Source: Hymenobacter canadensis
Lineage (GTDB): Bacteria; Bacteroidota; Bacteroidia; Cytophagales; Hymenobacteraceae
Reading direction: 5' to 3'
Length of the DNA: 64,000 bases
NCBI RefSeq assembly: GCF_027359925.1
Contig: NZ_CP114767.1
Span: 3,472,001 to 3,536,000 of the forward strand
Shown here: piece after piece, positions 1-64,000 of the stretch
Numbering within the stretch: position 1 is the first letter of the stretch
Layout of the letters: every line of letters begins with the position of its first letter
Position numbers and translations under genes: made by a program
The notes under the pieces: generated by a model
What the model saw: only the letters and a program-made list of their open reading frames with translations
Database searches by the model: none
Told to the model about the DNA's origin: nothing

Positions 1-1
1 G

Positions 2-394
2 TTTGTGTACGGCGACACCAAGTTCATCTTCGTGGACACCAACAGCCGCGAGTACAACTTCAACGGCCGCATTCCGGACGTGCCGTGGCTGCAGGGCCAA
101 ATGCAGGACCTGCAGGGCGCGCGCCGGCAGGTGGTGATGTCGCACGTGCCGCCCCAGGATGGCGACTTCGACCAGAACCTGACGCCCGCCTACACCCGCA
201 CCCTGGCCGAAGCGCCCAAGCTGGCCTTCGAGCTGAACGGGCACCGCCACAGCTACAGCATCGGGGAGCCCTTCGAGGACGGCGTGACCTACATCAACTC
301 GGCCTCCTTTGAGCGCAACGAGTACCTGATTGTGACGCTCTGGAACGACGCCAACGACGAGCCGCAGTTTCGGCTGAAAAAAGTGAGTTTCTGA
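2..394 (+). CDS. Metallophosphoesterase, C-terminal part (cut by window edge)
   Basis: The frame is open from base 2, so the start lies outside the window and about 130 residues are visible. Two metal-ligand motifs of calcineurin-like phosphoesterases are present: VVMSHVPP (the GNHE/H region) and ELNGHRHSY, which carries the family's GHxH signature. The family hydrolyses phosphomono- or phosphodiesters with a two-metal centre; the substrate cannot be inferred. The TGA stop overlaps the ATG of the next gene by one base, so the two are probably co-translated. The family assignment is firm; whether the protein is exported is unknown because the N-terminus is missing. Confidence 0.85.
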   Translation, partial: FVYGDTKFIFVDTNSREYNFNGRIPDVPWLQGQMQDLQGARRQVVMSHVPPQDGDFDQNLTPAYTRTLAEAPKLAFELNGHRHSYSIGEPFEDGVTYINSASFERNEYLIVTLWNDANDEPQFRLKKVSF

Positions 395-1014
395 TGCGCC
401 ACCTGCTATTTCCGCTCCTGGGCCTCTCTTTGCTGGCAGGCCCTGCGCTGGCCCAGACCGCGCCCGACACCCCCGATGCCGTGGCGCCGCGCCCCTGGTT
501 TCGGCCCCGCCACCTGATTCTACAGACGGCCGGCGGCATGGGCATGGTGGCCGGCGGCGTGGGCTACAGCTTCTGGCGCGACCGGACGGAGGCCGACGTG
601 CTGGTGGGCTACGTGCCCAAAAAGCACGCCGGCTCGGCCCTATCCATTGCCACGCTCAAGCTGCTGTACACGCCCTACTCGGTGCCGCTGGGCGAGAAGC
701 TGACGCTGCGGCCCCTCACGTTCGGGCCCTATGTGAGCTACACCCACGGCACCATCAACGACGAGGAGCGGGGCCAGTACACCAAGGGCTACTATTGGTT
801 TTCGACGGACACCCGCGTGGGCGTCGTGCTGGGTGGGCGGCTCAGCTACAACCGGCCCACGTCGGCGGCCGGCCGCTCACACCGGGTGTCGGCATACTAC
901 GAGCTGGGCACCAATGACCTGTACGTGGTCAGCTACTTCTCTAACAGCAATTTCCGCTCCCTGAGCCCGGTTGACATCCTCACGCTGGGGTTGGGCATCA
1001 AGGCCGAGTTCTAG
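394..1014 (+). CDS. Exported protein of unknown function, probable outer-membrane barrel
   Basis: 206 residues. The first 21 residues form a clear signal peptide ending in ALAQ. The rest is rich in Gly, Tyr and Thr with alternating polar and hydrophobic stretches (for example GVGYSFWRD, GPYVSYTHG, RVGVVLGGRLSY) and ends in Phe after LGLGIKAEF, the usual last residue of outer-membrane beta-barrels. I do not recognise a named family. It overlaps the phosphoesterase stop by one base, which suggests one transcript. Barrel fold and outer-membrane location are inferences from sequence pattern only. Confidence 0.75.
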   Translation: MRHLLFPLLGLSLLAGPALAQTAPDTPDAVAPRPWFRPRHLILQTAGGMGMVAGGVGYSFWRDRTEADVLVGYVPKKHAGSALSIATLKLLYTPYSVPLGEKLTLRPLTFGPYVSYTHGTINDEERGQYTKGYYWFSTDTRVGVVLGGRLSYNRPTSAAGRSHRVSAYYELGTNDLYVVSYFSNSNFRSLSPVDILTLGLGIKAEF

Positions 1015-1058
1015 CCTGACAGGCCAGCAGCGGCTGAAGTTTCACAAGAGCTAAGCGG

Positions 1059-2441
1059 CTACTGGCTCTGCTGCACTCCGGCCAGATAGGCTTCGCGGGC
1101 CTCGCTGAGCAGGCGCAGGATGGTAGCCCGCTGGCGCAGCAAACTTTCCATTTGGGGGCGCTGCTGCCGGAACAGCCGCAACGCCCGCAGCCGCCGCAGG
1201 CGGCCAGCCAGCTTGTTGGCGTAGTAGAGGGCGTAGAAGCCGGCGGGCGCCAGACTCAGGCCGTAGAGCAATGTCCAGCGCCAGTCCTGGGTGAAATGGT
1301 GCACCAGCGCAATCTGGGCAGCGTAGCCGAGGCTGAACGTAATCATGCCCACCACCAGCATGATGGGCGCCACAAACTCCACTTCCTTGGTGGCGCGCTT
1401 GGCCACCATGGAGGGCAGCTTGTAGGGCAGATAGTTGTTGATAACGCCATACAGATACACCGGCAGGCCCAGAGCCAGCTTCAGGCCCGCCACAACGGCC
1501 CGCGAGGTGCGGGTGTCGGGGCGGCCGGTGCGCTCCAGGGCTTCGTCGGTGAGGCCGAGGCGCTTGAGGTCGGTGAGGTAGGCCGTCAGCTTCTCGCGCA
1601 CCTCGCCCAGGTGGTCGGGGTCGTGCTTCTCGAAATACGCCACGGCCTGCAGCAGCGTGCGGCTGAGCTGGAAGTTGTCGTAGAGCGTGCGCGGATCGTC
1701 GTCGATGAGGTGGCCGGTGAAGGTACGCTCCAGCTGCTGCACCAGCTCGTCCTCGGCCGCGTCGCGGGTGATGACGAGGTGCTGTTCCAGGTGCTGCCGG
1801 ATGTCCTCAGTGAGCTGGTCGGCGGCGGCGGCGGGGTCCTGGTGATAGGCGGCGGCGTAGTCGGCCACCCGGATGGGCGGCGCCACGTTCACCAGCACAT
1901 CGGAGCGGAACCGCTGGGGGTCGAAGTAGTTGATGCCCACCGGCAGCACCTGCAGGCCCAGCGTGAAATTGTGCCGCGCCTCGGCCCCCAGCGCAATGCG
2001 GGCCGCACCGGTTTTGAGGGGTCGCAGGCGCCGCTCGCTCACGCTGGTGCCTTCCGGAAAAATCATGACCGTGCCGCCGCGTCCCAGGTAATCGTAGCAC
2101 TTGCCGAAGGTGGCCTCGTTCTGGGCTTCCAGCTGCTCGGGCGTGGTGGCTTCGGCCCCGGTTTCCAGGTCCTGGCGGCGGTAAATCGGAATGGAGTTGC
2201 CGGACGTGAGCAGCGCCCTGGACACCGGATTCTTGAAAAACGTGCTCTTGGCCAGAAACGCAATAGGCTGGCGGCGGTTGGCGGCCACCACCAGCGGGTC
2301 CATCAGGGTATTGGGGTGGTTGCTCACCATCAGCAGCGGCCCCGGGGTCTGCAGCCGGTCGCGGTGGCGGATTTCGAGACGACGAAAGAACACGCGCAGC
2401 GCGACCTGCACAAACGGCTTTATGACGGTGTAGAAGAGCAT
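1059..2441 (-). CDS. PlsC-type 1-acyl-glycerol-3-phosphate acyltransferase family protein
   Basis: 460 residues from the chosen ATG at 2441. Acyltransferase motif I (NHPNTLMD, the HX4D catalytic pair, about residues 41-47) and the FPEGTS motif (about 128-133) are both present, so this is a PlsC-like enzyme that transfers acyl chains to lysophosphatidate or a related acceptor at the membrane. It is much longer than plain PlsC (about 240 residues): the second half carries a helical segment and two or three hydrophobic helices around residues 340-400. The frame is open a further 20 codons upstream, but those residues look non-coding, whereas MLFYTVIKPFVQ gives a typical membrane-proximal start. 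Exact acceptor unknown. Confidence 0.85.
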   Translation of the reverse strand: MLFYTVIKPFVQVALRVFFRRLEIRHRDRLQTPGPLLMVSNHPNTLMDPLVVAANRRQPIAFLAKSTFFKNPVSRALLTSGNSIPIYRRQDLETGAEATTPEQLEAQNEATFGKCYDYLGRGGTVMIFPEGTSVSERRLRPLKTGAARIALGAEARHNFTLGLQVLPVGINYFDPQRFRSDVLVNVAPPIRVADYAAAYHQDPAAAADQLTEDIRQHLEQHLVITRDAAEDELVQQLERTFTGHLIDDDPRTLYDNFQLSRTLLQAVAYFEKHDPDHLGEVREKLTAYLTDLKRLGLTDEALERTGRPDTRTSRAVVAGLKLALGLPVYLYGVINNYLPYKLPSMVAKRATKEVEFVAPIMLVVGMITFSLGYAAQIALVHHFTQDWRWTLLYGLSLAPAGFYALYYANKLAGRLRRLRALRLFRQQRPQMESLLRQRATILRLLSEAREAYLAGVQQSQ

Positions 2442-2601
2442 AGTGAGCAAGTACGGCGGAACCAGATAAATAGCCAACCCGCTCCGCCCGTTACACCCCA
2501 AAATCGGCAGCAGAACCCGACTTTTACGCCCCGGCCAAAACGGCTCGCTTTTGAGCTATAAGCCGCAGATACGGCGTTTTCGCCTATCATTGCCCGGACT
2601 T

Positions 2602-2673
2602 TTGGCCGGGGCCGCCGGCAGCCGATCAGCAGCGGAGCAGCGGGCTTTTCGACCGGCCGCCGGCCCCGGCCAA
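2602..2673. repeat. GC-rich hairpin between divergent genes
   Basis: Bases 2602-2614 and 2661-2673 are complementary over 13 bp (TTGGCCGGGGCCG type), with about 46 bases between them. The 280-base gap between the acyltransferase and the TPR gene otherwise shows no gene. The hairpin lies upstream of both starts, so it is not a simple terminator. Confidence 0.6.
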
Positions 2674-2721
2674 TGGATCATCAAACTTACGCGCCCTCAC
2701 TTACCGTATAGCACAGTATCT

Positions 2722-3549
2722 ATGCTGCACCTCTATCGTTTGCCTTTGCTCCTGCTCGGGGCGCTGTTGCTGCCCGGCCCCGCGCCGGCGCAGCAGCCCA
2801 CGCCGCCGGCTGCCGCTCCCACGGAAGCGGAGGTGCTGCGCCAGGCCACGCAGCTGATGCAGAACCGCCAGTACGAATCGGCCTGGAAGCTACTCAATGG
2901 CTTCGACCCCAAGCACCGCCGCCCGGCCGTGGCGCTCAGGCAAACCGAACTGGCCCTCAACTATCATCTGCGCAGCCGCGAGCTGGAAGGCTTTGGCTTC
3001 GTGGATGTGAAGCCGCTGGAACGCCTGGATTCGTTGCGGGAGCATTTCACGCGCGCCGCTATCCGCTACCCGTTTGCGGTGGAAACGGTGCTGAAAAACC
3101 TCATCCAGCAGCACCCCACCAACTACCGCCTCCACCGCGCCCTCGCCGACTACTACTACCAGACCGAGCAGTGCAGCTGCGCCGAGGCCGACAAGTCGCC
3201 GGCCCAGCTCTACGCCCTGATGGTGCGCTACTACGCCACCGCCCATCAGCACGGCCTCGGCGACTTCAGCTCCTACTTCGCGCTGGGCTATGCCCGCCAG
3301 AGCCTGCGCCAGTTTGCCGAAAGCGTGCCCGCCTACACCCGCGCCATTGCACTGCGGCCCAACTACGCGCCGGCACATTTCCAGCTATCCTACAGCTATA
3401 CCGTGCTCAAAAAGCTGCCGCTGGCCCTGCAGGAAGCCCGCGCCGCCGCCCGCTACTTCGACGACCCCACTGCCAAGAGCGACGCCACCTACTTGGCCGA
3501 AAACCTGGAAAAGAAGATTGCCCAGGCCGCCAAAGCGAAGAAGAAGTAA
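2722..3549 (+). CDS. Exported tetratricopeptide repeat protein
   Basis: 275 residues from the ATG at 2722. The protein starts with a signal peptide (LPLLLLGALLLPGPAPAQ), then has a helical body with TPR-like units: a first pair around residues 40-60 and a clearer pair near residues 185-240 (ALGYARQSLRQFAESVPAYTR followed by APAHFQLSYSY). TPRs are protein-protein docking surfaces. The frame is open another 57 codons upstream, through the GC-rich hairpin, but a signal peptide directly after the ATG supports this start. The stop codon abuts a large inverted repeat. Partner unknown. Confidence 0.8.
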   Translation: MLHLYRLPLLLLGALLLPGPAPAQQPTPPAAAPTEAEVLRQATQLMQNRQYESAWKLLNGFDPKHRRPAVALRQTELALNYHLRSRELEGFGFVDVKPLERLDSLREHFTRAAIRYPFAVETVLKNLIQQHPTNYRLHRALADYYYQTEQCSCAEADKSPAQLYALMVRYYATAHQHGLGDFSSYFALGYARQSLRQFAESVPAYTRAIALRPNYAPAHFQLSYSYTVLKKLPLALQEARAAARYFDDPTAKSDATYLAENLEKKIAQAAKAKKK

Positions 3550-3550
3550 C

Positions 3551-3658
3551 GCGAAGCTCCAGCTTCTGCGAACGAGCGAAGCGAGTATCCGGTACCGCGC
3601 CACTTGCGCCAACGCCAGATACTCGCTTCGCTCGTTCGCGGAAGCTGGAGCTTCGCGC
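3551..3658. repeat. Long inverted repeat at convergent gene ends
   Basis: Arms 3551-3590 and 3619-3658 are almost perfect inverted copies, about 40 bases each (CGCGAAGCTCCAGCTTC... against ...GAAGCTGGAGCTTCGCG), with a 28-base spacer. It fills the gap between the TPR stop (3549) and the DAHP synthase stop (3665). The transcript from either side could fold into a long stem, so it may act as a bidirectional 3'-end structure. Confidence 0.85.
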
Positions 3659-3664
3659 TACAGG

Positions 3665-4738
3665 CTATTGGCCTTCCATCACGCGGTTTTGGCGGGCAAT
3701 GGACTCCAGGTGCACGGCGGCCAGGTACTGTTCCACAAACTCGTGGGTGAGGCCCAGCGTGGCGCCCTGGCGCTGGGCGCGCTCCAGCACCTCGTTCCAG
3801 CGGCTGGTCTGCAGAATGGTGATGTCGTTTTCCTTTTTGTAGAGGCCGATTTTCTCGGCCACGGCCATGCGGCGGCCCAACAGCTGCATAATCTCGGCAT
3901 CGAGCTGGTTGATTTGCTCGCGCAGGCTGGATAGCGCCGTCAGGAACTCGCGCTGGTCGGTGGTTTCGTGGCGCCACACCAGCGCCTCAATCAGGTCGCG
4001 CAGCACCTCGGGCGTAATTTGCTGCTTGGCGTCGCTCCAGGCGTTGTCGGGGTCGATGTGGCTTTCAATCATGTTGCCCTCGAAGCCCAGGTTGAGAGCC
4101 TGCTGGGCCACCGTAAACAGCGTGTCGCGGCGGCCGCAGATGTGGCTGGGGTCGCAGAGCAGCGGCATGTGGGGGTGGCGGCGCTTCATTTCGATGGGCA
4201 GGTGCCACATGGGCGCATTGCGGAAGTCGGTGTTGCCGTAGCTGCTGAAGCCCCGGTGAATCAGGCCCACCTGCTCCAGACCGGCCTTTTGCAGACGCTC
4301 CACGGCGCCCACCCACAACTCCAGCTCCGGGTGAATGGGGTTCTTGACGAGCACTGGCACCTGCACGCCGCGCAGCACATTGGCAATTTCCTGCACCGAA
4401 AACGGGTTGCCGGTGGTGCGCGCGCCCACCCACAGAATGTCCACCCCGAAGGCCAGGCAGTCCTCCACGTGCTTGGCGGTGGCCACTTCCACGGCCACGG
4501 GCAGGCCGGTCAGCTCACTGGCTTTCTTCAGCCAGGGCAAACCCTTGGTGCCCACGCCCTCGAAGCCGCCGGGCTTGGTGCGGGGCTTCCAGATGCCGGC
4601 GCGCAGGGCCTGCACCTTGCCGGTAGCGGCCAGGCGCTGGCAGGTTTCGAGCACTTGTTCCTCGGTTTCGGCCGAGCAGGGCCCGGAAATGAGGTACGGC
4701 TTATCGTCAGGCTGGCGGTTGAACAGGGTTGATTTCAT
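3665..4738 (-). CDS. Bifunctional DAHP synthase / chorismate mutase
   Basis: 357 residues. The N-terminal two thirds match the class of DAHP synthases found fused to chorismate mutase in Bacteroidota: SGPCSAE near the start, GIWKPRTKPGGFEG (phosphate/PEP binding) and LLCDPSHICGRRD (metal and phosphate site). From about residue 262 an AroQ-type chorismate mutase follows (LREQINQLDAEIMQLLGRRM, then AVAEKIGLYKK). The enzyme would condense PEP with erythrose 4-phosphate and also convert chorismate to prephenate. It is the last gene of the aromatic operon, after tyrA, so entry and branch-point steps share control with the Phe/Tyr branch. Confidence 0.95.
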   Translation of the reverse strand: MKSTLFNRQPDDKPYLISGPCSAETEEQVLETCQRLAATGKVQALRAGIWKPRTKPGGFEGVGTKGLPWLKKASELTGLPVAVEVATAKHVEDCLAFGVDILWVGARTTGNPFSVQEIANVLRGVQVPVLVKNPIHPELELWVGAVERLQKAGLEQVGLIHRGFSSYGNTDFRNAPMWHLPIEMKRRHPHMPLLCDPSHICGRRDTLFTVAQQALNLGFEGNMIESHIDPDNAWSDAKQQITPEVLRDLIEALVWRHETTDQREFLTALSSLREQINQLDAEIMQLLGRRMAVAEKIGLYKKENDITILQTSRWNEVLERAQRQGATLGLTHEFVEQYLAAVHLESIARQNRVMEGQ

Positions 4739-4772
4739 GGGGTTTTGCTTGAGCGGATGAGGAGGGGAGGGT

Positions 4773-4952
4773 GTGGTCCTACGAATTGCCCGAAGGGCTT
4801 CGTAGGACCACTAACCCGGTAGGTAGTGATGGTTGGAGTTAGTTCTACAAATTGCCCTGCAGGCGATTCGTAGAACCACTAAACCGGCAGGTGGTGATGA
4901 AGCAATGTTTTAGTGGTCCTACGAAGCCCTGCGGGCAATTCGTAGGACCACT
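4773..4952. repeat. Three tandem palindromes between tyrA and DAHP synthase
   Basis: Three related palindromes of about 40 bases lie at 4773-4811, 4841-4880 and 4912-4952. Each reads roughly AGTGGTCCTACGAATTGCC, a short loop, and its complement; the middle copy has diverged (TTCTACAAATTGCC). They sit inside the operon, between the tyrA stop and the downstream gene, so they would be transcribed as hairpins within the mRNA. Confidence 0.85.
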
Positions 4953-4959
4953 GCCGTTT

Positions 4960-5805
4960 TCACGGCAGAATCTTGCGGATGCGGTTAGCTTGCTGAATGC
5001 TGTCGGTCAGTCCGTTGTAGTCTTCGCGGGCCAGCAGCTCGCGCAGGTGCTGGAGTTGGTGCAGGTGCTCATCCAGCACGTCGAGCACGTTGAGGCGGTT
5101 TTGGCGGAAGATGGGTACCCACGTCGCCGGCGCGCTCTTGGCCAGCCGCACCGTCGACTCAAAGCCGCCGCTGGCCAGGTCGAAGATGCGCTGCTCTTCC
5201 TTCTCCTTTTCCAGCACCGTGAGGGCCAGCGCAAACGAGGTGATGTGCGAAATGTGCGACACGTAAGCCGTGTGCAAATCGTGCTCGGCGCCGCCCAGGT
5301 AGAGCAGTCGCATGGGCAGCGCCTGAAACAGCTGCTCCACCACCCGCACGGCGTCCGGGTCGCTGTGCGCCGTGTCGCAGAGCACCACCGTCTTGCCCTC
5401 AAACAGCCCTGAAATGGCTGCTTCTGGGCCCGAGTGCTCGGTGCCCGCCATCGGGTGCGCCGCCACGAAGCGGCCCCGGCGCGGATGCCCGGCCACAGCC
5501 GCCAGCAGCGCCTGCTTGGTCGAACCCACGTCGATGACCACTTGGTGCGCTTCCGTCACGTCGAGCACTTGGGGCAGCACCGTCACGAGGGCATCCATGG
5601 GCACGGCTACCACTACCAGGTCGGCGCGGCGTACCGCGGCGGCCAGGTCGGTTTCGATTTCGGCCACCAGCCCCAGCTCCAACGCCCGGCGGGCGTGGGC
5701 GGGACTGTTTTCCACACCGATGATGTGCTGGGCCAGCCTATGCTGGCGCAAGCTAAGCGAGAGCGAGCCGCCGATAAGTCCTAAGCCGATGATGCTGATA
5801 GTCAT
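4960..5805 (-). CDS. tyrA: Prephenate dehydrogenase
   Basis: 281 residues from the ATG at 5805. The N-terminus is a Rossmann dinucleotide fold (MTISIIGLGLIGGSLSLSL), followed by DVGSTKQ and HPMAGTEHSGP, the conserved substrate motifs of TyrA-type dehydrogenases; HISHITSF provides further conserved histidines. It oxidises prephenate to 4-hydroxyphenylpyruvate with NAD(P). The frame is open 19 codons further upstream, but those codons (MLRQAQYDVL...) come from an intergenic repeat and the Rossmann strand starts directly at the chosen Met. It lies between the aminotransferase and the DAHP synthase/chorismate mutase in one operon. No ACT domain is visible. Confidence 0.93.
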   Translation of the reverse strand: MTISIIGLGLIGGSLSLSLRQHRLAQHIIGVENSPAHARRALELGLVAEIETDLAAAVRRADLVVVAVPMDALVTVLPQVLDVTEAHQVVIDVGSTKQALLAAVAGHPRRGRFVAAHPMAGTEHSGPEAAISGLFEGKTVVLCDTAHSDPDAVRVVEQLFQALPMRLLYLGGAEHDLHTAYVSHISHITSFALALTVLEKEKEEQRIFDLASGGFESTVRLAKSAPATWVPIFRQNRLNVLDVLDEHLHQLQHLRELLAREDYNGLTDSIQQANRIRKILP

Positions 5806-5836
5806 GGTGTTGATTGGCTGGCTGGTTGTTATAAGA

Positions 5837-5930
5837 ACGTCATACTGAGCTTGCCGAAGCATCTCTACCGCTTCGTTGCAATGCTAACCCAACGAAGCGG
5901 TAGAGATGCTTCGACAGGCTCAGCATGACA
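5837..5930. repeat. Inverted repeat between aminotransferase and tyrA
   Basis: Arms 5837-5879 and 5889-5930 are near-perfect complements (CGTCATACTGAGC...GAAGCATCTCTACCGC and its inverse). It is one of several copies in the window that share the GTCATGCTGAGC...GAAGCATCTC core. In-frame translation of the arm gives a spurious N-terminal extension of tyrA. Confidence 0.85.
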
Positions 5931-5931
5931 G

Positions 5932-7164
5932 TTAGCCTCTGGCGAGATGCTCCGGCTGCGCCTCTGCATGACGGCCGGGTAGCGTGCTTTGCCACTCCCG
6001 CACCCGCGTCAGCGCCTCGCGCAGCTCACTTTCTGGCTGGCAGAGGCTGGCCCGGATGTAGCCGCCGCCGTTGCTGCCGAAGATGCCGCCCGGCGTCAGG
6101 AACACCCGGGCGCCGGCCAGCACGGCGTCGCTCAGGGCGTAGCCGTCGGCCACGCCGGCTGGCACGGCCGCCCAGATGAACAGGCCCACCTGCTCGGGCA
6201 CCGGCGCGCAGCCCACGGCCTGCAGCAGCTGCACCACCAGTTCCCGGCGGGCCCGGTAGGTGGCATTGAGGTCCGCAAACCACTCCTCACCCAGCGCCAG
6301 GGCTGCCACGGCCGCCTGCTGCACCGGCAGAAACATGCCCGAGTCCATGTTGCTCTTGAAGCGGAGCACGTTGGCCAGCACGTCGGCGCGGCCAGCGAGT
6401 AGGCCCACGCGCCAGCCGGCCATGTTGTGGCTCTTGCTGAGCGAGTTCAGCTCCACGGCCACCTCCAGGGCGCCCGGCACCGCCAGCAAACTCAGGGGCG
6501 GCGTTTCGTTGAGAATGAAGCCGTACGGATTGTCGTGCACCAGCAGAATGCGGTGCTGCCGCGCAAACGCCACGAGGCGCGTCAGGAAGGGCAGGTCGGC
6601 GGCGGTGCCGGTGGGCATGTGCGGGTAGTTGACCAGCATCAGCTTCACTCGGGAGAGGTCGGTGGCGGCCAGCGCGTCGAGGTCGGGCAGCCAGCCGGCG
6701 GCTTCGGTGAGGTTGTACTCCCGGATTTCGGCGCCGCAGATTTCGGCCACGGCGCGGTAGGTGGGGTAGCCGGGGTTCGGGATGAGCACCGCGTCGCCGG
6801 CTTCCAGAAACGTCATGGCCAGGTGCATCAGCCCTTCTTTCGAGCCCAGCAGCGGCAACACCTGCGTGGCAGCATCCAACGCCACGCCGTACTGGCGCTG
6901 GTAGAAATCGGCCATGGCCTGGCGCAACGCGGGCGTGCCCTGGTAGCCCTGGTAGCCGTGGGCCGTGGGCTGGGCGGCCGAGGTGGCCAGCGCGGCCAGC
7001 ACGCTGGGGTGCGGCGGCAGGTCGGGGCTGCCGATGCCGAGGTTGATGATGTTGGCGCCGGCCGCGTTGAGGGCCGCCAGCTCGCGCAGCTTGCGGGAGA
7101 AGTAGTATTCGCCGGTGTGCGCCAGGCGGCTGGCTACGGGGATTTGCAGGGTATTTTCTGTCAT
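5932..7164 (-). CDS. PLP-dependent class I/II aminotransferase of the aromatic operon
   Basis: 410 residues, a fold-type I aminotransferase. The PLP-binding lysine is K244 in SLSKSHNMAGWRVG. The substrate-region motif reads NYPHMPTG (about 179-186): the usual Asn of NPxNPTG is replaced by Met. Its place between pheA and tyrA makes it the likely transaminase for phenylpyruvate and 4-hydroxyphenylpyruvate, but related proteins also act on LL-diaminopimelate or methionine precursors, so specificity is inferred from context. The C-terminal codons run up to the repeat at 5837-5930, and the last residues (about RHAEAQPEHLARG) may be a repeat-derived tail. Confidence 0.9.
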   Translation of the reverse strand: MTENTLQIPVASRLAHTGEYYFSRKLRELAALNAAGANIINLGIGSPDLPPHPSVLAALATSAAQPTAHGYQGYQGTPALRQAMADFYQRQYGVALDAATQVLPLLGSKEGLMHLAMTFLEAGDAVLIPNPGYPTYRAVAEICGAEIREYNLTEAAGWLPDLDALAATDLSRVKLMLVNYPHMPTGTAADLPFLTRLVAFARQHRILLVHDNPYGFILNETPPLSLLAVPGALEVAVELNSLSKSHNMAGWRVGLLAGRADVLANVLRFKSNMDSGMFLPVQQAAVAALALGEEWFADLNATYRARRELVVQLLQAVGCAPVPEQVGLFIWAAVPAGVADGYALSDAVLAGARVFLTPGGIFGSNGGGYIRASLCQPESELREALTRVREWQSTLPGRHAEAQPEHLARG

Positions 7165-7326
7165 TGCGAGGACGAAGGACGAAACAATCCTTCCTCTAAA
7201 AGTGGTGAGCGTCCATTACGCGCAAAGCTTTACGGCTTTGGCATATCGTTGTCATGCCGGAGGACTTTGAGCTGAGGAACGTGTCTGCTACGAGAGGAAG
7301 GATTGCTTCGCTGCACTCGCCATGAC
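7163..7326. repeat. Inverted repeat overlapping the pheA 3' end
   Basis: Arms near 7163-7198 and 7293-7326 are complementary (ATTGCGAGG...AATCCTTCCTCT type). The distal arm lies inside pheA and encodes its last residues; the other starts at the aminotransferase start codon. Repeats of this type, with GTCATTGCGAGG ends, also occur near 12.83 and 13.04 kb. Confidence 0.75.
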
Positions 7327-8157
7327 ACTTTCCTCTTCCCAGCTGCCGCGGCGGTAGGCACCCAGCACCCGCAGCTCTTCCGTCACCAGGGACAGGTCGG
7401 CGAGCAGGGCCACCAGCTGGGCCATCTGGCTGAACTCGACATCGGCGTGGAAGCCGTAGTGCCAGGGCTGGCCGGGCCGCGGGCACGACTGCAGCTTGCT
7501 CAGGTTGAGGCCATGCGCGGCCACACGCACCAGCACGTTGGCCAGGCTGCCGGGCTCGTGCGCGACGCAAAAGTACAGAGAAGCCTTATCGGCGTGGGGG
7601 TCGGTGAGGGCGGTGTCGGCGCGCTCCAGCACCAGAAACCGGGTATAGTTGTGCGGGTCGTCGTGGATGGCGGGGGCCAGAATGTGCAGCCCGAACAGCT
7701 CGGCGGCCTGGGCCCCGGCCACCACAGCCGCGCCCGGCGTGCCGGTTTCGGCCAGCCACTGGGCGCTGCGGCCGGTGTCGTCGGTTTCTACCAGCTTCCA
7801 GTCGGGGTGGCTGTCCAGGAAAGTGCCGCACTGGCGCAAGGCCATGGGGTGCGAGTGCACGGTGCGCACGTCGGCCAGGGTGGTGCCGGGCCGCGCCAGC
7901 AGGTGCTGATGGATGGGCAGGTACACTTCGCCGGTGACCTGCACGGCGTGGCGCTCCAGCAGCAGGTAGTTAGACAGTATGCTGCCGGCCAGTGAGTTCT
8001 CCATGGCCATGAGCCCGGCCTCGGCGGTACCCTGCACCACGTGCGCAACCACTTCGGCAAAGGTGGCGCAGGCCCGCAGCGCCGGCTCCGGCCCAAAATA
8101 CCGGCGGGCGGCTACCTCGTGGAAACTTCCCTGAAAACCCTGAATGGAAACGTGCAT
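7288..8157 (-). CDS. pheA: Prephenate dehydratase
   Basis: 289 residues. The catalytic domain carries GFQGSFHEVAA at the N-terminus, MAMENSLAGSI, and the DDPHNYTRFLVL motif with the conserved TRF. A C-terminal ACT domain follows from about residue 193 (SLYFCVAHEPGSLANVL), where the usual ESRP motif reads LQSCPRPG. It converts prephenate to phenylpyruvate; the ACT domain normally gives allosteric inhibition by Phe. No chorismate mutase domain is attached; that activity sits in the last gene of the operon. The final residues (VMASAAKQSFLS) are encoded by a repeat arm. Transcription should first pass two leader peptide/terminator units. Confidence 0.95.
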   Translation of the reverse strand: MHVSIQGFQGSFHEVAARRYFGPEPALRACATFAEVVAHVVQGTAEAGLMAMENSLAGSILSNYLLLERHAVQVTGEVYLPIHQHLLARPGTTLADVRTVHSHPMALRQCGTFLDSHPDWKLVETDDTGRSAQWLAETGTPGAAVVAGAQAAELFGLHILAPAIHDDPHNYTRFLVLERADTALTDPHADKASLYFCVAHEPGSLANVLVRVAAHGLNLSKLQSCPRPGQPWHYGFHADVEFSQMAQLVALLADLSLVTEELRVLGAYRRGSWEEESVMASAAKQSFLS

Positions 8158-8195
8158 GAGAGAGTAGCTGAGTAACTGAGCAACTGAGTAAGGGC
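8158..8195. repeat. Short heptad-like repeat (ACTCAG/CTGAGT)
   Basis: Directly before pheA the sequence repeats GAGTAGCTGAGTAACTGAG units. The same motif, more extended and in both orientations, is found at 15.04-15.16 kb, so it belongs to a dispersed repeat family and not to pheA itself. Confidence 0.6.
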
Positions 8196-8203
8196 AATAA
8201 AAA

Positions 8204-8226
8204 AGGGCCTCCGTGTGCGGGGCCCT
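8204..8226 (-). terminator. Attenuator terminator 2, before pheA
   Basis: On the minus strand the RNA reads AGGGCCCCG, a CACA loop, CGG-A-GGCCCT, then a run of U (8199-8204 on the complement): a strong intrinsic terminator placed between leader peptide 2 and pheA. The 3' arm (8206-8216) can instead pair with 8261-8270 at the end of leader 2 (ACACGGGGCC), a 10-bp alternative with one bulged base. This is the mutually exclusive pairing expected of an attenuator. Confidence 0.85.
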
Positions 8227-8248
8227 GCGGTTGGTGGTGAACTGGTTT

Positions 8249-8326
8249 TCAGCTCAGGCAACACGGGGCCGGTTTCTTCCAATAGAAGAAATAGGCGTAG
8301 GTAAAAAAGTAGCGCAGGATGGTCAT
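8249..8326 (-). CDS. Aromatic leader peptide 2 (attenuation peptide)
   Basis: 25 codons, ATG at 8326 to TGA at 8249. Residues 5-16 are RYFFTYAYFFYW: four Phe, four Tyr and one Trp in twelve residues, a density not expected by chance. It sits between two intrinsic terminators upstream of pheA. In the classical model, a ribosome stalled at these codons for lack of charged tRNA-Phe or tRNA-Tyr leaves 8261-8270 free to pair with the terminator's 3' arm, and transcription continues into pheA. A ribosome reaching the stop codon covers that segment and termination follows. No strong Shine-Dalgarno sequence is visible, which is common in this phylum. Confidence 0.85.
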   Translation of the reverse strand: MTILRYFFTYAYFFYWKKPAPCCLS

Positions 8327-8342
8327 GGGCAGATGCAGGCGT

Positions 8343-8374
8343 AAAAAAAGCGCCTCCCGGGGTCGGGAGGCGCT
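8343..8374 (-). terminator. Attenuator terminator 1
   Basis: Minus-strand RNA AGCGCCUCCC, a six-base loop, GGGAGGCGCU and seven U: a perfect 10-bp stem with U tract, 41 bases after the stop of leader peptide 1 and 17 bases before the start of leader peptide 2. An alternative partner for its 3' arm is the CGCCACC segment at the end of leader 1 (about 8420-8426), but that match is weaker than in unit 2. Confidence 0.85.
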
Positions 8375-8414
8375 GAAGATTTTCAAGTGGAAAAGCTACA
8401 CGGCGGCTACCCGG

Positions 8415-8474
8415 CTACGCGGTGGCGTAGTAGAAGCAGTAGCTAAAATAGAAACGGGCCGTGGGCTGCAGCAT
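8415..8474 (-). CDS. Aromatic leader peptide 1 (attenuation peptide)
   Basis: 19 codons, ATG at 8474 to TAG at 8415, reading MLQPTARFYFSYCFYYATA. Seven of nine consecutive residues (FYFSYCFYY) are Phe or Tyr. It is the first of two leader peptides in series. Its last codons form a small stem (CTACGC-CACC-GCGTAG) and it is followed by terminator 1. The frame continues open upstream to a stop at 8529-8531 but offers no other ATG. Function as a sensor of charged Phe/Tyr tRNA is inferred from composition and position, by analogy with pheA, pheST and trp leaders. Confidence 0.8.
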   Translation of the reverse strand: MLQPTARFYFSYCFYYATA

Positions 8475-8523
8475 GAGAATGAGGTGCTTGACGTCGGCAA
8501 GGTGGCACCCGCCGCCCGGACTT

Positions 8524-8531
8524 CCAAATTA
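8524..8531 (-). promoter_or_regulatory. Possible -7 box of the aromatic operon
   Basis: The minus strand has TAATTTGG here, one base short of the Bacteroidota TAnnTTTG consensus, 50 bases before leader peptide 1. No good -33 TTTG was found. Weak evidence, offered only as the best candidate for the operon's promoter. Confidence 0.3.
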
Positions 8532-8698
8532 TTTCCCGGAAAAGAACGCCCCTGCCATGCGCCCGGCAAGGCCCAAGCACTAGCCAAGTACGCGGATTCT
8601 GATTTTTGGCACGGTTTTGCAAAAGCACCCAGCATCGGCCCACTTTTCAACCCGCGCAGTGCGGCGGCTGGCTCTTCACTCCAAAACTTCTCGTTATC

Positions 8699-9472
8699 AT
8701 GAAAACTTCCTCTTTCCTTGGCCGTCTGGCCGCCGCTACGCTTCTCTTTTCCGCAGTAGGCACCGCCGCCCAGGCTCAGATTCAAACCCACCGGGTACCG
8801 GCGTATACCGGTAAGGCCCAGGCCCGTTCAGTATCGGCGGTGCGCAAGCCGGCAGCCAGCACGGGCGGCGCTCAGATCGGCATTCGGGCCGGCGTGAACG
8901 TGTCGGACTGGTCGGGGGATGCCGTGCAGAGCGTGATGGACCTGGCCGGCTACACCAACGGCGGCGTGACCAAGGAAATGAAAACCGGCTTCCACGCCGG
9001 CCTCTACGCCACCCTGCCCATCGCGCCCGGCTTCTCCATTGAGCCCGGCGTGCTGTACTCCGAGAAAGGCGCCCGGCTGGTGGGCACGCTGCCCTTCGAA
9101 CAGCTGGACTTCCTGAACGCCCGCGTGACGGCCACCTCGCGCATGGCGTACCTGGATGTGCCGGTGCTGGCCAAAATCAACGTGACGCCCGGCTTCTACA
9201 TCTTCGCCGGCCCGCAGGCATCGTTCCTGCTTAGCAATGAGGTGCGCGTGGAAGCCGGCGCGCTGGGCTTCGATGCCTTCCAGCAGGACTTCGACATCAA
9301 AGACCAGTTCCGCCCCGTCGATTTCAGCGTGACCGGCGGCCTGGGCTACCAGCACAGCAGCGGCATCGGCGTAAGCGCCGGCTACGACTACGGCCTGTCG
9401 TCGCTCGACAAAAACAACCGCTTCGACGCTCAGAACCGCGTCATCAAAGCCTCGGTGAACTACTCGTTCTAG
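8699..9472 (+). CDS. Outer-membrane beta-barrel protein (PorT-like family)
   Basis: 257 residues from the ATG at 8699. A signal peptide (residues 1-26, ending TAAQAQ) is followed by a linker and a barrel domain opening with IGIRAGVNVSDWSG and ending in NYSF with terminal Phe. The pattern GFHAGLYATLPI, then FSIEPGVLYSEKGA, is typical of the 'outer membrane beta-barrel protein' family common in Bacteroidota. The role is probably structural or transport at the outer membrane; no ligand can be inferred. Upstream in-frame codons are not credible because the signal peptide starts at this Met. It is divergent from the aromatic operon leader. Confidence 0.85.
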   Translation: MKTSSFLGRLAAATLLFSAVGTAAQAQIQTHRVPAYTGKAQARSVSAVRKPAASTGGAQIGIRAGVNVSDWSGDAVQSVMDLAGYTNGGVTKEMKTGFHAGLYATLPIAPGFSIEPGVLYSEKGARLVGTLPFEQLDFLNARVTATSRMAYLDVPVLAKINVTPGFYIFAGPQASFLLSNEVRVEAGALGFDAFQQDFDIKDQFRPVDFSVTGGLGYQHSSGIGVSAGYDYGLSSLDKNNRFDAQNRVIKASVNYSF

Positions 9473-9478
9473 ATAGGT

Positions 9479-9554
9479 TGTGGCACGGACTTTAGTCCGT
9501 AGCCCAACCATCTGGGCTGGTACCGGCGGGCTGCGGACTGAAGTCCGCGCCACA
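9479..9554. repeat. Inverted repeat after the barrel gene
   Basis: Arms of about 26 bases (TGTGGCACGGACTTTAGTCC... and its near-complement GGACTGAAGTCCGCGCCACA) flank a short spacer. Each arm contains its own small palindrome GGACTnnAGTCC. Confidence 0.8.
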
Positions 9555-9564
9555 GACGACCAAT

Positions 9565-9599
9565 AAAAAGACCCTGCCGGTTAGCCGGCAGGGTCTTTT
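9565..9599. terminator. Bidirectional intrinsic terminator
   Basis: AAAAAGACCCTGCCGG, a TTAG loop, then CCGGCAGGGTCTTTT: a 15-bp stem with A and T runs on the two sides. It can end the barrel gene transcript on the plus strand and any minus-strand transcript from the 9.6-9.9 kb segment. Confidence 0.9.
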
Positions 9600-9639
9600 G
9601 GCGTTAAACGACACCGGCCGAAGCCGCTGCCAGGCCAGA

Positions 9640-9835
9640 GGTCAGGCCGGGTTCTGGCAAGTGGTGTGGCAACGGCCGGCTGCAACCAGCCAGAGCCCCT
9701 TACCGGAAGGGTGAGTAAAGCGCCCGACCTGACCCAATTTTCCTGTTGCCCAGGCACTTGCCTATCTGCAGGATACCCGCATGGGCTTCCCGCGTTGCAT
9801 CGGGAGCGGAGAATAGCGGCCCCGGTGCAACGCTC
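9640..9835. ncRNA. Candidate structured RNA in the glyA upstream region
   Basis: The 500-base gap before glyA has no convincing gene but contains two strong long-range stems: 9640-9651 with 9723-9734 (GGTCAGGCCGGG and CCCGACCTGACC, 12 pairs counting one G-U) and a 13-bp stem formed by about 9791-9803 and 9820-9832 (GCGTTGCATCGGG and CCCGGTGCAACGC). Inside the first stem are further short helices. On the minus strand such an RNA would run into the terminator at 9565-9599; on the plus strand it would be a glyA leader. I could not match it to RNase P, tmRNA, SRP RNA or a known riboswitch. Strand and function are open. Confidence 0.35.
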
Positions 9836-9965
9836 AAACGCCCGACTACAACTTTCTGATGCGCAACCGGTCTGTATTGCACACGCAACCACCGGAAAAA
9901 TTTTAACGTTGGGGCAAGTCAGGCCGCCGCTTTGGGGTCCGGCTTGGCCTTTCGGGCCGGTGGCG

Positions 9966-9973
9966 TACCTTTG
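9966..9973 (+). promoter_or_regulatory. Promoter -7 box of glyA
   Basis: TACCTTTG matches the Bacteroidota TAnnTTTG consensus exactly; TTGG at 9944 is a possible -33 element. The box ends five bases before the glyA ATG, so transcription would start at or next to the start codon, implying a leaderless or nearly leaderless mRNA. Confidence 0.6.
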
Positions 9974-9978
9974 GAAGT

Positions 9979-11271
9979 ATGGAAACGCAAGCCCCCGCCC
10001 TCGTGCAAGACACCGCCATTTTCGACCTGATTGAGCGCGAGAAAGAGCGCCAGACCCACGGCATTGAGCTCATTGCCTCCGAAAACTACGTTTCGGAGCA
10101 GGTGATGCGGGCCCAGGGCTCTATTTTGACCAACAAATACGCCGAGGGCCTGCCCGGCAAGCGCTACTATGGTGGCTGCGAAATCGTGGACCAGATCGAG
10201 CAACTGGCCATTGACCGCGCCAAAGCGCTGTTCGGCGTGGAGTGGGTGAACGTGCAGCCGCACTCCGGCGCCCAGGCCAACGCCGCCGTGATGCTGGCCA
10301 TCCTCAACCCCGGCGACAAAATTCTGGGCTTTGACCTCAGCCACGGCGGCCACCTCACCCACGGCTCGCCGGTCAACTTCTCGGGAAAGCTCTACCGGCC
10401 GTCGTTTTATGGCGTGGAGAAGGAAACCGGCCTCATCGACTGGGAAAAAGTAAAGGAAACCGCCCGCCGCGAGCAGCCCAAACTCATCATCTGCGGCGCC
10501 TCGGCCTACTCCCGCGACTGGGACTACCAGGCCCTGCGCGAAGCCGCCGACGAAGTGGGGGCGCTATTGCTAGCTGATATTTCGCACCCTTCGGGTCTGA
10601 TTGCCAAGGGCTTGCTGAACAATCCGTTCCAGCATTGCCACATCGTCACGACGACCACGCACAAGACGTTGCGCGGCCCACGCGGCGGCCTCATCATGCT
10701 GGGTAAGGACTTCGAAAACCCCTTCGGCCTGAAAACGCCGAAAGGCGAACTGCGCATGATGTCGGCGCTGCTGGACTCGGGGGTGTTTCCGGGTACGCAG
10801 GGCGGACCGCTCGAGCACGTCATCGGCGCCAAAGCTGTGGCCTTCGGCGAGTGCCTCTCCGACGCCTACACCGACTACACCCACCAGGTAATCCGCAACG
10901 CCCAGGCCCTGGCCAGTGGCTTCGTGGAGCGCGGCTACCAGATCATCTCGGGCGGCACCGACAACCACCTGATGCTCATTGACCTGCGCAGCAAAGGCCT
11001 CACCGGCAAGCTGGCCGAAAACACCCTCGTGAAGGCCGACATCACCATCAACAAAAACATGGTGCCCTTCGACGACAAGTCGCCCTTCGTGACCAGCGGC
11101 ATGCGCATCGGCTCGGCCGCTGTCACCACCCGCGGCCTCAAGGAACCCGATATGGCCCGGATCGTAGACCTGATCGACCAGGCCCTGCTGCACCACGACG
11201 ACGACGCCCACCTGCTGCGCGTGCGCGGCCAGGTAAACGAGTGGATGCAGCAGTTTCCGCTGTTTGCCTAG
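9979..11271 (+). CDS. glyA: Serine hydroxymethyltransferase
   Basis: 430 residues, normal length. Conserved motifs in order: [10 protein letters not shown] (30-39), [16 protein letters not shown] (51-66), [11 protein letters not shown] (91-101), the PLP lysine K229 in [15 protein letters not shown], and [13 protein letters not shown] in the C-terminal domain. It interconverts serine and glycine with tetrahydrofolate, supplying one-carbon units. Start chosen at the ATG next to the promoter box; [18 protein letters not shown] is a usual N-terminus for the family in this phylum. It is followed by tatC after about 150 bases, and no shared function is implied. Confidence 0.97.
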
Positions 11272-11460
11272 CGGGGCCCTGGTGAGGTGGTAAACGGCTG
11301 AGTCACGCGGCCAAAGCCGGGCCCGCACATCCTGTTGGCCGGGTTTCTCGTTTGTGTCTTGCCGTTCCGTTTGCCGTCGCCGCCCTCACCCGTTCACCAC
11401 CCCACTATTTCGCCGTTTGCTTTGAATACAGAACAACCCGTTCTGGGCCAGCCCCAGGAA

Positions 11461-12279
11461 ATGTCTTTCATCGACCATCTGGAGGCCCTGCGGTGGCACA
11501 TCATCCGCGCCGCCATTTCGATTGTCGTGTTTGCCAGCATTGCCTTCTTCTCCAAGGAATTCCTGTTTCACGACCTGATTCTGGGGCCTTCGCGGGCCGA
11601 TTTCTGGACCTATAAGACCTTCTGCCGCTTCGGCGCCTGGGTAGGCGCTCCGGATCTGTGCATCGAAAAAGTCGGCTTCGTGATTCAGAACCGCGAGATG
11701 AGCGGGCAGCTGACCATGCACATCAGCACCTCGCTGGTGGTGGGGCTGGTGCTGGCGTTTCCGTACACGTTCTGGGAAATCTGGCGCTTCATCAAGCCCG
11801 GTCTGTATCCGCACGAGCGGGCCAACTCGCGCGGGGCGGTGTTCTTCGTGTCGCTGCTGTTTCTAGTGGGGCTGCTGTTCGGCTACTACATTGCCGCGCC
11901 GCTGAGCATCCAGTTCCTGGCTTCCTACCAGATCGACCCGACCATCGAAAACCAGATCGACATGCAGAGCTACATCAGTACGCTCACCACCATGTCGGTG
12001 TCGTGTGCCGGGGTGTTTGAGCTGCCCATGATTGTGTTCTTCCTGGCCAAAGCCGGCATCGTGACGCCCGAAATAATGCGCCTCTACCGCAAGCACGCCA
12101 TTGTGGTCATCCTCATCGTGGCGGCCATCATCACGCCGCCCGATATTTCGGCCCAGATCATCGTCACGATTCCCATCGTGCTGCTCTACGAGCTGAGCAT
12201 CAACATTGCCCGCGTGGTGAGCCGCAACCGCACCAAAATGCTGAACGAGCGGCTGGCCGAAAACAACGGCGTAGCGTAA
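11461..12279 (+). CDS. tatC: Twin-arginine translocase subunit TatC
   Basis: 272 residues from the ATG at 11461. MSFIDHLEALRWHIIRAAI is the diagnostic TatC N-terminus (the HLEELR-type motif before the first membrane helix), followed by six hydrophobic segments and PFTFWE-like sequence (FPYTFWEIWRFIKPGLYPHER). TatC is the receptor for twin-arginine signal peptides in the inner membrane. A TTG at 11422 (giving LNTEQPVLGQPQE before MSF) could be the real start. Relevant to this window: two proteins encoded at 32.7-34.1 kb carry twin-arginine-like signals. No tatA/B gene is seen nearby. Confidence 0.93.
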   Translation: MSFIDHLEALRWHIIRAAISIVVFASIAFFSKEFLFHDLILGPSRADFWTYKTFCRFGAWVGAPDLCIEKVGFVIQNREMSGQLTMHISTSLVVGLVLAFPYTFWEIWRFIKPGLYPHERANSRGAVFFVSLLFLVGLLFGYYIAAPLSIQFLASYQIDPTIENQIDMQSYISTLTTMSVSCAGVFELPMIVFFLAKAGIVTPEIMRLYRKHAIVVILIVAAIITPPDISAQIIVTIPIVLLYELSINIARVVSRNRTKMLNERLAENNGVA

Positions 12280-12301
12280 TTCCGAAATTCAGCACCGCAC
12301 G

Positions 12302-12359
12302 ATGGCCGGCAAGAAATGATGCTCTGAACCTCCAGACCCATTTTTTGCCGGCCATTTTC
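12302..12359 (+). terminator. Likely terminator after tatC
   Basis: ATGGCCGGCAA at 12302 pairs with TTGCCGGCCAT ending near 12356, followed by TTTT. The loop is long (about 33 bases), so it is weaker than other terminators in the window. Confidence 0.55.
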
Positions 12360-12386
12360 CGTCTTCATCCTCTCCCTTCTTTTCCC

Positions 12387-12827
12387 ATGTCCGACCAGAC
12401 TCCTATTGCCATCGGCTCCGACCATGCCGGCTTTGCCTACAAACAGATGCTGGCCGACTGGCTGCGCGACAACGGCTACGAGGTGCGCGACTTCGGCACC
12501 CACTCCGCCGACTCCGTGGACTACCCCGACTTTGTGCATCCGCTGGCCACGGCCATTACGGGCGGCGAGCTGGAGCGCGGCATTCTGGTGTGCGGCTCGG
12601 CCAACGGCGTGTGCATCACGGCCAACAAGCACCGCGGCATCCGGGCAGCTATTGCCTGGGAGCCGGAGCTGGCCGGGCTGGCCCGCCAGCACAACGACGC
12701 CAACATCATCTGCGTGCCGGCCCGCTTCGTGAGCGAGGAGCAGGCCCGCGCCATCGTTAGCCAGTTCCTCAACACCGCCTTCGAAGGCGGCCGCCACCAG
12801 AACCGCGTGAATAAGATTGATTGCTAA
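12387..12827 (+). CDS. rpiB: Ribose 5-phosphate isomerase B
   Basis: 146 residues from the ATG at 12387. IAIGSDHAGFAYKQML and DFGTHSADSVDYPDF are the conserved phosphate- and sugar-binding segments, and GILVCGSANGVCITANKHRGIRAA carries the active-site Cys and anion-hole GS(A)NG motif of the RpiB/LacAB family. It interconverts ribose 5-phosphate and ribulose 5-phosphate. Fourteen in-frame codons lie upstream but include the tatC terminator tail, so the later start is preferred. Confidence 0.95.
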   Translation: MSDQTPIAIGSDHAGFAYKQMLADWLRDNGYEVRDFGTHSADSVDYPDFVHPLATAITGGELERGILVCGSANGVCITANKHRGIRAAIAWEPELAGLARQHNDANIICVPARFVSEEQARAIVSQFLNTAFEGGRHQNRVNKIDC

Positions 12828-12832
12828 CCCCT

Positions 12833-13047
12833 TGTCATTGCGAGGAGGTAAGACGCAGCACCCGCAGGACAGCGCAGTTAATCCGTCCTCTCCGTGCGCG
12901 AAACAACCCTAAGCGACAAGCCCTCCGGCGTTAGGTTACTAACGTACTGCCGGAGGGCTTTCTGTTTAATTTAGGCTTAGCTCAAAAAGAGGACGGATTA
13001 ACTGCGCTGTCCTGCGGGTGCTGCGTCGTGACTCCTCGCAATGACAG
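12833..13047. repeat. Large inverted repeat with embedded terminator
   Basis: Arms about 12833-12892 and 12988-13047 are complementary over roughly 55-60 bases (TGTCATTGCGAGGAG...AATCCGTCCTCT and inverse). Between them a second hairpin (12917-12961) looks like a terminator. The unit fills the gap between the convergent rpiB and membrane-protein genes. Confidence 0.85.
12917..12961. terminator. Terminator between convergent genes
   Basis: AAGCCCTCCGGC pairs with GCCGGAGGGCTTT across a loop of about 20 bases that itself contains GTTAGGTTACTAAC. It would serve rpiB and, from the other side, the membrane protein gene. Confidence 0.7.
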
Positions 13048-14460
13048 CTACTTCAACCGATACACGCGCTGGGTGACGGTGGGCTGGTAGCGGCCGAACA
13101 CGGCGGGTATCTTGTACTGCAGCTCCGCCAAGCGGTTGGTTTGGTCGATGAGGACGGTGGGCGGGGCGGGCGCGAGGTTGCGCGAGAGCCGGTAGACGGC
13201 CGCGTACTGGCTGAGGTGGCCGAAATCGGCCTGGGCGAGGCGCCAGTCGAGGTAGGGCGAGGCCGGCTTGTTGTTGATGTAGGGGCGTAGGTCGGGCCCC
13301 AGCACCAGCAGGCGCTGCCCGCTCAGTTGCGCGTAGGCCGGATGCAGCTGCATGGCGTAGCGGCTCTCGGACGGGAAGCGCAACGCCACATCGAGGCCGG
13401 CCAGCGTGCGGTAGCGGATGGCCACCACGCTGCCCAGCACCACCAGAAACAGCACTTCCACCACCCAGCGGAGAGGGGCCTTCTGCCACAGAAACAAACT
13501 AAAATACGTGACCGGCGGCAGCACCAGCACCAGCGTGCCCGGCGCCGTGCCGCGCCCGGCCGCCACCATCAGCGCGGCCACCAGCAGCCATACCAGCATC
13601 AGCTGCTGAAACTTGATCTGGAACACCAGCCCCAGCGACGTAGTGAATGAGCGCGCCAACGCCAGCAGCAGCACCGCACCCGGCAGCACCAGCAGCTTCC
13701 ACTGCAACGCCAGCGGCAGGCCATCGGCGCCCAGCACCAGCCCGCTCAGCGTAGGGGCCAGATGGTATTGCCGGAAATCGGGCAGAGCGTCGTTGTAGAG
13801 CAGGAAGGTGGCCACCACCGCGTACGGAAACGCGAAGCCGCAAATCAACAGCAGAAAGCTCCGGAACGAATTGGCGGCGAAGATGATAACCGCGAACAGC
13901 CCCACCAGCAGAAACAGCGCCAGCGGCAGGTAGCACAGCGCCGCCACCCCAATCAGAAAGCCCGCCCGAAACAGGCGGCGGTTGTCGTAGCCCTCCCGCG
14001 AAGTAGGCAGCAGCGCACTCAGGGCCAGCAGCAGGAACGTCTGCCCCAGCAGCAGTGGCGACAGAATATCGAGGTCCGTCGTGACGCTGGCCAGCACCAT
14101 GTACACCAGCGCCGCCACGTAGCCACGCTCGGGATGCACATCGGCGCGGTTCAGCACGAAGCTCAGGCGCAGCGCCTGCGTCAGGAGCAGGGCCAGGGCC
14201 AGCACCCGGTACAGCCACAGCGGCCGCGAGGCCACCACATCGAGCAGCCCGAACAAGGCGGCGGCCAGCGGAGCCGTGGCATCGTACAGGTCGCGGTAGG
14301 GCAGGGCCCCGGCGTGCAGCCGCTCGCCTACCAGCAGGGCCCGCAGCTCTACAGCCGAGAGCGGAATGCCCCACCAGAGCAGCGGCAGCCGCACGGCCAG
14401 CACCAGCAGCAGCAGCGCCAGCAAACGGGAAGGCAACGGGCTTTTAAAGAATTGCAGCAA
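13048..14460 (-). CDS. Polytopic membrane protein of unknown function (possibly DUF6427-like)
   Basis: About 470 residues if translation starts at the TTG at 14460 (LLQFFKSPLPSRLLALLLLV). Around ten hydrophobic helices cover residues 15-390; the last 90 residues are soluble (LLVLGPDLRPYINNKPASPY...). The general pattern of a multi-spanning protein with a soluble C-terminus resembles DUF6427-type proteins of Bacteroidota or glycosyltransferase-like membrane proteins, but I cannot identify a catalytic motif. The frame extends to an ATG at 14544, but those 28 codons (MSDGVAEDDS...) come from a repeat also seen on the other strand. Confidence 0.75.
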   Translation of the reverse strand: MLQFFKSPLPSRLLALLLLVLAVRLPLLWWGIPLSAVELRALLVGERLHAGALPYRDLYDATAPLAAALFGLLDVVASRPLWLYRVLALALLLTQALRLSFVLNRADVHPERGYVAALVYMVLASVTTDLDILSPLLLGQTFLLLALSALLPTSREGYDNRRLFRAGFLIGVAALCYLPLALFLLVGLFAVIIFAANSFRSFLLLICGFAFPYAVVATFLLYNDALPDFRQYHLAPTLSGLVLGADGLPLALQWKLLVLPGAVLLLALARSFTTSLGLVFQIKFQQLMLVWLLVAALMVAAGRGTAPGTLVLVLPPVTYFSLFLWQKAPLRWVVEVLFLVVLGSVVAIRYRTLAGLDVALRFPSESRYAMQLHPAYAQLSGQRLLVLGPDLRPYINNKPASPYLDWRLAQADFGHLSQYAAVYRLSRNLAPAPPTVLIDQTNRLAELQYKIPAVFGRYQPTVTQRVYRLK

Positions 14461-14467
14461 GGGGGTG

Positions 14468-14583
14468 ACGGGTGATGCGTGACAGGTGAAAGTTGGGGTA
14501 CAGAATTCAAATGTACTGTCATCCTCAGCTACACCATCACTCACCTGTCACACGTTACCTGTTACCTGTCGCCTATTACCTGT
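14468..14583. repeat. Inverted repeat in the rbfA / membrane protein divergent region
   Basis: GTGATGCGTGACAGGTGA is mirrored by TCACCTGTCACACGTTACC, with several further ACCTGTnnCCTnTTACCTGT copies towards rbfA. It lies between two divergent genes and contributes spurious N-terminal codons to both frames. Confidence 0.65.
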
Positions 14584-14594
14584 CCCCAAGTTCC

Positions 14595-14602
14595 TATCTT
14601 TG
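14595..14602 (+). promoter_or_regulatory. Promoter -7 box of rbfA
   Basis: TATCTTTG is an exact TAnnTTTG match, nine bases before the rbfA ATG, so the mRNA would have almost no 5' leader. No clear -33 element was found. Confidence 0.55.
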
Positions 14603-14611
14603 CTTATTCAT

Positions 14612-15046
14612 ATGGAAAGCAAACGACAACAGAAAGTATCCAGCCTGCTCCAGCAGGAATTGGCCGCCGTATTTCAGCGCGACCTGCCGCACCTGTTTCC
14701 GGGCCTGGCGCCGGGCATCAGCACTGTACGCGTTTCGCCCGACTTGGGCGTGGCCCGCGTGTACCTGAGCCAGCTGCTGGCCCGCGAGGGCAGCGGCGAA
14801 GCCGCCCTGGAGCTGGTGCGCGAAAACCAGAAAATAGTGCGCCAGGCCCTGGCTAAACGCATCCGCCAGCAGTTGCGCATCGTGCCCGACCTGGTGTTCT
14901 TCCTTGACGACTCGGCCGCCTACGCTGCCAAAATGGACCAGGTGCTGGGTACACTCAACATTCCGGCCCCCGAGCCCGAAACCGACGACCAGCCCGAAGC
15001 CGCCCCCAAGCGCCCCAAACTCTTCGCCGACGACGATGACGAGTAA
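14612..15046 (+). CDS. rbfA: 30S ribosome-binding factor RbfA
   Basis: 144 residues. The KH-like core is recognisable: SKRQQKVSSLLQQELAAVF at the N-terminus, GISTVRVSPDLGVARVYLS (the strand-turn with the family's V-x-x-S/D-D), and RIRQQLRIVPDLVFFLDDS. RbfA binds the pre-30S subunit and helps mature the 16S rRNA 5' end. The last 25 residues are acidic and proline-rich, ending in ADDDDE. Upstream in-frame codons lie within a repeat and are ignored. The TAA stop is the first part of a repeat arm. Confidence 0.93.
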   Translation: MESKRQQKVSSLLQQELAAVFQRDLPHLFPGLAPGISTVRVSPDLGVARVYLSQLLAREGSGEAALELVRENQKIVRQALAKRIRQQLRIVPDLVFFLDDSAAYAAKMDQVLGTLNIPAPEPETDDQPEAAPKRPKLFADDDDE

Positions 15047-15155
15047 CTGAGTAATGGAGTAGCTGAGCAGGATGTTCTGATAATGAACGCCTTACTCAGC
15101 TACTCCATTACTCAGTTACTCGTCTTACTCAGTTACTCCGCTACTCAGTTACTCT
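15041..15155. repeat. Inverted and direct repeats of ACTCAG units
   Basis: Arms 15041-15067 and 15095-15121 (GAGTAACTGAGTAATGGAGT... and inverse) form a perfect 27-bp stem; a further run of ACTCAGTTACTC units continues to 15155. The rbfA stop codon lies within the left arm. Related units occur before pheA (8158-8195). Confidence 0.85.
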
Positions 15156-15158
15156 CTC

Positions 15159-15968
15159 TTGCATTACGACCCGATTAAACGCTCCCTGGGTGAGGTCTTC
15201 AACCGCACCCCGCTGCTGCGCCGCCTGTTCTATCATTTGCTGGATCTGCTGCTGCTGCGTACCTGGCACGTGCACCGTGAGCTGCGGGAGTGGGCGCGGG
15301 GCCGCACCGGCGAGGCGCTCAACATCCTCGATGCCGGCTCCGGCTACGGCCAGTATACCTACTGGCTGACCGGCCAAAGCAAAAAGTGGCAGGTGCTGGC
15401 CGTGGATGTGAAAGACGAGCAGGTGGACGACTCCAACCGGTTCTTCCGCGAGATTGGCCGCACCAACGCCCAGTTTGCGGTGCAGGACCTCGTGCTGTAC
15501 CAGGAGCCCAACACCTTCGACCTGGCCTTGTCCGTTGACGTAATGGAGCACATTCTGGAAGACGTGGAAGTGTTCCGCAACATCCACGCCTCCCTCAAGG
15601 ACGGCGGCATGCTGCTCATTTCCACTCCCTCCGACCAGGGCGGCTCCGACGTGCACTCCGACGGCGAAACCAGCTTCATTGAGGAGCACGTGCGCGACGG
15701 CTACAACATCCACGAGATTCAGCAGAAGCTGCGCACCGCCGGCTTCGAGCGGATTGAGGCCCGCTACAGCTACGGCGAACCGGGCCAGGTTTCGTGGCGC
15801 CTGAGCATGAAATACCCGATTCTGATGCTGGGCCAGTCCAAGCTGTTTTTCCTGCTGCTGCCGTTCTACTACCTCGTCACGTTCCCGTTCTGCCTGCTGC
15901 TGAACTGGCTGGATGCCCGCACCCTGCACGATTCCGGCACCGGCCTGATTGTGAAAGCCTGGAAGTAG
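15159..15968 (+). CDS. Class I SAM-dependent methyltransferase
   Basis: 269 residues starting at a TTG codon (15159); no ATG or GTG gives a better start because the upstream bases are repeat. SAM-binding motif I is LNILDAGSGYGQYTYWL (about residues 53-69) and the post-I acidic residue is in VLAVDVKDEQ; FDLALSVDVMEHI is motif II-like. The last 50 residues contain a hydrophobic segment (LFFLLLPFYYLVTFPFCLLL), unusual for a soluble methyltransferase and suggesting membrane association, as in lipid- or quinone-modifying enzymes. The substrate is unknown. Confidence 0.85.
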   Translation: MHYDPIKRSLGEVFNRTPLLRRLFYHLLDLLLLRTWHVHRELREWARGRTGEALNILDAGSGYGQYTYWLTGQSKKWQVLAVDVKDEQVDDSNRFFREIGRTNAQFAVQDLVLYQEPNTFDLALSVDVMEHILEDVEVFRNIHASLKDGGMLLISTPSDQGGSDVHSDGETSFIEEHVRDGYNIHEIQQKLRTAGFERIEARYSYGEPGQVSWRLSMKYPILMLGQSKLFFLLLPFYYLVTFPFCLLLNWLDARTLHDSGTGLIVKAWK

Positions 15969-16043
15969 GGCTATTTTAGCTGCTACCTTTTTAGCCCTAG
16001 CGGCGTATCTTGGGGCTCTTCCGAACTGCTTCGTTCACATATT

Positions 16044-16421
16044 ATGGCTGACCAATCCGAACTGACGCAAATTCTGCAGCATCTGACCAGTCAGTCGGGG
16101 CTGCATCAACAACAGATTCAGCAGCTTGGCACCGCGCTGGAGCGCAACACTTCCGTATTGGAAACGGTAGCGACCGTACAAAATCAGATGCTTGATCAAC
16201 TGCAGCTTATTTATGAGGAGCAGCGAAAAGTCAACTCGGCGCAGCAGGATTTCAATGAGCGGCAGATGCGCTTCAATTCGCGTCAGGAAGAAACCGACGC
16301 CATTCTGCTGTCTGAGCTGCGCGAAATACGTACCGACCTGCGGGAGTTGAAAACCGTAGTGCTGACCGACCACGAGGAGCGCCTGCGCCGCCTCGAAGAA
16401 TTTATGCGCCGCGCCAGCTAG
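16044..16421 (+). CDS. Small coiled-coil protein of unknown function
   Basis: 125 residues, almost entirely helical: heptad-like spacing of Leu, Val and Ile runs from about residue 20 to 120, with many Gln, Glu and Arg residues (HQQQIQQLGTALERN, REIRTDLRELKTVV). No enzymatic motif or signal peptide. TATCTTGG at 16005 is a degenerate promoter box. The gene is intact and well separated from its neighbours; it may be a homo-oligomeric structural or adaptor protein, but nothing in the context assigns a role. Confidence 0.7.
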   Translation: MADQSELTQILQHLTSQSGLHQQQIQQLGTALERNTSVLETVATVQNQMLDQLQLIYEEQRKVNSAQQDFNERQMRFNSRQEETDAILLSELREIRTDLRELKTVVLTDHEERLRRLEEFMRRAS

Positions 16422-16468
16422 TTTTCCCTTCCACCCACCCTACCGCCGTTTCACCTCCCACGCCCCGC

Positions 16469-17698
16469 ATGGACGTTCCGTTGCTCATTGCCCGGCGTTA
16501 CTTTTTTTCGAAGAAGAAGCGCAACATCATCAGCATCATTTCCAACATCTCCATGATTGGCGTGGCGGTGGGCACAATGGCGCTGATTATCGTGCTGTCA
16601 GTATTCAACGGCCTCGAGGACCTGGTGCGCACGCTCTACGGCAAGTCGGACCCCGACCTAGTGGTGACGGCCATGCAGGGCAAGTCGTTTACCGTGTCGG
16701 AGCCGATGCTGGACGGGCTGCGCCGCATCCGGGGCGTAGGACTGCTCACGGAGGTCATCGAAGACAACGCCCTGCTTCAGTACCACGACCGCCAGATGGT
16801 GGTGAAGATGAAGGGCGTTTCGGAAAACTACTACACGCAGAGCCGCATCGACTCCTCGATTGTGGAAGGCGACCACCGCCTGCGCCGCGGCGGCGAGCCT
16901 TATGCCCTACTTGGGGCCGGCGTACAGCACGAACTCAGCATCGCCCTCAACAACCGCTTTGCGCCGCTACACCTGCTCTACCCCCGCAACACAGGCAGAA
17001 AAACCCTCTCCTTCAATCCCGAAAACGCCTTCACCGAAAAAACCATTACGGCGGGCGGCGTTTTCCTGATTGAGCAGCACATCGACGACAGCTATGTATT
17101 CGTGCCGCTGGAATTTGCCGAGGAGCTGCTCAGCTACGGCCCGCGCCGTACGTCGCTGGAGGTAAACGTTGGCGATGAGCACGACATTCAGAAAGTCAAG
17201 GAGTTAATTAAGCAGGACCTCGGCCCGAAGTTCAAGGTCCTCGACTCCGATGAGCAGCACGTTAGCCTGCTCAAGGCCATCAAAGTGGAGAAGATGTTCG
17301 TCTTCATCACCTTCGCCTTCATCCTGCTGATTGCCTCACTCAACATCTTTTTCTCGCTCTCGATGCTCGTCATCGACAAGCGTAAGGACGTGGCCATTCT
17401 GCTGGCCATGGGCGCTACGCCGCGCCATATCCGACGCATTTTCCTGCTCGAAGGAGCTATTGTAGCCCTCGTGGGTGCCATTACGGGCCTGTTTCTGGGC
17501 GTTACTATCTGCTGGATGCAGCAGACGTTCCACGTCGTGAGCATGGGCATGGCCACCAGCGTAGTCGATTCGTACCCGGTTAAAATGCAGTTTTCCGACA
17601 TTGCGCTTACCGGCCTGGCCATCGTGGTTATCACGATAGCCGTTTCCATTCGGCCCGCCCTGAATGCCGCACGCCTCGACGTTCGCGAAAACCTGTAA
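16469..17698 (+). CDS. FtsX-family ABC transporter permease (LolC/LolE-like)
   Basis: 409 residues. N-terminal cytoplasmic start MDVPLLIARRYFFSKKKRNIISIISNIS, a first membrane helix (MIGVAVGTMALIIVLSVFNG), a periplasmic domain of about 220 residues, then three helices at the C-terminus (around residues 270-300, 320-350 and 370-395). This is the topology of LolC/E and MacB-like permeases, which extract lipoproteins or other substrates from the inner membrane with a separate ATPase. The ATPase gene is not adjacent. Lipoprotein release is the likely role, inferred from the close match of the N-terminal signature with LolC/E. Confidence 0.87.
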   Translation: MDVPLLIARRYFFSKKKRNIISIISNISMIGVAVGTMALIIVLSVFNGLEDLVRTLYGKSDPDLVVTAMQGKSFTVSEPMLDGLRRIRGVGLLTEVIEDNALLQYHDRQMVVKMKGVSENYYTQSRIDSSIVEGDHRLRRGGEPYALLGAGVQHELSIALNNRFAPLHLLYPRNTGRKTLSFNPENAFTEKTITAGGVFLIEQHIDDSYVFVPLEFAEELLSYGPRRTSLEVNVGDEHDIQKVKELIKQDLGPKFKVLDSDEQHVSLLKAIKVEKMFVFITFAFILLIASLNIFFSLSMLVIDKRKDVAILLAMGATPRHIRRIFLLEGAIVALVGAITGLFLGVTICWMQQTFHVVSMGMATSVVDSYPVKMQFSDIALTGLAIVVITIAVSIRPALNAARLDVRENL

Positions 17699-17763
17699 CC
17701 TTCTGCCAGCGCAATTAGTAGTTCATCTACCTACAAGGGCCTTCCGGGTAGATTAACTACCCT

Positions 17764-17877
17764 GTTCGACTCTACAATATAATTATTTTTAGAATATATT
17801 TTACTTTTTGGTAAATAATATAGTATTTAGCATTTGTCCTTACATTCAACCCTGCATTTTGGCTGCTGTTTATCCTT
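17764..17877. promoter_or_regulatory. AT-rich upstream region of the helicase gene
   Basis: About 90 bases of mostly A and T (ATAATTATTTTTAGAATATA...) stand out in this GC-rich window. It contains several TA...TTTG-like sequences (for example TTTAGCATTTG at about 17827) but no exact -7 consensus. A promoter or protein-binding region is likely; the transcription start cannot be fixed. Confidence 0.45.
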
Positions 17878-20800
17878 ATGAAGGTTTCTACTGCTCTACC
17901 TTTTCAAATTGTTTACTCGTTGCTTGAGCACGAATATTTAGGGTATTTATTTGAGTCTTACGTTGTTCAGCGCAACGCCAAAGGACAGCTGACGCTCCAG
18001 CACCAAACAGTTTCGGCGAAAAACGCGCCCGAGTTTGCCGACGGCCTCGACGAAACCGACTTCGAGCTGGTGGCTCTCACCGACCAGATTCAGCAGGACG
18101 CTGTCATCAAGGAATTCTGGCCCAAGAAAACTACCCCCACCGACTTTTTCCTGAAAGTTTACGATCCTGAGAAAGGCGACAAAGCCCTCCAGGAAGTCAT
18201 TTCCCAGCATGTGCAGGAGCGGATGGGCCAGATTCTGGCGCGCCTGCCCGGCAAGTACGTGTTCATCATGGGCAAGGATGGAGAGCCTACGTGGCGTGAA
18301 ATCGGGCTGGCCCCGGAAGCGGCGTCGGTGCTGTTCCATTTTCGGCGCAACGAAGACAATACCCACTACTTTCCTACCATTCAGTACCAAAGTCAGCGGC
18401 TCGACTTCCAGTACAAAAACGCCGTTATCATCTCGGAGCAGCCAGCGTGGCTGCTCGTTGACGATGTGCTCTACCACTTCCGCAACGAGGTGGATGGCAA
18501 GAAGATCAAGCCCTTCCTCAACAAGAAGTTCATCGTCATTCCGCGGCAGGTGGAGGAAAGCTACTTCCTGCGGTTCGTGGCCCCGCTCGTCGAGTCGTTT
18601 GATGTGCACGCCCGCGGCTTCGACATCCGGTCGGAGCGCTACGTGGCGCGGCCGCAGCTGACCTTTTCGGATGCTCCTACGGCTAAAGTAGTAGAGGATG
18701 TGCGCCCCACAGCCCGTCGCGCCGCAGCCGAAACCGGCGGTACCAGCGTGGCCACGGCCCTTTCCGACCACATCCACTTCGACCTGTCCTTCCGCTACGG
18801 CGACCATACCGTGCACAACAGCTACGACAAGCGGGTGTGCGTGAAGCTGGAAAAGCAGCAGGACAACTACATTTTCCACCGCCTCGTGCGCAACCTCGAC
18901 CGGGAGCAGGAAATCATCCGGGAGCTGGCCGACCGGGCCCTGGAGGTGCGCAACGGCCGCGCCGTGCTGGAAAAGGCCACCGCTTTCCGATGGCTGCACC
19001 ACCACGCCGACGAGCTGGCCCGCCTGGGCTTCACGGTGCAGCAGGGCAGTACCTCCGGCAAAGACTACTTTATCGGGGCCGTGAGCGTGGAAGTGGGCAT
19101 CACGGAAGCCAATGACTGGTTTGATGTGCGCGGCACCGTGCGCTTCGGCGAGTTCGAAATTCCGTTCATCAAGCTGCGCACCTACATTTTGCAGCGCCGC
19201 CACGAGTTCCGGCTGCCCAACGGGCAGATTGCCATCATCCCGGAGGAGTGGTTTACGCAGTACCTGGAGCTGTTTGCCTTCGCCGAAGAGCACGCCCAGA
19301 GCCTGACGCTGCGCAAGCACCACCTGGCGCTGGTCTCGGACCTGCAGAACGGCAACCTGGCCACCGTGGTCATCAGCCGCAAGCTGGAGAAGCTGCGCGG
19401 CTTTGAGGCCGTGGAAGACCAGCCCATGCCGGTTGGCTTCCAGGGCGAGCTGCGACCCTACCAGAAGGCCGGCTACAACTGGCTGCATTTCGTGAAGGAC
19501 TACCATTTCGGAGGCTGCCTCGCCGACGATATGGGTTTGGGCAAGGCCCAGCCCCTGCACGCCCGCATTCTGACCCCGACGGGCTGGACAACGATGGGTG
19601 ATATACGGGTGGGACAAGCCGTCATCAACTCCCAAGGCCGCACCTCGCACGTGACGGGCGTGTTTCCGCAAGGCGAGAAGGAGATTTTCCGGGTCACGTT
19701 TACCGATGGCTCCACGGCGGAATGCTGCGCCGAACACCTGTGGGCCGTGCAAAGTCCGGTGCAGAAGTACCGCGGCCAGGGCTACCAGGTAAAGGAGCTG
19801 GCCGACCTGCGCCACGACCTGCACGACCCTCACGGCAACACCAAGTGGTTTGTGCCGGTAGTGCAGCCCGTCCAGTTCGAGGCCCAGCCGGTGCCCCTGG
19901 ACCCCTACTTCCTGGGCCTGCTGCTGGGCGACGGCTGCTTCCGCCAGAACAGCATCCGTCTCTCGACTGGCGACGCGCAAATTGTGAACTACGTCACCGA
20001 TACGCTCCCGCCCACGCTGGCCGTGCGCCGCCAGGGCGAGTCCTGCGACTATACGTTCGTGAAAAACGCACCGGGCCATACCAACGAGCTGATGCAGACC
20101 ATCCGGCAGCTGGGCCTGAAGGGGTGTGGTTCCCGGGATAAATTTGTGCCGGAGGAGTACTTGGTGAACGACATGGCCACCCGCTTGGCGGTGCTCCAGG
20201 GACTCATGGATTCCGACGGCTACGTATCGGCCAGCGGCGACGTGAGCCAGTTCACCTCCATTTCTCCGGACCTGATTGCGGGCGTTACCTTTCTGGTGCA
20301 GTCCTTGGGCGGCACGGTGCGCCAGTCGAGCAAAATGCCCACCTACTCGCACAGCGGAGAGGCGCGCACCGGCCAGCGGGCGTATACGCTCACGCTGAGT
20401 CTGCCCCCGCATATTGTGCCGTTCCGGCTCACCCGCAAGACGGCGCTGTACCGCCCGAAAACCAAGTATCAGCCTTACCGCGGCATCCGGTCCGTAGAAC
20501 CGGCAGGTACGATGCCCGCGCAGTGCATCTCGGTTGATGCGCCCGACCGGCTCTATGTCACCGATAATTTCGTGCTCACGCACAACACCGTGCAGACGCT
20601 GGCGCTGCTGCTGCACCGCAAGGAAAGCGGCGAAGCCGGCGGCGCGGCGTCGCTGTTGGCCATGCCTACTTCTTTGGTATACAATTGGTTGAGCGAGGCT
20701 CAGAAGTTTACTCCCGCCCTGCGCCTGCTGATCTACACGGGCACTTACCGCGACAAAAACGTGGAGCAGTTTGCCAACTACGACGTGGTGCTGACCAGCT

Positions 20801-21876
20801 ACGGCATCGTGCGGCTCGATGCGGACCTGCTCAAAACGTACAAGTTCGACTACGTGATTCTGGACGAGTCGCAGGCCATCAAGAACCCCAGTTCCACTAC
20901 CTCGCACGCCGTGCGCGGGCTGCACTCGCGCCACCGCCTGATTCTGACAGGCACGCCCGTGGAAAACAGCACCATGGACTTGTGGTCGCAGATGTCGTTT
21001 ATCAACCCGGGGCTGCTGGGTACGCAGACGTTTTTCCGAAAGGAGTTCCTCAAGCCCATTGAGAAAGGCAAGGACGAAGGCCGGACGCGCAAACTCCATG
21101 CGCTCATCAAGCCGTTCATTCTGCGCCGCCATAAGGCACAGGTAGCCAAGGAACTGCCCGAGAAAATCGAGAACCTGAGCTACTGCCCCATGACCGAGGA
21201 GCAGCAGCACTGCTACGAGGAAACCAAGAGCTACTACCGCAACAAGATTCTGCAGAACATTGAGGAGCACGGCACGGCCAGCACCCAGTTTATGCTGCTG
21301 CAGGGCCTCACCAAGCTGCGCCAGATTGCCAACCACCCCCGCATGGCCGACGAGGAGTATGCGCACGAGTCAGGCAAGCTGCGCGAGATAGTGCGCATGA
21401 TCAAGAGCGTGGTTTCAGAAGGCCACAAGGTTCTGGTGTTCAGCCAGTTTGTCAAGCACCTTGACATCGTGCGGGCCTCACTCGATGAGCGCGACATCGA
21501 GTACGCCTACCTCGATGGCAACACCCGCGACCGGCACAAGGTGGTGACGCGCTTCCAGGAAACCGAAGAGCTGCGGGTGTTTCTCATCAGCCTGAAAGCC
21601 GGCGGCGTGGGCCTCAACCTGACGGCCGCCGACTACGTGTTCATCCTCGACCCGTGGTGGAACCCCGCCGTGGAGGCCCAGGCCATCGACCGCGCCCACC
21701 GTATCGGGCAGCAGCGCACGGTGTTCACCTACAAGTTTATCACGCAGAACACGGTGGAAGAGAAGATTCTGGCCCTGCAGCACAAGAAAATCCAGCTTGT
21801 CACGGACCTGATAACTACTGACGAAGCCATCATCAAGAGCCTCACCAAGGAGGATATTGAGGAGCTACTAGGCTAG
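17878..21876 (+). CDS. SNF2-family helicase interrupted by an intein
   Basis: 1332 residues; 985 after removal of the intein at residues 557-903. The N-terminal 500 residues are the extension usual for Bacteroidota SNF2 proteins. The ATPase motifs follow: Walker A split as DDMGLGK (550-556) / TVQTL (904-908), DESQ box 996-999, motif III LILTGTPVEN, and motif VI QAIDRAHRIGQQRTVF near the C-terminus. SNF2 ATPases translocate on duplex DNA and remodel bound proteins; in bacteria, RapA-like recycling of RNA polymerase is one proposed role. The ATPase can only work after the intein is spliced out, because the P-loop lysine and threonine are separated by it. Confidence 0.93.
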   Translation: MKVSTALPFQIVYSLLEHEYLGYLFESYVVQRNAKGQLTLQHQTVSAKNAPEFADGLDETDFELVALTDQIQQDAVIKEFWPKKTTPTDFFLKVYDPEKGDKALQEVISQHVQERMGQILARLPGKYVFIMGKDGEPTWREIGLAPEAASVLFHFRRNEDNTHYFPTIQYQSQRLDFQYKNAVIISEQPAWLLVDDVLYHFRNEVDGKKIKPFLNKKFIVIPRQVEESYFLRFVAPLVESFDVHARGFDIRSERYVARPQLTFSDAPTAKVVEDVRPTARRAAAETGGTSVATALSDHIHFDLSFRYGDHTVHNSYDKRVCVKLEKQQDNYIFHRLVRNLDREQEIIRELADRALEVRNGRAVLEKATAFRWLHHHADELARLGFTVQQGSTSGKDYFIGAVSVEVGITEANDWFDVRGTVRFGEFEIPFIKLRTYILQRRHEFRLPNGQIAIIPEEWFTQYLELFAFAEEHAQSLTLRKHHLALVSDLQNGNLATVVISRKLEKLRGFEAVEDQPMPVGFQGELRPYQKAGYNWLHFVKDYHFGGCLADDMGLGKAQPLHARILTPTGWTTMGDIRVGQAVINSQGRTSHVTGVFPQGEKEIFRVTFTDGSTAECCAEHLWAVQSPVQKYRGQGYQVKELADLRHDLHDPHGNTKWFVPVVQPVQFEAQPVPLDPYFLGLLLGDGCFRQNSIRLSTGDAQIVNYVTDTLPPTLAVRRQGESCDYTFVKNAPGHTNELMQTIRQLGLKGCGSRDKFVPEEYLVNDMATRLAVLQGLMDSDGYVSASGDVSQFTSISPDLIAGVTFLVQSLGGTVRQSSKMPTYSHSGEARTGQRAYTLTLSLPPHIVPFRLTRKTALYRPKTKYQPYRGIRSVEPAGTMPAQCISVDAPDRLYVTDNFVLTHNTVQTLALLLHRKESGEAGGAASLLAMPTSLVYNWLSEAQKFTPALRLLIYTGTYRDKNVEQFANYDVVLTSYGIVRLDADLLKTYKFDYVILDESQAIKNPSSTTSHAVRGLHSRHRLILTGTPVENSTMDLWSQMSFINPGLLGTQTFFRKEFLKPIEKGKDEGRTRKLHALIKPFILRRHKAQVAKELPEKIENLSYCPMTEEQQHCYEETKSYYRNKILQNIEEHGTASTQFMLLQGLTKLRQIANHPRMADEEYAHESGKLREIVRMIKSVVSEGHKVLVFSQFVKHLDIVRASLDERDIEYAYLDGNTRDRHKVVTRFQETEELRVFLISLKAGGVGLNLTAADYVFILDPWWNPAVEAQAIDRAHRIGQQRTVFTYKFITQNTVEEKILALQHKKIQLVTDLITTDEAIIKSLTKEDIEELLG
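19546..20586 (+). mobile_element. Class 3-like intein with LAGLIDADG homing endonuclease
   Basis: 347 codons inserted between Lys and Thr of the helicase P-loop. Residue 1 is Ala (AQPLHARILTPTGW), so the usual Cys/Ser nucleophile is missing. Instead the three hallmark residues of class 3 inteins are present: Trp in AEHLWAV (intein residue 66), Cys in QCISVD (327) and Thr in VLTHN (345), with His346-Asn347 at the C-terminus and Thr as the +1 extein residue. Two LAGLIDADG motifs (LLLGDG, about host residues 681-686, and LMDSDG, 776-781) mark an endonuclease domain that would cut intein-less alleles. All key residues look intact. Confidence 0.92.
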
Positions 21877-21969
21877 CAGCCCGACAGGCGGCCGGGTAGT
21901 TGTCCGGTTCCCTAGAAAACGGCCCATTCATACTCTTGGCTATTGCGGCTCCGGCTGCAAGAAAGCCGG

Positions 21970-22971
21970 CTATGCCGGCAGCCGCACAATAAACTCGGTG
22001 TAGACTCCTTCGTGCGTCTGGCAGAGCAGCTGGCCGCCGTGCCCCTGCGTCACGATGTCGTAGCTGATGGACAACCCCAGCCCCGACCCTTCGCCGGTGG
22101 GCTTGGTGGTGAAAAACGGCTGAAAGATTTTGTCCAGTACGGCCGCCGCAATGCCCGGCCCGTTGTCGCGCACGCGCACCTCAACCTGCCCGTCGCGGCA
22201 CTCCGTCGTGCTGACCTGCAGCAGCGGCTGATAGCCGGGCTCCTGGCTTTGCTGGCGCTTGCGCAGGGCATACAGCGCATTGTTGAACAGGTTCAGCAGC
22301 ACCCGGCCAATATCCTGCGGCGCCACGCTTACCGGGTCCATACCAAGCGCAAAGTGCGTTTCGATGGTGACGTTGAAGGTCTTGTCTTTGGCGCGCATTC
22401 CCTGGTAAGCCAGCCGCAGAAACTGGTCGGTGAGGGCATTGAGGTTGGTGGGCTGCCGCTCGCTGGCCGAGGTGCGCGCGTGCAGCAGCATGCCCTGCAC
22501 AATGCCGCCAGCCCGCTGCCCGTGCTGCGTGATGCGCTGCAAGTTGTCTTCCAGGTTCTGCAGCAGCTCTGCGGCCGGCGCCACAGTAGTGGCCGGCAGT
22601 TGGTGCAGCACTTCCTCCTTCAGCTCCTGCACCAGCTCCACGCTCACCTCCGAGAAATTGAGCACGAAGTTGAGGGGGTTCTGAATCTCGTGCGCCACTC
22701 CGGCCGTCAGCTCGCCCAGCGAGGCCAGCTTTTCGCTCTGAATCAGCTGGCGCTGCGTGGCCTGCAGATGATCCAGCGACTGTTGCAAATCGGCGGTGCG
22801 CTGCTGTACCTGCTGCTCCAGCCGCTCATTTTGCTGCTCCAGCAGCAGGTGCTTCTCGCGCTCCTGCTGCAGCCGGCGCCGCTGCTCCCGCACCAGAATG
22901 CCGATAATGCCGCCTACCAGCAGCAGCAGCACCGGACCAATCAGCAGGAAGGGCAGCAGCGCGTCGGGCAT
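21970..22971 (-). CDS. Membrane-anchored sensor histidine kinase
   Basis: 333 residues. One N-terminal membrane helix (LLPFLLIGPVLLLLVGGIIGILV), a coiled coil (about 30-85), then the H-box GELTAGVAHEIQNPLNFVLN with the phosphorylated His, an N-box (VLLNLFNNALYAL), G1 (VRDNGPGI), F-box (IFQPFFTTKP) and G2 (GSGLGLSIS). It autophosphorylates and passes phosphate to a response regulator, none of which is encoded nearby. It lacks an extracellular sensor domain, so the signal may come from a partner; the membrane protein gene nine bases upstream (start 23750) is the obvious candidate. Confidence 0.92.
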   Translation of the reverse strand: MPDALLPFLLIGPVLLLLVGGIIGILVREQRRRLQQEREKHLLLEQQNERLEQQVQQRTADLQQSLDHLQATQRQLIQSEKLASLGELTAGVAHEIQNPLNFVLNFSEVSVELVQELKEEVLHQLPATTVAPAAELLQNLEDNLQRITQHGQRAGGIVQGMLLHARTSASERQPTNLNALTDQFLRLAYQGMRAKDKTFNVTIETHFALGMDPVSVAPQDIGRVLLNLFNNALYALRKRQQSQEPGYQPLLQVSTTECRDGQVEVRVRDNGPGIAAAVLDKIFQPFFTTKPTGEGSGLGLSISYDIVTQGHGGQLLCQTHEGVYTEFIVRLPA

Positions 22972-22979
22972 AGCTAGAA

Positions 22980-23750
22980 TCAGGAATAAATCCCCGGCAA
23001 TATATTGTTTCCCAGCAATTTATGCGCCCGCTGCCGCCAGCGGCTATAGTGCAGCCAGTAGGGGAGGGCCTGCCTTGGGTTGATGGAGAGCGGAAAGAAA
23101 CTGAACATCCAAGCCAGCATCCCCATGTGTACAGCGTACAGAAGGGCATCGGGGGCGCTGATGATGGTGTCGAGCCGGATATTAGTGGCTTTGTCGTAAC
23201 CCGCACTGTAGATGATATTGGAGGCTACGTACGTCACAACTGAGTAAGCAGAATACACCAGCACGGCAATGCTGAAGAAGAACTCGGGCTGCTGTTCCAG
23301 CAGCTGCACGCTTCGGCTGAGTTGCAGAATGTGCAGCAACGACAGCGTAATCAGGATGGTGCTGCCGCAAGCCTGCGAATAGCTGTTGATATCGATAAAC
23401 AGCTTATTGAGAAAAAGCGCGTCGGCCACTGCCACCAGCATAAACACGCCAATTGCCGGGGGCAGCAGTTTCTTTACTGCCACCAAATCAATCAGCCGGT
23501 AATACACCCAGGACAGCAACAAAACAGTCACTATCGTGGAGAGGTGGAAAAGGTAAACGTTGTTGCGAAATACGCTCCTGCTAACTACATCCAGCATATA
23601 GAAAAGCGACTTTGCGCCGACGTAGTAATACACCAGACGATAAAGCGGCGGCAGGTTCATCCGTCGCAGGTAGCCAGCTATGAATGGCAGCAGTGGTGCG
23701 GCTTCCAGCACTCGGTTGGTCAGGTGGAGTGTGTCGGCCCAGTTATACAT
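22980..23750 (-). CDS. Seven-helix membrane protein, possible partner of the histidine kinase
   Basis: 256 residues with about seven hydrophobic helices (for example YLFHLSTIVTVLLLSWVYY, LPPAIGVFMLVAVADALFL, FFFSIAVLVYSAYSVVTYVA). No recognised family motif. Its stop is nine bases from the start of the kinase gene on the same strand, which suggests an operon and translational coupling. A role as the membrane sensor for the kinase is inference from gene order. Codon use is slightly less GC-rich than in the surrounding genes. Confidence 0.8.
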   Translation of the reverse strand: MYNWADTLHLTNRVLEAAPLLPFIAGYLRRMNLPPLYRLVYYYVGAKSLFYMLDVVSRSVFRNNVYLFHLSTIVTVLLLSWVYYRLIDLVAVKKLLPPAIGVFMLVAVADALFLNKLFIDINSYSQACGSTILITLSLLHILQLSRSVQLLEQQPEFFFSIAVLVYSAYSVVTYVASNIIYSAGYDKATNIRLDTIISAPDALLYAVHMGMLAWMFSFFPLSINPRQALPYWLHYSRWRQRAHKLLGNNILPGIYS

Positions 23751-23758
23751 GCAGGTGC

Positions 23759-24235
23759 CTACTGGTTTTGGTCGCAGTTATCCGGGCAGCGCATTGGCGA
23801 TGAAAGCAAGTAATAAGGATTCAGCAATTTCTTACTTTTAAGGTCAACTAAATCTTTTCCGCATCCGTCCACAGGCATCAGAATCAACCGGGCAAAAGGG
23901 CGCGGGCTGCTGCCGTCAGACGACGAATTCGGCTTTTTTCTATCGTAGGCATAATAGATTTTAATCCCTTTCACCCCAGGTAAGCCAAGAAGATTTTTCA
24001 GAGCCCTTTCATCAAAAGTAGTGGAGGCAAATTTATTTCTACCGTTCGGATTATCGGTATTAAAGCGGTTAAGCCACTTATCCGCACTATCCGCTATTAC
24101 TGGTATGCTGGCGGGAGGCTCACAAGCCAAAGTCGAAGTCTGCTGCTGGGTAGGTGGATGGGGATTTATCAGGCAAGAGGTAGCAGAGGCGGCCAAGCCG
24201 ACGGTCCCGATTATAAGCAAGAGAGGCATCTTCAT
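23759..24235 (-). CDS. Probable lipoprotein of unknown function
   Basis: 158 residues. The signal sequence (MKMPLLLIIGTVGLAASATSC) ends in a Cys at residue 21 that fits a lipoprotein site, although SATSC is a loose lipobox. The mature part has four further Cys (CEPP, GCGKD, CPDNC), which may form disulfides. No family recognised. It lies nine bases before the membrane protein gene, so it may belong to the same operon. GC content is clearly lower than average for the window, which suggests later acquisition. Confidence 0.65.
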   Translation of the reverse strand: MKMPLLLIIGTVGLAASATSCLINPHPPTQQQTSTLACEPPASIPVIADSADKWLNRFNTDNPNGRNKFASTTFDERALKNLLGLPGVKGIKIYYAYDRKKPNSSSDGSSPRPFARLILMPVDGCGKDLVDLKSKKLLNPYYLLSSPMRCPDNCDQNQ

Positions 24236-24311
24236 TTGTTTATTGTTTAGAGGTTAGACCCCAATGCCACCGCTACTGCGACTGCGCCAACAGTCCTGTA
24301 ACTCAAACAGG

Positions 24312-24335
24312 TTGTTACTATAATAATAGTAACAA
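24312..24335. promoter_or_regulatory. Operator-like palindrome
   Basis: TTGTTACTAT and ATAGTAACAA form a perfect 10-bp inverted repeat with a four-base AATA spacer, 31 bases before the start of the SRPBCC gene and about 75 from the divergent lipoprotein gene, inside a strongly AT-rich stretch. The size and symmetry fit a dimeric repressor site. The protein that would bind is not known. Confidence 0.5.
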
Positions 24336-24366
24336 TATATATACATAAAACAAAATTTCATTCTTC

Positions 24367-24843
24367 ATGCACCTCTACCTCCGTACCCACGTTGCCGCCG
24401 CGCCTGCCCAAGTATGGCAGGGCTTTACCCGTGACCTGTTTCTGGCCCTAGCGCCGCCGTTTCCGCCGTTCCGGCTGCTGCGCTTCGATGGCTGCCACCG
24501 CGGCGACGAGGTGCACATTGAGTTGGGTGCCGGGCCCGCCCGCTTCCGCTGGACGTCGCTCATCACCGACCACGGCACCACCCCCGATGGCACCTATTTC
24601 TTTGTGGATGAGGGCCGTCAATTGCCGCCGCCGCTACGCTACTGGCAGCACCGGCACCTGATGCAGCCCGCCCCGGATGGCGGCTGCTACATCATCGAAG
24701 ACCTGGAATTCACGAGTGGCTCGAAGCTGCTGGACCGGCTGCTGTGGCCGGCCATGTGGGCGCAGTTTGCGTGGCGGAAACCTATCTACCGGCGCTGGTT
24801 TGGACGGCCCGCCAAGGTGCCGGCTGTTCTGCCGGCCGGTTGA
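24367..24843 (+). CDS. SRPBCC-like small protein
   Basis: 158 residues. The N-terminus MHLYLRTHVAAAPAQVWQGF resembles the first strand and helix of SRPBCC (START-like) ligand-binding proteins (xxTxVxAPxxxVW), and TYFFVDEGRQLPPPLRYWQHRHL followed by CYIIEDLEF fits the family's later strands. Such proteins bind hydrophobic ligands or act as small hydrolases/cyclases. The protein is small and there is no clear ligand clue. It lies behind the palindrome at 24312-24335, so it may be specifically regulated. Confidence 0.7.
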   Translation: MHLYLRTHVAAAPAQVWQGFTRDLFLALAPPFPPFRLLRFDGCHRGDEVHIELGAGPARFRWTSLITDHGTTPDGTYFFVDEGRQLPPPLRYWQHRHLMQPAPDGGCYIIEDLEFTSGSKLLDRLLWPAMWAQFAWRKPIYRRWFGRPAKVPAVLPAG

Positions 24844-24925
24844 GGCAGCGCGCCGGCCGCTACTGCCGTATACGGCCCAGGCTTTCGGCGTACTTCGCGT
24901 CGGAACCGGCTTTCTCCCCTCGTCT

Positions 24926-25483
24926 ATGCACACCACTACTTCTGCTTCCCCGGCTTCCCTGCGGCTGTTTTTTCGTTTGTTGAGCGCGCTGCTGCTGTTA
25001 GGAGCCACGGCCAGCTGCAGCAGCAGCCAGTCGGCCTTCCGGTTTCGGCCCGCGTCTTCCGAACGGGTGCCAGCGTCTGTAGCAGTTGTTTCTGCAGAAC
25101 CTGAAGCGGCGGTGCCACCACCTGCAACACCGGTTGCCGCGCCATCCTTGCAGCCGCAAACGCATACGGTTACCATCGTCCGGCCCCGCCACCTGCGGCG
25201 TTTGGCGCGGCCGGTGGCGGCGTTAGCGCGCCGGCCGACGGCTTCTGCCGCCCAGGCAGTTACCAGGCACCAGGCAGCGGCGGCACCAGCTAAAGTCCGA
25301 CGAGCGTTTGCGCCACAACGGCCCGCTGAGGTGGGGCTGGGCACTACGGTACTGGGCGTGCTGGGCCTGATTGTATTGCCGCTTTCGCTGCTGGGGCTGC
25401 TGATCTGGGGCGGGCCGGTGTGGCTGGTGCTGGCTGGGCTGGCGGCGCTGGCGGTGCTGGTTGCCTATATCGACCCTTTCTAA
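24926..25483 (+). CDS. Lipoprotein with C-terminal membrane helices, function unknown
   Basis: 185 residues from the ATG at 24926. A lipoprotein signal (LLSALLLLGATASC, lipid Cys about residue 31) is followed by a low-complexity Ala/Pro/Val/Arg-rich middle part and two closely spaced hydrophobic segments (VLGVLGLIVLPLSLLGLLI and VWLVLAGLAALAVLVAYI). The combination of lipid anchor, disordered linker and paired helices is common in short Bacteroidota proteins of unknown function. No family or partner recognised. Confidence 0.7.
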   Translation: MHTTTSASPASLRLFFRLLSALLLLGATASCSSSQSAFRFRPASSERVPASVAVVSAEPEAAVPPPATPVAAPSLQPQTHTVTIVRPRHLRRLARPVAALARRPTASAAQAVTRHQAAAAPAKVRRAFAPQRPAEVGLGTTVLGVLGLIVLPLSLLGLLIWGGPVWLVLAGLAALAVLVAYIDPF

Positions 25484-25574
25484 TGGCAGCCACGCTGACA
25501 GACTGCTGAAGGGAGCATCTGGCTGGCCCGGGGTTAAAATCAGGCCCCGGCAATTCATCCTCGGCGGGTTAGGC

Positions 25575-25582
25575 TACCTTTG
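25575..25582 (+). promoter_or_regulatory. Promoter -7 box of the rRNA methyltransferase gene
   Basis: TACCTTTG is an exact TAnnTTTG match. The predicted start of transcription is about 20 bases before the ATG at 25608. Confidence 0.5.
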
Positions 25583-25607
25583 CAGTCCAATTCATTTCAT
25601 TGCCCCT

Positions 25608-26798
25608 ATGACTGCTGCCATCGTCACCCTCAAACCCGGAAAAGACCAATCCCTGCGCCGCCGCCACCCGTGGGTGTTTTCGGGCGCTATTGGCCGCATG
25701 CAGGGCGAAGTGACCGAAGGCGAAGTGGTGACGGTGCAGGCTCCCAACGGCGAAGTACTGGGAGTGGGCCATTACGCCCCCGGCTCCATTGCCGTGCGCA
25801 TGCTCGATTTCGGCCCCAATGCCCAGCTGCCCGACGCGGCCTTTTGGGAAGCCCGCCTGCGCAACGCCTACCAGCTGCGCCAGGGTCTGGGCCTGACGGG
25901 CACCGGCAACACCGACGTGTACCGCCTCACCCACGCCGAGGGCGACGGCCTGCCCGGCCTCATCATCGACGTGTACGGCGACACGGCCGTGGTGCAGGCG
26001 CACAGCGCGGGCATGTACAAGGCCCGCCCGCTCATTGCGGAAGCCCTGCAGGCCGTCATTCCGGGTTTGCGCGCCATCTACGACAAGAGCGCCGAAACCG
26101 TGCCGGCCAAGGCTGCCCCGGGTGCCCAGAACGGCTACCTGTTTGGCAGCAGCAGCGGGCAGGAGCACGTGGTGCACGAAAACGGCCAGCCGTTCGCCGT
26201 GGATTGGGAAACGGGGCAGAAAACCGGCTTCTTCATTGATCAGCGCGACAACCGCAGCCTGCTGGCCCGCTACGCGCCCGGCCGCCGGGTGCTTAACACG
26301 TTCTGCTACACCGGTGGCTTCAGCTCCTACGCGCTGCAGGCCGGCGCCGAGCTGGTGCACTCCGTGGACAGCTCCAAGCGCGCCATCGAGCTGACGGAGC
26401 GCAACGCCGCCCTCACCGGCCTCGAAAGCAAGCACGCCGCCTACGCCGAGGACGTGTTCAGTTTCATGAAAAACAGCCAGCAAGAATACGACCTCATCGT
26501 ACTCGATCCGCCGGCCTTCGCCAAGCACCTTTCAGCCCGCCACAACGCCCTGATGGGCTACAAGCGCCTGAACGCGGCCGGCATCCGGCAGATTGCGCCC
26601 GGGGGCTTGCTGTTCACGTTCAGCTGCTCGCAGGTGGTGAGCCCCGAGCTGTTTGAGGGCGCCGTGCTGGCCGCCGCCATCGAGGCCGGCCGGCCGGCCC
26701 GCATCCTGCACCGCCTCACCCAGCCCGCCGACCACCCCGTAAGCCTTTTCCACCCCGAAGGCGCTTATCTGAAAGGTTTGGTGCTGGCCGTGGAGTAG
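25608..26798 (+). CDS. Class I SAM-dependent rRNA cytosine methyltransferase (RlmI family)
   Basis: 396 residues. An N-terminal PUA-like domain (LKPGKDQSLRRRHPWVFSGAI...) precedes an EEHEE linker and a Rossmann methyltransferase with motif I VLNTFCYTGGFSSYAL and catalytic-type motif LIVLDPPAFAK. A conserved Cys in FTFSCSQVV fits the family's 5-methylcytosine mechanism. RlmI methylates C1962 of 23S rRNA; family assignment is firm, exact site is inferred. Earlier in-frame Met codons are upstream of the promoter box, so the ATG at 25608 is preferred. Confidence 0.9.
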   Translation: MTAAIVTLKPGKDQSLRRRHPWVFSGAIGRMQGEVTEGEVVTVQAPNGEVLGVGHYAPGSIAVRMLDFGPNAQLPDAAFWEARLRNAYQLRQGLGLTGTGNTDVYRLTHAEGDGLPGLIIDVYGDTAVVQAHSAGMYKARPLIAEALQAVIPGLRAIYDKSAETVPAKAAPGAQNGYLFGSSSGQEHVVHENGQPFAVDWETGQKTGFFIDQRDNRSLLARYAPGRRVLNTFCYTGGFSSYALQAGAELVHSVDSSKRAIELTERNAALTGLESKHAAYAEDVFSFMKNSQQEYDLIVLDPPAFAKHLSARHNALMGYKRLNAAGIRQIAPGGLLFTFSCSQVVSPELFEGAVLAAAIEAGRPARILHRLTQPADHPVSLFHPEGAYLKGLVLAVE

Positions 26799-26904
26799 CC
26801 GGTAGTTCCGGTCCGGCAGCAGCTGGAAGCCGTTGGGCCAGTTGAAGCCTGAGTAAGGGTGCTAAGCCGCTCAACAACTAATCCTGAGTGAGAAAGTAAG
26901 TTGT

Positions 26905-27354
26905 ATGCCGGACACTGAGTTCAGTCCCTGGTACTTCTCCAACGACGTAAGCCACCTGTGTTCAATTGATGGTTCACAGCGCTTGGAATATGGCGAGTTG
27001 TATGAGAAGTGCCAGGGTGGGCCACTCAGCGGCCGCTGCTTCTGGTTTACCCAAAGTAACCAGCGCGTGCCGTTACCAGGCTTTTTCGGTGGCCCGCCCG
27101 TGTGGGATTCTGCAGGGCATCGGGTAGCCCTACCAATGTGGAATCGGGCTTCGCTAGTAGGCTCTGCCCAGCATCTGGCAGTACTCGATACGAGGCTTCA
27201 TAAGCTGCTGGTGTTTCGGAGTGGATTCAGGGTATTGCAGTTGCAATCCTTCACTGGCCTGCTTGTAACGGGGGTTGACAGCCCAATTCACAATCCCCAC
27301 AATGTACTTTTTCATCTCGAAACTGAAGCCATAAAGCGGGTTTTCGAGTTATAG
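26905..27354 (+). CDS. Hypothetical protein, lower GC than neighbours
   Basis: 149 residues with no signal peptide and no recognised family. Composition is plausible for a folded protein (GGPPVWDSAGHRVALPMW, then a beta-rich C-terminal part LAVLDTRLHKLLVF). Base composition is less GC-rich than surrounding genes. No promoter box or ribosome site is evident, and the frame ends 26 bases before the desaturase start. It could be a genuine acquired gene or a degraded remnant; no opposite-strand frame offers a better reading. Confidence 0.5.
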   Translation: MPDTEFSPWYFSNDVSHLCSIDGSQRLEYGELYEKCQGGPLSGRCFWFTQSNQRVPLPGFFGGPPVWDSAGHRVALPMWNRASLVGSAQHLAVLDTRLHKLLVFRSGFRVLQLQSFTGLLVTGVDSPIHNPHNVLFHLETEAIKRVFEL

Positions 27355-27380
27355 CTGCGATACATTCTTCATTTCGTTCT

Positions 27381-28883
27381 GTGACCCGCCCAAACGCTTC
27401 CACTTCCGTCCCGAAAGCCGCCGCCGCCATCATCGGGGCCGGCATTGGCGGCATTGCTACGGCCGTGCGGCTGGCGGTGGCCGGGCACCGCGTCACGGTA
27501 TTTGAGGCGCAGGAGAGCTTCGGGGGCAAAATGCACCAGCTGGAGCTGCCCGGCGGCTACCGCTTCGACGGCGGCCCGTCGCTGTTTACGCTGCCCGAGC
27601 TGGTAGACGAACTGTTCACGCTGGCCGGGCGCAACCCCGCCGACTACTTCCGCTACCAGCGCCTCGACCCCATCACGCAGTACTTCTTCGCCGACGGCAC
27701 CCGCCTTACGGCCTGGGCCGACGAAGACCGGTTTGCGCAGGAAGTGGAAACGAAGCTGGGCGTGCCGGCCGCCCACGTGCGGGCTTTTCTGCACCGCAGC
27801 GGCCAGGCCTACGACGGCACGGCGGGCACGTTTCTGCAGAAGTCGCTGCACAAGGCCGGTACCTACCTCAGCCCCGAAGTGCTGAAAGCCGTGGGCGCGT
27901 TGCCGCAGCTGGGCCTGCTCAGCACCATGCACCAGCGCCACACCGCCGCCTTCCCCGACGACCCGCGGCTGGTGCAGCTCTTCGACCGGTTTGCCACCTA
28001 CAACGGCTCCGACCCCTACCAGGCGCCGGCCACCCTCAGCCTGATTCCGCACCTGGAGCACGGCCGGGGCGCCTTCTACCCCGAAGGCGGCATCTATGCC
28101 ATTGCCCAAAGCCTCGTGCGGCTGGCCGAAGAGCTGGGCGTGGAGTTCCGCTACCAGGAGCCGGTGCAGGAAATTCTGACCGAAGCAGGCCGAGTGACGG
28201 GCGTGCGTACGGCCCACGGCACATACGCATCGGGACTGGTAGTCAGCAACATGGACGTAGTGCCGACCTACCGCCGCCTGCTGCCCACGCAGCCTGCGCC
28301 GGAACGTACGCTTAGCCAGCCCCGCTCCTCATCGGCCCTCATTTTCTACTGGGGCATAGGGCGGCGCTTCCCGGAACTGGGCGTGCACAACATCTTCTTC
28401 TCCCAAGATTACAAGCGGGAGTTTGAGGCCATCTTCCGCGACAAAACCATTGCCGACGACCCTACGGTGTACGTCAACATCACGAGTGGGCACACACCCG
28501 CCGACGCGCCTGAGGGCCACGAAAACTGGTTTGTGATGGTGAACGTGCCCCACGACCAGGGCCAAGACTGGCCGGCGCTGGTGGCGCGCACCCGCGCCGC
28601 CGTGCTGGCCCGCGTGAGCAACGCGCTGGGCACCGACGTGGCCGCCCTCATCCGGGCCGAGCAGGTGTGGGACCCGCCCGGCATTGCAGCCCGCACGTCG
28701 TCGTTTGGCGGCGCGCTCTACGGCAGCTCCAGCAACAATCTGCTGGCTGCGTTTTTGCGGCACCCCAACTTCTCGCGGAAGCTGGAAGGGCTGTACTTTT
28801 GCGGTGGCTCTGTGCATCCCGGCGGTGGTATTCCGCTATGTTTGCTTTCTGCCCGCATTGTCTCTGAATTGATCAGCAAATAA
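27381..28883 (+). CDS. Carotenoid desaturase of the CrtI/CrtD family
   Basis: 500 residues. The FAD-binding start AAAIIGAGIGGIATAVRL (about residues 15-32) and the family's C-terminal signature FCGGSVHPGGGIPLCLLSARIV are both present. Such enzymes desaturate phytoene (CrtI) or introduce the 3,4 double bond in hydroxylated carotenoids (CrtD). The adjacent CruF-like gene favours CrtD (1-hydroxycarotenoid 3,4-desaturase) in synthesis of monocyclic carotenoids such as saproxanthin or flexixanthin, which colour many Hymenobacter; this is inference from context. Confidence 0.85.
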   Translation: MTRPNASTSVPKAAAAIIGAGIGGIATAVRLAVAGHRVTVFEAQESFGGKMHQLELPGGYRFDGGPSLFTLPELVDELFTLAGRNPADYFRYQRLDPITQYFFADGTRLTAWADEDRFAQEVETKLGVPAAHVRAFLHRSGQAYDGTAGTFLQKSLHKAGTYLSPEVLKAVGALPQLGLLSTMHQRHTAAFPDDPRLVQLFDRFATYNGSDPYQAPATLSLIPHLEHGRGAFYPEGGIYAIAQSLVRLAEELGVEFRYQEPVQEILTEAGRVTGVRTAHGTYASGLVVSNMDVVPTYRRLLPTQPAPERTLSQPRSSSALIFYWGIGRRFPELGVHNIFFSQDYKREFEAIFRDKTIADDPTVYVNITSGHTPADAPEGHENWFVMVNVPHDQGQDWPALVARTRAAVLARVSNALGTDVAALIRAEQVWDPPGIAARTSSFGGALYGSSSNNLLAAFLRHPNFSRKLEGLYFCGGSVHPGGGIPLCLLSARIVSELISK

Positions 28884-28981
28884 TAGTCAGGAGCAAATTT
28901 CAGGCGAATTGTGACCAGCCAAATGCGCTGGCCAGAAGCCTTGCCCCTAACTATACATTGCTCATTACTAACCGATTATAA

Positions 28982-29668
28982 ATGCCTGAATCCATTCAAC
29001 AACTCCCGGCGGAGGCGCTTGCGCAACGCGCCCTGGCCCGGCAACGCCGGGTGCGCTGGGCGCAAGGCATTCTGCTGCTGTTCCACGTCACGGGGTTTCT
29101 GGGGCTGGGCTTTTCCGAAGATCCGGCGTTTTTCCTGCAGTTCGTGCCGCTCAACCTGCTCCTGACGCTGGGGCTGCTGCTGGCGTTTCAGCCAGATAAG
29201 GGCTCTACCTTATGGTGGTTTTGCCTGGTAACCATGGCCGTGGGCTTCGGCGTGGAGGTGGTAGGCATCCGGACCGGGCTGCTGTTTGGGTCCTATGAAT
29301 ACGGGGGCACGCTGGGCCTGAAGTGGCTGGGCGTGCCGCTAATCATCGGGGCCAACTGGCTGATGCTCACCTACACGGCTGGCATTTTGGCGCGCTACTT
29401 GCCGCTGTCCGATTTTCTGCGGGCCGTAGTGGCCACACTGCTCATGGTGGGCCTCGACGCCTGCCTGGAGCCCGTGGCCGTCCGGTTCGACTTCTGGCAG
29501 TGGCGCTTCGATGTCATTCCGCTGCAGAACTTCAAGGGCTGGTTTGCCGTGTCACTCATCCTGCAGGTGTTTTTCAACCGCACGCAGTTCGATAAGCGCA
29601 ATCCGCTGGCCGCGTTTGTATACATGCTGCAGTTGCTGTTCTTCTTCGGTTTGGGGCTGCTGCGCTAA
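28982..29668 (+). CDS. cruF: Carotenoid 1,2-hydratase family membrane protein (CruF-like)
   Basis: 228 residues with seven hydrophobic helices. The conserved parts of the DUF422/CruF family are visible: FGVEVVGIRTGLLFGSYEYGGTLG and the Asp/Glu pair in GLDACLEPVAVRFDFWQW. CruF adds water across the 1',2' bond of gamma-carotene-type intermediates. It follows the CrtD-like desaturase by 98 bases on the same strand, matching the pairing known in other Bacteroidota. No other carotenoid genes are in the window. Confidence 0.85.
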   Translation: MPESIQQLPAEALAQRALARQRRVRWAQGILLLFHVTGFLGLGFSEDPAFFLQFVPLNLLLTLGLLLAFQPDKGSTLWWFCLVTMAVGFGVEVVGIRTGLLFGSYEYGGTLGLKWLGVPLIIGANWLMLTYTAGILARYLPLSDFLRAVVATLLMVGLDACLEPVAVRFDFWQWRFDVIPLQNFKGWFAVSLILQVFFNRTQFDKRNPLAAFVYMLQLLFFFGLGLLR

Positions 29669-29755
29669 AAATATTGGCACTTCGGAATACTTTTTGTTAG
29701 GCCATCCATCGTTCTGGCTTACCTTCTGTCTTTCGCCTTTTATTCCCTCCCTTCT

Positions 29756-30370
29756 ATGGAGCAAGTCGTACTCCATCAACTACTTGATAAGGCCAACCTG
29801 CTACTGCGCGACATGGGCGTGCGGCTGCTGCACGAAGAGCAGCTGGCCGTTGCACTGGACCTGACGCCCACCACGTTCCGCACTATTTTCGGAAACAAGG
29901 CAGAATTTATGCTGCAGGTTACGCGCCACAACCTGGCCCGGCAGCGCCACGAGCATGAAGAGCTGTTCGCCAACTTGGCTACTCCGGTGGAGTGCCTGCT
30001 GGCCCTGCTGCACCACAGCCTGCACGAGCTGCGTCATTCCCACCACGACTACCATGTGGTGCGGAAGCAGTTTCCGCTGGTCTGGGACACCATCCAGGAA
30101 TACACCCAGGATTATGCCTTTCCGCTACTCACACGCCTGCTGCAGGAGGGCGTCCAGGAAGGACAGTTCCGCGCCGCCCTCGACGCGCCCTTCATTGCCC
30201 GCATCATCCTGGCCCAGTTCAGCCTGGTGCTGAATGAGCAGTTTTTTCCGCCCGACCAGGTGAACCTCGGCGAAGTGTACCGCAACATCTTTTTTCCCTA
30301 CGTGCGCGGCCTCTGCACCGAGGAAGGCATGCGCCTGACGTCCCCGCACTTCGCCCGGATGTGGAGCTAG
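29756..30370 (+). CDS. TetR/AcrR-family transcriptional regulator
   Basis: 204 residues. The N-terminal helix-turn-helix region is LLRDMGVRLLHEEQLAVALDLTPTTFRTIFGNKAEF, matching the TetR pattern (helix, turn with L-x-x-T, F-x-x-K). The rest is a helical ligand-binding domain rich in His and Leu. It could control the preceding carotenoid genes, but there is an 87-base gap and no operator was identified, so this is only a suggestion from proximity. Confidence 0.82.
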   Translation: MEQVVLHQLLDKANLLLRDMGVRLLHEEQLAVALDLTPTTFRTIFGNKAEFMLQVTRHNLARQRHEHEELFANLATPVECLLALLHHSLHELRHSHHDYHVVRKQFPLVWDTIQEYTQDYAFPLLTRLLQEGVQEGQFRAALDAPFIARIILAQFSLVLNEQFFPPDQVNLGEVYRNIFFPYVRGLCTEEGMRLTSPHFARMWS

Positions 30371-30386
30371 CGGGACGGTTGCGGCC

Positions 30387-30429
30387 ATAAAAAAAGGAGC
30401 ACTGTCTATGCCAGTCCTCCTTTTTTTAT
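30387..30429. terminator. Bidirectional terminator between convergent genes
   Basis: A run of A, AGGAG..., then CTCCT and a run of seven T: stem AAAAAAAGGAG/CTCCTTTTTTT with an 18-base loop. It serves the TetR gene on the plus strand and the DUF6952-like gene on the minus strand. Confidence 0.85.
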
Positions 30430-30447
30430 GATGCAGGGTTTGGCAGC

Positions 30448-30690
30448 TTAGCTGATGGAAACCCGAACTTTTTTGGTGTACTCACGCAGGGCGTCTTTGA
30501 ACTCGGAGCCGTGGTCCTGCATGTGGTTGCGGATGAAGATGGCGGCAAACACGTGCGTCAGCTTTTCGCCTTCATCCTCACCTTCCACCTCGAAGGCGGG
30601 GGCTTGCTCTTCCAGCAGGGCCTCTTCGGCGGCTACCAGGGCCTCCAGCGTCTGCGTTTCCACGAGGCGCTTGATGACGGGCATTTTCAT
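30448..30690 (-). CDS. Small acidic protein of the DUF6952 type
   Basis: 80 residues from the ATG at 30690. The start MKMPVIKRLVET and the pattern of an acidic helical protein ending in a short basic strand (DALREYTKKVRVSIS) match small Bacteroidota proteins called DUF6952. These are typically encoded next to thioredoxin, as here: the gene begins 11 bases after the thioredoxin stop. Function unknown; a redox-related helper role is only a context-based guess. Confidence 0.75.
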   Translation of the reverse strand: MKMPVIKRLVETQTLEALVAAEEALLEEQAPAFEVEGEDEGEKLTHVFAAIFIRNHMQDHGSEFKDALREYTKKVRVSIS

Positions 30691-30701
30691 GGCAGCAGCG
30701 G

Positions 30702-31019
30702 CTAGTTGAGGCGCGAAATGAGGGCGGCTACCGCTTCCTCCTTGCTGGCAGCTACCGTATCGAGCAGCTCGCCGTTGCGAAATACGGCAAAGAAGGGCAG
30801 GTTCGTGACGCTGGCCAGCTTGCGGGCTTCGGGGCTGGTTTCGGCATTCACGTCCAGGAACTTTATGCCCTGCTCCTGCATGGCTTCGGCCATACGCTTG
30901 AACTTGGGCGAAAACAGGCGGCAGTTGCCGCACCAGTCGGCGTAGTATTTCACTACTACTTTATCGTTTGCTTCGAGGAGGTTTTGGAAATCAGCGTCGG
31001 TTGCTTTCGTAACGGGCAT
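30702..31019 (-). CDS. Thioredoxin-family protein
   Basis: 105 residues from the ATG at 31019, with no signal peptide. The active site is KYYADWCGNCRLFSPKF: CGNC in place of the classical CGPC, expected to shift redox potential. The cis-proline is in VTNLPFFAVF. A cytoplasmic disulfide reductase is likely. It forms a two-gene unit with the DUF6952-like gene. A promoter box (TACCTTTG on the minus strand, 31076-31083) lies about 57 bases before the ATG and supports this start over longer in-frame options. Confidence 0.9.
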   Translation of the reverse strand: MPVTKATDADFQNLLEANDKVVVKYYADWCGNCRLFSPKFKRMAEAMQEQGIKFLDVNAETSPEARKLASVTNLPFFAVFRNGELLDTVAASKEEAVAALISRLN

Positions 31020-31075
31020 TGCAAAGGGGTTGACAGGGAAATGGCTTTTCAGGCAAGAATGATTCTCACCTGCAG

Positions 31076-31083
31076 CAAAGGTA
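31076..31083 (-). promoter_or_regulatory. Promoter -7 box of the thioredoxin gene
   Basis: TACCTTTG on the minus strand, an exact consensus match. The 5' leader would be about 50 bases. Confidence 0.55.
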
Positions 31084-31140
31084 AAGCCCAAACCCTCGAA
31101 AAAGGTTTGCCCATTCTCATATTTCCGAGTGGCCTGCCTG

Positions 31141-32658
31141 CTAATCGCGCACCAGCCGTGTACGCATCGGCTGCCCATCCAGCGTAGTAGAAAACAGGTA
31201 TATACCCGCCGGCTGCCCAGCGGCAAACTGCGTCGGCAACCGGTTTTCGCCGGACTGCAACAGTACCCGCAACTCACTCACCTTCCGGCCAATGGCATCA
31301 TACAGAGTCAGGGTAGCGGGTTGCTGCCTGGCTACGGTCAGCAGTACCGTGTAGGAGTCGTGTGCCGGATTGGGCCATACTGCCAGGCTGGCCGGCGGCG
31401 GGGCAAAAGCTACCGTCCGGACCGGCGAATACGTGGCGGTGCCATCCGCATCAAGCTGGCGTAGGCGGTAGTATTGCAGGCTGCCGCGCCGCGCCGCGCC
31501 GGGGTCGGTGAAGCGGTAGGCGCGCGAAACAACCGTAGTGCCGAAGCCCGCCACGAAGCCTACCGGCTGGAAGGTGCGGCTATCGAGGCTGACCTCTACA
31601 TCAAAACCTCGGTTTCCATTTTCCGAGGCCGTGGCCCAGTTCAGCAGCCCATCCTGGCCTTGGGCCTGGGCCGTAAATTCACGCAGCTCTACGGGTAGCG
31701 GCGCCGCCTGGTCGGCCGAGGCGAAGATGCCGAACGTGTTCTGCGAAGCCGAGGTGAGCGTGTTTCCGCTGGTGTTTACGCTGCCTTGCGGGGCTTCGAA
31801 GCGGGTGCCGTTCCAGCGCTGCAGCCGCAGGCTGGCCTCCGTGATGCTGTTGGGGGCCGTGTTCCATTCAGCCTCCTGATAAGAGAAGGTGAGCGTGGCG
31901 GAAGGCGCCGTGGTGTAGTTGGCTGGCTGCACCACCCAGAAACGATCAAGCGCCTTGTTGGCGTCGCCCTGCAGGTTGGTGATGCCGGTAGGCAGGGGCG
32001 TATTGTTGGCCGGGGTGGGGTAGGTGGCCACTGACAGGCTACCGGTAGCACCCGTACCCGCCGTGCTGATGACGGCCGTGATGGGCAGGTCGGCAGTGGC
32101 GGTGCCCATGGGAATACTATACGTGCCGGTATTGGCCCCAATCACCCAGAGCAGGCGGCCGTAGCCCGCGGCGGGCAGAGTTTCGCTGATGAGCCGCCCC
32201 GTAGTGCGGGTGAGGGCGGTTGCCGCGCCGTTGTTCAGCGTCAGCACTTTAGAGTTGAGCTGCAGCTGCGTGGCGCCCAGCGCAAGCACGCCGCCGCTGG
32301 CACCTACTGCTTGGTCGGCCGTCAGCTGCACCGGGCCGGTAGCGCCGCTCACATCCAGCGAATGAAAGGTGGTGGCGCTGCTTCCCCCGAGCTGCTGCGT
32401 GGCGGTGCCTGTCAGTTGCACCGTGCCCGTACCCGGCGTAAGCACGCCGCTACCCGCATTATTGGTCCAGTTGCCGGTGAGCGTGAGCGTGCCGGCGTTG
32501 TCGATGGTGCCGCTGCTGCCGATGCTGATGTCGCCCACCACCGACACCTGCACCCCGGGCTGAATGCTGATCAGGGCTCCCTGGTTGGAAAGCCCCTGGC
32601 CGGCGGCGGGCAGCGTGGTGAGTAGGAAGAGGCCCCAGGGGGGTAGAGTTGGTTTCAT
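31141..32658 (-). CDS. T9SS-secreted protein with C-terminal sorting domain
   Basis: 505 residues. A signal peptide (ends LPAAGQG) is followed by repetitive beta-rich sequence of the adhesin-like kind (GTIDNAGTLTLTGNWTNNAG) up to about residue 130, then a larger domain. The C-terminal 75 residues are a typical type A type IX sorting signal: LAVWPNPAHDSYTVLL, LTLYDAIGRKVSEL and the final PAGIYLFSTT...RLVRD. The protein should cross the outer membrane by T9SS and be surface-attached or released. It is the last gene of the minus-strand cluster beginning at 35296. Function unknown. Confidence 0.9.
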   Translation of the reverse strand: MKPTLPPWGLFLLTTLPAAGQGLSNQGALISIQPGVQVSVVGDISIGSSGTIDNAGTLTLTGNWTNNAGSGVLTPGTGTVQLTGTATQQLGGSSATTFHSLDVSGATGPVQLTADQAVGASGGVLALGATQLQLNSKVLTLNNGAATALTRTTGRLISETLPAAGYGRLLWVIGANTGTYSIPMGTATADLPITAVISTAGTGATGSLSVATYPTPANNTPLPTGITNLQGDANKALDRFWVVQPANYTTAPSATLTFSYQEAEWNTAPNSITEASLRLQRWNGTRFEAPQGSVNTSGNTLTSASQNTFGIFASADQAAPLPVELREFTAQAQGQDGLLNWATASENGNRGFDVEVSLDSRTFQPVGFVAGFGTTVVSRAYRFTDPGAARRGSLQYYRLRQLDADGTATYSPVRTVAFAPPPASLAVWPNPAHDSYTVLLTVARQQPATLTLYDAIGRKVSELRVLLQSGENRLPTQFAAGQPAGIYLFSTTLDGQPMRTRLVRD

Positions 32659-32684
32659 ACTGTGAAGCGGAAAGCAGGAGTGGA

Positions 32685-33353
32685 CTACCCACGCGGCGGG
32701 ACCCCCCCCTGCAGCGCAATGCAGTAATTGACAGCCAGATAGGGCTGCAGGTTGTTGTGCGGGAGAGCCGTACCGGTGGCGCCGTTGCCCGTCGAGCCGG
32801 TGCCAGTTGGGGCATACTGGGGCTCGCCGGAGCCGTTGCTGGCCAGATATGTGTTGGCGGGCAGGTCGGTGGTACCCAGCTCCGTGCTGTAAGTCAGGTC
32901 CAGGGTATGCTGGTGCGCCGGCATTTCGGCAGTGGTCAGCGTAACCGAGCTGCTGCCACCCTGCTGGCCCAGGTCGTAGAGGCTCAGCCCCTGGCCCTGG
33001 CCAGCCCCGATGGCTACCCGCCCGTTCAGGTTGGGCAAGGCAAAATTGCTTCTGCCATCACCGCCATAGTTGGTGCCTAACAGCGAAAACAGGGCCGTAT
33101 TCTGGGAAAGGGACAGTAGCTGGCCGTTGCAGGGCGCCCAGCCACGGGGCGTGAAATTGAAGGGGAACATGGCTATTTCTCCCACAAAAGGATCCTGCCC
33201 GCCGGTAAGCGGGGCCGCCGCCGCCGGGGTAGCGCGCCCAAACAGCGCCTGCAGTGGCCCGGCCAGAAACGTGCCGGCCACCAGCCCGGACAAGCGCTTG
33301 AGTAGGCTGCGGCGTGTGGGCTGGCCCGCAGAAAGGGAAAAGGTTGTCGACAT
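32685..33353 (-). CDS. Tail-collar domain protein with Tat-like signal (1 of 3)
   Basis: 222 residues from the ATG at 33353 (an ATG three codons earlier is also possible). The N-terminus is twin-arginine-like: PTRRSLLKRLSGLVAGTFLAG, then an Ala-rich cleavage region. The mature part is a phage tail collar / microcystin-dependent-protein domain: EIAMFPFNFTPRGWAPCNGQ, LFSLLGTNYGGDGR, FALPNLNGRV, MPAHQHT and the C-terminal QPYLAVNYCIALQG. The family occurs in many bacteria outside prophages, often in threes, and its function is not established. It could fold in the cytoplasm before Tat export. Confidence 0.85.
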   Translation of the reverse strand: MSTTFSLSAGQPTRRSLLKRLSGLVAGTFLAGPLQALFGRATPAAAAPLTGGQDPFVGEIAMFPFNFTPRGWAPCNGQLLSLSQNTALFSLLGTNYGGDGRSNFALPNLNGRVAIGAGQGQGLSLYDLGQQGGSSSVTLTTAEMPAHQHTLDLTYSTELGTTDLPANTYLASNGSGEPQYAPTGTGSTGNGATGTALPHNNLQPYLAVNYCIALQGGVPPRG

Positions 33354-33364
33354 GATGGACACGG

Positions 33365-34063
33365 CTAGGAAGCGCTGGGGAAAATACCCTGCAAGGCAAT
33401 CACGTAGTTGAGGCAGAGGTAGGGCTGGCGGTTTTCGTGCGGCTGCCCCCCGCCCATACTGCTGGACACATTCACGAGGGGTACTGCAGTTGTGAAGCTA
33501 GCCAGCTCGGTGTTCGCTGTGCTGCCATACTGGGCCGCACCGCCGCCATTGTCGGCCAGGTAGTGGTGCACCGTAGAGCTGGTGCCCGAAAGCGGCGTGG
33601 TGCCCAGGTCGGTGCTGCACTTCATGCCGTGCATGTGCGGCGGAATCTGACTGGCCAGCAGCGTGTGGGATTCCGTGCCGCCTCGCTCGCCCAGTGCCAT
33701 AGTTGCCGTCCCGTTGCTGCCAATAGGCGCCAGCACCCGGCCGCGCAGGTCGGGCAAGGCAAAATTGGTTTGGCCATTGCCCCCGTAAGTGGTGCCCAGC
33801 AGCGAAAACAAGGCCTGATTCTGGTTGATGGGCAGCAGCTGGCCGTTGCACAGCGCCCAGCCCCGGGGCGCGAAGTTGAAGGAAACCAGCATAATCTCCG
33901 ACAGGAAGGGCGTGAGGCCTTCCGGAGAGGCGGCCTCGGGCATAGCGGCTGCCGCCGGCCGGCTCCGGCCCAGCAGCAGCCCTCCCGTTAGTAGCCCTCC
34001 CAGGTGTTTAAGCCAGCTCCGGCGCGAAGAGTCGCCGACCAGCGAATCAGGTGTTGATGACAT
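33365..34063 (-). CDS. Tail-collar domain protein with Tat-like signal (2 of 3)
   Basis: 232 residues. The N-terminal region DSSRRSWLKHLGGLLTGGLLLG again fits a twin-arginine signal (SRRSWLK), ending near RPAAAAM. The collar domain has the same landmarks: MLVSFNFAPRGWALCNGQ, LFSLLGTTYGGNGQ, FALPDLRGRV, IPPHMHG and QPYLCLNYVIALQGIFPS. It is a diverged paralogue of its neighbours. The gap to the next collar gene is two or eleven bases depending on that gene's start, so translational coupling is likely. Confidence 0.87.
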   Translation of the reverse strand: MSSTPDSLVGDSSRRSWLKHLGGLLTGGLLLGRSRPAAAAMPEAASPEGLTPFLSEIMLVSFNFAPRGWALCNGQLLPINQNQALFSLLGTTYGGNGQTNFALPDLRGRVLAPIGSNGTATMALGERGGTESHTLLASQIPPHMHGMKCSTDLGTTPLSGTSSTVHHYLADNGGGAAQYGSTANTELASFTTAVPLVNVSSSMGGGQPHENRQPYLCLNYVIALQGIFPSAS

Positions 34064-34075
34064 GGTATTCGGAGC

Positions 34076-34708
34076 TTATGTCTGAGATGGAAAAATGCCG
34101 AACAGCGAGATGATATAATTCACCGCCAAGTAGGGCTGCATGTTCTCGTGGGGCTGGCTGCCGCCTACTGCGGCCAGCGTCTGCGTTGGCTGCTTCACTA
34201 GGCTGGCCACCGACTGCGTGTATTGCGCCGAACCCGCGCCGCTGTCGGCGGGCACGTTGCCTTGCGGCGAGGCCGAGGTGCCCGGGGCGTTGCTGGCTGG
34301 CGGGGTGTGCGTATGTTGCGGTATTTGCTGTATTGTCAGCGATACGGTTTCCTGGCCGCCCTGCTGGCCCAGCGTGTAGGAGCTGCTCTGGTGCAGCGGC
34401 ACCCGCCCCTGCAGGTTGGGCAGGGCAAACGTCTCTTGCCCGTCGCCGCCATAGGTAGTGCCGATGAGCTGGAATAGCGTTTCATGCTCAGAAATATACA
34501 GCAGTTGGCCGTTGCAGAACATCCAGCCAGCGGGCGCAAAGTTGCCGGCGAAAATGGCTATTTCGCCCACGTAGGGCTGGCCGCCGCTGGGGCGCATCGC
34601 AACCAGGGGCTGCGCCGCGGGCGTGGGCCGCAGCCAGTTCTGGAGTCGTTGGCGCAGGGAGCCGCGCAATGGCGCGGCGCGCTGGGCCGAAGGGGAAGTG
34701 TTTGCCAT
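34076..34708 (-). CDS. Tail-collar domain protein (3 of 3)
   Basis: 210 residues. Landmarks: EIAIFAGNFAPAGWMFCNGQ, LFQLIGTTYGGDGQ, FALPNLQGRV, IPQHTHTPP and QPYLAVNYIISLFGIFPS. Unlike its two neighbours it has no twin-arginine or ordinary signal peptide; the N-terminus is basic (AAPLRGSLRQRLQNWLRP). The paralogue may stay in the cytoplasm, travel with a Tat-exported partner or have a non-classical signal. First of the three collar genes in transcription order. Confidence 0.85.
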   Translation of the reverse strand: MANTSPSAQRAAPLRGSLRQRLQNWLRPTPAAQPLVAMRPSGGQPYVGEIAIFAGNFAPAGWMFCNGQLLYISEHETLFQLIGTTYGGDGQETFALPNLQGRVPLHQSSSYTLGQQGGQETVSLTIQQIPQHTHTPPASNAPGTSASPQGNVPADSGAGSAQYTQSVASLVKQPTQTLAAVGGSQPHENMQPYLAVNYIISLFGIFPSQT

Positions 34709-34744
34709 GAAAAAAACGGAAGCCGAAATCAGAAAAGCGGCCGC

Positions 34745-35296
34745 CTACGACTCGCGGCGCCAGGCACCGGCCGTGTAGATGTAGCGCGCGCCGTAGCGGG
34801 GCAAAAGGTTGCCGGTGCCGCTGGCCGATACTACCGGCAGGTACTGCTCATCGTTGTTGATGATGACCAGCCGCTGGCCTTCCTGGCCTGCCCCCAGCGT
34901 TACGGTGCCGTTGGCGCTGCCATTGCTGTTGGTGGTGTACACTACCGTGGTTGTGCCGGGAGCCAGGCTGGCGGCCGTGGTGGGCGCTACAATGTCCGTC
35001 TTGCTTTCGGTGTTGAGCGTGCCCAGGGTAGCCCAGCCGGTGGTAAGGCGCTGGTAGAGGCCCGGCGTGTTGTCGGTCTGGTAGACGATCAGGCCATCGG
35101 CAGGGCTGGCAATGGCATTGCGCTGCGCCTGGGTCATGCGTGGAGGCAGAAACCCTTTGGAAGTGCTGCTTAGCTCAAGCAGCGAGGTGGAGGCCGGCAC
35201 AGCTACTCCAATACCTACGCTGCCGGTTTGGGCAGCGGCGGCACTGGTTGTCAGGGTAGCGGCCAGCAGCAGAACGAAACGTAAATCTGGCTTCAT
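34745..35296 (-). CDS. Small exported protein, first gene of the collar cluster
   Basis: 183 residues. Signal peptide residues 1-22 (LLLAATLTTSAAAAQ). The mature N-terminus contains VGIGVAVPASTSLLELSS, SKGFLPPRMTQAQRNAI and DGLIVYQTDNTPGLY, a signature seen at the start of many Bacteroidota secreted proteins associated with tail-fibre-like or repeat proteins. The remainder is Thr/Ala-rich and beta-like. It starts the minus-strand cluster and lies next to the AT-rich promoter region. No catalytic motif. Confidence 0.8.
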   Translation of the reverse strand: MKPDLRFVLLLAATLTTSAAAAQTGSVGIGVAVPASTSLLELSSTSKGFLPPRMTQAQRNAIASPADGLIVYQTDNTPGLYQRLTTGWATLGTLNTESKTDIVAPTTAASLAPGTTTVVYTTNSNGSANGTVTLGAGQEGQRLVIINNDEQYLPVVSASGTGNLLPRYGARYIYTAGAWRRES

Positions 35297-35335
35297 AGAA
35301 AGGAATGAAAGGCAAGAGCGGTGTACTCAACACAG

Positions 35336-35343
35336 CAAAAATA
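35336..35343 (-). promoter_or_regulatory. Promoter -7 box of the collar cluster
   Basis: TATTTTTG on the minus strand, an exact TAnnTTTG match within an AT-rich stretch (35335-35385), about 40 bases before the first gene. A mirrored box on the plus strand lies at 35366-35373, so the region may hold divergent promoters. Confidence 0.55.
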
Positions 35344-35365
35344 TATCATTAAAATCATATAATTA

Positions 35366-35373
35366 TATTTTTG
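35366..35373 (+). promoter_or_regulatory. Possible divergent promoter towards the esterase gene
   Basis: TATTTTTG on the plus strand, 164 bases before the esterase ATG. The distance is long, so assignment to that gene is uncertain. Confidence 0.35.
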
Positions 35374-35536
35374 TTTACTTACGGCTTTCCGGTGCCGAAT
35401 TCTGCCAACGAGCCTTACAGCAGCCGGTCCCGAACCTGTTTTTCTCGCCCGAAACCGGCTGCCCGAAAACTTTTGAAAGGGCAACAGCAGTATAGCAGGC
35501 AGAGCATCGGCCATGATGCCCGCTTAGTTTGCTCTT

Positions 35537-36208
35537 ATGCGCATCGTGCTGCTTGTTTTTTGCCTGCTGCTGGCGGGTTGCGGCTCACCCGACCCGGTAA
35601 GCCGCACTGCCGCTCCTTCCACGCCACCACCCCGTATGCAAAACCTCATTTTCTTCGGCAACAGCCTCACGGCCGGCTACCAGCTGCCCGCCAGCGCCGC
35701 CTTCCCCACCCTGCTCCAGCAGCGCATCGACTCGCTCAATCTTCCTTACAAAACCTTCAACTACGGCGTGAGCGGCGAAACCACCGCTGGCGGCCGGCTG
35801 CGCGTGGCCACCGTGCTGGCCCGCCAGCCCGTGGATGTATTCGTGCTGGAGCTGGGCGCCAACGACGGCCTGCGCGGCATTCCGGTGCGCGAAACCACCC
35901 AGAACCTGCAGGACATCATCGACCAGGTGCGGCTGAAATACCCGGAGGCGCGCATTGTGCTGGTGGGCCTGGAGTTTCCGTTTGACCTGGGGCCGCTGGG
36001 GGGACACCGCATGGCCCGCTACGCGCTGGAATTCAAGGTGCTGTTCCGGGAGCTGGCCGAAAAGAACAGCCTGCCTTTCGTGCCGTTTCTGCTGCAGGGC
36101 GTCATCGGGCAGCGCGCCCTCAACCTACCCGACGGCGTACACCCCAACGCCGCCGGCCAGAAGATTCTGGCCGATAACGTGTGGGCGGTGTTGAGCGGCG
36201 TGTTGTAG
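35537..36208 (+). CDS. SGNH/GDSL-family esterase lipoprotein
   Basis: 223 residues. The lipoprotein signal is IVLLVFCLLLAGC (lipid Cys15). Block I of SGNH hydrolases is FFGNSLTAGY with the catalytic Ser (FGNSLT, the GDSL position), block III is LELGANDGLRG, and block V is LPDGVHPNAAG with catalytic Asp and His. It is close to TesA-type arylesterase/lysophospholipase enzymes and would act in the periplasm or on the outer membrane. Its TAG stop is inside a repeat arm. Confidence 0.9.
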   Translation: MRIVLLVFCLLLAGCGSPDPVSRTAAPSTPPPRMQNLIFFGNSLTAGYQLPASAAFPTLLQQRIDSLNLPYKTFNYGVSGETTAGGRLRVATVLARQPVDVFVLELGANDGLRGIPVRETTQNLQDIIDQVRLKYPEARIVLVGLEFPFDLGPLGGHRMARYALEFKVLFRELAEKNSLPFVPFLLQGVIGQRALNLPDGVHPNAAGQKILADNVWAVLSGVL

Positions 36209-36420
36209 GGGCGCGTTGCACGCGCCCGCCGGTGCGGCGCCCTATCACACAAAATGCCCGCTTCCGTTGATTCGGGAGCGGGCATTTTGTGTAGTTGCGC
36301 CTTGCGTATGCCGTCTATGTGGTTGGCATGCCGCCAGCACCGGCGGGCTACACCGGGAAGCCTAGGCCGGCGGGTGCGCCCCTTGGTGTACAACCGGCGG
36401 GCGCGTGCAACGCGCCCCTA
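36206..36420. repeat. Inverted repeat supplying both stop codons of convergent genes
   Basis: Arms at 36206-36234 and about 36390-36420 are complementary (TAGGGGCGCGTTGCACGCGCCCGCCGG type). The esterase TAG (36206-36208) and, on the other strand, the phosphorylase TAG (36418-36420) are the outermost bases of the two arms. A separate hairpin at 36247-36292 lies between them. Confidence 0.85.
36247..36292. terminator. Hairpin between convergent genes
   Basis: ACACAAAATGCCCGCT and AGCGGGCATTTTGTGT form a 16-bp stem with a short loop (TCCGTTGATTCGGG). It can end transcripts from both directions. Confidence 0.8.
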
Positions 36421-38067
36421 CTTGGTGTACAGCTTCTGGTAGTATTCCGTGGCCATGCGGCCCGACTCAAACTCGGGCTCTACTTCGCGCATGGCGGCTT
36501 TGGCCACGGCCAGGTACTTGGCGGGCTCGTTGTAGTAGAGCGGCACGATTTCGTTTTCCAGCACGTCCAGCAGGCTGCTGGCTTCGGTGGCATCCTTCAC
36601 GTGGTCGGGCTGGTGGATGTCGGTATGGGGGATGAGGAAGCCGTTTTCGCCGTGGCGCACGAACTCCGGAATCCAGCCGTCGGCGATGCTCAGGCTGAGG
36701 CTGCCGTTCATGGCGGCGGTCATGCCGCTGGTGCCGCTGGCCTCACGCGGGAAGCGGGGGGTGTTCAGCCACACATCGGAGCCGCGCTTGAGGTAGCCGG
36801 ACAGGGCCAGCTCGTAGCCGGTGAGCACGGCGCAGGTTTTCAGGTGTTTGGTTTTCTGGATGATGTCGTTGAACAGGCCGATGGCGCCGTAGTCCTTGGG
36901 GTAGGGCTTGCCGGACCACATTACTTGCACCGGCCGGTCGGCGTTGTTCACCAAGGCCTGGAACCGCTCGAAATCATGCAGAATCAGGTCGGCGCGCTTG
37001 TAGCCGGCAAAGCGACGGGCCCACACCACGGTCAGCACCTCGGGGTCGAGGAGGGTGCCGGTCTGGTCGGCCACGAGGTCGAAGAGCTGCTTCTTGAGTT
37101 TGCGCTTGCGCGAAAGCAGGGCCTGGTCGTCGTTGGCTTCCAGGGCCTCGTGCAGCTGCTGGTCGCGCCAGTAGCTGCCGTTCTGCGAGTTGGTGATGGG
37201 AATGATGGGGCAGATGCCCTTGTTGGCGCCCCACATCTGGTTGGCCACCGTGCCGTGCACCTTGCTTACGGCGTTGGCCTTGCGCGCAAAGCGCAGGGCC
37301 GTGAGCGTGTAGTTGAGCATCTCATGCTCCACACCGGCCACGCGGCGGATTTCATCGGCGGGCACCGAGCCGAAGAAGGTCATGTCGGAGAGCAGCTTCA
37401 TGGGGTGCTCCTCGTTGCCGGCCAACTCCGGGGTGTGCGTCGTGAACACCAGGCGTTGCTGCACTTCCTCCAGTTTGCGGCCGTGCTTTTCGTAGAGGTA
37501 GAACGCCAGCGGCAGGCCGTGGCCTTCGTTGAGGTGGTACACGTCCATCTTCACGCCCAACAGATCGAGCAGCTTGCCGCCGCCCACGCCCAGCAGGATG
37601 CTCTGCGCCACGCGGGCCGCCGTGTCGGCGTCGTACAAATGGTGCGAGATGGTGCGCGAGATGTAGTCGTTTTCGGGAATGTCGGTGGTCAGGAAGAACA
37701 TCGGGGCCGTGCCGAACGTGTCGGGGGCCAGGTACATGGCCTTCACCTGCACGGCCGCGCCGTGGATGGTGATGGGGAAAATCAAGCCGGTGTCTTCGAG
37801 AAAGGAGTAGTGCTTGTGGCGGAAGTCGCAGCGCATGGTCTGGTCTTCGTTGCGGCCCTGGTCGTAGTAGCCGAAAGTCCAGAGGATGCCAATGCCGATC
37901 AGGTTTTGCTTCAGCTCGTAGGCCGAGCGCATGTGCGAGCCAGCCAGGAAGCCCAGGCCGCCGGAGTAGGTTTTGAGGGTCTGATCCAGGGCAAATTCCA
38001 TGGAAAAGTACGCCGCCTGGGTGCTGAACTCGGGCGCGGGCTGGTAGGGTTTGAATTCGAAAGCCAT
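36418..38067 (-). CDS. Alpha-glucan phosphorylase
   Basis: 549 residues from the ATG at 38067. The sequence follows the short GT35 glucan phosphorylase family: AAYFSMEFALDQTLKTYSGGLGFLAG near the N-terminus, DVYHLNEGHG, VVWARRFAGYKRADLIL and ASGTSGMTAAMNGSLSLS, which includes the PLP-phosphate-contact region seen in these enzymes. It would release glucose 1-phosphate from glycogen or maltodextrin. It is convergent with the esterase and divergent from the lipoprotein gene, and neighbours other alpha-glucan genes. Confidence 0.9.
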   Translation of the reverse strand: MAFEFKPYQPAPEFSTQAAYFSMEFALDQTLKTYSGGLGFLAGSHMRSAYELKQNLIGIGILWTFGYYDQGRNEDQTMRCDFRHKHYSFLEDTGLIFPITIHGAAVQVKAMYLAPDTFGTAPMFFLTTDIPENDYISRTISHHLYDADTAARVAQSILLGVGGGKLLDLLGVKMDVYHLNEGHGLPLAFYLYEKHGRKLEEVQQRLVFTTHTPELAGNEEHPMKLLSDMTFFGSVPADEIRRVAGVEHEMLNYTLTALRFARKANAVSKVHGTVANQMWGANKGICPIIPITNSQNGSYWRDQQLHEALEANDDQALLSRKRKLKKQLFDLVADQTGTLLDPEVLTVVWARRFAGYKRADLILHDFERFQALVNNADRPVQVMWSGKPYPKDYGAIGLFNDIIQKTKHLKTCAVLTGYELALSGYLKRGSDVWLNTPRFPREASGTSGMTAAMNGSLSLSIADGWIPEFVRHGENGFLIPHTDIHQPDHVKDATEASSLLDVLENEIVPLYYNEPAKYLAVAKAAMREVEPEFESGRMATEYYQKLYTK

Positions 38068-38454
38068 AAAGGGAAAGTCAGAAAACAGAAGATGCCGGCC
38101 GGTTTGCAAAGCACAGCGGATTCAAATATCGGATTTTCCGCGGGCTACGCCACCAATGCAGGTCCGGAAGGCAAAAGCGGCGGCAAACTAGTCAACGCAG
38201 CATTAGCCGAAGGGTATTTCCGGGCGCGGCCAGCACAATGGGGCGGCCCCGCGCAGTTGCATCTGGCTATTCCTGCCGTTGGGTGGTATCGGCACCGCTC
38301 CGGCCCGCTGCAATCTGCGGCAGACGCGTGGCTAGAGCCTCAGCCAATGACCATTAACTTAACGCAAGCTTAACCAATACGGTAGCCTTGCCGGGGCGGG
38401 GGCGGGGTAGCTTTGCGTTCTTTTTCGCTCTTACCAACTCCTCCAACCAACCGC
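38068..38454. other. Gap between phosphorylase and lipoprotein genes
   Basis: 387 bases with no supportable gene. The only clear element is the promoter at 38389-38415 next to the right-hand gene. The left half shows no convincing box for the phosphorylase gene. Confidence 0.6.
38389..38415 (+). promoter_or_regulatory. Promoter of the lipoprotein gene
   Basis: TTG at 38389 and TAGCTTTG at 38408-38415, 19 bases apart start to start, match the Bacteroidota -33 and -7 elements. It is one of the best promoter matches in the window and lies about 40 bases before the ATG. Confidence 0.7.
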
Positions 38455-39900
38455 ATGAAATTCCACTTCGTCTGGGCAGCCGCGCTGCTACTCTCTGCCT
38501 CCTGCGCCAAGCAAGACCTGAGCCCCGCCACGCCGGCCGCCACCGCCGCCACCGCCGACGTCAGCGCCACGGGCTTCCCCGAAGGCTTCGAGACGGGTAC
38601 CAAAACCGCCTACACCACCGGCTCGGTCACACTCAGCTCCGGCTCCTGGACCCTGAACGACGCCCTGCTCGGTAACACCACTGCCGACCGCAAAACCGGC
38701 AGCCAGTCGGCCCGCATCCGCAACGTGGGCTCCCTCACGATGAACTTCAACACCTCGGCCGGTGCCGGCCTCGTGACGGTGCAGCACGCCGTGTACGGCA
38801 CTGATGCCGCCTCGCAGTGGGAGCTGTGGGCTAGCCAGAACAGCGGCAGCAGCTACGCCAAAGTAGGCAGCACCATCACCAGCAGCAGCGCCACGCTCAG
38901 CACGGCCTCGTTTGCGGTGAACCTGAGCGGCGCGGTGCGCCTGCAGATCCGCAAGACCTCGGGCGGCACCAACCGCATCAGCATCGACAACGTGACGGTG
39001 GAGCAGTATGGTGGCACTACCGGCGGCGGCACCACCCCGCCCCCCACCGGCACGAGCAAGAAATTCCTGTTCGATGGCTCGCACGGCGAGCTGGCCGGCA
39101 ACGCCGACTGGGTGCTGGACGTGAACAGCGGCGTGGCTTCGCGCTACCCCTCGCCCGCGCAGAGCGGCATCACGGCCACCACTTCGGAAACCTTCTGGAC
39201 CGGCGCCATTTCGGCCTGGGGCGTGGCCCTGGTGAAGCAGGGCCACACCGTGGAGCAGCTGCCCACCGGCGCGGCCATCAGCTACGGCAATGTCGCCAAC
39301 CCGCAGGACCTGAGCAACTACAGCGTGTTTGTGGTAGATGAGCCGAATATCCTATTCACGGCCGCCGAGAAAACGGCCATTCTGCAGTTCGTGCAGAACG
39401 GCGGCGGCCTGTTCATGATTACCGACCACATCATTTCGGACCGCAACAACGACGGCTGGGACTCGCCTGAAATCTGGAACGACCTGATGCAGAACAACTC
39501 GGTGAAAGCGAATCCATTCGGCTTCTCCGTCAACTTCGATAACATCGTGGAGAACAGCAGCAACGCCCTCACCACCAGCACCAACCCCATCATGAACGGC
39601 TCGCAGGGCCGCGTGTCGCAGCTGTCGTTCCACAACGGCGCTACCATGACGCTCAGCCCCACGGCCAACAGCACGGTGCAGGGTTTGGTGTGGCGCACTT
39701 CGGCCACCCAGGGCAATAGCTTGGCCATGGCCGCCAGCAGCACCTTCGGTACGGGCCGCGTGGTGATTATCGGCGACTCGTCGCCGGCCGACGACGGCAC
39801 CGGCTCGCCCGGCAACACCGTGTACGACGGCTGGAACGAAAACCTGAGCCACGCCCGCCTGCACCTGAACGCCTCGCTGTGGCTGGCCAAGCTGCAGTAG
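38455..39900 (+). CDS. Lipoprotein with class I glutamine-amidotransferase-like domain
   Basis: 481 residues from the ATG at 38455. The lipoprotein signal AALLLSASC places the lipid Cys at about residue 17. The first domain (about 30-190) is beta-rich and Ser/Thr/Gly-rich (FPEGFETGTKTAYTTGSVTL), like carbohydrate-binding or choice-of-anchor domains. After a GTTPPPTG linker comes an alpha/beta domain with KKFLFDGSHGELAG, NYSVFVVDEPN, GGGLFMITDHI and GRVVIIGDSSPADDG, resembling DUF4350/GATase-like domains. Enzymatic activity is unproven. It lies next to amylase genes, but its substrate is unknown. Confidence 0.75.
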   Translation: MKFHFVWAAALLLSASCAKQDLSPATPAATAATADVSATGFPEGFETGTKTAYTTGSVTLSSGSWTLNDALLGNTTADRKTGSQSARIRNVGSLTMNFNTSAGAGLVTVQHAVYGTDAASQWELWASQNSGSSYAKVGSTITSSSATLSTASFAVNLSGAVRLQIRKTSGGTNRISIDNVTVEQYGGTTGGGTTPPPTGTSKKFLFDGSHGELAGNADWVLDVNSGVASRYPSPAQSGITATTSETFWTGAISAWGVALVKQGHTVEQLPTGAAISYGNVANPQDLSNYSVFVVDEPNILFTAAEKTAILQFVQNGGGLFMITDHIISDRNNDGWDSPEIWNDLMQNNSVKANPFGFSVNFDNIVENSSNALTTSTNPIMNGSQGRVSQLSFHNGATMTLSPTANSTVQGLVWRTSATQGNSLAMAASSTFGTGRVVIIGDSSPADDGTGSPGNTVYDGWNENLSHARLHLNASLWLAKLQ

Positions 39901-39936
39901 CCCGCTAGCGCCGGCGCCAGCCCGCCCCCTTTTCCG

Positions 39937-39973
39937 AAGCCCCGCTGCCTGGTTTGCAGGCGGCGGGGCTTTT
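39937..39973 (+). terminator. Terminator after the lipoprotein gene
   Basis: AAGCCCCGCTGCCTG and CAGGCGGCGGGGCTTTT form a GC-rich stem with a T run. Confidence 0.8.
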
Positions 39974-40132
39974 CGTTTCCGGCGTGCCCGGCCGGCGCGT
40001 AGTTACCCTGCGGACTCGTCGAAGCGCTAAAAATCAGTCAACAGGACACCATTTCCGCGCAGTTCAGCATTATCTTCTCCGGACGTTCCGGCCGTAACTT
40101 GGCGGCCTTTCCGATCAATTCCCCCTGTGCTC

Positions 40133-42037
40133 ATGATTTCTTCCCGCTTTCTGCCCTTGCTGGCCGGCGTGCTGCTGGCTACGGCGCCCGCCGCCGCCAC
40201 CCTGGCGGCCCCGGCCGTTACCGAAGCCGCTGCCCCGGCCGCCAAAACCGCCGCCATCCAGCGCATTGACCCCACGTTTTGGTGGGTGGGTATGAAAAAC
40301 CCCAAGCTGCAGCTGCTGGTGCACGGGCCAGCCATTGCCAGCAGCACCGCCACGCTCAAAGCCTACGAGGGCGTGACACTGGACGGCGTGCAGAAGCTGG
40401 AAAGTCCCAACTACCTGCTAATCAACCTCACCATCAGCCCCACGGCCAAGCCCGGCAAGCTGCAGCTGGAGTTTCAGGGCGCGAAAAAAACCACCTTCGC
40501 CTACGAGCTGAAGCAGCGCACCACGCCCGGCGACAAGCAGAAGGTGCAGGGCCTCGCGCAACAGGATTTCATCTACTTCCTGATGCCCGACCGGTTCTCG
40601 AACGGCGACCCCAAGAACGACTACATCCCTGGCATGCGCGCCCCCAAAGTGGCCCGCGACTCGATGTACGCCCGCCACGGCGGCGACCTGAAGGGCATCG
40701 AAAACCACTTCGACTACTTCAAGAGCCTGGGCGTGACGGCCCTGTGGATGACGCCCGTCACGGAAAACGACATGCCCAAGGCCAGCTACCACGGCTACGC
40801 CCTCACCGACTACTACAACACCGACCGCCGCTACGGCACGCTGGAAGAGTACAAGCAGTTCGTGGACAAGGCCCACGCCAATGGCCTGAAAGTGGTGCAC
40901 GACGTGGTGCTCAACCACATGGGCTCCAAAAACTATCTGTTTCTGGACCAGCCCGCCAAAGACTGGTTCAACCAGTGGCCGCAGTTCACGCGCAGCAACT
41001 ACAACTCGCAGGCCCTCAACGACCCCTACGGCTCCCAGCTGGATTGCAAGCTCTACAACAAAGGCTGGTTTGACACCACCATGCCCGACGTAAACCAGAG
41101 CAACCCGCTGGTGGCTACCTACCTGATTCAGAACTTCCTGTGGTGGGTGGAATACACCGGCCTCGACGCTTACCGCATCGACACCTACCCGTATTCCGAC
41201 CCCAAGTTCCTGATGCAGTGGGGCCAGGCGCTCAACGACGAATTCCCGAACCTGTTCAAGTTTGGCGAGGCCTGGGTGGGCAGCACGGCCCAGCAGGCGT
41301 TCTTCGCCCGCAACGTGTTCCAGCCCGTCGATGGGTTCAAGAGCAACCTGGAGTCGGTGTTTGATTTTCAGTCGACGTTTGCCGTGTATGACGCGCTAAA
41401 AGGCGACCAGCCCAACATGGCTAAGATATACGACGCGCTGCAGGGCGACTGGATGTATGAGGACGCCACCCGCAACGTCACCTTCCTCGACAACCACGAT
41501 ATGAGCCGCTTCTACTCGGTGATTGGCGAGGACTTCAATAAGTACAAGATGGGCGTGGCCTGGCTGCTCACCACCCGCGGCATTCCGCAGCTCTACTATG
41601 GCACCGAGGTGCTGATGAAGAACTTCTCCAACCCCGACGGCCTGGTGCGCGCCGACTTCCCCGGCGGCTTTGCAGGCGACCAGCAGAACTACTTTACGGC
41701 CGCCGGCCGCACGGGCCAGGCCGGCGAGGCGTTCAACTACCTCAGCAAGCTCAGCCTCTACCGTAAGGCCCATCCGGTGCTGGCCACCGGCAAGCTCATG
41801 CAGTTCATCCCGCAGGACGGCGTATACACCTACTTCCGCTACAACGACCAGGGCGAAACCGTGATGATCCTGCTCAACGGCAACAAAGATGAAAAAACCG
41901 TGGACGGCGCGCGGTTTGCGGAACGCACTGGCAGCTTCTCGTCGGGCACGGAAATTTCGACCGGTGCTACTGTCTCGGACCTCAAGAGCTTTAAGGTACC
42001 GGGCCGCACGGCTTGGGTAGTAGAGCTGAAAAAGTAG
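40133..42037 (+). CDS. Exported neopullulanase/cyclomaltodextrinase-type GH13 enzyme (SusA-like)
   Basis: 634 residues from the ATG at 40133 (a GTG two codons earlier is possible). Signal peptide (LLAGVLLATAPAAATLA), an N-terminal cyclomaltodextrinase domain (about 40-140: RIDPTFWWVGMKNPKLQLLV), then a GH13 barrel with region I DVVLNHMG, region II GLDAYRIDTYPYSD (nucleophile Asp), region III FKFGEAWVG (acid/base Glu) and region IV FLDNHD. It should hydrolyse maltodextrins, pullulan or cyclodextrins in the periplasm, like SusA of Bacteroides. The associated MFS transporter can import the products. Confidence 0.92.
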   Translation: MISSRFLPLLAGVLLATAPAAATLAAPAVTEAAAPAAKTAAIQRIDPTFWWVGMKNPKLQLLVHGPAIASSTATLKAYEGVTLDGVQKLESPNYLLINLTISPTAKPGKLQLEFQGAKKTTFAYELKQRTTPGDKQKVQGLAQQDFIYFLMPDRFSNGDPKNDYIPGMRAPKVARDSMYARHGGDLKGIENHFDYFKSLGVTALWMTPVTENDMPKASYHGYALTDYYNTDRRYGTLEEYKQFVDKAHANGLKVVHDVVLNHMGSKNYLFLDQPAKDWFNQWPQFTRSNYNSQALNDPYGSQLDCKLYNKGWFDTTMPDVNQSNPLVATYLIQNFLWWVEYTGLDAYRIDTYPYSDPKFLMQWGQALNDEFPNLFKFGEAWVGSTAQQAFFARNVFQPVDGFKSNLESVFDFQSTFAVYDALKGDQPNMAKIYDALQGDWMYEDATRNVTFLDNHDMSRFYSVIGEDFNKYKMGVAWLLTTRGIPQLYYGTEVLMKNFSNPDGLVRADFPGGFAGDQQNYFTAAGRTGQAGEAFNYLSKLSLYRKAHPVLATGKLMQFIPQDGVYTYFRYNDQGETVMILLNGNKDEKTVDGARFAERTGSFSSGTEISTGATVSDLKSFKVPGRTAWVVELKK

Positions 42038-42127
42038 GCCCAGAGCAGTGCATCCGGAACCACGGATGCGCCACCCTGCGTAATACCAACACCCGGTAGT
42101 ATCTTCAGCCTCAACCTGATAAACGCC

Positions 42128-42835
42128 ATGACCGACCTAACCGACCAAGTAGCCATCGTCACCGGTGCCAGCCGCGGCATTGGCAGAGCCATAGCCCTGC
42201 TGCTGGCCATGCAGGGCGCCAAAGTAGTGTGCGTGGCCCGCTCCGCCGAGGAACTGGAGGAAGTGGCCCACAAAACCCAGGGCCTGGCCGTGCCCGCCGA
42301 CGTATCCGACGCCGACGACGCCCAGCGCGTGGTAGACCAGGCCCTGCGCCACTTCGGCCGCCTCGATATCCTGGTCTGCAATGCCGGCGTGGGCTCGTTT
42401 GGGCTCTTGGAACACTTCGATGCCGCCGAGTGGGACCGGATTTTCGACGTGAACGTGAAAGGCACCTTCCTGCTCTGCAAGGCCGCCGTGCCCCACTTCA
42501 AGTCGCGCCACAAAGGTCACATCGTGGGCATTACGTCCGACGTGGCCCGGCGCACCTTCGAGAACGGCACCGCTTACGGGGCCAGCAAGTTCGCGCAGGA
42601 TGCCGTGCTGGCCAGTTTGCGCAAAGAGGTCCGCTCGCACGGCATCAAGGTCAGCACCATCTTCCCCGGCCTCGTCGATACCTACTTCAACGACTCAGTG
42701 CCGGGCAGCGCCGACGCCGAGAAAACTCACCTCAAGCCCTCCGACGTAGCCCAGGCCGTGCGCTACGTGCTCGAAGCTCCGGCCCACGTGGTCATCGACG
42801 AGCTGATGATTCACCCGCTCACGCAGGAATGGTAG
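42128..42835 (+). CDS. SDR-family oxidoreductase
   Basis: 235 residues. NAD(P)-binding motif TGASRGIG near residue 12, NAG motif LVCNAGVGS, and the catalytic YGASKFA (Tyr-x-x-x-Lys) are all present. A classical short-chain dehydrogenase/reductase; the substrate cannot be inferred. It sits 90 bases after the GH13 gene, but no link with glucan metabolism is evident. Confidence 0.9.
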   Translation: MTDLTDQVAIVTGASRGIGRAIALLLAMQGAKVVCVARSAEELEEVAHKTQGLAVPADVSDADDAQRVVDQALRHFGRLDILVCNAGVGSFGLLEHFDAAEWDRIFDVNVKGTFLLCKAAVPHFKSRHKGHIVGITSDVARRTFENGTAYGASKFAQDAVLASLRKEVRSHGIKVSTIFPGLVDTYFNDSVPGSADAEKTHLKPSDVAQAVRYVLEAPAHVVIDELMIHPLTQEW

Positions 42836-42844
42836 GAAGGGCTC

Positions 42845-42941
42845 TAAGAACGTCATGCCGAGCGGAGCGAAGCATCTCGCCCGAGTAGTAATCAATGCTA
42901 TACCAGCGAGATGCTTCGCTCCGCTCGGCATGACGTTCTTA
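42845..42941. repeat. Inverted repeat between SDR and second GH13 gene
   Basis: Arms 42845-42880 and 42906-42941 are close to perfect complements (AAGAACGTCATGCCGAGCGG...GAAGCATCTCGC and inverse). Read in frame, the right arm gives a false N-terminal extension (MLRSARHDVLN...) to the downstream gene. Confidence 0.87.
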
Positions 42942-42970
42942 ATTACCCAATCACCTATCTTACGCGGTAT

Positions 42971-44815
42971 ATGAAGAAAATCCTTCTCCCGGCTGCGGCG
43001 GCTGCATTTGCTTTGGCTGCTTTCACTCTTCCTTTCTCGCCTAGCTCTACTCCTGTGTCTGACTCCGTTTCCCTGGCGGACCCCAACACGACCGATGAGG
43101 TTCCCCAGGATAATAAAATCGTCATCTATCAGCTGATGACGCGCCTGTTTGGCAACAAAACCGCCCTCAACAAACCCTACGGCACGGCCCAGGAGAATGG
43201 CGTGGGCAAGTTCAACGACATCACCGACAAGGCGCTCCAGGAAATCAAGAAGATGGGCGTCAGCCACGTCTGGTACACCGGCGTGATTGAGCACGCCACC
43301 ATGACCGACTTCACCAAGGCCGGCGGCCCCGGCCCCGACGATGCCGACGTGGTGAAGGGCCGCGCCGGCTCGCCCTACGCCATCAAGGACTACTACGATG
43401 TGGCTCCGGACCTGGCCGTGAACGTGAAAACGCGCATGCTGGAGTACGACGCCCTCATCAAGCGTACGCACGCCAACGGCCTGAAGGTGCTCATGGACTT
43501 CATCCCGAACCACGTGGCCCGCAGCTACAAGTCGGACGGGAAGCCGGTGGGCGTGGTGGACCTGGGCGCCGTGGACGACAAAACCAAGGCCTTCGCACCC
43601 AACAACAACTTCTACTACCTGCCCGGCCAGCCGCTGGTGGTGCCCAAAGCCGGCAACCCGCTGGGCGCGGCCCTGGGCCCGAAGGAAGACGGCAAGTTCC
43701 TGGAAAACCCCGCCAAAGCCACCGGCAACGACGTATTCTCGGCCGCTCCGAAGGTAGACGACTGGTACGAAACCGTGAAGCTCAACTACGGCGTGGACTA
43801 CCAGAACGGCCGCAAGCTGTACCTGCAGCCCGTGCCCGACACCTGGAAGAAGATGCGCGACATCCTGATCTTCTGGGCCCAGAAAGATGTGGACGGCTTC
43901 CGCTGCGACATGGCCGAGATGGTGCCCGTGGAGTTCTGGACCTGGGTGATTCCGGAGGTGAAAAAGGTGAAGCCCGACATCATCTTCATTGCCGAAGCCT
44001 ACACGCCCAAGGAATACAAAACCTACCTCGACAAGGGCCAGTTCGACTTCCTCTACGACAAAGTAGGCCTCTACGACGGCCTGCGCCGCCTCATGACCGG
44101 CAACGGCACCACCGACGACATCACGAAGGTGTGGAGCGAGGAAAGCCGCGGCTTCTCGTCGAAGATGCTGCGCTTCCTGGAAAACCACGACGAGCAGCGC
44201 ATTGCCTCCAAGGACTTCGCCACCGACCCGCGCACCGCCATTCCGGCCATGACCGTGTCGGCCACGCTGGCCTCGGGCCCGGTGATGCTCTACTCGGGGC
44301 AGGAGGTGGGCGAGCCGGCCCTGAAGTCGGAAGGCTTCTCGGGCGAGGACGGCCGCACGACCATCTTCGACTACTGGGGCGTGCCGGAGCACCAGAAATG
44401 GATGAACGGCGGCAAGTTCGACGGCGGCAAGCTCGACGACAGCCAGAAGCAGCTGCGCGACTTCTACAGCCGCCTGCTCAACCTGGCCAGCTCCAGCGAG
44501 GCCATCCGGAAGGGCAAGTTCTACGAGCTGCAGGATGCCAACAACCTAGGCAAAAACTACGACCAGAAGAACGTCTACAGCTACCTGCGCTACACCGACA
44601 CCCAGCGCCTGCTGATCGTGGTGAACTTCAGCCGCGACAAGACGATGACGCCCACCATTGAGATTCCGCGCGAGGTGCGCCAGCGCATGGGCCTCAACCC
44701 CGACATCTTCTGCACCTACACCGACCTGCTCAACAACACGCCGCCCACCGACTTCCTCAACCTCACAATGCCCCCGCTGAGCGCCTACGTGTTCGAAATC
44801 AAGCCTAAAAAGTGA
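42971..44815 (+). CDS. Exported alpha-amylase family GH13 enzyme
   Basis: 614 residues from the ATG at 42971, whose first residues are a signal peptide (KKILLPAAAAAFALAAFTLP). GH13 regions: I VLMDFIPNHVARSY, II DVDGFRCDMAEMVP (nucleophile Asp), III IIFIAEAYTP (acid/base Glu), IV FLENHDEQR. No lipobox, so it is probably periplasmic. It differs from the SusA-like enzyme and lacks the starch-binding modules of SusG, so the substrate is probably short alpha-glucans. The earlier ATG at 42911 lies in the inverted repeat and is rejected. Confidence 0.9.
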   Translation: MKKILLPAAAAAFALAAFTLPFSPSSTPVSDSVSLADPNTTDEVPQDNKIVIYQLMTRLFGNKTALNKPYGTAQENGVGKFNDITDKALQEIKKMGVSHVWYTGVIEHATMTDFTKAGGPGPDDADVVKGRAGSPYAIKDYYDVAPDLAVNVKTRMLEYDALIKRTHANGLKVLMDFIPNHVARSYKSDGKPVGVVDLGAVDDKTKAFAPNNNFYYLPGQPLVVPKAGNPLGAALGPKEDGKFLENPAKATGNDVFSAAPKVDDWYETVKLNYGVDYQNGRKLYLQPVPDTWKKMRDILIFWAQKDVDGFRCDMAEMVPVEFWTWVIPEVKKVKPDIIFIAEAYTPKEYKTYLDKGQFDFLYDKVGLYDGLRRLMTGNGTTDDITKVWSEESRGFSSKMLRFLENHDEQRIASKDFATDPRTAIPAMTVSATLASGPVMLYSGQEVGEPALKSEGFSGEDGRTTIFDYWGVPEHQKWMNGGKFDGGKLDDSQKQLRDFYSRLLNLASSSEAIRKGKFYELQDANNLGKNYDQKNVYSYLRYTDTQRLLIVVNFSRDKTMTPTIEIPREVRQRMGLNPDIFCTYTDLLNNTPPTDFLNLTMPPLSAYVFEIKPKK

Positions 44816-44823
44816 TGAGGTAA

Positions 44824-44986
44824 GAACGTCATGCTGAGCTTGCCGAAGCATCTCGCTAGAAGCTAACTGTCATTCCGAACATGTGGCGCATCAAGCCAGG
44901 GATGAGGAATCTCGCCAGTGTGGTAACTGATTATGCCACACTGGCGAGATGCTTCGGCTACGCCTCTGCATAACGTTCTTACCTCC
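44824..44986. repeat. Composite inverted repeat before the MFS gene
   Basis: An outer pair (about 44824-44857 and 44943-44984; AACGTCATGCTGAGC...GAAGCATCTCGC and diverged inverse) surrounds an inner stem (TCTCGCCAGTGTG...CACACTGGCGAGA, near 44911-44950). A different copy of the same family as at 42.9 kb, apparently with another element inserted. Confidence 0.75.
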
Positions 44987-45027
44987 TTCACTATCCTCTC
45001 CAAAAAACTCCCCCAATTCATTCCCCA

Positions 45028-46440
45028 ATGGCAACCAATGTAGCGGCTGCGCCGAGCATTTCCCGCGAAAAACCCCGCCTGAGCTTCTGGCAAATCTGGA
45101 ACATGAGCTTCGGCTTCCTGGGCATTCAATTCGGCTTTGCGCTGCAGAATGCCAACGTCAGCCGCATTTTTGAAACCCTGGGTGGTACCGAAATAGCCCT
45201 GTACTGGCTGGCGGCCCCGCTCACGGGCATGCTCGTGCAGCCCATCATCGGCTACATGTCGGACCGGACGTGGAGTGTGAAGTGGGGACGGCGGCGGCCG
45301 TTTTTCCTGGTGGGCGCCATTCTGGCTTCGTTCTCCCTGCTGACGATGCCCAACGTGTCGGCGCTGTGGATGGCTGTAGGCATGCTCTGGATTATGGACT
45401 CCAGCATCAACATCAGCATGGAACCGTTCCGGGCCCTGGTCGGCGACTTGCTGCCGTCGGAGCAGCGCACCACGGGCTTTGCCGCCCAGACCTTCTTTAT
45501 CGGGGTAGGCGCGGTGGTAGCGTCGTCGTTGCCGTGGATGTTCACCAACTGGTTCGGTATTGCCAACACGGCCCCGGCCGGCCAGATTCCGCCGTCGGTG
45601 AAGTACGCATTCTACATCGGGGGCGTCATTTTCTTTCTGGCTGTGCTCTGGACGGTGATGAACACCAAAGAGTATCCGCCCGAAAACATGGCGGAGTTTG
45701 AGGAAGAGAAGCGGCGCACGGCCGGCTTCTGGAACGGCATCCGCGAGTCGTTTAGCGGCATCTTCCACATGCCCAAAACCATGGCCCAGCTGGCCATCGT
45801 GCAGTTCTTCTCGTGGCTGGCGCTGTTTTCGATGTGGATTTACACTACTCCAGCCGTCACGAGCCACATTTACCACACCACTGACGCCACCTCCAAAATC
45901 TACAACGAGGGCGCCGACTGGGTGGGCATCTGTTTCGCCGTGTACAACGGCGTATCGGCTATTGCGGCGCTGCTGCTGCCGGCCATTGCCCGCGCTACCA
46001 GCCGCCGCGTCACGCACATGCTGTGCCTGATAGCCGGCGGGCTGGGTTTGATTTCGATTTACTTCATCCAGGACCCCAAGATGCTGCTGCTCTCGATGGT
46101 GGGCGTGGGCATTGCCTGGGCATCTATCCTGAGCGTGCCCTACGCCATGCTGGCCGGCGCGCTACCCGCCAACAAAATGGGCTACTACATGGGCGTGTTC
46201 AACTTCTTCATTGTGATTCCACAGGTGGTGGCAGGTCTGATTCTGGGCTTCTTCACCAAGTCGGTGTTCGGCGGCGAATCGGTGTACACGCTGGTACTGG
46301 GCGGCGTTTCCATGGTCATCTCGGGCCTGCTCACGCTGCGCGTGCAGGACGCCGACGACATCCGGCTGACGGCCAGCTCTACCGACGCCCCCGTCAGCCC
46401 CGCCTACGACGCGCCGGCGCAGACCGACCCGCGCGTTTAA
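45028..46440 (+). CDS. MFS sugar transporter (SLC45/GPH-type)
   Basis: 470 residues with about twelve membrane helices. The loop after helix 2 reads GYMSDRTWSVKWGRRRPFFLVGA, the D-R/K-x-GRRRPF pattern typical of SLC45-like sucrose/maltose carriers. Starts MATNVAAAPSISREKP without a signal peptide. It follows two exported GH13 enzymes on the same strand, so uptake of maltose or short maltodextrins is likely. Its presence, with no SusC/SusD genes, points to import across the inner membrane after periplasmic digestion. Confidence 0.88.
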   Translation: MATNVAAAPSISREKPRLSFWQIWNMSFGFLGIQFGFALQNANVSRIFETLGGTEIALYWLAAPLTGMLVQPIIGYMSDRTWSVKWGRRRPFFLVGAILASFSLLTMPNVSALWMAVGMLWIMDSSINISMEPFRALVGDLLPSEQRTTGFAAQTFFIGVGAVVASSLPWMFTNWFGIANTAPAGQIPPSVKYAFYIGGVIFFLAVLWTVMNTKEYPPENMAEFEEEKRRTAGFWNGIRESFSGIFHMPKTMAQLAIVQFFSWLALFSMWIYTTPAVTSHIYHTTDATSKIYNEGADWVGICFAVYNGVSAIAALLLPAIARATSRRVTHMLCLIAGGLGLISIYFIQDPKMLLLSMVGVGIAWASILSVPYAMLAGALPANKMGYYMGVFNFFIVIPQVVAGLILGFFTKSVFGGESVYTLVLGGVSMVISGLLTLRVQDADDIRLTASSTDAPVSPAYDAPAQTDPRV

Positions 46441-46454
46441 GGGAATCTGCCCAT

Positions 46455-46497
46455 AACAAAAAGCCCCGTCTGACTCTTCAGGCGGGGCTTTTTGTTG
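46455..46497. terminator. Bidirectional terminator after the transporter gene
   Basis: AACAAAAAGCCCCG...CGGGGCTTTTTGTT: stem with A and T runs, between the transporter gene and the convergent small gene. Confidence 0.9.
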
Positions 46498-46549
46498 TGC
46501 TTCAGGGTTATGTCATGACAGACAGCGCTGCCTTATGCAAAGTCTGGGA

Positions 46550-46957
46550 TTAGCGGGCCTGCAGCCATGCCTGGGCGGTTTGTTCTTCGGTGAAGGCGCG
46601 CACGGCTACCGTGTCCAGCGCGTCGGTGGCCATTTCGTCGGCCAGGCGCTCGTTGAGCAGCTCGGCGTGGTAGGGGGCCACGAGGTAGGCCAGGCGGGGC
46701 CGGGTGCCGGGCAGCGCGGCCGCCAGCGAGGCCCGGAAGTTGTGCATCAGCCACCGGAAGTCGGCGGCGTCGGCCAGGCCGCGGCTGCGCAGATCAATCA
46801 GCCAGCGGGTCACTTTCTCCTGTTCAGCCTGCTTCAGGGCCAGGGCGTAGCCGTCGCGGTGCTCGGCGGAGGTAGCCGGCCGCGTCCAGCGCAACACCAA
46901 CTGGCCCAGATCAGGACGGTGGGTGAGAAGCAGGTAATCGAGGTTGGCAATGAGCAT
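46550..46957 (-). CDS. Small STAS-like protein of unknown function
   Basis: 135 residues from the ATG at 46957. The alternating beta/alpha pattern (LDYLLLTHRPDLGQLVLRW, then VTRWLIDLRSRGL, then RPRLAYLVAPYHAELL) resembles STAS/SpoIIAA-like proteins of Bacteroidota. No enzymatic motif. An exact promoter box on the minus strand (46979-46986) about 22 bases upstream supports this start over the longer frame. Confidence 0.75.
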   Translation of the reverse strand: MLIANLDYLLLTHRPDLGQLVLRWTRPATSAEHRDGYALALKQAEQEKVTRWLIDLRSRGLADAADFRWLMHNFRASLAAALPGTRPRLAYLVAPYHAELLNERLADEMATDALDTVAVRAFTEEQTAQAWLQAR

Positions 46958-46978
46958 AGGGTGGGGGAGAAAGAACCA

Positions 46979-46986
46979 CAAAGGTA
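46979..46986 (-). promoter_or_regulatory. Promoter -7 box of the STAS-like gene
   Basis: TACCTTTG on the minus strand, with GTTTG about 18 bases upstream (near 47001-47005) as -33 element. It places the transcript start about 15 bases before the ATG. Confidence 0.6.
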
Positions 46987-47245
46987 CGCAGTGCAAAGCC
47001 CAAACGTATAGCGCTACGATGAATAGTGCGTGAAGCGCTGGCAGATTTTCAGGCTCCGCCGGCCGTAGGAGCAGCTCCTGCAACAGGACGTTGCATCGGT
47101 CCGGCCTTTTTCCGGTTCACTGGCCGGGGCTTTCGGCCACAGGTGGCCGCTGCCGGTGGCTGGCATGGTGGCCCATGCAGCCCCGGCGTTGCGCGGCAGT
47201 CTATTGCGCGTATTTTCACGCATCCATTTACCTATTCCCTCCCCC

Positions 47246-50200
47246 ATGACCTTTAAACCGCTTTGGCTGCTGAGCCTGGGCCTGGCCCTGACCGCACAAC
47301 CAGTGGCTGCCCAGCAAAAAGCTGCGGCCAAACCTGCTGCAGCCTCGGCCACCGGCACCCGCCTCGTGGAGAAAGTGACCCGCAAGGGCTCCGAGCTGGT
47401 GATTCCGTACGAGAAGTACGTGCTGCCCAACGGCCTCACGCTGCTCATCCACGAAGACCACTCCGATCCGCTGGCCCATATCGACGTGACCTACCACGTA
47501 GGCTCGGCCCGCGAAACGATTGGCAAGTCGGGCTTTGCCCACTTCTTCGAGCACATGATGTTCCAGGGCTCCGACCACGTAGCCGACGAGCAGCACTTCA
47601 AGCTTGTGACGTCGTCGGGCGGCACGCTGAATGGCACCACCAACCGCGACCGGACCAACTACTTTGAAACCGTGCCCAGCAATCAGCTGGAAACCGCGCT
47701 GTGGCTGGAATCGGACCGCATGGGCTTCCTGCTGGACGCCGTAACGCAGCAGAAGTTTGAGGTGCAGCGCTCCACCGTGAAAAACGAGCGGGGCCAGAAC
47801 TACGACAACCGCCCTTACGGCCTGGCCAGCGAGAATATCGCCAAAACCCTGTATCCGTACGGCCACCCCTATAGCTGGCTCACCATCGGCTACCTCGAAG
47901 ACCTGGACCGTTCCAACGTGGACGACCTGAAGAACTTCTTCCTGCGCTGGTACGGCCCCAACAACGCTACCGTAACGGTGGGCGGCGACGTGAAGCCGGC
48001 CGAAGTGGTGAAGCTGGTGGAGAAGTACTTCGGCAGCATCAACCGCGGCCCGGCCGTGCAGAACATGAAGCTGCCCGAGCCCGTGCTGACCCAGGACCGC
48101 TACGTGAGCTACCAGGACAACGTACGCTTCCCGATGCTGCAGATGGTGTTCCCGACAGTGCCCCAATACCACCCCGACGAGGTGGCCCTGGACGCCCTGG
48201 CCGACATCATCGGGGGCGGCAAAACGTCGTTGCTCTACAAGAACCTGATCAAGACCCAGAAGGCCGTGCAGACGCAGGCCTACCACCCCAGCTCCGAGCT
48301 GGCTGGCGAGTTCACCATCGTGGCCCTGAGCCTGCCCGGCAAAGGCCTCGACAGCACCGAAGCGGTGGTGCGCAAAACCCTGGCCGAGTTTGAGAAGCGC
48401 GGTGTCAGCGACGACGACGTGGCCCGCTTCAAGGCCACGCGCGAGGCCAGCGTGGTAAACGGCCTGGCCAGCGTGAGCGGCAAGGTGAGCCAGCTGGCCG
48501 CCTACCAGACCTACGTAGGCAACCCCAACCGCCTGCCCCAGGAGCTGCAGCGCATCCGCAGCCTCACCAAAGCCGACGTGCAGCGCGTGTACAACCAGTA
48601 TCTGAAGGGCAAGAAAGCCGTGGTGCTGAGCGTGGTGCCGAAAGGCAGCAACGCCCTGGTAGCCAAGGCCGACAACTTCACGGCCAGCAAGGACGGCTAC
48701 AAAGCCCCCGCTACCGATGAGTACGCCAACCTGAAGTACACCAAGGCCACCGACAACTTCGACCGGGCCACGCAGCCGAAGGGCGGCGCCAACCCCGTAG
48801 TGCAGGTGCCGGCCGTATGGCGCACCGATTTCGACAACGGCCTGCGCATCATCGGCAACCGCAACGCCGAGATTCCGACCGTGACCATGCTGCTCAACAT
48901 CAGCGGCGGCCACCGCCTGGAGCAGCAGAACCCCAATAAGGCCGGCATTGCCTCGCTAACGGCTTCTATGCTGGAAGAAGGCACCCAGAAGTACACCGGC
49001 GAGCAGTTTGCCGGCGCCCTGGAGAAGCTGGGCAGCGACGTGCAGACCTACGCCGGCGACGACAACACGACCGTCGTAATCCGCAGCCTCACCAAAAACC
49101 TGCCTGCCACGCTGGCGCTGGTAGAGGAAATGCTGCTGCATCCGCGCTTCGACCAGGCTGATTTCGACCGCCTCAAGAAGCAGACGCTGGAAGGCATTGC
49201 CAACCAGAGCACGCAGCCCGTGGCCATTGCCAACAACACCTACGCCCGCCTGCTCTACGGCCCCGGCAGCGTGATGAGCGTACCGACCTCGGGCTCGACT
49301 ACAACCGTGCAGGGCATCACCCTGGACGAGGTGAAGCAGTTCTATCAGCAGAACTACGCGCCCAACGTGAGCTACCTGACGGTGGTAGGCGACGTGGACC
49401 AGAAGGACGTGCTGCCGCGCCTGGGCTTCCTGAAAACCTGGGGCCGCAAGGCCGTAGCCGCGCCGGCCAGCCCCACCGCCGAGCAGCCCGACAAGACGCG
49501 TATCTACTTCGTGAACAAGGACGGCGCCGCGCAGTCGGAAATCCGGGTGGGCTACCTCACGCCGCTGACGTATGACGCCACCGGCGACTACTACCGCGCC
49601 TACCTGGCCAACTACATCCTGGGCGGCGCCTTCAACTCGCGCATCAACCTGAACCTGCGCGAAGACAAAGGCTACACCTACGGCGCCCGCTCGGGCTTCC
49701 AGGGCAGCCGCTTCGTGGGCCCCTACACGGCCCAGGCCGGCGTGCGCGCCGATGCCACGGCGGCTTCGGTAAAGGAGTTCGTGAAGGAAATCAAGAACTA
49801 CCGCGACGGCGCCACCGACGAGGAGCTGCAGTTCCTGCAGGCCTCGGTGGGCCAGAGCGACGCCCTCAAGTATGAAACCGGCCAGCAGAAAGCCGCCTTC
49901 CTGGGCCGCCTGCTGGAGTACGACCTGCCCACCAACTACGTGAGCAAGCAGAGCGAAATCCTGAAGGCCCTGAAGAAGGAAGACCTGCAGGCCAGCGCCC
50001 AGAAGTACCTGCCCATCGACCAGATGTACATCGTGGTAGTCGGCGACCGGGCCAAGGCTTTCCCGGGCCTCTCGGAGCTGGGCTACGAAGTGGTGGAGCT
50101 GGACCTGAACGGCAGCCGCGTGGCGGCGCCTGCAGCCCCGGCCGCTCCGGCCGCCGCGGCACCCGTAACCGGTGCGCCTGCGCCTGCTGGCGAGAAGGTG

Positions 50201-50284
50201 AAAATGGTGAAGAAAGACAAAGAGGGCAAAGAGAAGCGCAAGCAGAAAACCAACGCCGACGGCACCGCCGGCAAAGGCGAATAG
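47246..50284 (+). CDS. M16-family zinc peptidase (insulinase type), exported
   Basis: 1012 residues from the ATG at 47246. Signal peptide (LWLLSLGLALTAQPVAAQ). The first M16 domain has the inverted zinc motif FAHFFEHMMFQGS (HxxEH) and the downstream Glu region (FEVQRSTVKNERGQNYDN). A second, inactive M16 half follows from about residue 530 (FDNGLRIIGNRNAEIPTV). The tail is Ala/Pro- and Lys-rich. Periplasmic peptide degradation is probable. The upstream in-frame ATG at 47156 is rejected because the signal peptide starts here. Confidence 0.92.
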   Translation: MTFKPLWLLSLGLALTAQPVAAQQKAAAKPAAASATGTRLVEKVTRKGSELVIPYEKYVLPNGLTLLIHEDHSDPLAHIDVTYHVGSARETIGKSGFAHFFEHMMFQGSDHVADEQHFKLVTSSGGTLNGTTNRDRTNYFETVPSNQLETALWLESDRMGFLLDAVTQQKFEVQRSTVKNERGQNYDNRPYGLASENIAKTLYPYGHPYSWLTIGYLEDLDRSNVDDLKNFFLRWYGPNNATVTVGGDVKPAEVVKLVEKYFGSINRGPAVQNMKLPEPVLTQDRYVSYQDNVRFPMLQMVFPTVPQYHPDEVALDALADIIGGGKTSLLYKNLIKTQKAVQTQAYHPSSELAGEFTIVALSLPGKGLDSTEAVVRKTLAEFEKRGVSDDDVARFKATREASVVNGLASVSGKVSQLAAYQTYVGNPNRLPQELQRIRSLTKADVQRVYNQYLKGKKAVVLSVVPKGSNALVAKADNFTASKDGYKAPATDEYANLKYTKATDNFDRATQPKGGANPVVQVPAVWRTDFDNGLRIIGNRNAEIPTVTMLLNISGGHRLEQQNPNKAGIASLTASMLEEGTQKYTGEQFAGALEKLGSDVQTYAGDDNTTVVIRSLTKNLPATLALVEEMLLHPRFDQADFDRLKKQTLEGIANQSTQPVAIANNTYARLLYGPGSVMSVPTSGSTTTVQGITLDEVKQFYQQNYAPNVSYLTVVGDVDQKDVLPRLGFLKTWGRKAVAAPASPTAEQPDKTRIYFVNKDGAAQSEIRVGYLTPLTYDATGDYYRAYLANYILGGAFNSRINLNLREDKGYTYGARSGFQGSRFVGPYTAQAGVRADATAASVKEFVKEIKNYRDGATDEELQFLQASVGQSDALKYETGQQKAAFLGRLLEYDLPTNYVSKQSEILKALKKEDLQASAQKYLPIDQMYIVVVGDRAKAFPGLSELGYEVVELDLNGSRVAAPAAPAAPAAAAPVTGAPAPAGEKVKMVKKDKEGKEKRKQKTNADGTAGKGE

Positions 50285-50303
50285 CGCCTCCTTTTTCCAG
50301 TGT

Positions 50304-50339
50304 AAAAAGCCCGATTCCGGCTGGAATCGGGCTTTTTTT
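50304..50339 (+). terminator. Terminator after the peptidase gene
   Basis: AAAAAGCCCGATTCC and GGAATCGGGCTTTTTTT with a short GGCT loop. Confidence 0.92.
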
Positions 50340-50418
50340 ATTATTTCCTGGCATCGGGAACTTCCCGAAGCGGCAGCGGGTTGACGCGGGCCTGCAGGCC
50401 CTACCTTCGCCAACTTCT

Positions 50419-50637
50419 ATGACCTCGATTTCTCCGCCTAATCATCTGCATACCCTCGACGAGCAGGATGCTGTGCAACAACGCTACCTGCGCCGCATCA
50501 CTCCGATAGTGGGCTATATCGTACTGCTGTTGCTGCTGCTCTATGTGCTGTATAGTAGTCAGGTGCCGTTTCCGGTATCCAAAAGAAAGTCTGTCAAGAA
50601 GCCCTGGTACATCAGCCAGGGCTTTTTTTATGCCTGA
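50419..50637 (+). CDS. Small single-helix membrane protein, 3' end overlapping a terminator
   Basis: 72 residues. An N-terminal polar part, one strongly hydrophobic helix (IVGYIVLLLLLLYVLYS, about residues 30-46) and a short basic tail. A TACCTTCG box (50402-50409) lies about 10 bases before the ATG. The last codons (WYISQGFFYA) overlap the hairpin and T run at 50599-50632, so coding and terminator share sequence. Function unknown. It could be a genuine small protein or a frame that happens to be open. Confidence 0.6.
   Translation: MTSISPPNHLHTLDEQDAVQQRYLRRITPIVGYIVLLLLLLYVLYSSQVPFPVSKRKSVKKPWYISQGFFYA
50599..50632 (+). terminator. Terminator inside the end of the small gene
   Basis: AAGCCCTGG-TACATCAG-CCAGGGCTTTTTTT: a 9-bp stem and T run overlapping the final codons of the small membrane protein gene. 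Confidence 0.8.
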
Positions 50638-50796
50638 TGCTGCCTGCCGGTCCGACGGCTACCGCCTTCCGACCGAGACGTGTGGGCCACTGCTTCCGGA
50701 ACCGGCTCGCACCAAACCCGGTTGTATCGCCGGTGGGCGTGCAGCCCACGCCGCTTAATCGTATCTTTCCCCGGAGGCCATTAGCGGCCGTTGGAT

Positions 50797-53700
50797 ATGC
50801 CTGTGTCGCAAGAATCGTCTGCTACTACATCTGCGTTGCGTGAAGTGCTGGCCCGGTTGGAGGCCTTCAAGCGCAAATTCTACCTGAGCCTACTAGTGCG
50901 TGGGGCCTTGGTAGCGGGCGCGCTGCTGCTGAGCCTGTTTCTGGTGCTCAACCTGCTCGAATATTTCCTGTACCTGCCCACCTGGGTGCGGGGCGGGCTG
51001 CTGTTCGGGTTTCTGGGGCTGGTGGCCTACACGTTCATGCGCTGGATCTGGCAGCCGCTGGCCGCCCTCACCAACCTGCGCCGCCTGCTGAGCGATGAGC
51101 AAGCCGCCCAGCGCGTCGGGGAGCTGTTCCCGGACGTGCAGGACAAGCTGCTGAACGCACTACAGCTCCAGGACCAGGCCAAAGGCAACGCCCTGATTGC
51201 GGCCAGCTTGGAGCAGCGCGCCGGCCAGCTGGCGGGCGTGCAGTTCGAAAACGGCATCAACATCCGGCAGCAAACCCGGCCCTTGTGGAAGTTTGTGGCC
51301 GTGCCGGCCCTCGTGATTATGGCCGTGTTGCTGGTGTATCCGGCGTTTTTCGTGCAGGGCACGGCCCGTATTCTCAACTACCGCCAGAAGTATGCGCCGC
51401 CGGCGCCGTTCCGGTTCATCATCGAAAACAAGGCCCTTACCGCTTTCAAAGGCGAAGATTTCAAGCTGCAGGTAGCGGTGGAAGGCGAGGCGCTGCCCAA
51501 CGACGTCACGATTGAGTACGGCGGCCGGGAACGGCACTTGGTGCAGGACCGGCCTGGCCACTTCAGCTACCAGTTTCAGCAGCTGCAGCAGGACGTAGCG
51601 TTTCAGCTCACCGCCGCCGACGTCACCTCAGCCGACTACGACCTGCGCCTGCGCCAGCGCCCCAATCTGCGCGACTTTCAGGTGGATGTAACCTACCCGG
51701 CTTACTTGGGCAAGCCCGCCGAAACCATCCGCAACACCGGCAACCTCACCGTGCCCGAGGGCAGCACCGTGCGCTGGCGCTTCGCCACGCTGGCCACTGA
51801 GCAGCTGCAGTTGCTGTTCCGGAACCCCGACGTGACGCTGACCGCCGCCCGCAACGAGGATGACTTTACGGCTACGCGGGTGGTGAGCCGCACCCAGAAC
51901 TACGCCGTGCGTTTGCGCAACCCTGCCAGCCTCAACCGCGACCCAATTGAGTACCAGCTCACGGCCATTGCCGACCAGGGCCCGGAAATCAGCTTGGAAT
52001 CCTTCCCCGACACCACCTCGCTACGCTACCTGGCCTTGGGCGGCAACCTGCGCGACGACTACGGCCTCTCGCGGTTGCAGCTGCATTACCGCCTCACCAG
52101 CAAAGCGCGGCCCAACGCCGCGTTTCAGGCGCGGGCGCTGCCGCTGGCCCGTGGGCCGGTGCAGGCCTACGCCTACCAGTGGGATTTGCGCCCGCTGAAA
52201 ATGCAGCCCGGCGACCGGCTGGAATACTTCGTGCAGGTCTGGGACAACGACGGCGTGCACGGCCCCAAGTCGGCGCGCACGCGGGCGGCGGAGTTCCGGC
52301 TGCCTAGCCGCACCGAGCTGCGCGAGCAGCTGAACTCGCAGGCCGAGTCGGTGCAGAGCCAGCTGAGCAAGGCCAGCGAGCAAAGTAAGAAGCTGGAGCG
52401 CGAGCTGGCCAAAAGCCAGGACAAGCTCAAGACCAAGCGCGACCTGAACTTCCAGGACCGCAAGCAGCTGCAGGACATGCTGGAGCAAAAGCAGCAGATG
52501 GACCAGCAGATGCAGGACATGAAGAAGCTGTTTGATGAGCTGACGCAGAAGCAGGACGAGCTGGACCCCAAAAGCCAGGAGCTGGCCGAGAAGGCCCAGG
52601 AGCTGCAGAAGCTGATGGAAAGCCTGCTCGACCCGGAAACCAAGAAACTCTACGACGAGCTGCAGAAGCTGCTGGAAAAGCAGCAGGATATGACCCAGCC
52701 GGACATGCAGAAACTATTGCAGCAGCTCGAAAACAAGGAAAATACTTTGCAGAAAGAGTTGGAGCGCGCCCTCGAGATGTTCAAGCAGCTGCAGTTTGAG
52801 CAGAAGCAGGAAGCCGCCCTCGACAAGCTGGAGCAGCTGGCCAAAGACGAGCAGAAGCTGGCCGACGACACCCAGAAAAACGACAAGCAGGACCCCGACA
52901 ACAAGCAGTCGAACGAGCAGCAGAAGGCCAAAAACGACCAACTGCAGAAGGAGCAGCAGCAGAAACAGCAGGACTTCAACGAGCTGAAGAAAGACCTGCA
53001 GGACCTCAAGAAGATGGACGACCAGCTCGGCAACGAAAACGGCGCCGACGAAATGAAGCCCGAGCAGGAGCAGGTAGACGAGCAGATGCAGGACGGCGAG
53101 CAGCAGCTGGGCAAAAACCAGAACCAGAAAGCCAGCCAGAGCCAAAAGCAGGCCGCCCAGAAGATGCAGCAGATGGCCCAGAAGATGAAGCAGCAGATGA
53201 GCGAGGAAGAGCAGGACCAGCAGCAGGAAAACATCGACGACCTGCGCGACATCCTCGAAAACCTGCTCAAGCTCAGCTTCGACCAGGAAGGCCTGGCCAA
53301 GGATTTCCGCCGCGTGGATCAGAGCGACCCGCGCTTCGTGCAGCTCGGCCAGACCCAGCGCAAACTCAAGGACGACGCCCGCGTGGTGCAGGACTCCTTG
53401 TATGCCCTGGCCAAGCGCGTGTTTCAGCTGCAGAGCTTCGTGACGCGCGAAGTGGGCGAGATGAACGGCCGCATGGACGAAAGCCTCGACCACATCCGGC
53501 AGCGCGACGTGGGCCGCGCCACCGCCACCCAGCAACAGGCCATGACCAGCATGAACAACTTGGCCCTGATGCTCAATTCGGCGCTGCAGCAGATGCAGCA
53601 GGAGCAGCGCGACAGCCAGAGCCAGCAGCAGCAGCAGGGGGGAGGCAAGCCCGGCAAAAAGAAGAAAAAAGGTAGCAGCCCCGGCGAAGGCCAGCTCGGC

Positions 53701-54213
53701 AAAATGCAGCAGCAGCTCAACCAGCAGATTCAGCAATTGCAGCAGAGCGGCAAGACCGGCCGCGCCCTTTCCGAGGACCTAGCCAAGCTGGCCGCCCAGC
53801 AGCAGATGCTGCGCCAGGCCCTGCAGGAGCTGGAAAAGCAGCAGAAAGGCGGCAAACCCGGCCAGAAAGACGGCAAAGGGGAGCTCGGCGGTGGCGGCAC
53901 CGGCGAGGCGAAAAAATTAATGGAACAAACCGAAACCGACCTCGTAAACAAGCGGCTGACGGAGCAGACTGTTATGCGTCAGCGTCAAATCCTTACCCGG
54001 TTGCTGGAGGCCGAAAAATCGGCCCGGGAGCGGGACCAGGAAGAGAAGCGCGAAGCCCAGACTGCCCAGAACCGCCCACCCGTATTTCCGCCCGCCTTCA
54101 ACCAGTACAAGCGCCAGAAAGACCGCCAAACTGAGCTGCTCCGCACCGTGCCGCCAGCCCTCACGCCCTACTATCAGCGGGAGGTAAGTGAATATTTTCA
54201 GAAAATGAAATAG
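50797..54213 (+). CDS. DUF4175-type membrane protein with long Gln-rich coiled coil
   Basis: 1138 residues from the ATG at 50797. Two N-terminal membrane helices (about 35-90), a third near residue 170 (FVAVPALVIMAVLLVYPAFF), a beta-rich periplasmic-type region (200-480), then about 450 residues of coiled coil very rich in Gln, Lys, Asp and Glu, and a C-terminal domain. The arrangement matches DUF4175-family proteins of Bacteroidota, whose function is unknown. It opens a block with an anti-sigma-like kinase and ybeY. Confidence 0.87.
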   Translation: MPVSQESSATTSALREVLARLEAFKRKFYLSLLVRGALVAGALLLSLFLVLNLLEYFLYLPTWVRGGLLFGFLGLVAYTFMRWIWQPLAALTNLRRLLSDEQAAQRVGELFPDVQDKLLNALQLQDQAKGNALIAASLEQRAGQLAGVQFENGINIRQQTRPLWKFVAVPALVIMAVLLVYPAFFVQGTARILNYRQKYAPPAPFRFIIENKALTAFKGEDFKLQVAVEGEALPNDVTIEYGGRERHLVQDRPGHFSYQFQQLQQDVAFQLTAADVTSADYDLRLRQRPNLRDFQVDVTYPAYLGKPAETIRNTGNLTVPEGSTVRWRFATLATEQLQLLFRNPDVTLTAARNEDDFTATRVVSRTQNYAVRLRNPASLNRDPIEYQLTAIADQGPEISLESFPDTTSLRYLALGGNLRDDYGLSRLQLHYRLTSKARPNAAFQARALPLARGPVQAYAYQWDLRPLKMQPGDRLEYFVQVWDNDGVHGPKSARTRAAEFRLPSRTELREQLNSQAESVQSQLSKASEQSKKLERELAKSQDKLKTKRDLNFQDRKQLQDMLEQKQQMDQQMQDMKKLFDELTQKQDELDPKSQELAEKAQELQKLMESLLDPETKKLYDELQKLLEKQQDMTQPDMQKLLQQLENKENTLQKELERALEMFKQLQFEQKQEAALDKLEQLAKDEQKLADDTQKNDKQDPDNKQSNEQQKAKNDQLQKEQQQKQQDFNELKKDLQDLKKMDDQLGNENGADEMKPEQEQVDEQMQDGEQQLGKNQNQKASQSQKQAAQKMQQMAQKMKQQMSEEEQDQQQENIDDLRDILENLLKLSFDQEGLAKDFRRVDQSDPRFVQLGQTQRKLKDDARVVQDSLYALAKRVFQLQSFVTREVGEMNGRMDESLDHIRQRDVGRATATQQQAMTSMNNLALMLNSALQQMQQEQRDSQSQQQQQGGGKPGKKKKKGSSPGEGQLGKMQQQLNQQIQQLQQSGKTGRALSEDLAKLAAQQQMLRQALQELEKQQKGGKPGQKDGKGELGGGGTGEAKKLMEQTETDLVNKRLTEQTVMRQRQILTRLLEAEKSARERDQEEKREAQTAQNRPPVFPPAFNQYKRQKDRQTELLRTVPPALTPYYQREVSEYFQKMK

Positions 54214-54257
54214 CGACTCGCTAAGTTTGCGCCCCGCCGCCCCCTCACTACTACCTA

Positions 54258-54713
54258 ATGAAGCAAGTTAAAATCCAGATTCCTTCCCTCGTTGAGAACA
54301 TTCGCGTAGTGGAAAGCTTTATCGACAATTCGAAAGACGCCTTCCACATCGAGGACGACATCTATGGCAATATCATGGTGGCTGTCACGGAGGCGGTCAA
54401 TAATGCTATTCGCCACGGCAACAAATTCGATAAGGACAAGAACGTCTACCTGTCGCTGTACGCTGATCAGGACAAGGTGCGCTTCGAGGTGGAGGACGAG
54501 GGCCAGGGCTTCGACTACACCAACCTGATTGACCCCACGGCTCCCGAAAACCTGGAAAACCCCGGTGGCCGCGGCATATTCCTGATCCGCCACCTCGCCG
54601 ACGAGGTGGAGTTCCAGAAAGACGGCCGCAACGTGCAGCTCACCTTCTTACTGCCCGTGCCTTCTACCGATTCCGACTCGGCCGTCAACGGCGCCGAACT
54701 ACATTCCCACTAA
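54258..54713 (+). CDS. RsbW-like serine kinase / anti-sigma ATP-binding protein
   Basis: 151 residues: a single GHKL ATPase domain without a dimerisation/His domain. N-box EAVNNAIRHGN, G1 DEGQGFDY and G2 GGRGIFLIRHLADEV are present. Such proteins usually act as anti-sigma factors or partner-switching kinases; no STAS antagonist is next to it, although the STAS-like protein at 46.6 kb could be considered. It starts 44 bases after the DUF4175 gene and precedes ybeY by 16 bases, so operon membership is likely. Confidence 0.88.
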   Translation: MKQVKIQIPSLVENIRVVESFIDNSKDAFHIEDDIYGNIMVAVTEAVNNAIRHGNKFDKDKNVYLSLYADQDKVRFEVEDEGQGFDYTNLIDPTAPENLENPGGRGIFLIRHLADEVEFQKDGRNVQLTFLLPVPSTDSDSAVNGAELHSH

Positions 54714-54729
54714 TCAGCCTGCCGCGGCG

Positions 54730-55215
54730 ATGAGCGACCTGCCAACCCAGCACGATGACCAGGACGACGATGATTTCGGGCCCAACGAGGGCGCGGGCAT
54801 TGAGTTTTTGGTCGAGGATGTCGATTTTAAAGTTGCTGATGCCGAGGAGCTGACCTCCTGGATTGAGCGGGTAGCCGAGGTACACGAGTACGAAATCGTG
54901 CAGCTCACCTACATCTTCTGCTCCGACGAGTACTTGCACAAAGTAAACGTGGAGTACCTCGACCACGACACCTACACCGACGTCATCACCTTCGACAACG
55001 CCGACGACGCCGACATCATCGAGGGCGACATCTTCATTTCGGTGGACCGGGTGCGCGAAAACGCCGTCACCCACGGCGTCACTTTCCGCGACGAGCTGCA
55101 CCGCGTCATGATTCACGGTGTGCTACACCTGCTCGGCTACGCCGACAAGGACCTGCTCAGCCAGACCGCCATGCGCAAAAAGGAAGACGACTGCCTGCTG
55201 CTGCGCACGTTCTAA
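54730..55215 (+). CDS. ybeY: rRNA maturation RNase YbeY
   Basis: 161 residues. The zinc-binding signature is MIHGVLHLLGYADKD near residue 120 (HGxLHLxGY, with Asp-Lys where many homologues have Asp-His, as is common in this phylum). The upstream part has YLDHDTYTDVITFDN and GDIFISVDRVREN, conserved in YbeY. It trims and quality-controls rRNA. The first 25 residues are acidic and probably disordered. Confidence 0.93.
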   Translation: MSDLPTQHDDQDDDDFGPNEGAGIEFLVEDVDFKVADAEELTSWIERVAEVHEYEIVQLTYIFCSDEYLHKVNVEYLDHDTYTDVITFDNADDADIIEGDIFISVDRVRENAVTHGVTFRDELHRVMIHGVLHLLGYADKDLLSQTAMRKKEDDCLLLRTF

Positions 55216-55237
55216 ACTGCGCTGCTCTCATAGATTG

Positions 55238-55266
55238 AAACGCCCGCCATTTGGTGGGCGTTTTTT
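55238..55266 (+). terminator. Terminator after ybeY
   Basis: AAACGCCCGCC-ATTT-GGTGGGCGTTTTTT: compact stem with T run. Confidence 0.9.
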
Positions 55267-55276
55267 GTTGAACGGT

Positions 55277-55428
55277 GTAGAGACGCAATATTTTGCGTCT
55301 CGTCGTTGCTGACATCTAACGACCGGAACTACGCTGTCTTGTCTAAACAAAGTCAGCAACGGTGAGACGCAAAATATTGCGTCTCTACATTGTGCAACGT
55401 CATACTCGGCTTCGCTCAGCATGACGTT
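55277..55428. repeat. Inverted repeats after ybeY
   Basis: Arms 55277-55313 and 55352-55388 (GTAGAGACGCAATATTTTGCG... and inverse) form a long stem; each arm also contains its own palindrome around GCAATATTTTGC. A second small palindrome (AACGTCATACTCGGC...CAGCATGACGTT, 55396-55428) follows. Confidence 0.85.
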
Positions 55429-55459
55429 CTTTGTATTCTGACTATCCTGGCTGCCCGCT

Positions 55460-56188
55460 ATGTCCGCTACCCCGCAACCTATCCGCATTGTTCCCGGCCC
55501 GGCGCTGGATTACTACCTGGGCCAGGGCTACTACCGGATGCACCAGGACCTGTTTACCTGCCGGTTTTTGCCCATCGAGGGCGAGTTATACACGGTGCAC
55601 TGGCTACGGCTGGAGCTGGCCCGCGTGCACTACGGCCCCGAGCAGCGCCGCCTGCTGCGCCTGGCGGAGCGCTTTACCATCCGGCGGCGCCCGTTCCAGC
55701 TTACTACTGAGCTGGAAGAGCTGTACGCGGCTTACCGCGCGTCCATCACCTTCGATGCGCCGCCCACGGTGGAGGCGTTTCTGCTGGCCGGCGCCACCCA
55801 CAACGTGTTCAGCACGGAGGTACTGGAAATCCGGGACGGGGCGCGGCTGGTAGCGGCGGGCATCTTCGATAACGGGGCCCGCACCCTGGCCGGCATCATG
55901 AACTTCTACCACCCGGAGTACCGCAAGTTCAGTTTGGGCAAGGTGCTGATGCTGCTGAAGCTGGAGCACGCCCGCGCCCTGGGCCACCACTACTATTACC
56001 CCGGCTACGTGGTCCACAACTACCCCAAGTTCGACTACAAGCTGTTCCCGTGCCCAACCGCTACGGAAGTATTCAACTGCCTGACCGGGCAGTGGCTGCC
56101 GTTTTCCTGGCCGGAAGTACACCGGCAATCGGCTGATTTGCTGGCCGATTGGAACGAAGACGACTTCGCGCCCACCGACGAGGCTTGA
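55460..56188 (+). CDS. Arginyl-tRNA--protein transferase-like protein
   Basis: 242 residues. The C-terminal half resembles the ATE/Bpt aminoacyl-tRNA protein transferase domain: RTLAGIMNFYHPEYRKFSLGK and LMLLKLEHARALGHHYYYPGYVV followed by PKFDYKLF parallel the family's YDP(D/E)YRKxSLG, LGxxYxYxGY and KMxYK blocks. The N-terminal Cys cluster of canonical ATE is only partly seen (CRF near residue 31). It may attach amino acids to protein N-termini and mark them for degradation, but activity is unproven. Confidence 0.75.
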   Translation: MSATPQPIRIVPGPALDYYLGQGYYRMHQDLFTCRFLPIEGELYTVHWLRLELARVHYGPEQRRLLRLAERFTIRRRPFQLTTELEELYAAYRASITFDAPPTVEAFLLAGATHNVFSTEVLEIRDGARLVAAGIFDNGARTLAGIMNFYHPEYRKFSLGKVLMLLKLEHARALGHHYYYPGYVVHNYPKFDYKLFPCPTATEVFNCLTGQWLPFSWPEVHRQSADLLADWNEDDFAPTDEA

Positions 56189-56222
56189 AGCCCCGGACCG
56201 CGCAAAAACGCGCCGTACTGCG

Positions 56223-56230
56223 TATCTTTG
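56223..56230 (+). promoter_or_regulatory. Possible promoter for mnmG
   Basis: TATCTTTG is an exact -7 match in the 246-base gap between the ATE-like gene and mnmG, but it lies about 205 bases before the ATG, giving an unusually long leader. Confidence 0.4.
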
Positions 56231-56434
56231 CGCACGTTTTGAGCGTGTTGCGGTTTATTTCCAGTCTTCGCGCAACAGATGAAGCGCCCGCCCTGGCGCG
56301 GGTGCTGCCGGCTGCACCGCCAGGCTCCAGCCTGGTGAATCATTGCCTGACGTTGAACGCGCCACACCGCATCTGGTGTTGAGTTCACGCCTTATGCCTC
56401 GCCAAGCTGGAGCTTGGCGCTACTTCCTTTCGCC

Positions 56435-58300
56435 ATGCAGCAAGAAGAATACGATGTCATTGTAGTAGGAGCCGGCCACGCCGGCTGCGAGGCCGCCGCC
56501 GCGGCCGCCAACATGGGCTCAAAGGTCCTGCTGGTGACGATGAATATGAACACCATCGCGCAGATGTCGTGCAACCCGGCCATGGGCGGGGTAGCCAAGG
56601 GCCAGATTGTGCGCGAGGTGGACGCGCTGGGCGGCCAGTCGGGCCTTATCACCGACAAAACTATGATTCAGTTCCGGATGCTGAACCGCTCGAAAGGCCC
56701 CGCCATGTGGAGCCCCCGGGCGCAGTCGGACCGCATGCGCTTTGCCGAGGAGTGGCGCATGACGCTGGAGCAGACCCCCAATGTGGACTTCTGGCAGGAA
56801 GCCGTCATGGGCCTCGTGGTGGAAGAGGGCGTGTGCGTGGGCGTGAAAACCCAGCTCGGCATCGAGTTCCGGGGTAAGTCGGTGGTGCTTACCAACGGCA
56901 CGTTCCTGAACGGCCTAATCCACATCGGCGAAAAGCAGTTCGGTGGCGGCCGGGCGGCTGAGAAGGGGAGCACCGGCATCACGGAACAGCTGATTGAGCT
57001 GGGCTTTGAGGCGGGCCGCATGAAAACCGGCACCCCACCCCGCGTGGACGGCCGCTCGCTCGACTACAGCAAAATGGAGGAGCAGGCCGGCGACGCCGAG
57101 CCGAGCAAGTTCAGCTACCTCGACACGCCCGCCCTGCGCAACCAGCGCCCGTGCTACATCACCTACACCAACCCCGAGGTCCACGAAATCCTGAAGGAAG
57201 GCTTCGAGAAGTCGCCTATGTTCCAGGGCCGCATCAAGGGCCTGGGGCCGCGCTACTGCCCATCGGTGGAGGACAAAATCAACCGCTTCGCCGACAAGGA
57301 CCGCCACCAGATTTTCGTAGAGCCGGAAGGTTGGTCTACGGTAGAGGTGTACGTGAACGGCTTTTCGAGCAGCCTGCCCGAGGACGTGCAGTACCGCGCC
57401 CTGCGTAAGATTGCCGGCTTCGAAAACGCCAAGATGTTCCGGCCCGGCTACGCCATCGAGTACGACTTCTTCCCGCCGACCCAGCTCCAGCTCACCCTGG
57501 AAACCAAGCGGATCCAGAACCTGTACTTCGCGGGCCAGATCAACGGTACCACGGGCTACGAGGAGGCCGCCTGCCAGGGCCTGATGGCCGGCATCAACGC
57601 CCATAACAAAGTCCACGGTAAAGCCCCCTTCGTGCTCAAGCGGAGTGAGGCGTACATCGGTGTGCTCATCGACGACCTCGTCAACAAAGGCACCGACGAG
57701 CCCTACCGCATGTTCACGAGCCGCGCCGAGCACCGCCTGCTGCTGCGCCAGGACAACGCCGACCTGCGCCTCACGCCCCTGGGCTACGAGTTGGGGCTGG
57801 CCTCGGAGGAGCGCATGCAGCTGGTGCGCGAAAAGGAGCAACAGACCAAGGAAGTAGCCAAGCTGCTGAAGAATTTCGGCATCGAGGCCCAAGACATCAA
57901 CCCCTGGCTCACAGAAATCGGCTCGGCCGTTATCAGCGAGAAAACCCGCGCCGTGAACCTGCTGCGCCGCCCCGGCATTGAGTTGCCGGCCCTGGCCCGC
58001 GTGCTGCCCGAACTCACGCTAGCCCTGGCCCCGTACCGCCCCGACGCGCTGGAGCAGGCCGAAATTCTGGTCAAGTACGAGGCCTATCTGGAGAAGGAGC
58101 ACCAGCAGGCCGCCCGCGTGCAGGAGCTGGAAAACTTCGTGATTCAGGGCCGCCTCGACTACACCGCCATGCCCGCCCTCTCGCACGAAGCCCGCGAGAA
58201 GCTGCTCAAGGTTCAGCCCGAAACCCTGGGTCAGGCCAGCCGCATCAGCGGTGTTTCGCCGGCCGACGTGTCGGTGTTGATGGTGTATTTGGGGCGGTAG
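56435..58300 (+). CDS. mnmG: tRNA uridine-5-carboxymethylaminomethyl modification enzyme MnmG
   Basis: 621 residues. FAD-binding motif VVGAGHAGCEAAAAAA at the N-terminus, then SCNPAMGGVAKG and FGRMKTGTPPRVDGRS-type sequence (here AGRMKTGTPPRVDGRS), all diagnostic of MnmG/GidA. It acts with MnmE on the wobble uridine of several tRNAs. Start chosen at the ATG at 56435 because the earlier ATG (56414) lies in a small palindrome (GCCAAGCTGGAGCTTGGCGC). Its stop is within a few bases of another inverted repeat. Confidence 0.97.
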   Translation: MQQEEYDVIVVGAGHAGCEAAAAAANMGSKVLLVTMNMNTIAQMSCNPAMGGVAKGQIVREVDALGGQSGLITDKTMIQFRMLNRSKGPAMWSPRAQSDRMRFAEEWRMTLEQTPNVDFWQEAVMGLVVEEGVCVGVKTQLGIEFRGKSVVLTNGTFLNGLIHIGEKQFGGGRAAEKGSTGITEQLIELGFEAGRMKTGTPPRVDGRSLDYSKMEEQAGDAEPSKFSYLDTPALRNQRPCYITYTNPEVHEILKEGFEKSPMFQGRIKGLGPRYCPSVEDKINRFADKDRHQIFVEPEGWSTVEVYVNGFSSSLPEDVQYRALRKIAGFENAKMFRPGYAIEYDFFPPTQLQLTLETKRIQNLYFAGQINGTTGYEEAACQGLMAGINAHNKVHGKAPFVLKRSEAYIGVLIDDLVNKGTDEPYRMFTSRAEHRLLLRQDNADLRLTPLGYELGLASEERMQLVREKEQQTKEVAKLLKNFGIEAQDINPWLTEIGSAVISEKTRAVNLLRRPGIELPALARVLPELTLALAPYRPDALEQAEILVKYEAYLEKEHQQAARVQELENFVIQGRLDYTAMPALSHEAREKLLKVQPETLGQASRISGVSPADVSVLMVYLGR

Positions 58301-58305
58301 TTATT

Positions 58306-58401
58306 GTCATCCTGAGCGGAGCGAAGGACTTTGTTACGTCAGCACGACGAAAGAACGACTCGTTCCAATGTGATAAGGTCCTTCGCTCCGCTCAGGATGA
58401 C
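58306..58401. repeat. Inverted repeat after mnmG
   Basis: Arms 58306-58329 and 58378-58401 (GTCATCCTGAGCGGAGCGAAGGAC and inverse) are perfect complements over 24 bases. Same family type as at 5.8, 42.9 and 44.8 kb. Confidence 0.85.
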
Positions 58402-58408
58402 AGAAGCA

Positions 58409-58461
58409 CAAAACCAAACCGGCCGCCGTTTCTTTCCGAAACGGCGGCCGGTTTGGTTTTG
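58409..58461. terminator. Strong hairpin terminator
   Basis: AAAACCAAACCGGCCGCCGTTTC and GAAACGGCGGCCGGTTTGGTTTT form a stem of about 23 bp. It is followed by TACCTTCG (58461-58468), a possible promoter box for the methyltransferase gene. Confidence 0.85.
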
Positions 58462-58506
58462 TACCTTCGCCTTGCGGCTGGCTTCTCTGCGCAGGCTGGT
58501 CGTCGC

Positions 58507-58546
58507 AATCAGCGAAATCAACATAATCAGCGAGCATCTGTGATTT
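58507..58546. repeat. Phased ATCAGCGAAATCA-type short repeats
   Basis: Four imperfect units of about ten bases (AATCAGCGA, AATCAACAT, AATCAGCGA, GCATCTGTG) run into the GTG start codon of the next gene. Similar AATCAGCG/AATCTGTG strings recur in many bacterial genomes as low-copy intergenic repeats. Confidence 0.5.
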
Positions 58547-59433
58547 ACGAGCGTTTGGAGAAGTGCCCGGTTTGCGGCAAAACGGAGTTTCGCAACAAGC
58601 TGGTGGTCGAGGACAAATCCGTCAGCAAGGAGAGTTTCGCCATTCAGCAGTGCGAGGCGTGCTCGTTCCAGTTTACAAACCCCCGGCCCGACGCCGCCCA
58701 CATCGGCCGCTACTACGAGTCCGACGAGTACGTGTCGCATAACAGTGGGGCAGGAGGGGTGATTAACCAGGCCTACAAAGTGGCGCGCTTCTTCACGATG
58801 CGCCGCAAGGTGGGCCTGCTCAACAAGCTGGCGCCCCGCAAAGGCCGCCTCTTCGACTACGGCTGCGGCACGGGTCACTTTCTGGCCGCCGCCAAGGCCG
58901 ATGGCTGGCAGGTGGCCGGCTGGGAGCCCAACGCCCGCGCCCGCGAGGAAGCCACCGAGCGGGTCGGGCAGCCGGTGGGCACCGAAAGCCTGGTCACGTA
59001 TCAGGCGGGTTCGTTCGATGCCATTACGCTCTGGCACGTACTGGAACACGTTCATAGCCTGAACGAAACCCTCACCCAGCTCATCAGCTTGTTGAAGGCC
59101 GACGGCGTGCTGCTGATTGCGGTGCCCAACGTGGATAGCCTCGACGCCCAGCACTACCGCCAGGACTGGGCCGCCTACGACGTACCGCGCCACCTCTACC
59201 ATTTCAGCCCCAAAACCATGACCCAGCTGCTCAAAAAGCACAAGATGCAGGTGATGGAAACGCTGCCGATGGCCCTGGATGCCTACTACGTGAGCATGCT
59301 CAGCGAGAAGCACCGCGCCGAGCGCAATGGCGGCATGCTGGCCGTGCTCAAGGCGGGCTACAAGTCCAACCAGTACGCCGAGCAGCACGAGGGGCAGTAT
59401 TCGAGCCTGATTTACGTAGCCACCAAACGCTGA
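58540..59433 (+). CDS. Class I SAM-dependent methyltransferase with N-terminal zinc-ribbon-like motif
   Basis: 297 residues if started at the GTG at 58540, which gives MIYERLEKCPVCGK; earlier in-frame codons lie in repeat sequence. Two Cys pairs (CPVC at 9-12 and CEAC at about 39-42) form a zinc-ribbon-like knuckle. SAM motif I is LFDYGCGTGHFLAAA and post-I is VAGWEPNA. The YDVPRHLYHFSPKTM segment is typical of small-molecule methyltransferases often found near lipid or surface-polysaccharide genes. Substrate unknown. Confidence 0.85.
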   Translation: MIYERLEKCPVCGKTEFRNKLVVEDKSVSKESFAIQQCEACSFQFTNPRPDAAHIGRYYESDEYVSHNSGAGGVINQAYKVARFFTMRRKVGLLNKLAPRKGRLFDYGCGTGHFLAAAKADGWQVAGWEPNARAREEATERVGQPVGTESLVTYQAGSFDAITLWHVLEHVHSLNETLTQLISLLKADGVLLIAVPNVDSLDAQHYRQDWAAYDVPRHLYHFSPKTMTQLLKKHKMQVMETLPMALDAYYVSMLSEKHRAERNGGMLAVLKAGYKSNQYAEQHEGQYSSLIYVATKR

Positions 59434-59437
59434 GCTG

Positions 59438-59797
59438 ATGCGCACGCCGGCGGCTCTGGTACTCGGACTCCTGCTGGCCGCCGGGCCTTTGCCCGGCCGG
59501 ACCGGCAGGGTAGGGGAGGGGCTACCGCGCTGGCATTCAGCTAGTGCCCCTCAGCCGCTGCCGGCGCATACGGCCCGGCCCCGGTCCGGCGTTAGGATAG
59601 CCTCGTATACGCCCGATACCACCCGCCGCCCCTTGGCCGACACGCTCCGACAACGCCCCGCCCTGGTGCCCGACTCGCCCACGCCGGCGGCTGAGGACGA
59701 CGACAAGCCAACCCGCAGGACGGCGCTTTTTGCCGCTCTTGCGTTGGCCGTAATTACCCTTTCCACGCTTCTGCTCTACAATGTCCGCTCGCGCTAG
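59438..59797 (+). CDS. Small protein with terminal membrane helices, unknown function
   Basis: 119 residues. An N-terminal hydrophobic stretch (LVLGLLLAAGPLPG) may be a signal peptide and a second is near the C-terminus (LFAALALAVITLSTLLLYNV). The middle is Pro/Ala/Arg-rich and disordered. It starts four bases after the methyltransferase stop, and its last 17 bases overlap the start of the next gene, so the three genes are probably co-transcribed and the last two translationally coupled. Confidence 0.7.
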   Translation: MRTPAALVLGLLLAAGPLPGRTGRVGEGLPRWHSASAPQPLPAHTARPRSGVRIASYTPDTTRRPLADTLRQRPALVPDSPTPAAEDDDKPTRRTALFAALALAVITLSTLLLYNVRSR

Positions 59798-61400
59798 TTT
59801 CCTGTTCCTGCTTTCGGCCGCGGCTGGCCTGGCCGGTTGCGCCTCCATCAGCTCGCCGCAGGGTGGCCCGCGCGACATTCTGCCGCCCAAGCTGGTGCGC
59901 TCGGTGCCGGCCAATGGCGCCCGCAACGCCCGCACCCAGGTGGTGCGGCTGGAGTTTTCGGAGGCCGTGCAGCTCAAGGATCTGCAGAAGAACCTCATCA
60001 TCGCGCCCACCATCCCCGACGACAACAAGTACAAGGTGCGCGAGGAGCGCAACGCCATTTCGCTGGTATTCGACAAGCCCCTCGACGAAAACACCACCTA
60101 CTCGTTCAATTTCGGCAATGCCATCAGCGACATCACCGAGAGCCTGCCCGCCACCGATGCCCGCGTGAGCTTCAGCACCGGGGCCGTGCTCGACTCGGGG
60201 GCCGTGCTGGGCACCGTGCGCACCCTGCTCACGCAGCAGCCCGCCGATGCCGCCTCCGTGCTGCTCTACCCCGAGGCCGACACCGCCGGCCTGCGCCGCG
60301 GCAAGCCCTACTACCTGGCCCGCACCGATAAGAGCGGCGCCTACAACCTGCGCAACCTGAAGGCCGGACGCTACCGCCTCTACGCCCTGCTCGACAAAAA
60401 CCAGAACACCCGCTACGACGACGGCGAGAAGATTGCCTACCTGCCCCAGCCCATTACGATAGGGGCCCGGCCTGACACCGTGCGCCTGGAGCTGGTGCGC
60501 CCCGATGCCCGCCGCCCGGTGGTGAGCGGCCAGCAGGCGGCCCCCACGCAGTTTCGGGTGAGCTACAACGAAGGCCTGCGCACGGCCGTGCTGGCTCCGC
60601 TCGGGGCGGCCGCCACTCTGGCGCTTGCCGAGGCCATTCAGCTGCAGGAGCAGGGAAGGGCCGTGGCGCTCTACCGCACCGCCGCCCTCCAGGAGGGCCG
60701 CTACCTGCTGGCCGCCACCGACAGCGTCGGCAACACCAGCCGCGACACCATCAACGTGAAGTTTCAGGGCACGGCGCCCACCCGCCGCCCGCCAGTGTAC
60801 TCAGTGGAAGGCAGCCCGCGCGAGGTGTACCGGCAGGGCGAGGTGCGCTATGTGTTCACGGAGCCGGTGCGCGTGGCGGCTGGCAAGCCTGCAGTGCTGC
60901 TCCAGGAAGATTCCCTCACGCGCCGGGCGCTGCCGCTGGGCCCCGAGGTGAAACTAAGCCCGGACCGTTCGCGCCTCACGGTACTGCTCAATACCAAAGC
61001 CAAAACCACCGTCACACTCCGCCTCGATACCGTGAACGTCACGACCCTATCGGGGCAGCGGCTGGGGGCCCGGCCGTTGCGCCTGCGCCTGACGGAGCAA
61101 TCCGGCACGGGCAGCGTGGCCGGCACCATCCAGACCAAGTACACGCGCTACGAAGTGCAGCTGCTCGATGCGCAGGGCGCCGTGGCTGCCACCCTGGAAA
61201 GCCCGCGCAATACCTTCCGCTTCGACCGGCTGGCCCCGGGCACCTACTCCATCCGGGTGCTGATTGACGCCGACGCCGACGGCCGCTGGCGCAACGCCGA
61301 CCCGCTGCTGCTACAGCCCGCCGAGCCGGTGTATCTGCTGCCCCAGCCCGTGCAGGTGCGCGCCAACTGGGAAGTAGAAGACTTACGCCTGGCTTTCTAG
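59781..61400 (+). CDS. Ig-like domain lipoprotein (SbsA-type)
   Basis: 539 residues. Lipoprotein signal FLFLLSAAAGLAGC (lipid Cys about residue 19). The SbsA/Big_5 Ig-like domain begins GPRDILPPKLVRSVPANGARN and LEFSEAVQ (about 30-125); a second, weaker Ig-like region is near residues 330-430 (EVYRQGEVRYVFTEPVRVAAG). The C-terminal portion resembles carboxypeptidase-regulatory-like domains. Such proteins are common in Bacteroidota envelopes; function unknown. It is the last gene before the candidate origin. Confidence 0.87.
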   Translation: MSARASFLFLLSAAAGLAGCASISSPQGGPRDILPPKLVRSVPANGARNARTQVVRLEFSEAVQLKDLQKNLIIAPTIPDDNKYKVREERNAISLVFDKPLDENTTYSFNFGNAISDITESLPATDARVSFSTGAVLDSGAVLGTVRTLLTQQPADAASVLLYPEADTAGLRRGKPYYLARTDKSGAYNLRNLKAGRYRLYALLDKNQNTRYDDGEKIAYLPQPITIGARPDTVRLELVRPDARRPVVSGQQAAPTQFRVSYNEGLRTAVLAPLGAAATLALAEAIQLQEQGRAVALYRTAALQEGRYLLAATDSVGNTSRDTINVKFQGTAPTRRPPVYSVEGSPREVYRQGEVRYVFTEPVRVAAGKPAVLLQEDSLTRRALPLGPEVKLSPDRSRLTVLLNTKAKTTVTLRLDTVNVTTLSGQRLGARPLRLRLTEQSGTGSVAGTIQTKYTRYEVQLLDAQGAVAATLESPRNTFRFDRLAPGTYSIRVLIDADADGRWRNADPLLLQPAEPVYLLPQPVQVRANWEVEDLRLAF

Positions 61401-61423
61401 CCGCCGCCTCGCACGCTACCACC

Positions 61424-61482
61424 AAGCCCCCGGGTGCCCGCCAGGTCCGTTCCAACGGATTGGCGGCCGCCCGGGGGCTTTT
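61424..61482 (+). terminator. Terminator after the Ig-like gene
   Basis: AAGCCCCCGGG...CCCGGGGGCTTTT: a long GC-rich stem (with internal mismatches) and T run, 24 bases after the stop codon. Confidence 0.85.
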
Positions 61483-61819
61483 GCGTGGGCGCCGGGGTGG
61501 GCCTGCGAGTTGGCAGGCGGGAGCCGGCCGGTAGTTCTGACTGCGGCCGGCCCGACGGCTGCAGAAAGCCGCCGGACCGGAGCTGTTCCGCAGCTCACGT
61601 TAGGCAATTGCAACGGCTAAGAGCCCGGCTTTATCCGGTTGGGTTCTGGCAGGCCAGAAACTGCCTTTACAGGCCGAAAAAATGCGTGGAACGCTTTTTC
61701 AGGTTACTTCTACCAGGGTAAAATGCGGGTCCTAGGCACGTATGGCTGCTTTTCAATGATTTATGTTCCACGGCTGGCCGGCCATGTTCGGGCAGATTCC
61801 GGTCAATTTATGGGTTTTC

Positions 61820-62360
61820 ACCCTTTGCGCGGAGCGCTATCCACATTCAAAACAGGCTTGTTCCAGTCACTGAGCGGGTTTTCTCCTCTTTGTCCACAGG
61901 TTTTGCACAGCCTTTTCCACCGGCATCTGGCTAAACGGCTTAACCTGTGGATAATACTACCGCAACCTGGGGATAACGCGTGGAGAAAATCAGGATAAGT
62001 TTTTTTGCGTTTCTGGCCGCCCCTACACCCCCATTCTCCTATCCACACCGCGTGGATAAGGGTGGATAACTTCCCCCGGTTTTCACCACAATCCACACAC
62101 CCTGCTGGCTGTGGATTGTGGATTAGTGGATAAGCTATGTGGATTGTTAAAAAGATAGTTATGTTTCTTACTATCAGTAATTTACTATCCACACACCCTG
62201 TTGATAGACGGTGCATAAACCCGAAGCTGTACACAAGTTATCCGCGCTGTGGATTACTCCCGCCGATTGTCCACTTATGCACAGCCCTAACGATGGAGAT
62301 TAAAAAGATTTCTTAAAATTTCTTCTTTTAAAAAGTTATTAACCCTGTGGACAACCCGGC
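61820..62360. other. Candidate chromosomal replication origin (DnaA-box cluster)
   Basis: This gene-free stretch is packed with sequences matching or close to the DnaA box TTATnCACA. Examples: 61890-61898 TTGTCCACA, 61946-61954 TGTGGATAA (complement TTATCCACA), 62039-62047 and 62185-62193 CTATCCACA, 62275-62283 TTATGCACA, 62346-62354 TGTGGACAA, with several GTGGATAA variants between (62051-62133). An AT-rich segment (about 62296-62342) could be the unwinding element. Further outliers follow at 63672-63680 (TTATCCACA). The segment 61483-61820 shows nothing recognisable. Bacteroidota origins need not be next to dnaA. Clustering is seen directly; origin function is inferred. Confidence 0.7.
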
Positions 62361-62484
62361 CGGCCCTCAAAAAAAAAGAGGCCTACGGTTCTGCGTTTCA
62401 AATGGGCCGGAGGAAAATCAAATCCGGCGCGCCGGAAACTCTGGGAGCCGCGGCCGCCGTATACAACGGGCAACCTCTCCCGCC

Positions 62485-62976
62485 ATGCCCTTCAACTACG
62501 ACCAGGATTTCCGGCACCTCAACCTGCGCGAGCAGCCCGAGCTGTACCGCGTGGGAAAGGGCGAGCAGGGCGTGCTGCTGGTAGAACCCTACAAGAGCGA
62601 AATTCTGCCCCACTGGCGCTTCCGCACGCCGGCAGTGGCCCGGGAGTCGTCGGAGACTATCTACGGCTTGTTTGAGGACTATCTGAAGGCCCACGACTTC
62701 GTGGGGGCCGACATGGCCCGGAAGTTCCTGCAGATGGGCTTCACGCGTGCCCGGCGCTACGCCAACCACCAGGGCGGTAAAAAGTACGCGGGGCCCGTGC
62801 CGGCCGATAAGAAGGGCCAGAGCGGGGCCCACGGCCGCGAGGAACTGCCCCGCTCGCCCGAGGATCCGGAAAAAGCTGAAGCCGCCGCCATCTTCAAGCG
62901 CAAATGGGACCAGGCCAAAATCCACCCCGACTACGTGCAGCAGCGCGCCGACTTCGAAGCCCGCTACGGGAAATGA
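62485..62976 (+). CDS. DUF4385-family protein
   Basis: 163 residues from the ATG at 62485. The core LREQPELYRVGKGEQGVLLVEPY, KSEILPHWRF and FVGADMARKFLQMGFTRARRY is the signature of DUF4385, a small cytoplasmic family of unknown function found in many bacteria. Upstream in-frame codons lie in the origin-like region. No operon partner is evident. Confidence 0.88.
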   Translation: MPFNYDQDFRHLNLREQPELYRVGKGEQGVLLVEPYKSEILPHWRFRTPAVARESSETIYGLFEDYLKAHDFVGADMARKFLQMGFTRARRYANHQGGKKYAGPVPADKKGQSGAHGREELPRSPEDPEKAEAAAIFKRKWDQAKIHPDYVQQRADFEARYGK

Positions 62977-63177
62977 GCCGTGTAATGTTGATAAGCCAGT
63001 GCGTAATGTTGATAGGTGGCCGGTAGTTGCTGCTGGCAAACAAAGCCGGCCCCGACTGCGCCCGCGAGGTGCCTCGGTAAGCAGGTATTCCCCCCGCACC
63101 TACCAGGCCGCCGCCACTTATCAACCCTCAACCTCCTACCTTTACTTTCTTCAAGAAATACCCCCAACCAAAGCGCT

Positions 63178-63663
63178 ATGACTCCCACAAACGCAACGCC
63201 CCAGAGCCTCGACGAAAACGAAATTACCCTGGGCACCGGCATGGGCCCGCTCCGCTTCGGGGCCACCATGGACGAGGTGCGCGCCCTGATGGGTGAGCCT
63301 GAAGAAATCGAAGAGTCGGAAGACGACGACGAATTTGAGCACCAAGCCTGGAACTACCTCGAGGAAGGCTACTCGCTGTACTTCGACCGCGAAGACGACT
63401 TCCGCCTGAGCTGCATCGAAACCGACCACCCTGGCATGCGCCTCTACGGCGAGAACATCCACGGCAAAACGCCTGACGAAATCCAGGCCCTCATGAGCCG
63501 CCACGGCCACGAAGCCAGCGAGACGGAGAAGATGGATACTGGTGAAATGCGCATTTCCTACGAGAAGGAAATGATTGACCTTTACTTTGATGACAACGAG
63601 CTGCAGTTTGTCAACTTCGGGGTGTTCATATCCGAAGACCTTGACGTACAGTGGCCTGCCTAA
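63178..63663 (+). CDS. Acidic protein of unknown function
   Basis: 161 residues from the ATG at 63178, strongly acidic (a run ESEDDDEFEH near residues 40-50). The opening segment ITLGTGMGPLRFGATMDEVRALMGEPEEIEE recalls lipoprotein-like domains with an LGxxxxxVxxxLGxP motif, but there is no signal peptide. The rest is a mixed alpha/beta pattern (LYFDREDDFRLSCIETDH). I do not recognise the family. Its 3' end is followed by an isolated perfect DnaA box (63672-63680). Confidence 0.7.
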   Translation: MTPTNATPQSLDENEITLGTGMGPLRFGATMDEVRALMGEPEEIEESEDDDEFEHQAWNYLEEGYSLYFDREDDFRLSCIETDHPGMRLYGENIHGKTPDEIQALMSRHGHEASETEKMDTGEMRISYEKEMIDLYFDDNELQFVNFGVFISEDLDVQWPA

Positions 63664-63804
63664 AAGCAGGGTTATCCACAAAATGCAATGAAACTTGTGT
63701 TGATAAGTGGATAAGTGGCTGATTTTGTAAGTATTTAGCTCTTGCTATACTACGTTCAGTCCGGAGTTATCCTCATTTTGCCGGATGCCCGAAAAGCAGA
63801 ACAT

Positions 63805-63838
63805 AAAAAAGCCGCTCTTGCAAAAGAGCGGCTTTTTT
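63805..63838. terminator. Bidirectional terminator before the PiT gene end
   Basis: AAAAAAGCCGCTCTTG and CAAAAGAGCGGCTTTTTT form a stem with A and T runs, between two convergent genes. Confidence 0.9.
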
Positions 63839-63868
63839 GTATTAAGGCAGGAAACGTACCGGTGGCTG

Positions 63869-64000
63869 CTAGCCCAGAATAGCGCGGAACAGCAGGAACA
63901 AACCGCCTGACAGGGCCATCGTTACGGGCAGCGTGAGCACCCAGGCCAGGGCAATGTTGCGCACCATCTGTGGGTTCAGGTTCTTGATGCCGCGGTTGGC
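63869..64000 (-). CDS. Inorganic phosphate transporter PiT, C-terminal end (cut by window edge)
   Basis: 43 codons are visible, ending at TAG 63869-63871. The sequence GIKNLNPQMVRNIALAWVLTLPVTMALSGG and the final hydrophobic helix LFLLFRAILG match the C-terminus of Bacteroidota PiT-family permeases, which import phosphate with protons or sodium. The rest lies outside the window, so completeness cannot be judged. Confidence 0.8.
   Translation of the reverse strand, partial: ANRGIKNLNPQMVRNIALAWVLTLPVTMALSGGLFLLFRAILG

Follow-up and report, generated by a model that had tools for sequence, protein, structure and literature searches.

Two short open reading frames rich in phenylalanine and tyrosine codons, each followed by its own terminator, lie before the pheA operon of a Hymenobacter species. 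In the window (the whole 64-kb stretch of Hymenobacter canadensis DNA that was analysed) the operon is on the minus strand and comprises pheA, encoding prephenate dehydratase (7288..8157; PF00800), a gene for a class I/II aminotransferase (5932..7164; PF00155), tyrA, encoding prephenate dehydrogenase (4960..5862; PF02153 and PF20463), and a gene for a DAHP synthase fused to chorismate mutase (3665..4738; PF00793 and PF01817). The Pfam domains agree with a preliminary description of the locus for all four genes, and the true start of tyrA is probably downstream of 5862. The leaders themselves sit in a divergent intergenic region, between pheA on the minus strand and an outer-membrane beta-barrel gene on the plus strand (about 8699-9472). 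Leader peptide 1 (8415..8474, minus strand; ATG at 8474, stop TAG at 8415) has 19 aa and the sequence MLQPTARFYFSYCFYYATA, and leader peptide 2 (8249..8326, minus strand; ATG at 8326, stop TGA at 8249) has 25 aa and the sequence MTILRYFFTYAYFFYWKKPAPCCLS; both frames are present exactly where they had first been placed.

A hairpin with a T run follows each leader on the minus strand (8374-8349 and 8226-8204), in agreement with the earlier proposal that each leader has an intrinsic terminator with a U tract. Putative terminator 1 (8349..8374, followed by a T run at 8348-8343) is a perfect 11-bp hairpin of -23.5 kcal/mol (z -5.5), a value matched by none of 200 shuffles, and is indicated by its fold and by relatives. 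Putative terminator 2 (8204..8226, with a T run to 8199) is indicated by sequence, fold and relatives; its stem has a one-base bulge, the fold of 8225-8203 has an energy of -15.2 kcal/mol (z -3.2), and one of 200 shuffles was as good. A mechanical terminator scan of the 1.3 kb from 7900 to 9200 listed terminator 1 and two further hairpins, with 1.6 expected by chance, and did not list terminator 2. When the pattern of terminator 1 was searched for across the order, 13 of 291 genomes were positive, 12 of them Hymenobacter and one outside the genus (G216).

Further pairings are predicted within each unit. Folding places a pause-type hairpin in unit 1 (8415..8430, minus strand; CTACGC-CACC-GCGTAG) that links the last Tyr codon and the TAG stop, and another in unit 2 (8274..8290, minus strand; TTCTTCT-ATT-GGAAGAA) that joins Phe codons with the codons following them. 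According to duplex and folding models, the candidate antiterminator strand 1 (8401..8414, minus strand) has the 5' arm of terminator 1 as its partner, and the candidate antiterminator strand 2 (8261..8270, minus strand), which lies inside leader 2, has terminator 2. The proposal that 8261-8270 pairs with the 3' arm of terminator 2 is borne out by the minimum-energy fold of 8290-8203. Across the 64-kb window, Rfam models of every family, including those for amino-acid leaders, T-boxes and the Bacteroid-trp motif, gave no match at gathering score.

The consensus of the Bacteroidota promoter is given as TAnnTTTG in the accessible text of PMC9723704. A putative sigma-A-like promoter of this type is located upstream of leader 1 (8498..8528, minus strand), with TTTG at 8528-8525 and CACCTTG, a weak form of TAnnTTG, at 8504-8498. 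More generally, a pattern of the type TTTG-N15-23-(T/C)AnnTTG precedes leader 1 in 62 of 107 genomes, where shuffles average 0.5, which argues strongly for a promoter-like element at this position. The pattern occurs in none of 82 stretches from leader 1 to leader 2 and in none of 82 from leader 2 to pheA (shuffles predict only 0.4 and 0.1); its absence downstream is weak evidence because it was also missed upstream of leader 1 in 45 of the 107.

The distribution of the two units was followed through the 107 of 120 Hymenobacter genomes that have a PheA match, and the upstream region of every one was read (those of G107 and G114 rest on fragmentary PheA matches). A counterpart of leader 1 with its terminator is found in all 107 and a counterpart of leader 2 with its terminator in 82. 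Every called unit has a hairpin and a T run (107 of 107 and 82 of 82), three unit-1 and four unit-2 hairpins having been re-set by pattern and two leaders placed by hand. The stop codon of unit 1 is TAG in 106 of the 107, and leader 2 of G044 has no stop of its own before the terminator. The double arrangement extends past this species, and both leaders, their terminators and the alternative pairings are present in relatives, which supports the earlier interpretation.

The remaining 25 Hymenobacter genomes all keep unit 1 and fall into two groups, one of 18 members and one of 7. The 18-member group, represented by three rows in a tree built from 50 PheA proteins, stands beside 27 double-unit rows with strong support and is nested in more double-unit rows, while the 7-member group (five rows) lies among double-unit rows with modest support (82/81); the outgroup rows, G188 and G176, are on a very long branch and their placement is unreliable. 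The position of both groups among double-unit rows suggests two losses of unit 2. In the 7-member group (L098, L100, L104, L106, L108, L116 and L149), leader 1 has lost the usual stop; its frame continues across the antiterminator strand as far as a downstream TAG, and the peptide ends in ...SRAAVL. Outside Hymenobacter, 20 of the 61 PheA-matched genomes of the Hymenobacteraceae were inspected, and seven have two units (three of three in genus g6 and four of eight in g5) and 13 have one (the other four in g5, eight of eight in g2 and the single genome of g4).

The pairings predicted for the window recur in these relatives. In unit 1 a strong stem starts from the last aromatic codons and mostly reaches the stop (CTACGC/GCGTAG and variants) in 102 of 107 genomes, and in unit 2 a pairing between the last Phe codons and those after them is seen in 82 of 82, the latter at a lower score limit and both as counts without a shuffle control. 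Aligned pause-hairpin columns are paired at 0.90 in unit 1 (0.88 in shuffles) and at 0.93 in unit 2 (0.89 in shuffles). For the antiterminator of unit 1, base-pairing joins the 5' arm of the terminator to the stretch 3' of the last aromatic codon, and the pairing arms differ by clade (AACGAGC/GCTCGTT, AACGAGT/ACTCGTT, GTCGAG/CTCGAC and GTCGGG/CCCGAC); the duplex has -13.4 kcal/mol in this genome and -17.5 kcal/mol in the close relatives G074 and G084. The best partner of antiterminator strand 2 is the 3' arm of terminator 2 here and the 5' arm in many relatives.

Compared with the average over swapped partners, a genome's own antiterminator duplex is more stable for 80 of 90 distinct pairs in unit 1 and 65 of 78 in unit 2, and none of 5000 permutations, run with a single representative of each arm type (17 types in unit 1, 25 in unit 2) and with kinship ignored, reached the own-duplex mean for either unit. 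Against base shuffles, 53 of the 90 and 24 of the 78 duplexes lie under a z of -2. The preliminary description proposed a search for covarying stems, and the antiterminator of unit 1 does show clear compensatory changes (0.67 of cells paired in the alignment columns, 0.59 in shuffles, and 83 cells compensatory). The antiterminator of unit 2 is weaker in this respect, its column covariation being no higher than in shuffles (0.72 against 0.71), perhaps as a consequence of a register shift between clades.

The effect of ribosome position was modelled by folding the nascent RNA with the front edge of the ribosome 12 nt beyond the A site. In this folding model the mean probability of the unit-1 antiterminator is 0.79 with the ribosome stalled on aromatic codons and 0.18 with the ribosome at the stop, and it is higher in the stalled state in 107 of 107 genomes; for unit 2 the corresponding means are 0.70 and 0.22, with the stalled state higher in 82 of 82. 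In two of the 82 unit-2 cases, the arm is already masked by a ribosome standing at the stop. On average the antiterminator probability drops one to three codons past the last aromatic codon. With that codon in the A site, a gap greater than 0.3 is seen in 101 of 107 unit-1 cases against 53 of 428 shuffled sequences, and in 51 of 82 unit-2 cases against 80 of 328. The modelling suggests an antiterminator that excludes the terminator, is freed by a stalled ribosome and is blocked by a ribosome at the stop, clearly for unit 1 and more weakly for unit 2. When unit 1 of this genome is folded at full length, the terminator is preferred at every ribosome position (P 0.96-0.97); because the completed terminator wins throughout, the switch would need to be kinetic and not purely thermodynamic.

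No PheA match was found in 36 of 204 Hymenobacteraceae genomes, and none of the 21 tested among them contains PF00800. Five of the 36 keep the aminotransferase gene and tyrA adjacent (G020, G042, G056, G066 and G152; loci L354-L357 and L367), the first four having been located via DAHP synthase; a search for further pheA-less genomes with the operon yielded none in 16. The aminotransferase has an identity to that of the window of 0.73-0.85 in G020, G042, G056 and G066 and of 0.54 in G152. Both leaders and both hairpins stand before the aminotransferase gene in all five. Compared with a relative chosen by leader-region similarity (for G152, picked by hand within its genus), Phe makes up a smaller part of the aromatic core in nine of the ten leaders, namely five of five in unit 2 and four of five in unit 1, and the Tyr codons are kept. 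The exception is leader 1 of G020, with a Phe share of 0.38 against 0.29 in its relative. Leader 1 of G056, MLQSRALLSYYYLYATA, contains no Phe; the mean Phe share of the leader-1 core in the 107 pheA-bearing genomes is 0.52 (range 0.20-0.75). Judged by leader-region similarity and with no tree, the five genomes appear to represent about three losses (G042, G056 and G066; G020; G152), so that the shift in Phe share counts as some three events and not ten. Because the leaders are kept and their Phe share is lower where pheA is missing, both units look like real sensors. The simplest reading is that both leaders would sense what the operon makes, and the sensor codons seem to follow the product of the pathway.

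From what can be read in the sequences (the leaders, the terminators, the alternative pairings, their spacing and conservation, and the lower Phe share without pheA), it is very probable that one transcript from upstream of leader 1 carries two complete ribosome-dependent attenuators one after the other, each of which reads Phe and Tyr. With charged tRNA-Phe and tRNA-Tyr in good supply, the ribosome translating each leader would reach its stop and cover the antiterminator strand, the terminator would then form and RNA polymerase would stop. Under a shortage of either amino acid, the ribosome would stall on the aromatic codons, the antiterminator strand would pair with a terminator arm and the polymerase would continue. 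A transcript would reach pheA only after passing both of these checks.

Alternatively, only one of the units works while the second is no more than a relic or weak copy, in which case the locus would in effect be a single ordinary attenuator. The 25 of 107 Hymenobacter genomes that keep unit 1 alone indicate that one unit can suffice, and the weaker covariation of the unit-2 antiterminator points the same way; against this stand the 82 genomes in which unit 2 has its leader, hairpin, terminator and switch point, and the reduced Phe share of both units in genomes without pheA, which make this alternative improbable. A second possibility is that some other form of termination control, by Rho or an RNA-binding protein, acts on the terminators and that translation merely clears the RNA. 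A Rho-dependent terminator has been raised as a possibility for mgtCBR, to judge from the accessible text of PMC3641672. Both hairpins here have the form of intrinsic terminators with T runs and the codon content of the leaders tracks what the operon can make, and control of this other kind is accordingly very improbable.

The codon content of the leaders bears on what each of them would sense. Phe, Tyr or Trp codons account for 791 of the 963 codons in the core of unit 1 and 583 of the 738 in that of unit 2. Phe and Tyr are nearly equal in both (391 F and 400 Y in the unit-1 core, 273 F and 307 Y in the unit-2 core), exchange between the two is frequent, most positions accept either, and synonymous codons vary. 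The four double-leader genomes of genus g5 are Phe-rich in both leaders. A division of labour, with one leader sensing Phe and the other Tyr, would suit an operon that makes both amino acids; such a division is barely plausible given the near equality of the two amino acids in each unit, the positions that take either and the g5 genomes, and it was rejected on these codon counts.

Frames of this kind seldom arise in shuffled sequence. When the 600 nt upstream of pheA were subjected to dinucleotide shuffling, with 20 shuffles for each of the 107 genomes (n=2140), at least one ORF with 7 or more F/Y/W in 12 codons appeared in 12 shuffles and two such ORFs in none. That the hairpins are ordinary terminators of the upstream gene and the frames are chance or small functional proteins is scarcely credible: chance short ORFs and hairpins do occur (1.6 terminator-like sites expected per 1.3 kb), but the shuffles and the conservation speak against a chance origin, a conserved peptide product would not be expected to show such frequent Phe/Tyr swaps, and the upstream beta-barrel gene is divergent and needs no minus-strand terminators; this explanation was rejected on gene orientation and shuffles. 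Across both strands of the window, three ORFs of 10-60 aa contain at least 7 F/Y/W per 12 codons, two of them being the leaders. The third (24361, minus strand) is Tyr-rich, MKFCFMYIYCYYYY..., has no terminator found for it and is probably due to chance.

With two attenuators in series reading the same signal, the arrangement may be understood as a two-step check, and the balance of the evidence leans towards this interpretation. Read-through would be the product of two probabilities, which would reduce leakage and sharpen the response. Such a series would be old in Hymenobacter and would have been cut to one unit at least twice; it would occur as well in another two genera of the same family, perhaps also in a different family, and selection would have kept the codons of both units in step with what the operon produces. 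Ribosome-dependent attenuation requires coupling between ribosome and RNA polymerase, and a conserved double attenuator makes this coupling testable in Bacteroidota. Translation initiation in this phylum differs from the Shine-Dalgarno type, according to the accessible part of PMC9723704. The clades with a single and with a double unit offer a ready comparison for what a second identical sensor adds, and the pheA-less genomes that keep their leaders offer one for how sensor codons follow a pathway's product.

The classical ribosome-mediated attenuators are those of the phe, trp and his operons of Proteobacteria. Like them (for background, the accessible parts of PMC3641672 and PMC9413887), the Hymenobacter units combine a short leader rich in regulatory codons, a pause hairpin, an antiterminator and an intrinsic terminator before biosynthetic genes. 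They differ in having two complete units for the same amino acids in series, a promoter pattern of Bacteroidota type and no Rfam match. The mgtCBR leader of Salmonella is described in the accessible text of PMC3641672 as containing tandem attenuators for ATP and proline, with stem-loops said to be unlike intrinsic terminators; it resembles the present locus in that two short ORFs in one leader RNA are each tied to alternative structures. In contrast, both Hymenobacter leaders would respond to the same amino acids and are followed by two terminators of intrinsic type, and the locus is not of the mgtCBR kind. T-boxes bind uncharged tRNA directly, whereas the proposed sensor here is the translating ribosome, and no T-box was detected in the window. 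Double T-boxes of Firmicutes nevertheless place two aminoacylation sensors for the same signal in series before one operon (PMC9413887, in its accessible part).

Closer relatives of the locus may be sought within Bacteroidota. The Bacteroid-trp motif RF01692, which the accessible part of PMC2864571 lists among probable cis-regulatory elements, is likewise a candidate cis-regulatory RNA of Bacteroidetes, linked to trp genes by its name; the difference is that the window yields no hit to it at gathering score. A transcriptome study of Flavobacterium psychrophilum gives strong indications of attenuation by leader peptides ahead of amino-acid operons, and the pheA 5' element that it describes is conserved in other Flavobacteriaceae and is without an Rfam match (PMC9723704, in its accessible part). 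This element, too, is a structured 5' region preceding pheA in a member of Bacteroidota, the difference being that the accessible part of its description mentions no leader pair. For two same-signal leader peptides in series, no report was found in the literature searched, most subscription journals and attenuator surveys being outside its scope, and the accessible parts of PMC4833913, PMC7366714 and PMC1262725 contain nothing on such leaders. The preliminary description regarded a double leader as undescribed in Bacteroidota, and this stands as far as reports of the pair in that literature are concerned, with the qualification that a single pheA 5' element was already in print (PMC9723704). 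What appears to be new is thus the occurrence of two same-signal, ribosome-dependent attenuators in series, as judged from sequence comparison.

Single leaders before pheA have a wider distribution. Among 20 regions chosen from other families, an F/Y-rich ORF with a density of at least 8 lies upstream of pheA in 17, and 14 of these have a terminator found by the scanner; nine genomes of family f26, in the same class, have one ORF of density at least 8 each. The 60 best dehydratase matches of the order and phylum, minus one Hymenobacter locus, gave 59 loci, of which a single one (G456) shows a clear leader with a terminator; a few others have weaker F/Y-rich ORFs, five of these ORFs in family f18. 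The contrast between 17 of 20 chosen regions and one of 59 others suggests that single leaders are frequent in certain families, whereas in others they are lacking or went unseen. The earlier statement that the known single leader peptides of phe and trp operons are mostly from Proteobacteria needs the correction that single Phe/Tyr leaders are not rare ahead of pheA in Bacteroidota. In G485 (L244), of another family of the class, two F/Y-rich ORFs with densities of 8 and 6 in 12 lie upstream of pheA, each with a hairpin, and may possibly represent an independent series.

Other amino-acid operons of Hymenobacter were viewed in the same way, with the split G060 copies omitted from the trpE, hisG and ilvD counts. 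A second leader with its own terminator was seen in none of the 26 regions before trpE and the 25 before hisG; the series thus seems special to the aromatic operon, as far as these operons were looked at. Upstream of trpE (L270-L295), a Trp-rich ORF with two or three clustered Trp codons, mostly of the QAWWWP type, is followed by a terminator in 26 of 26 Hymenobacter. Before hisG (L296-L320), a His-rich ORF is present in 24 of 25 Hymenobacter, mostly with no terminator found by the scanner at the distance used, and the hisG region of G026 has a second, weaker His-rich ORF. The genome of the window (G000) and nine others of 26 have no match to dihydroxy-acid dehydratase (PF00920), and branched-chain auxotrophy is possible in such genomes. 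Before ilvD, a short ORF rich in I, L and V with a terminator-like hairpin is present in three of 15 regions (L328, L333 and L336).
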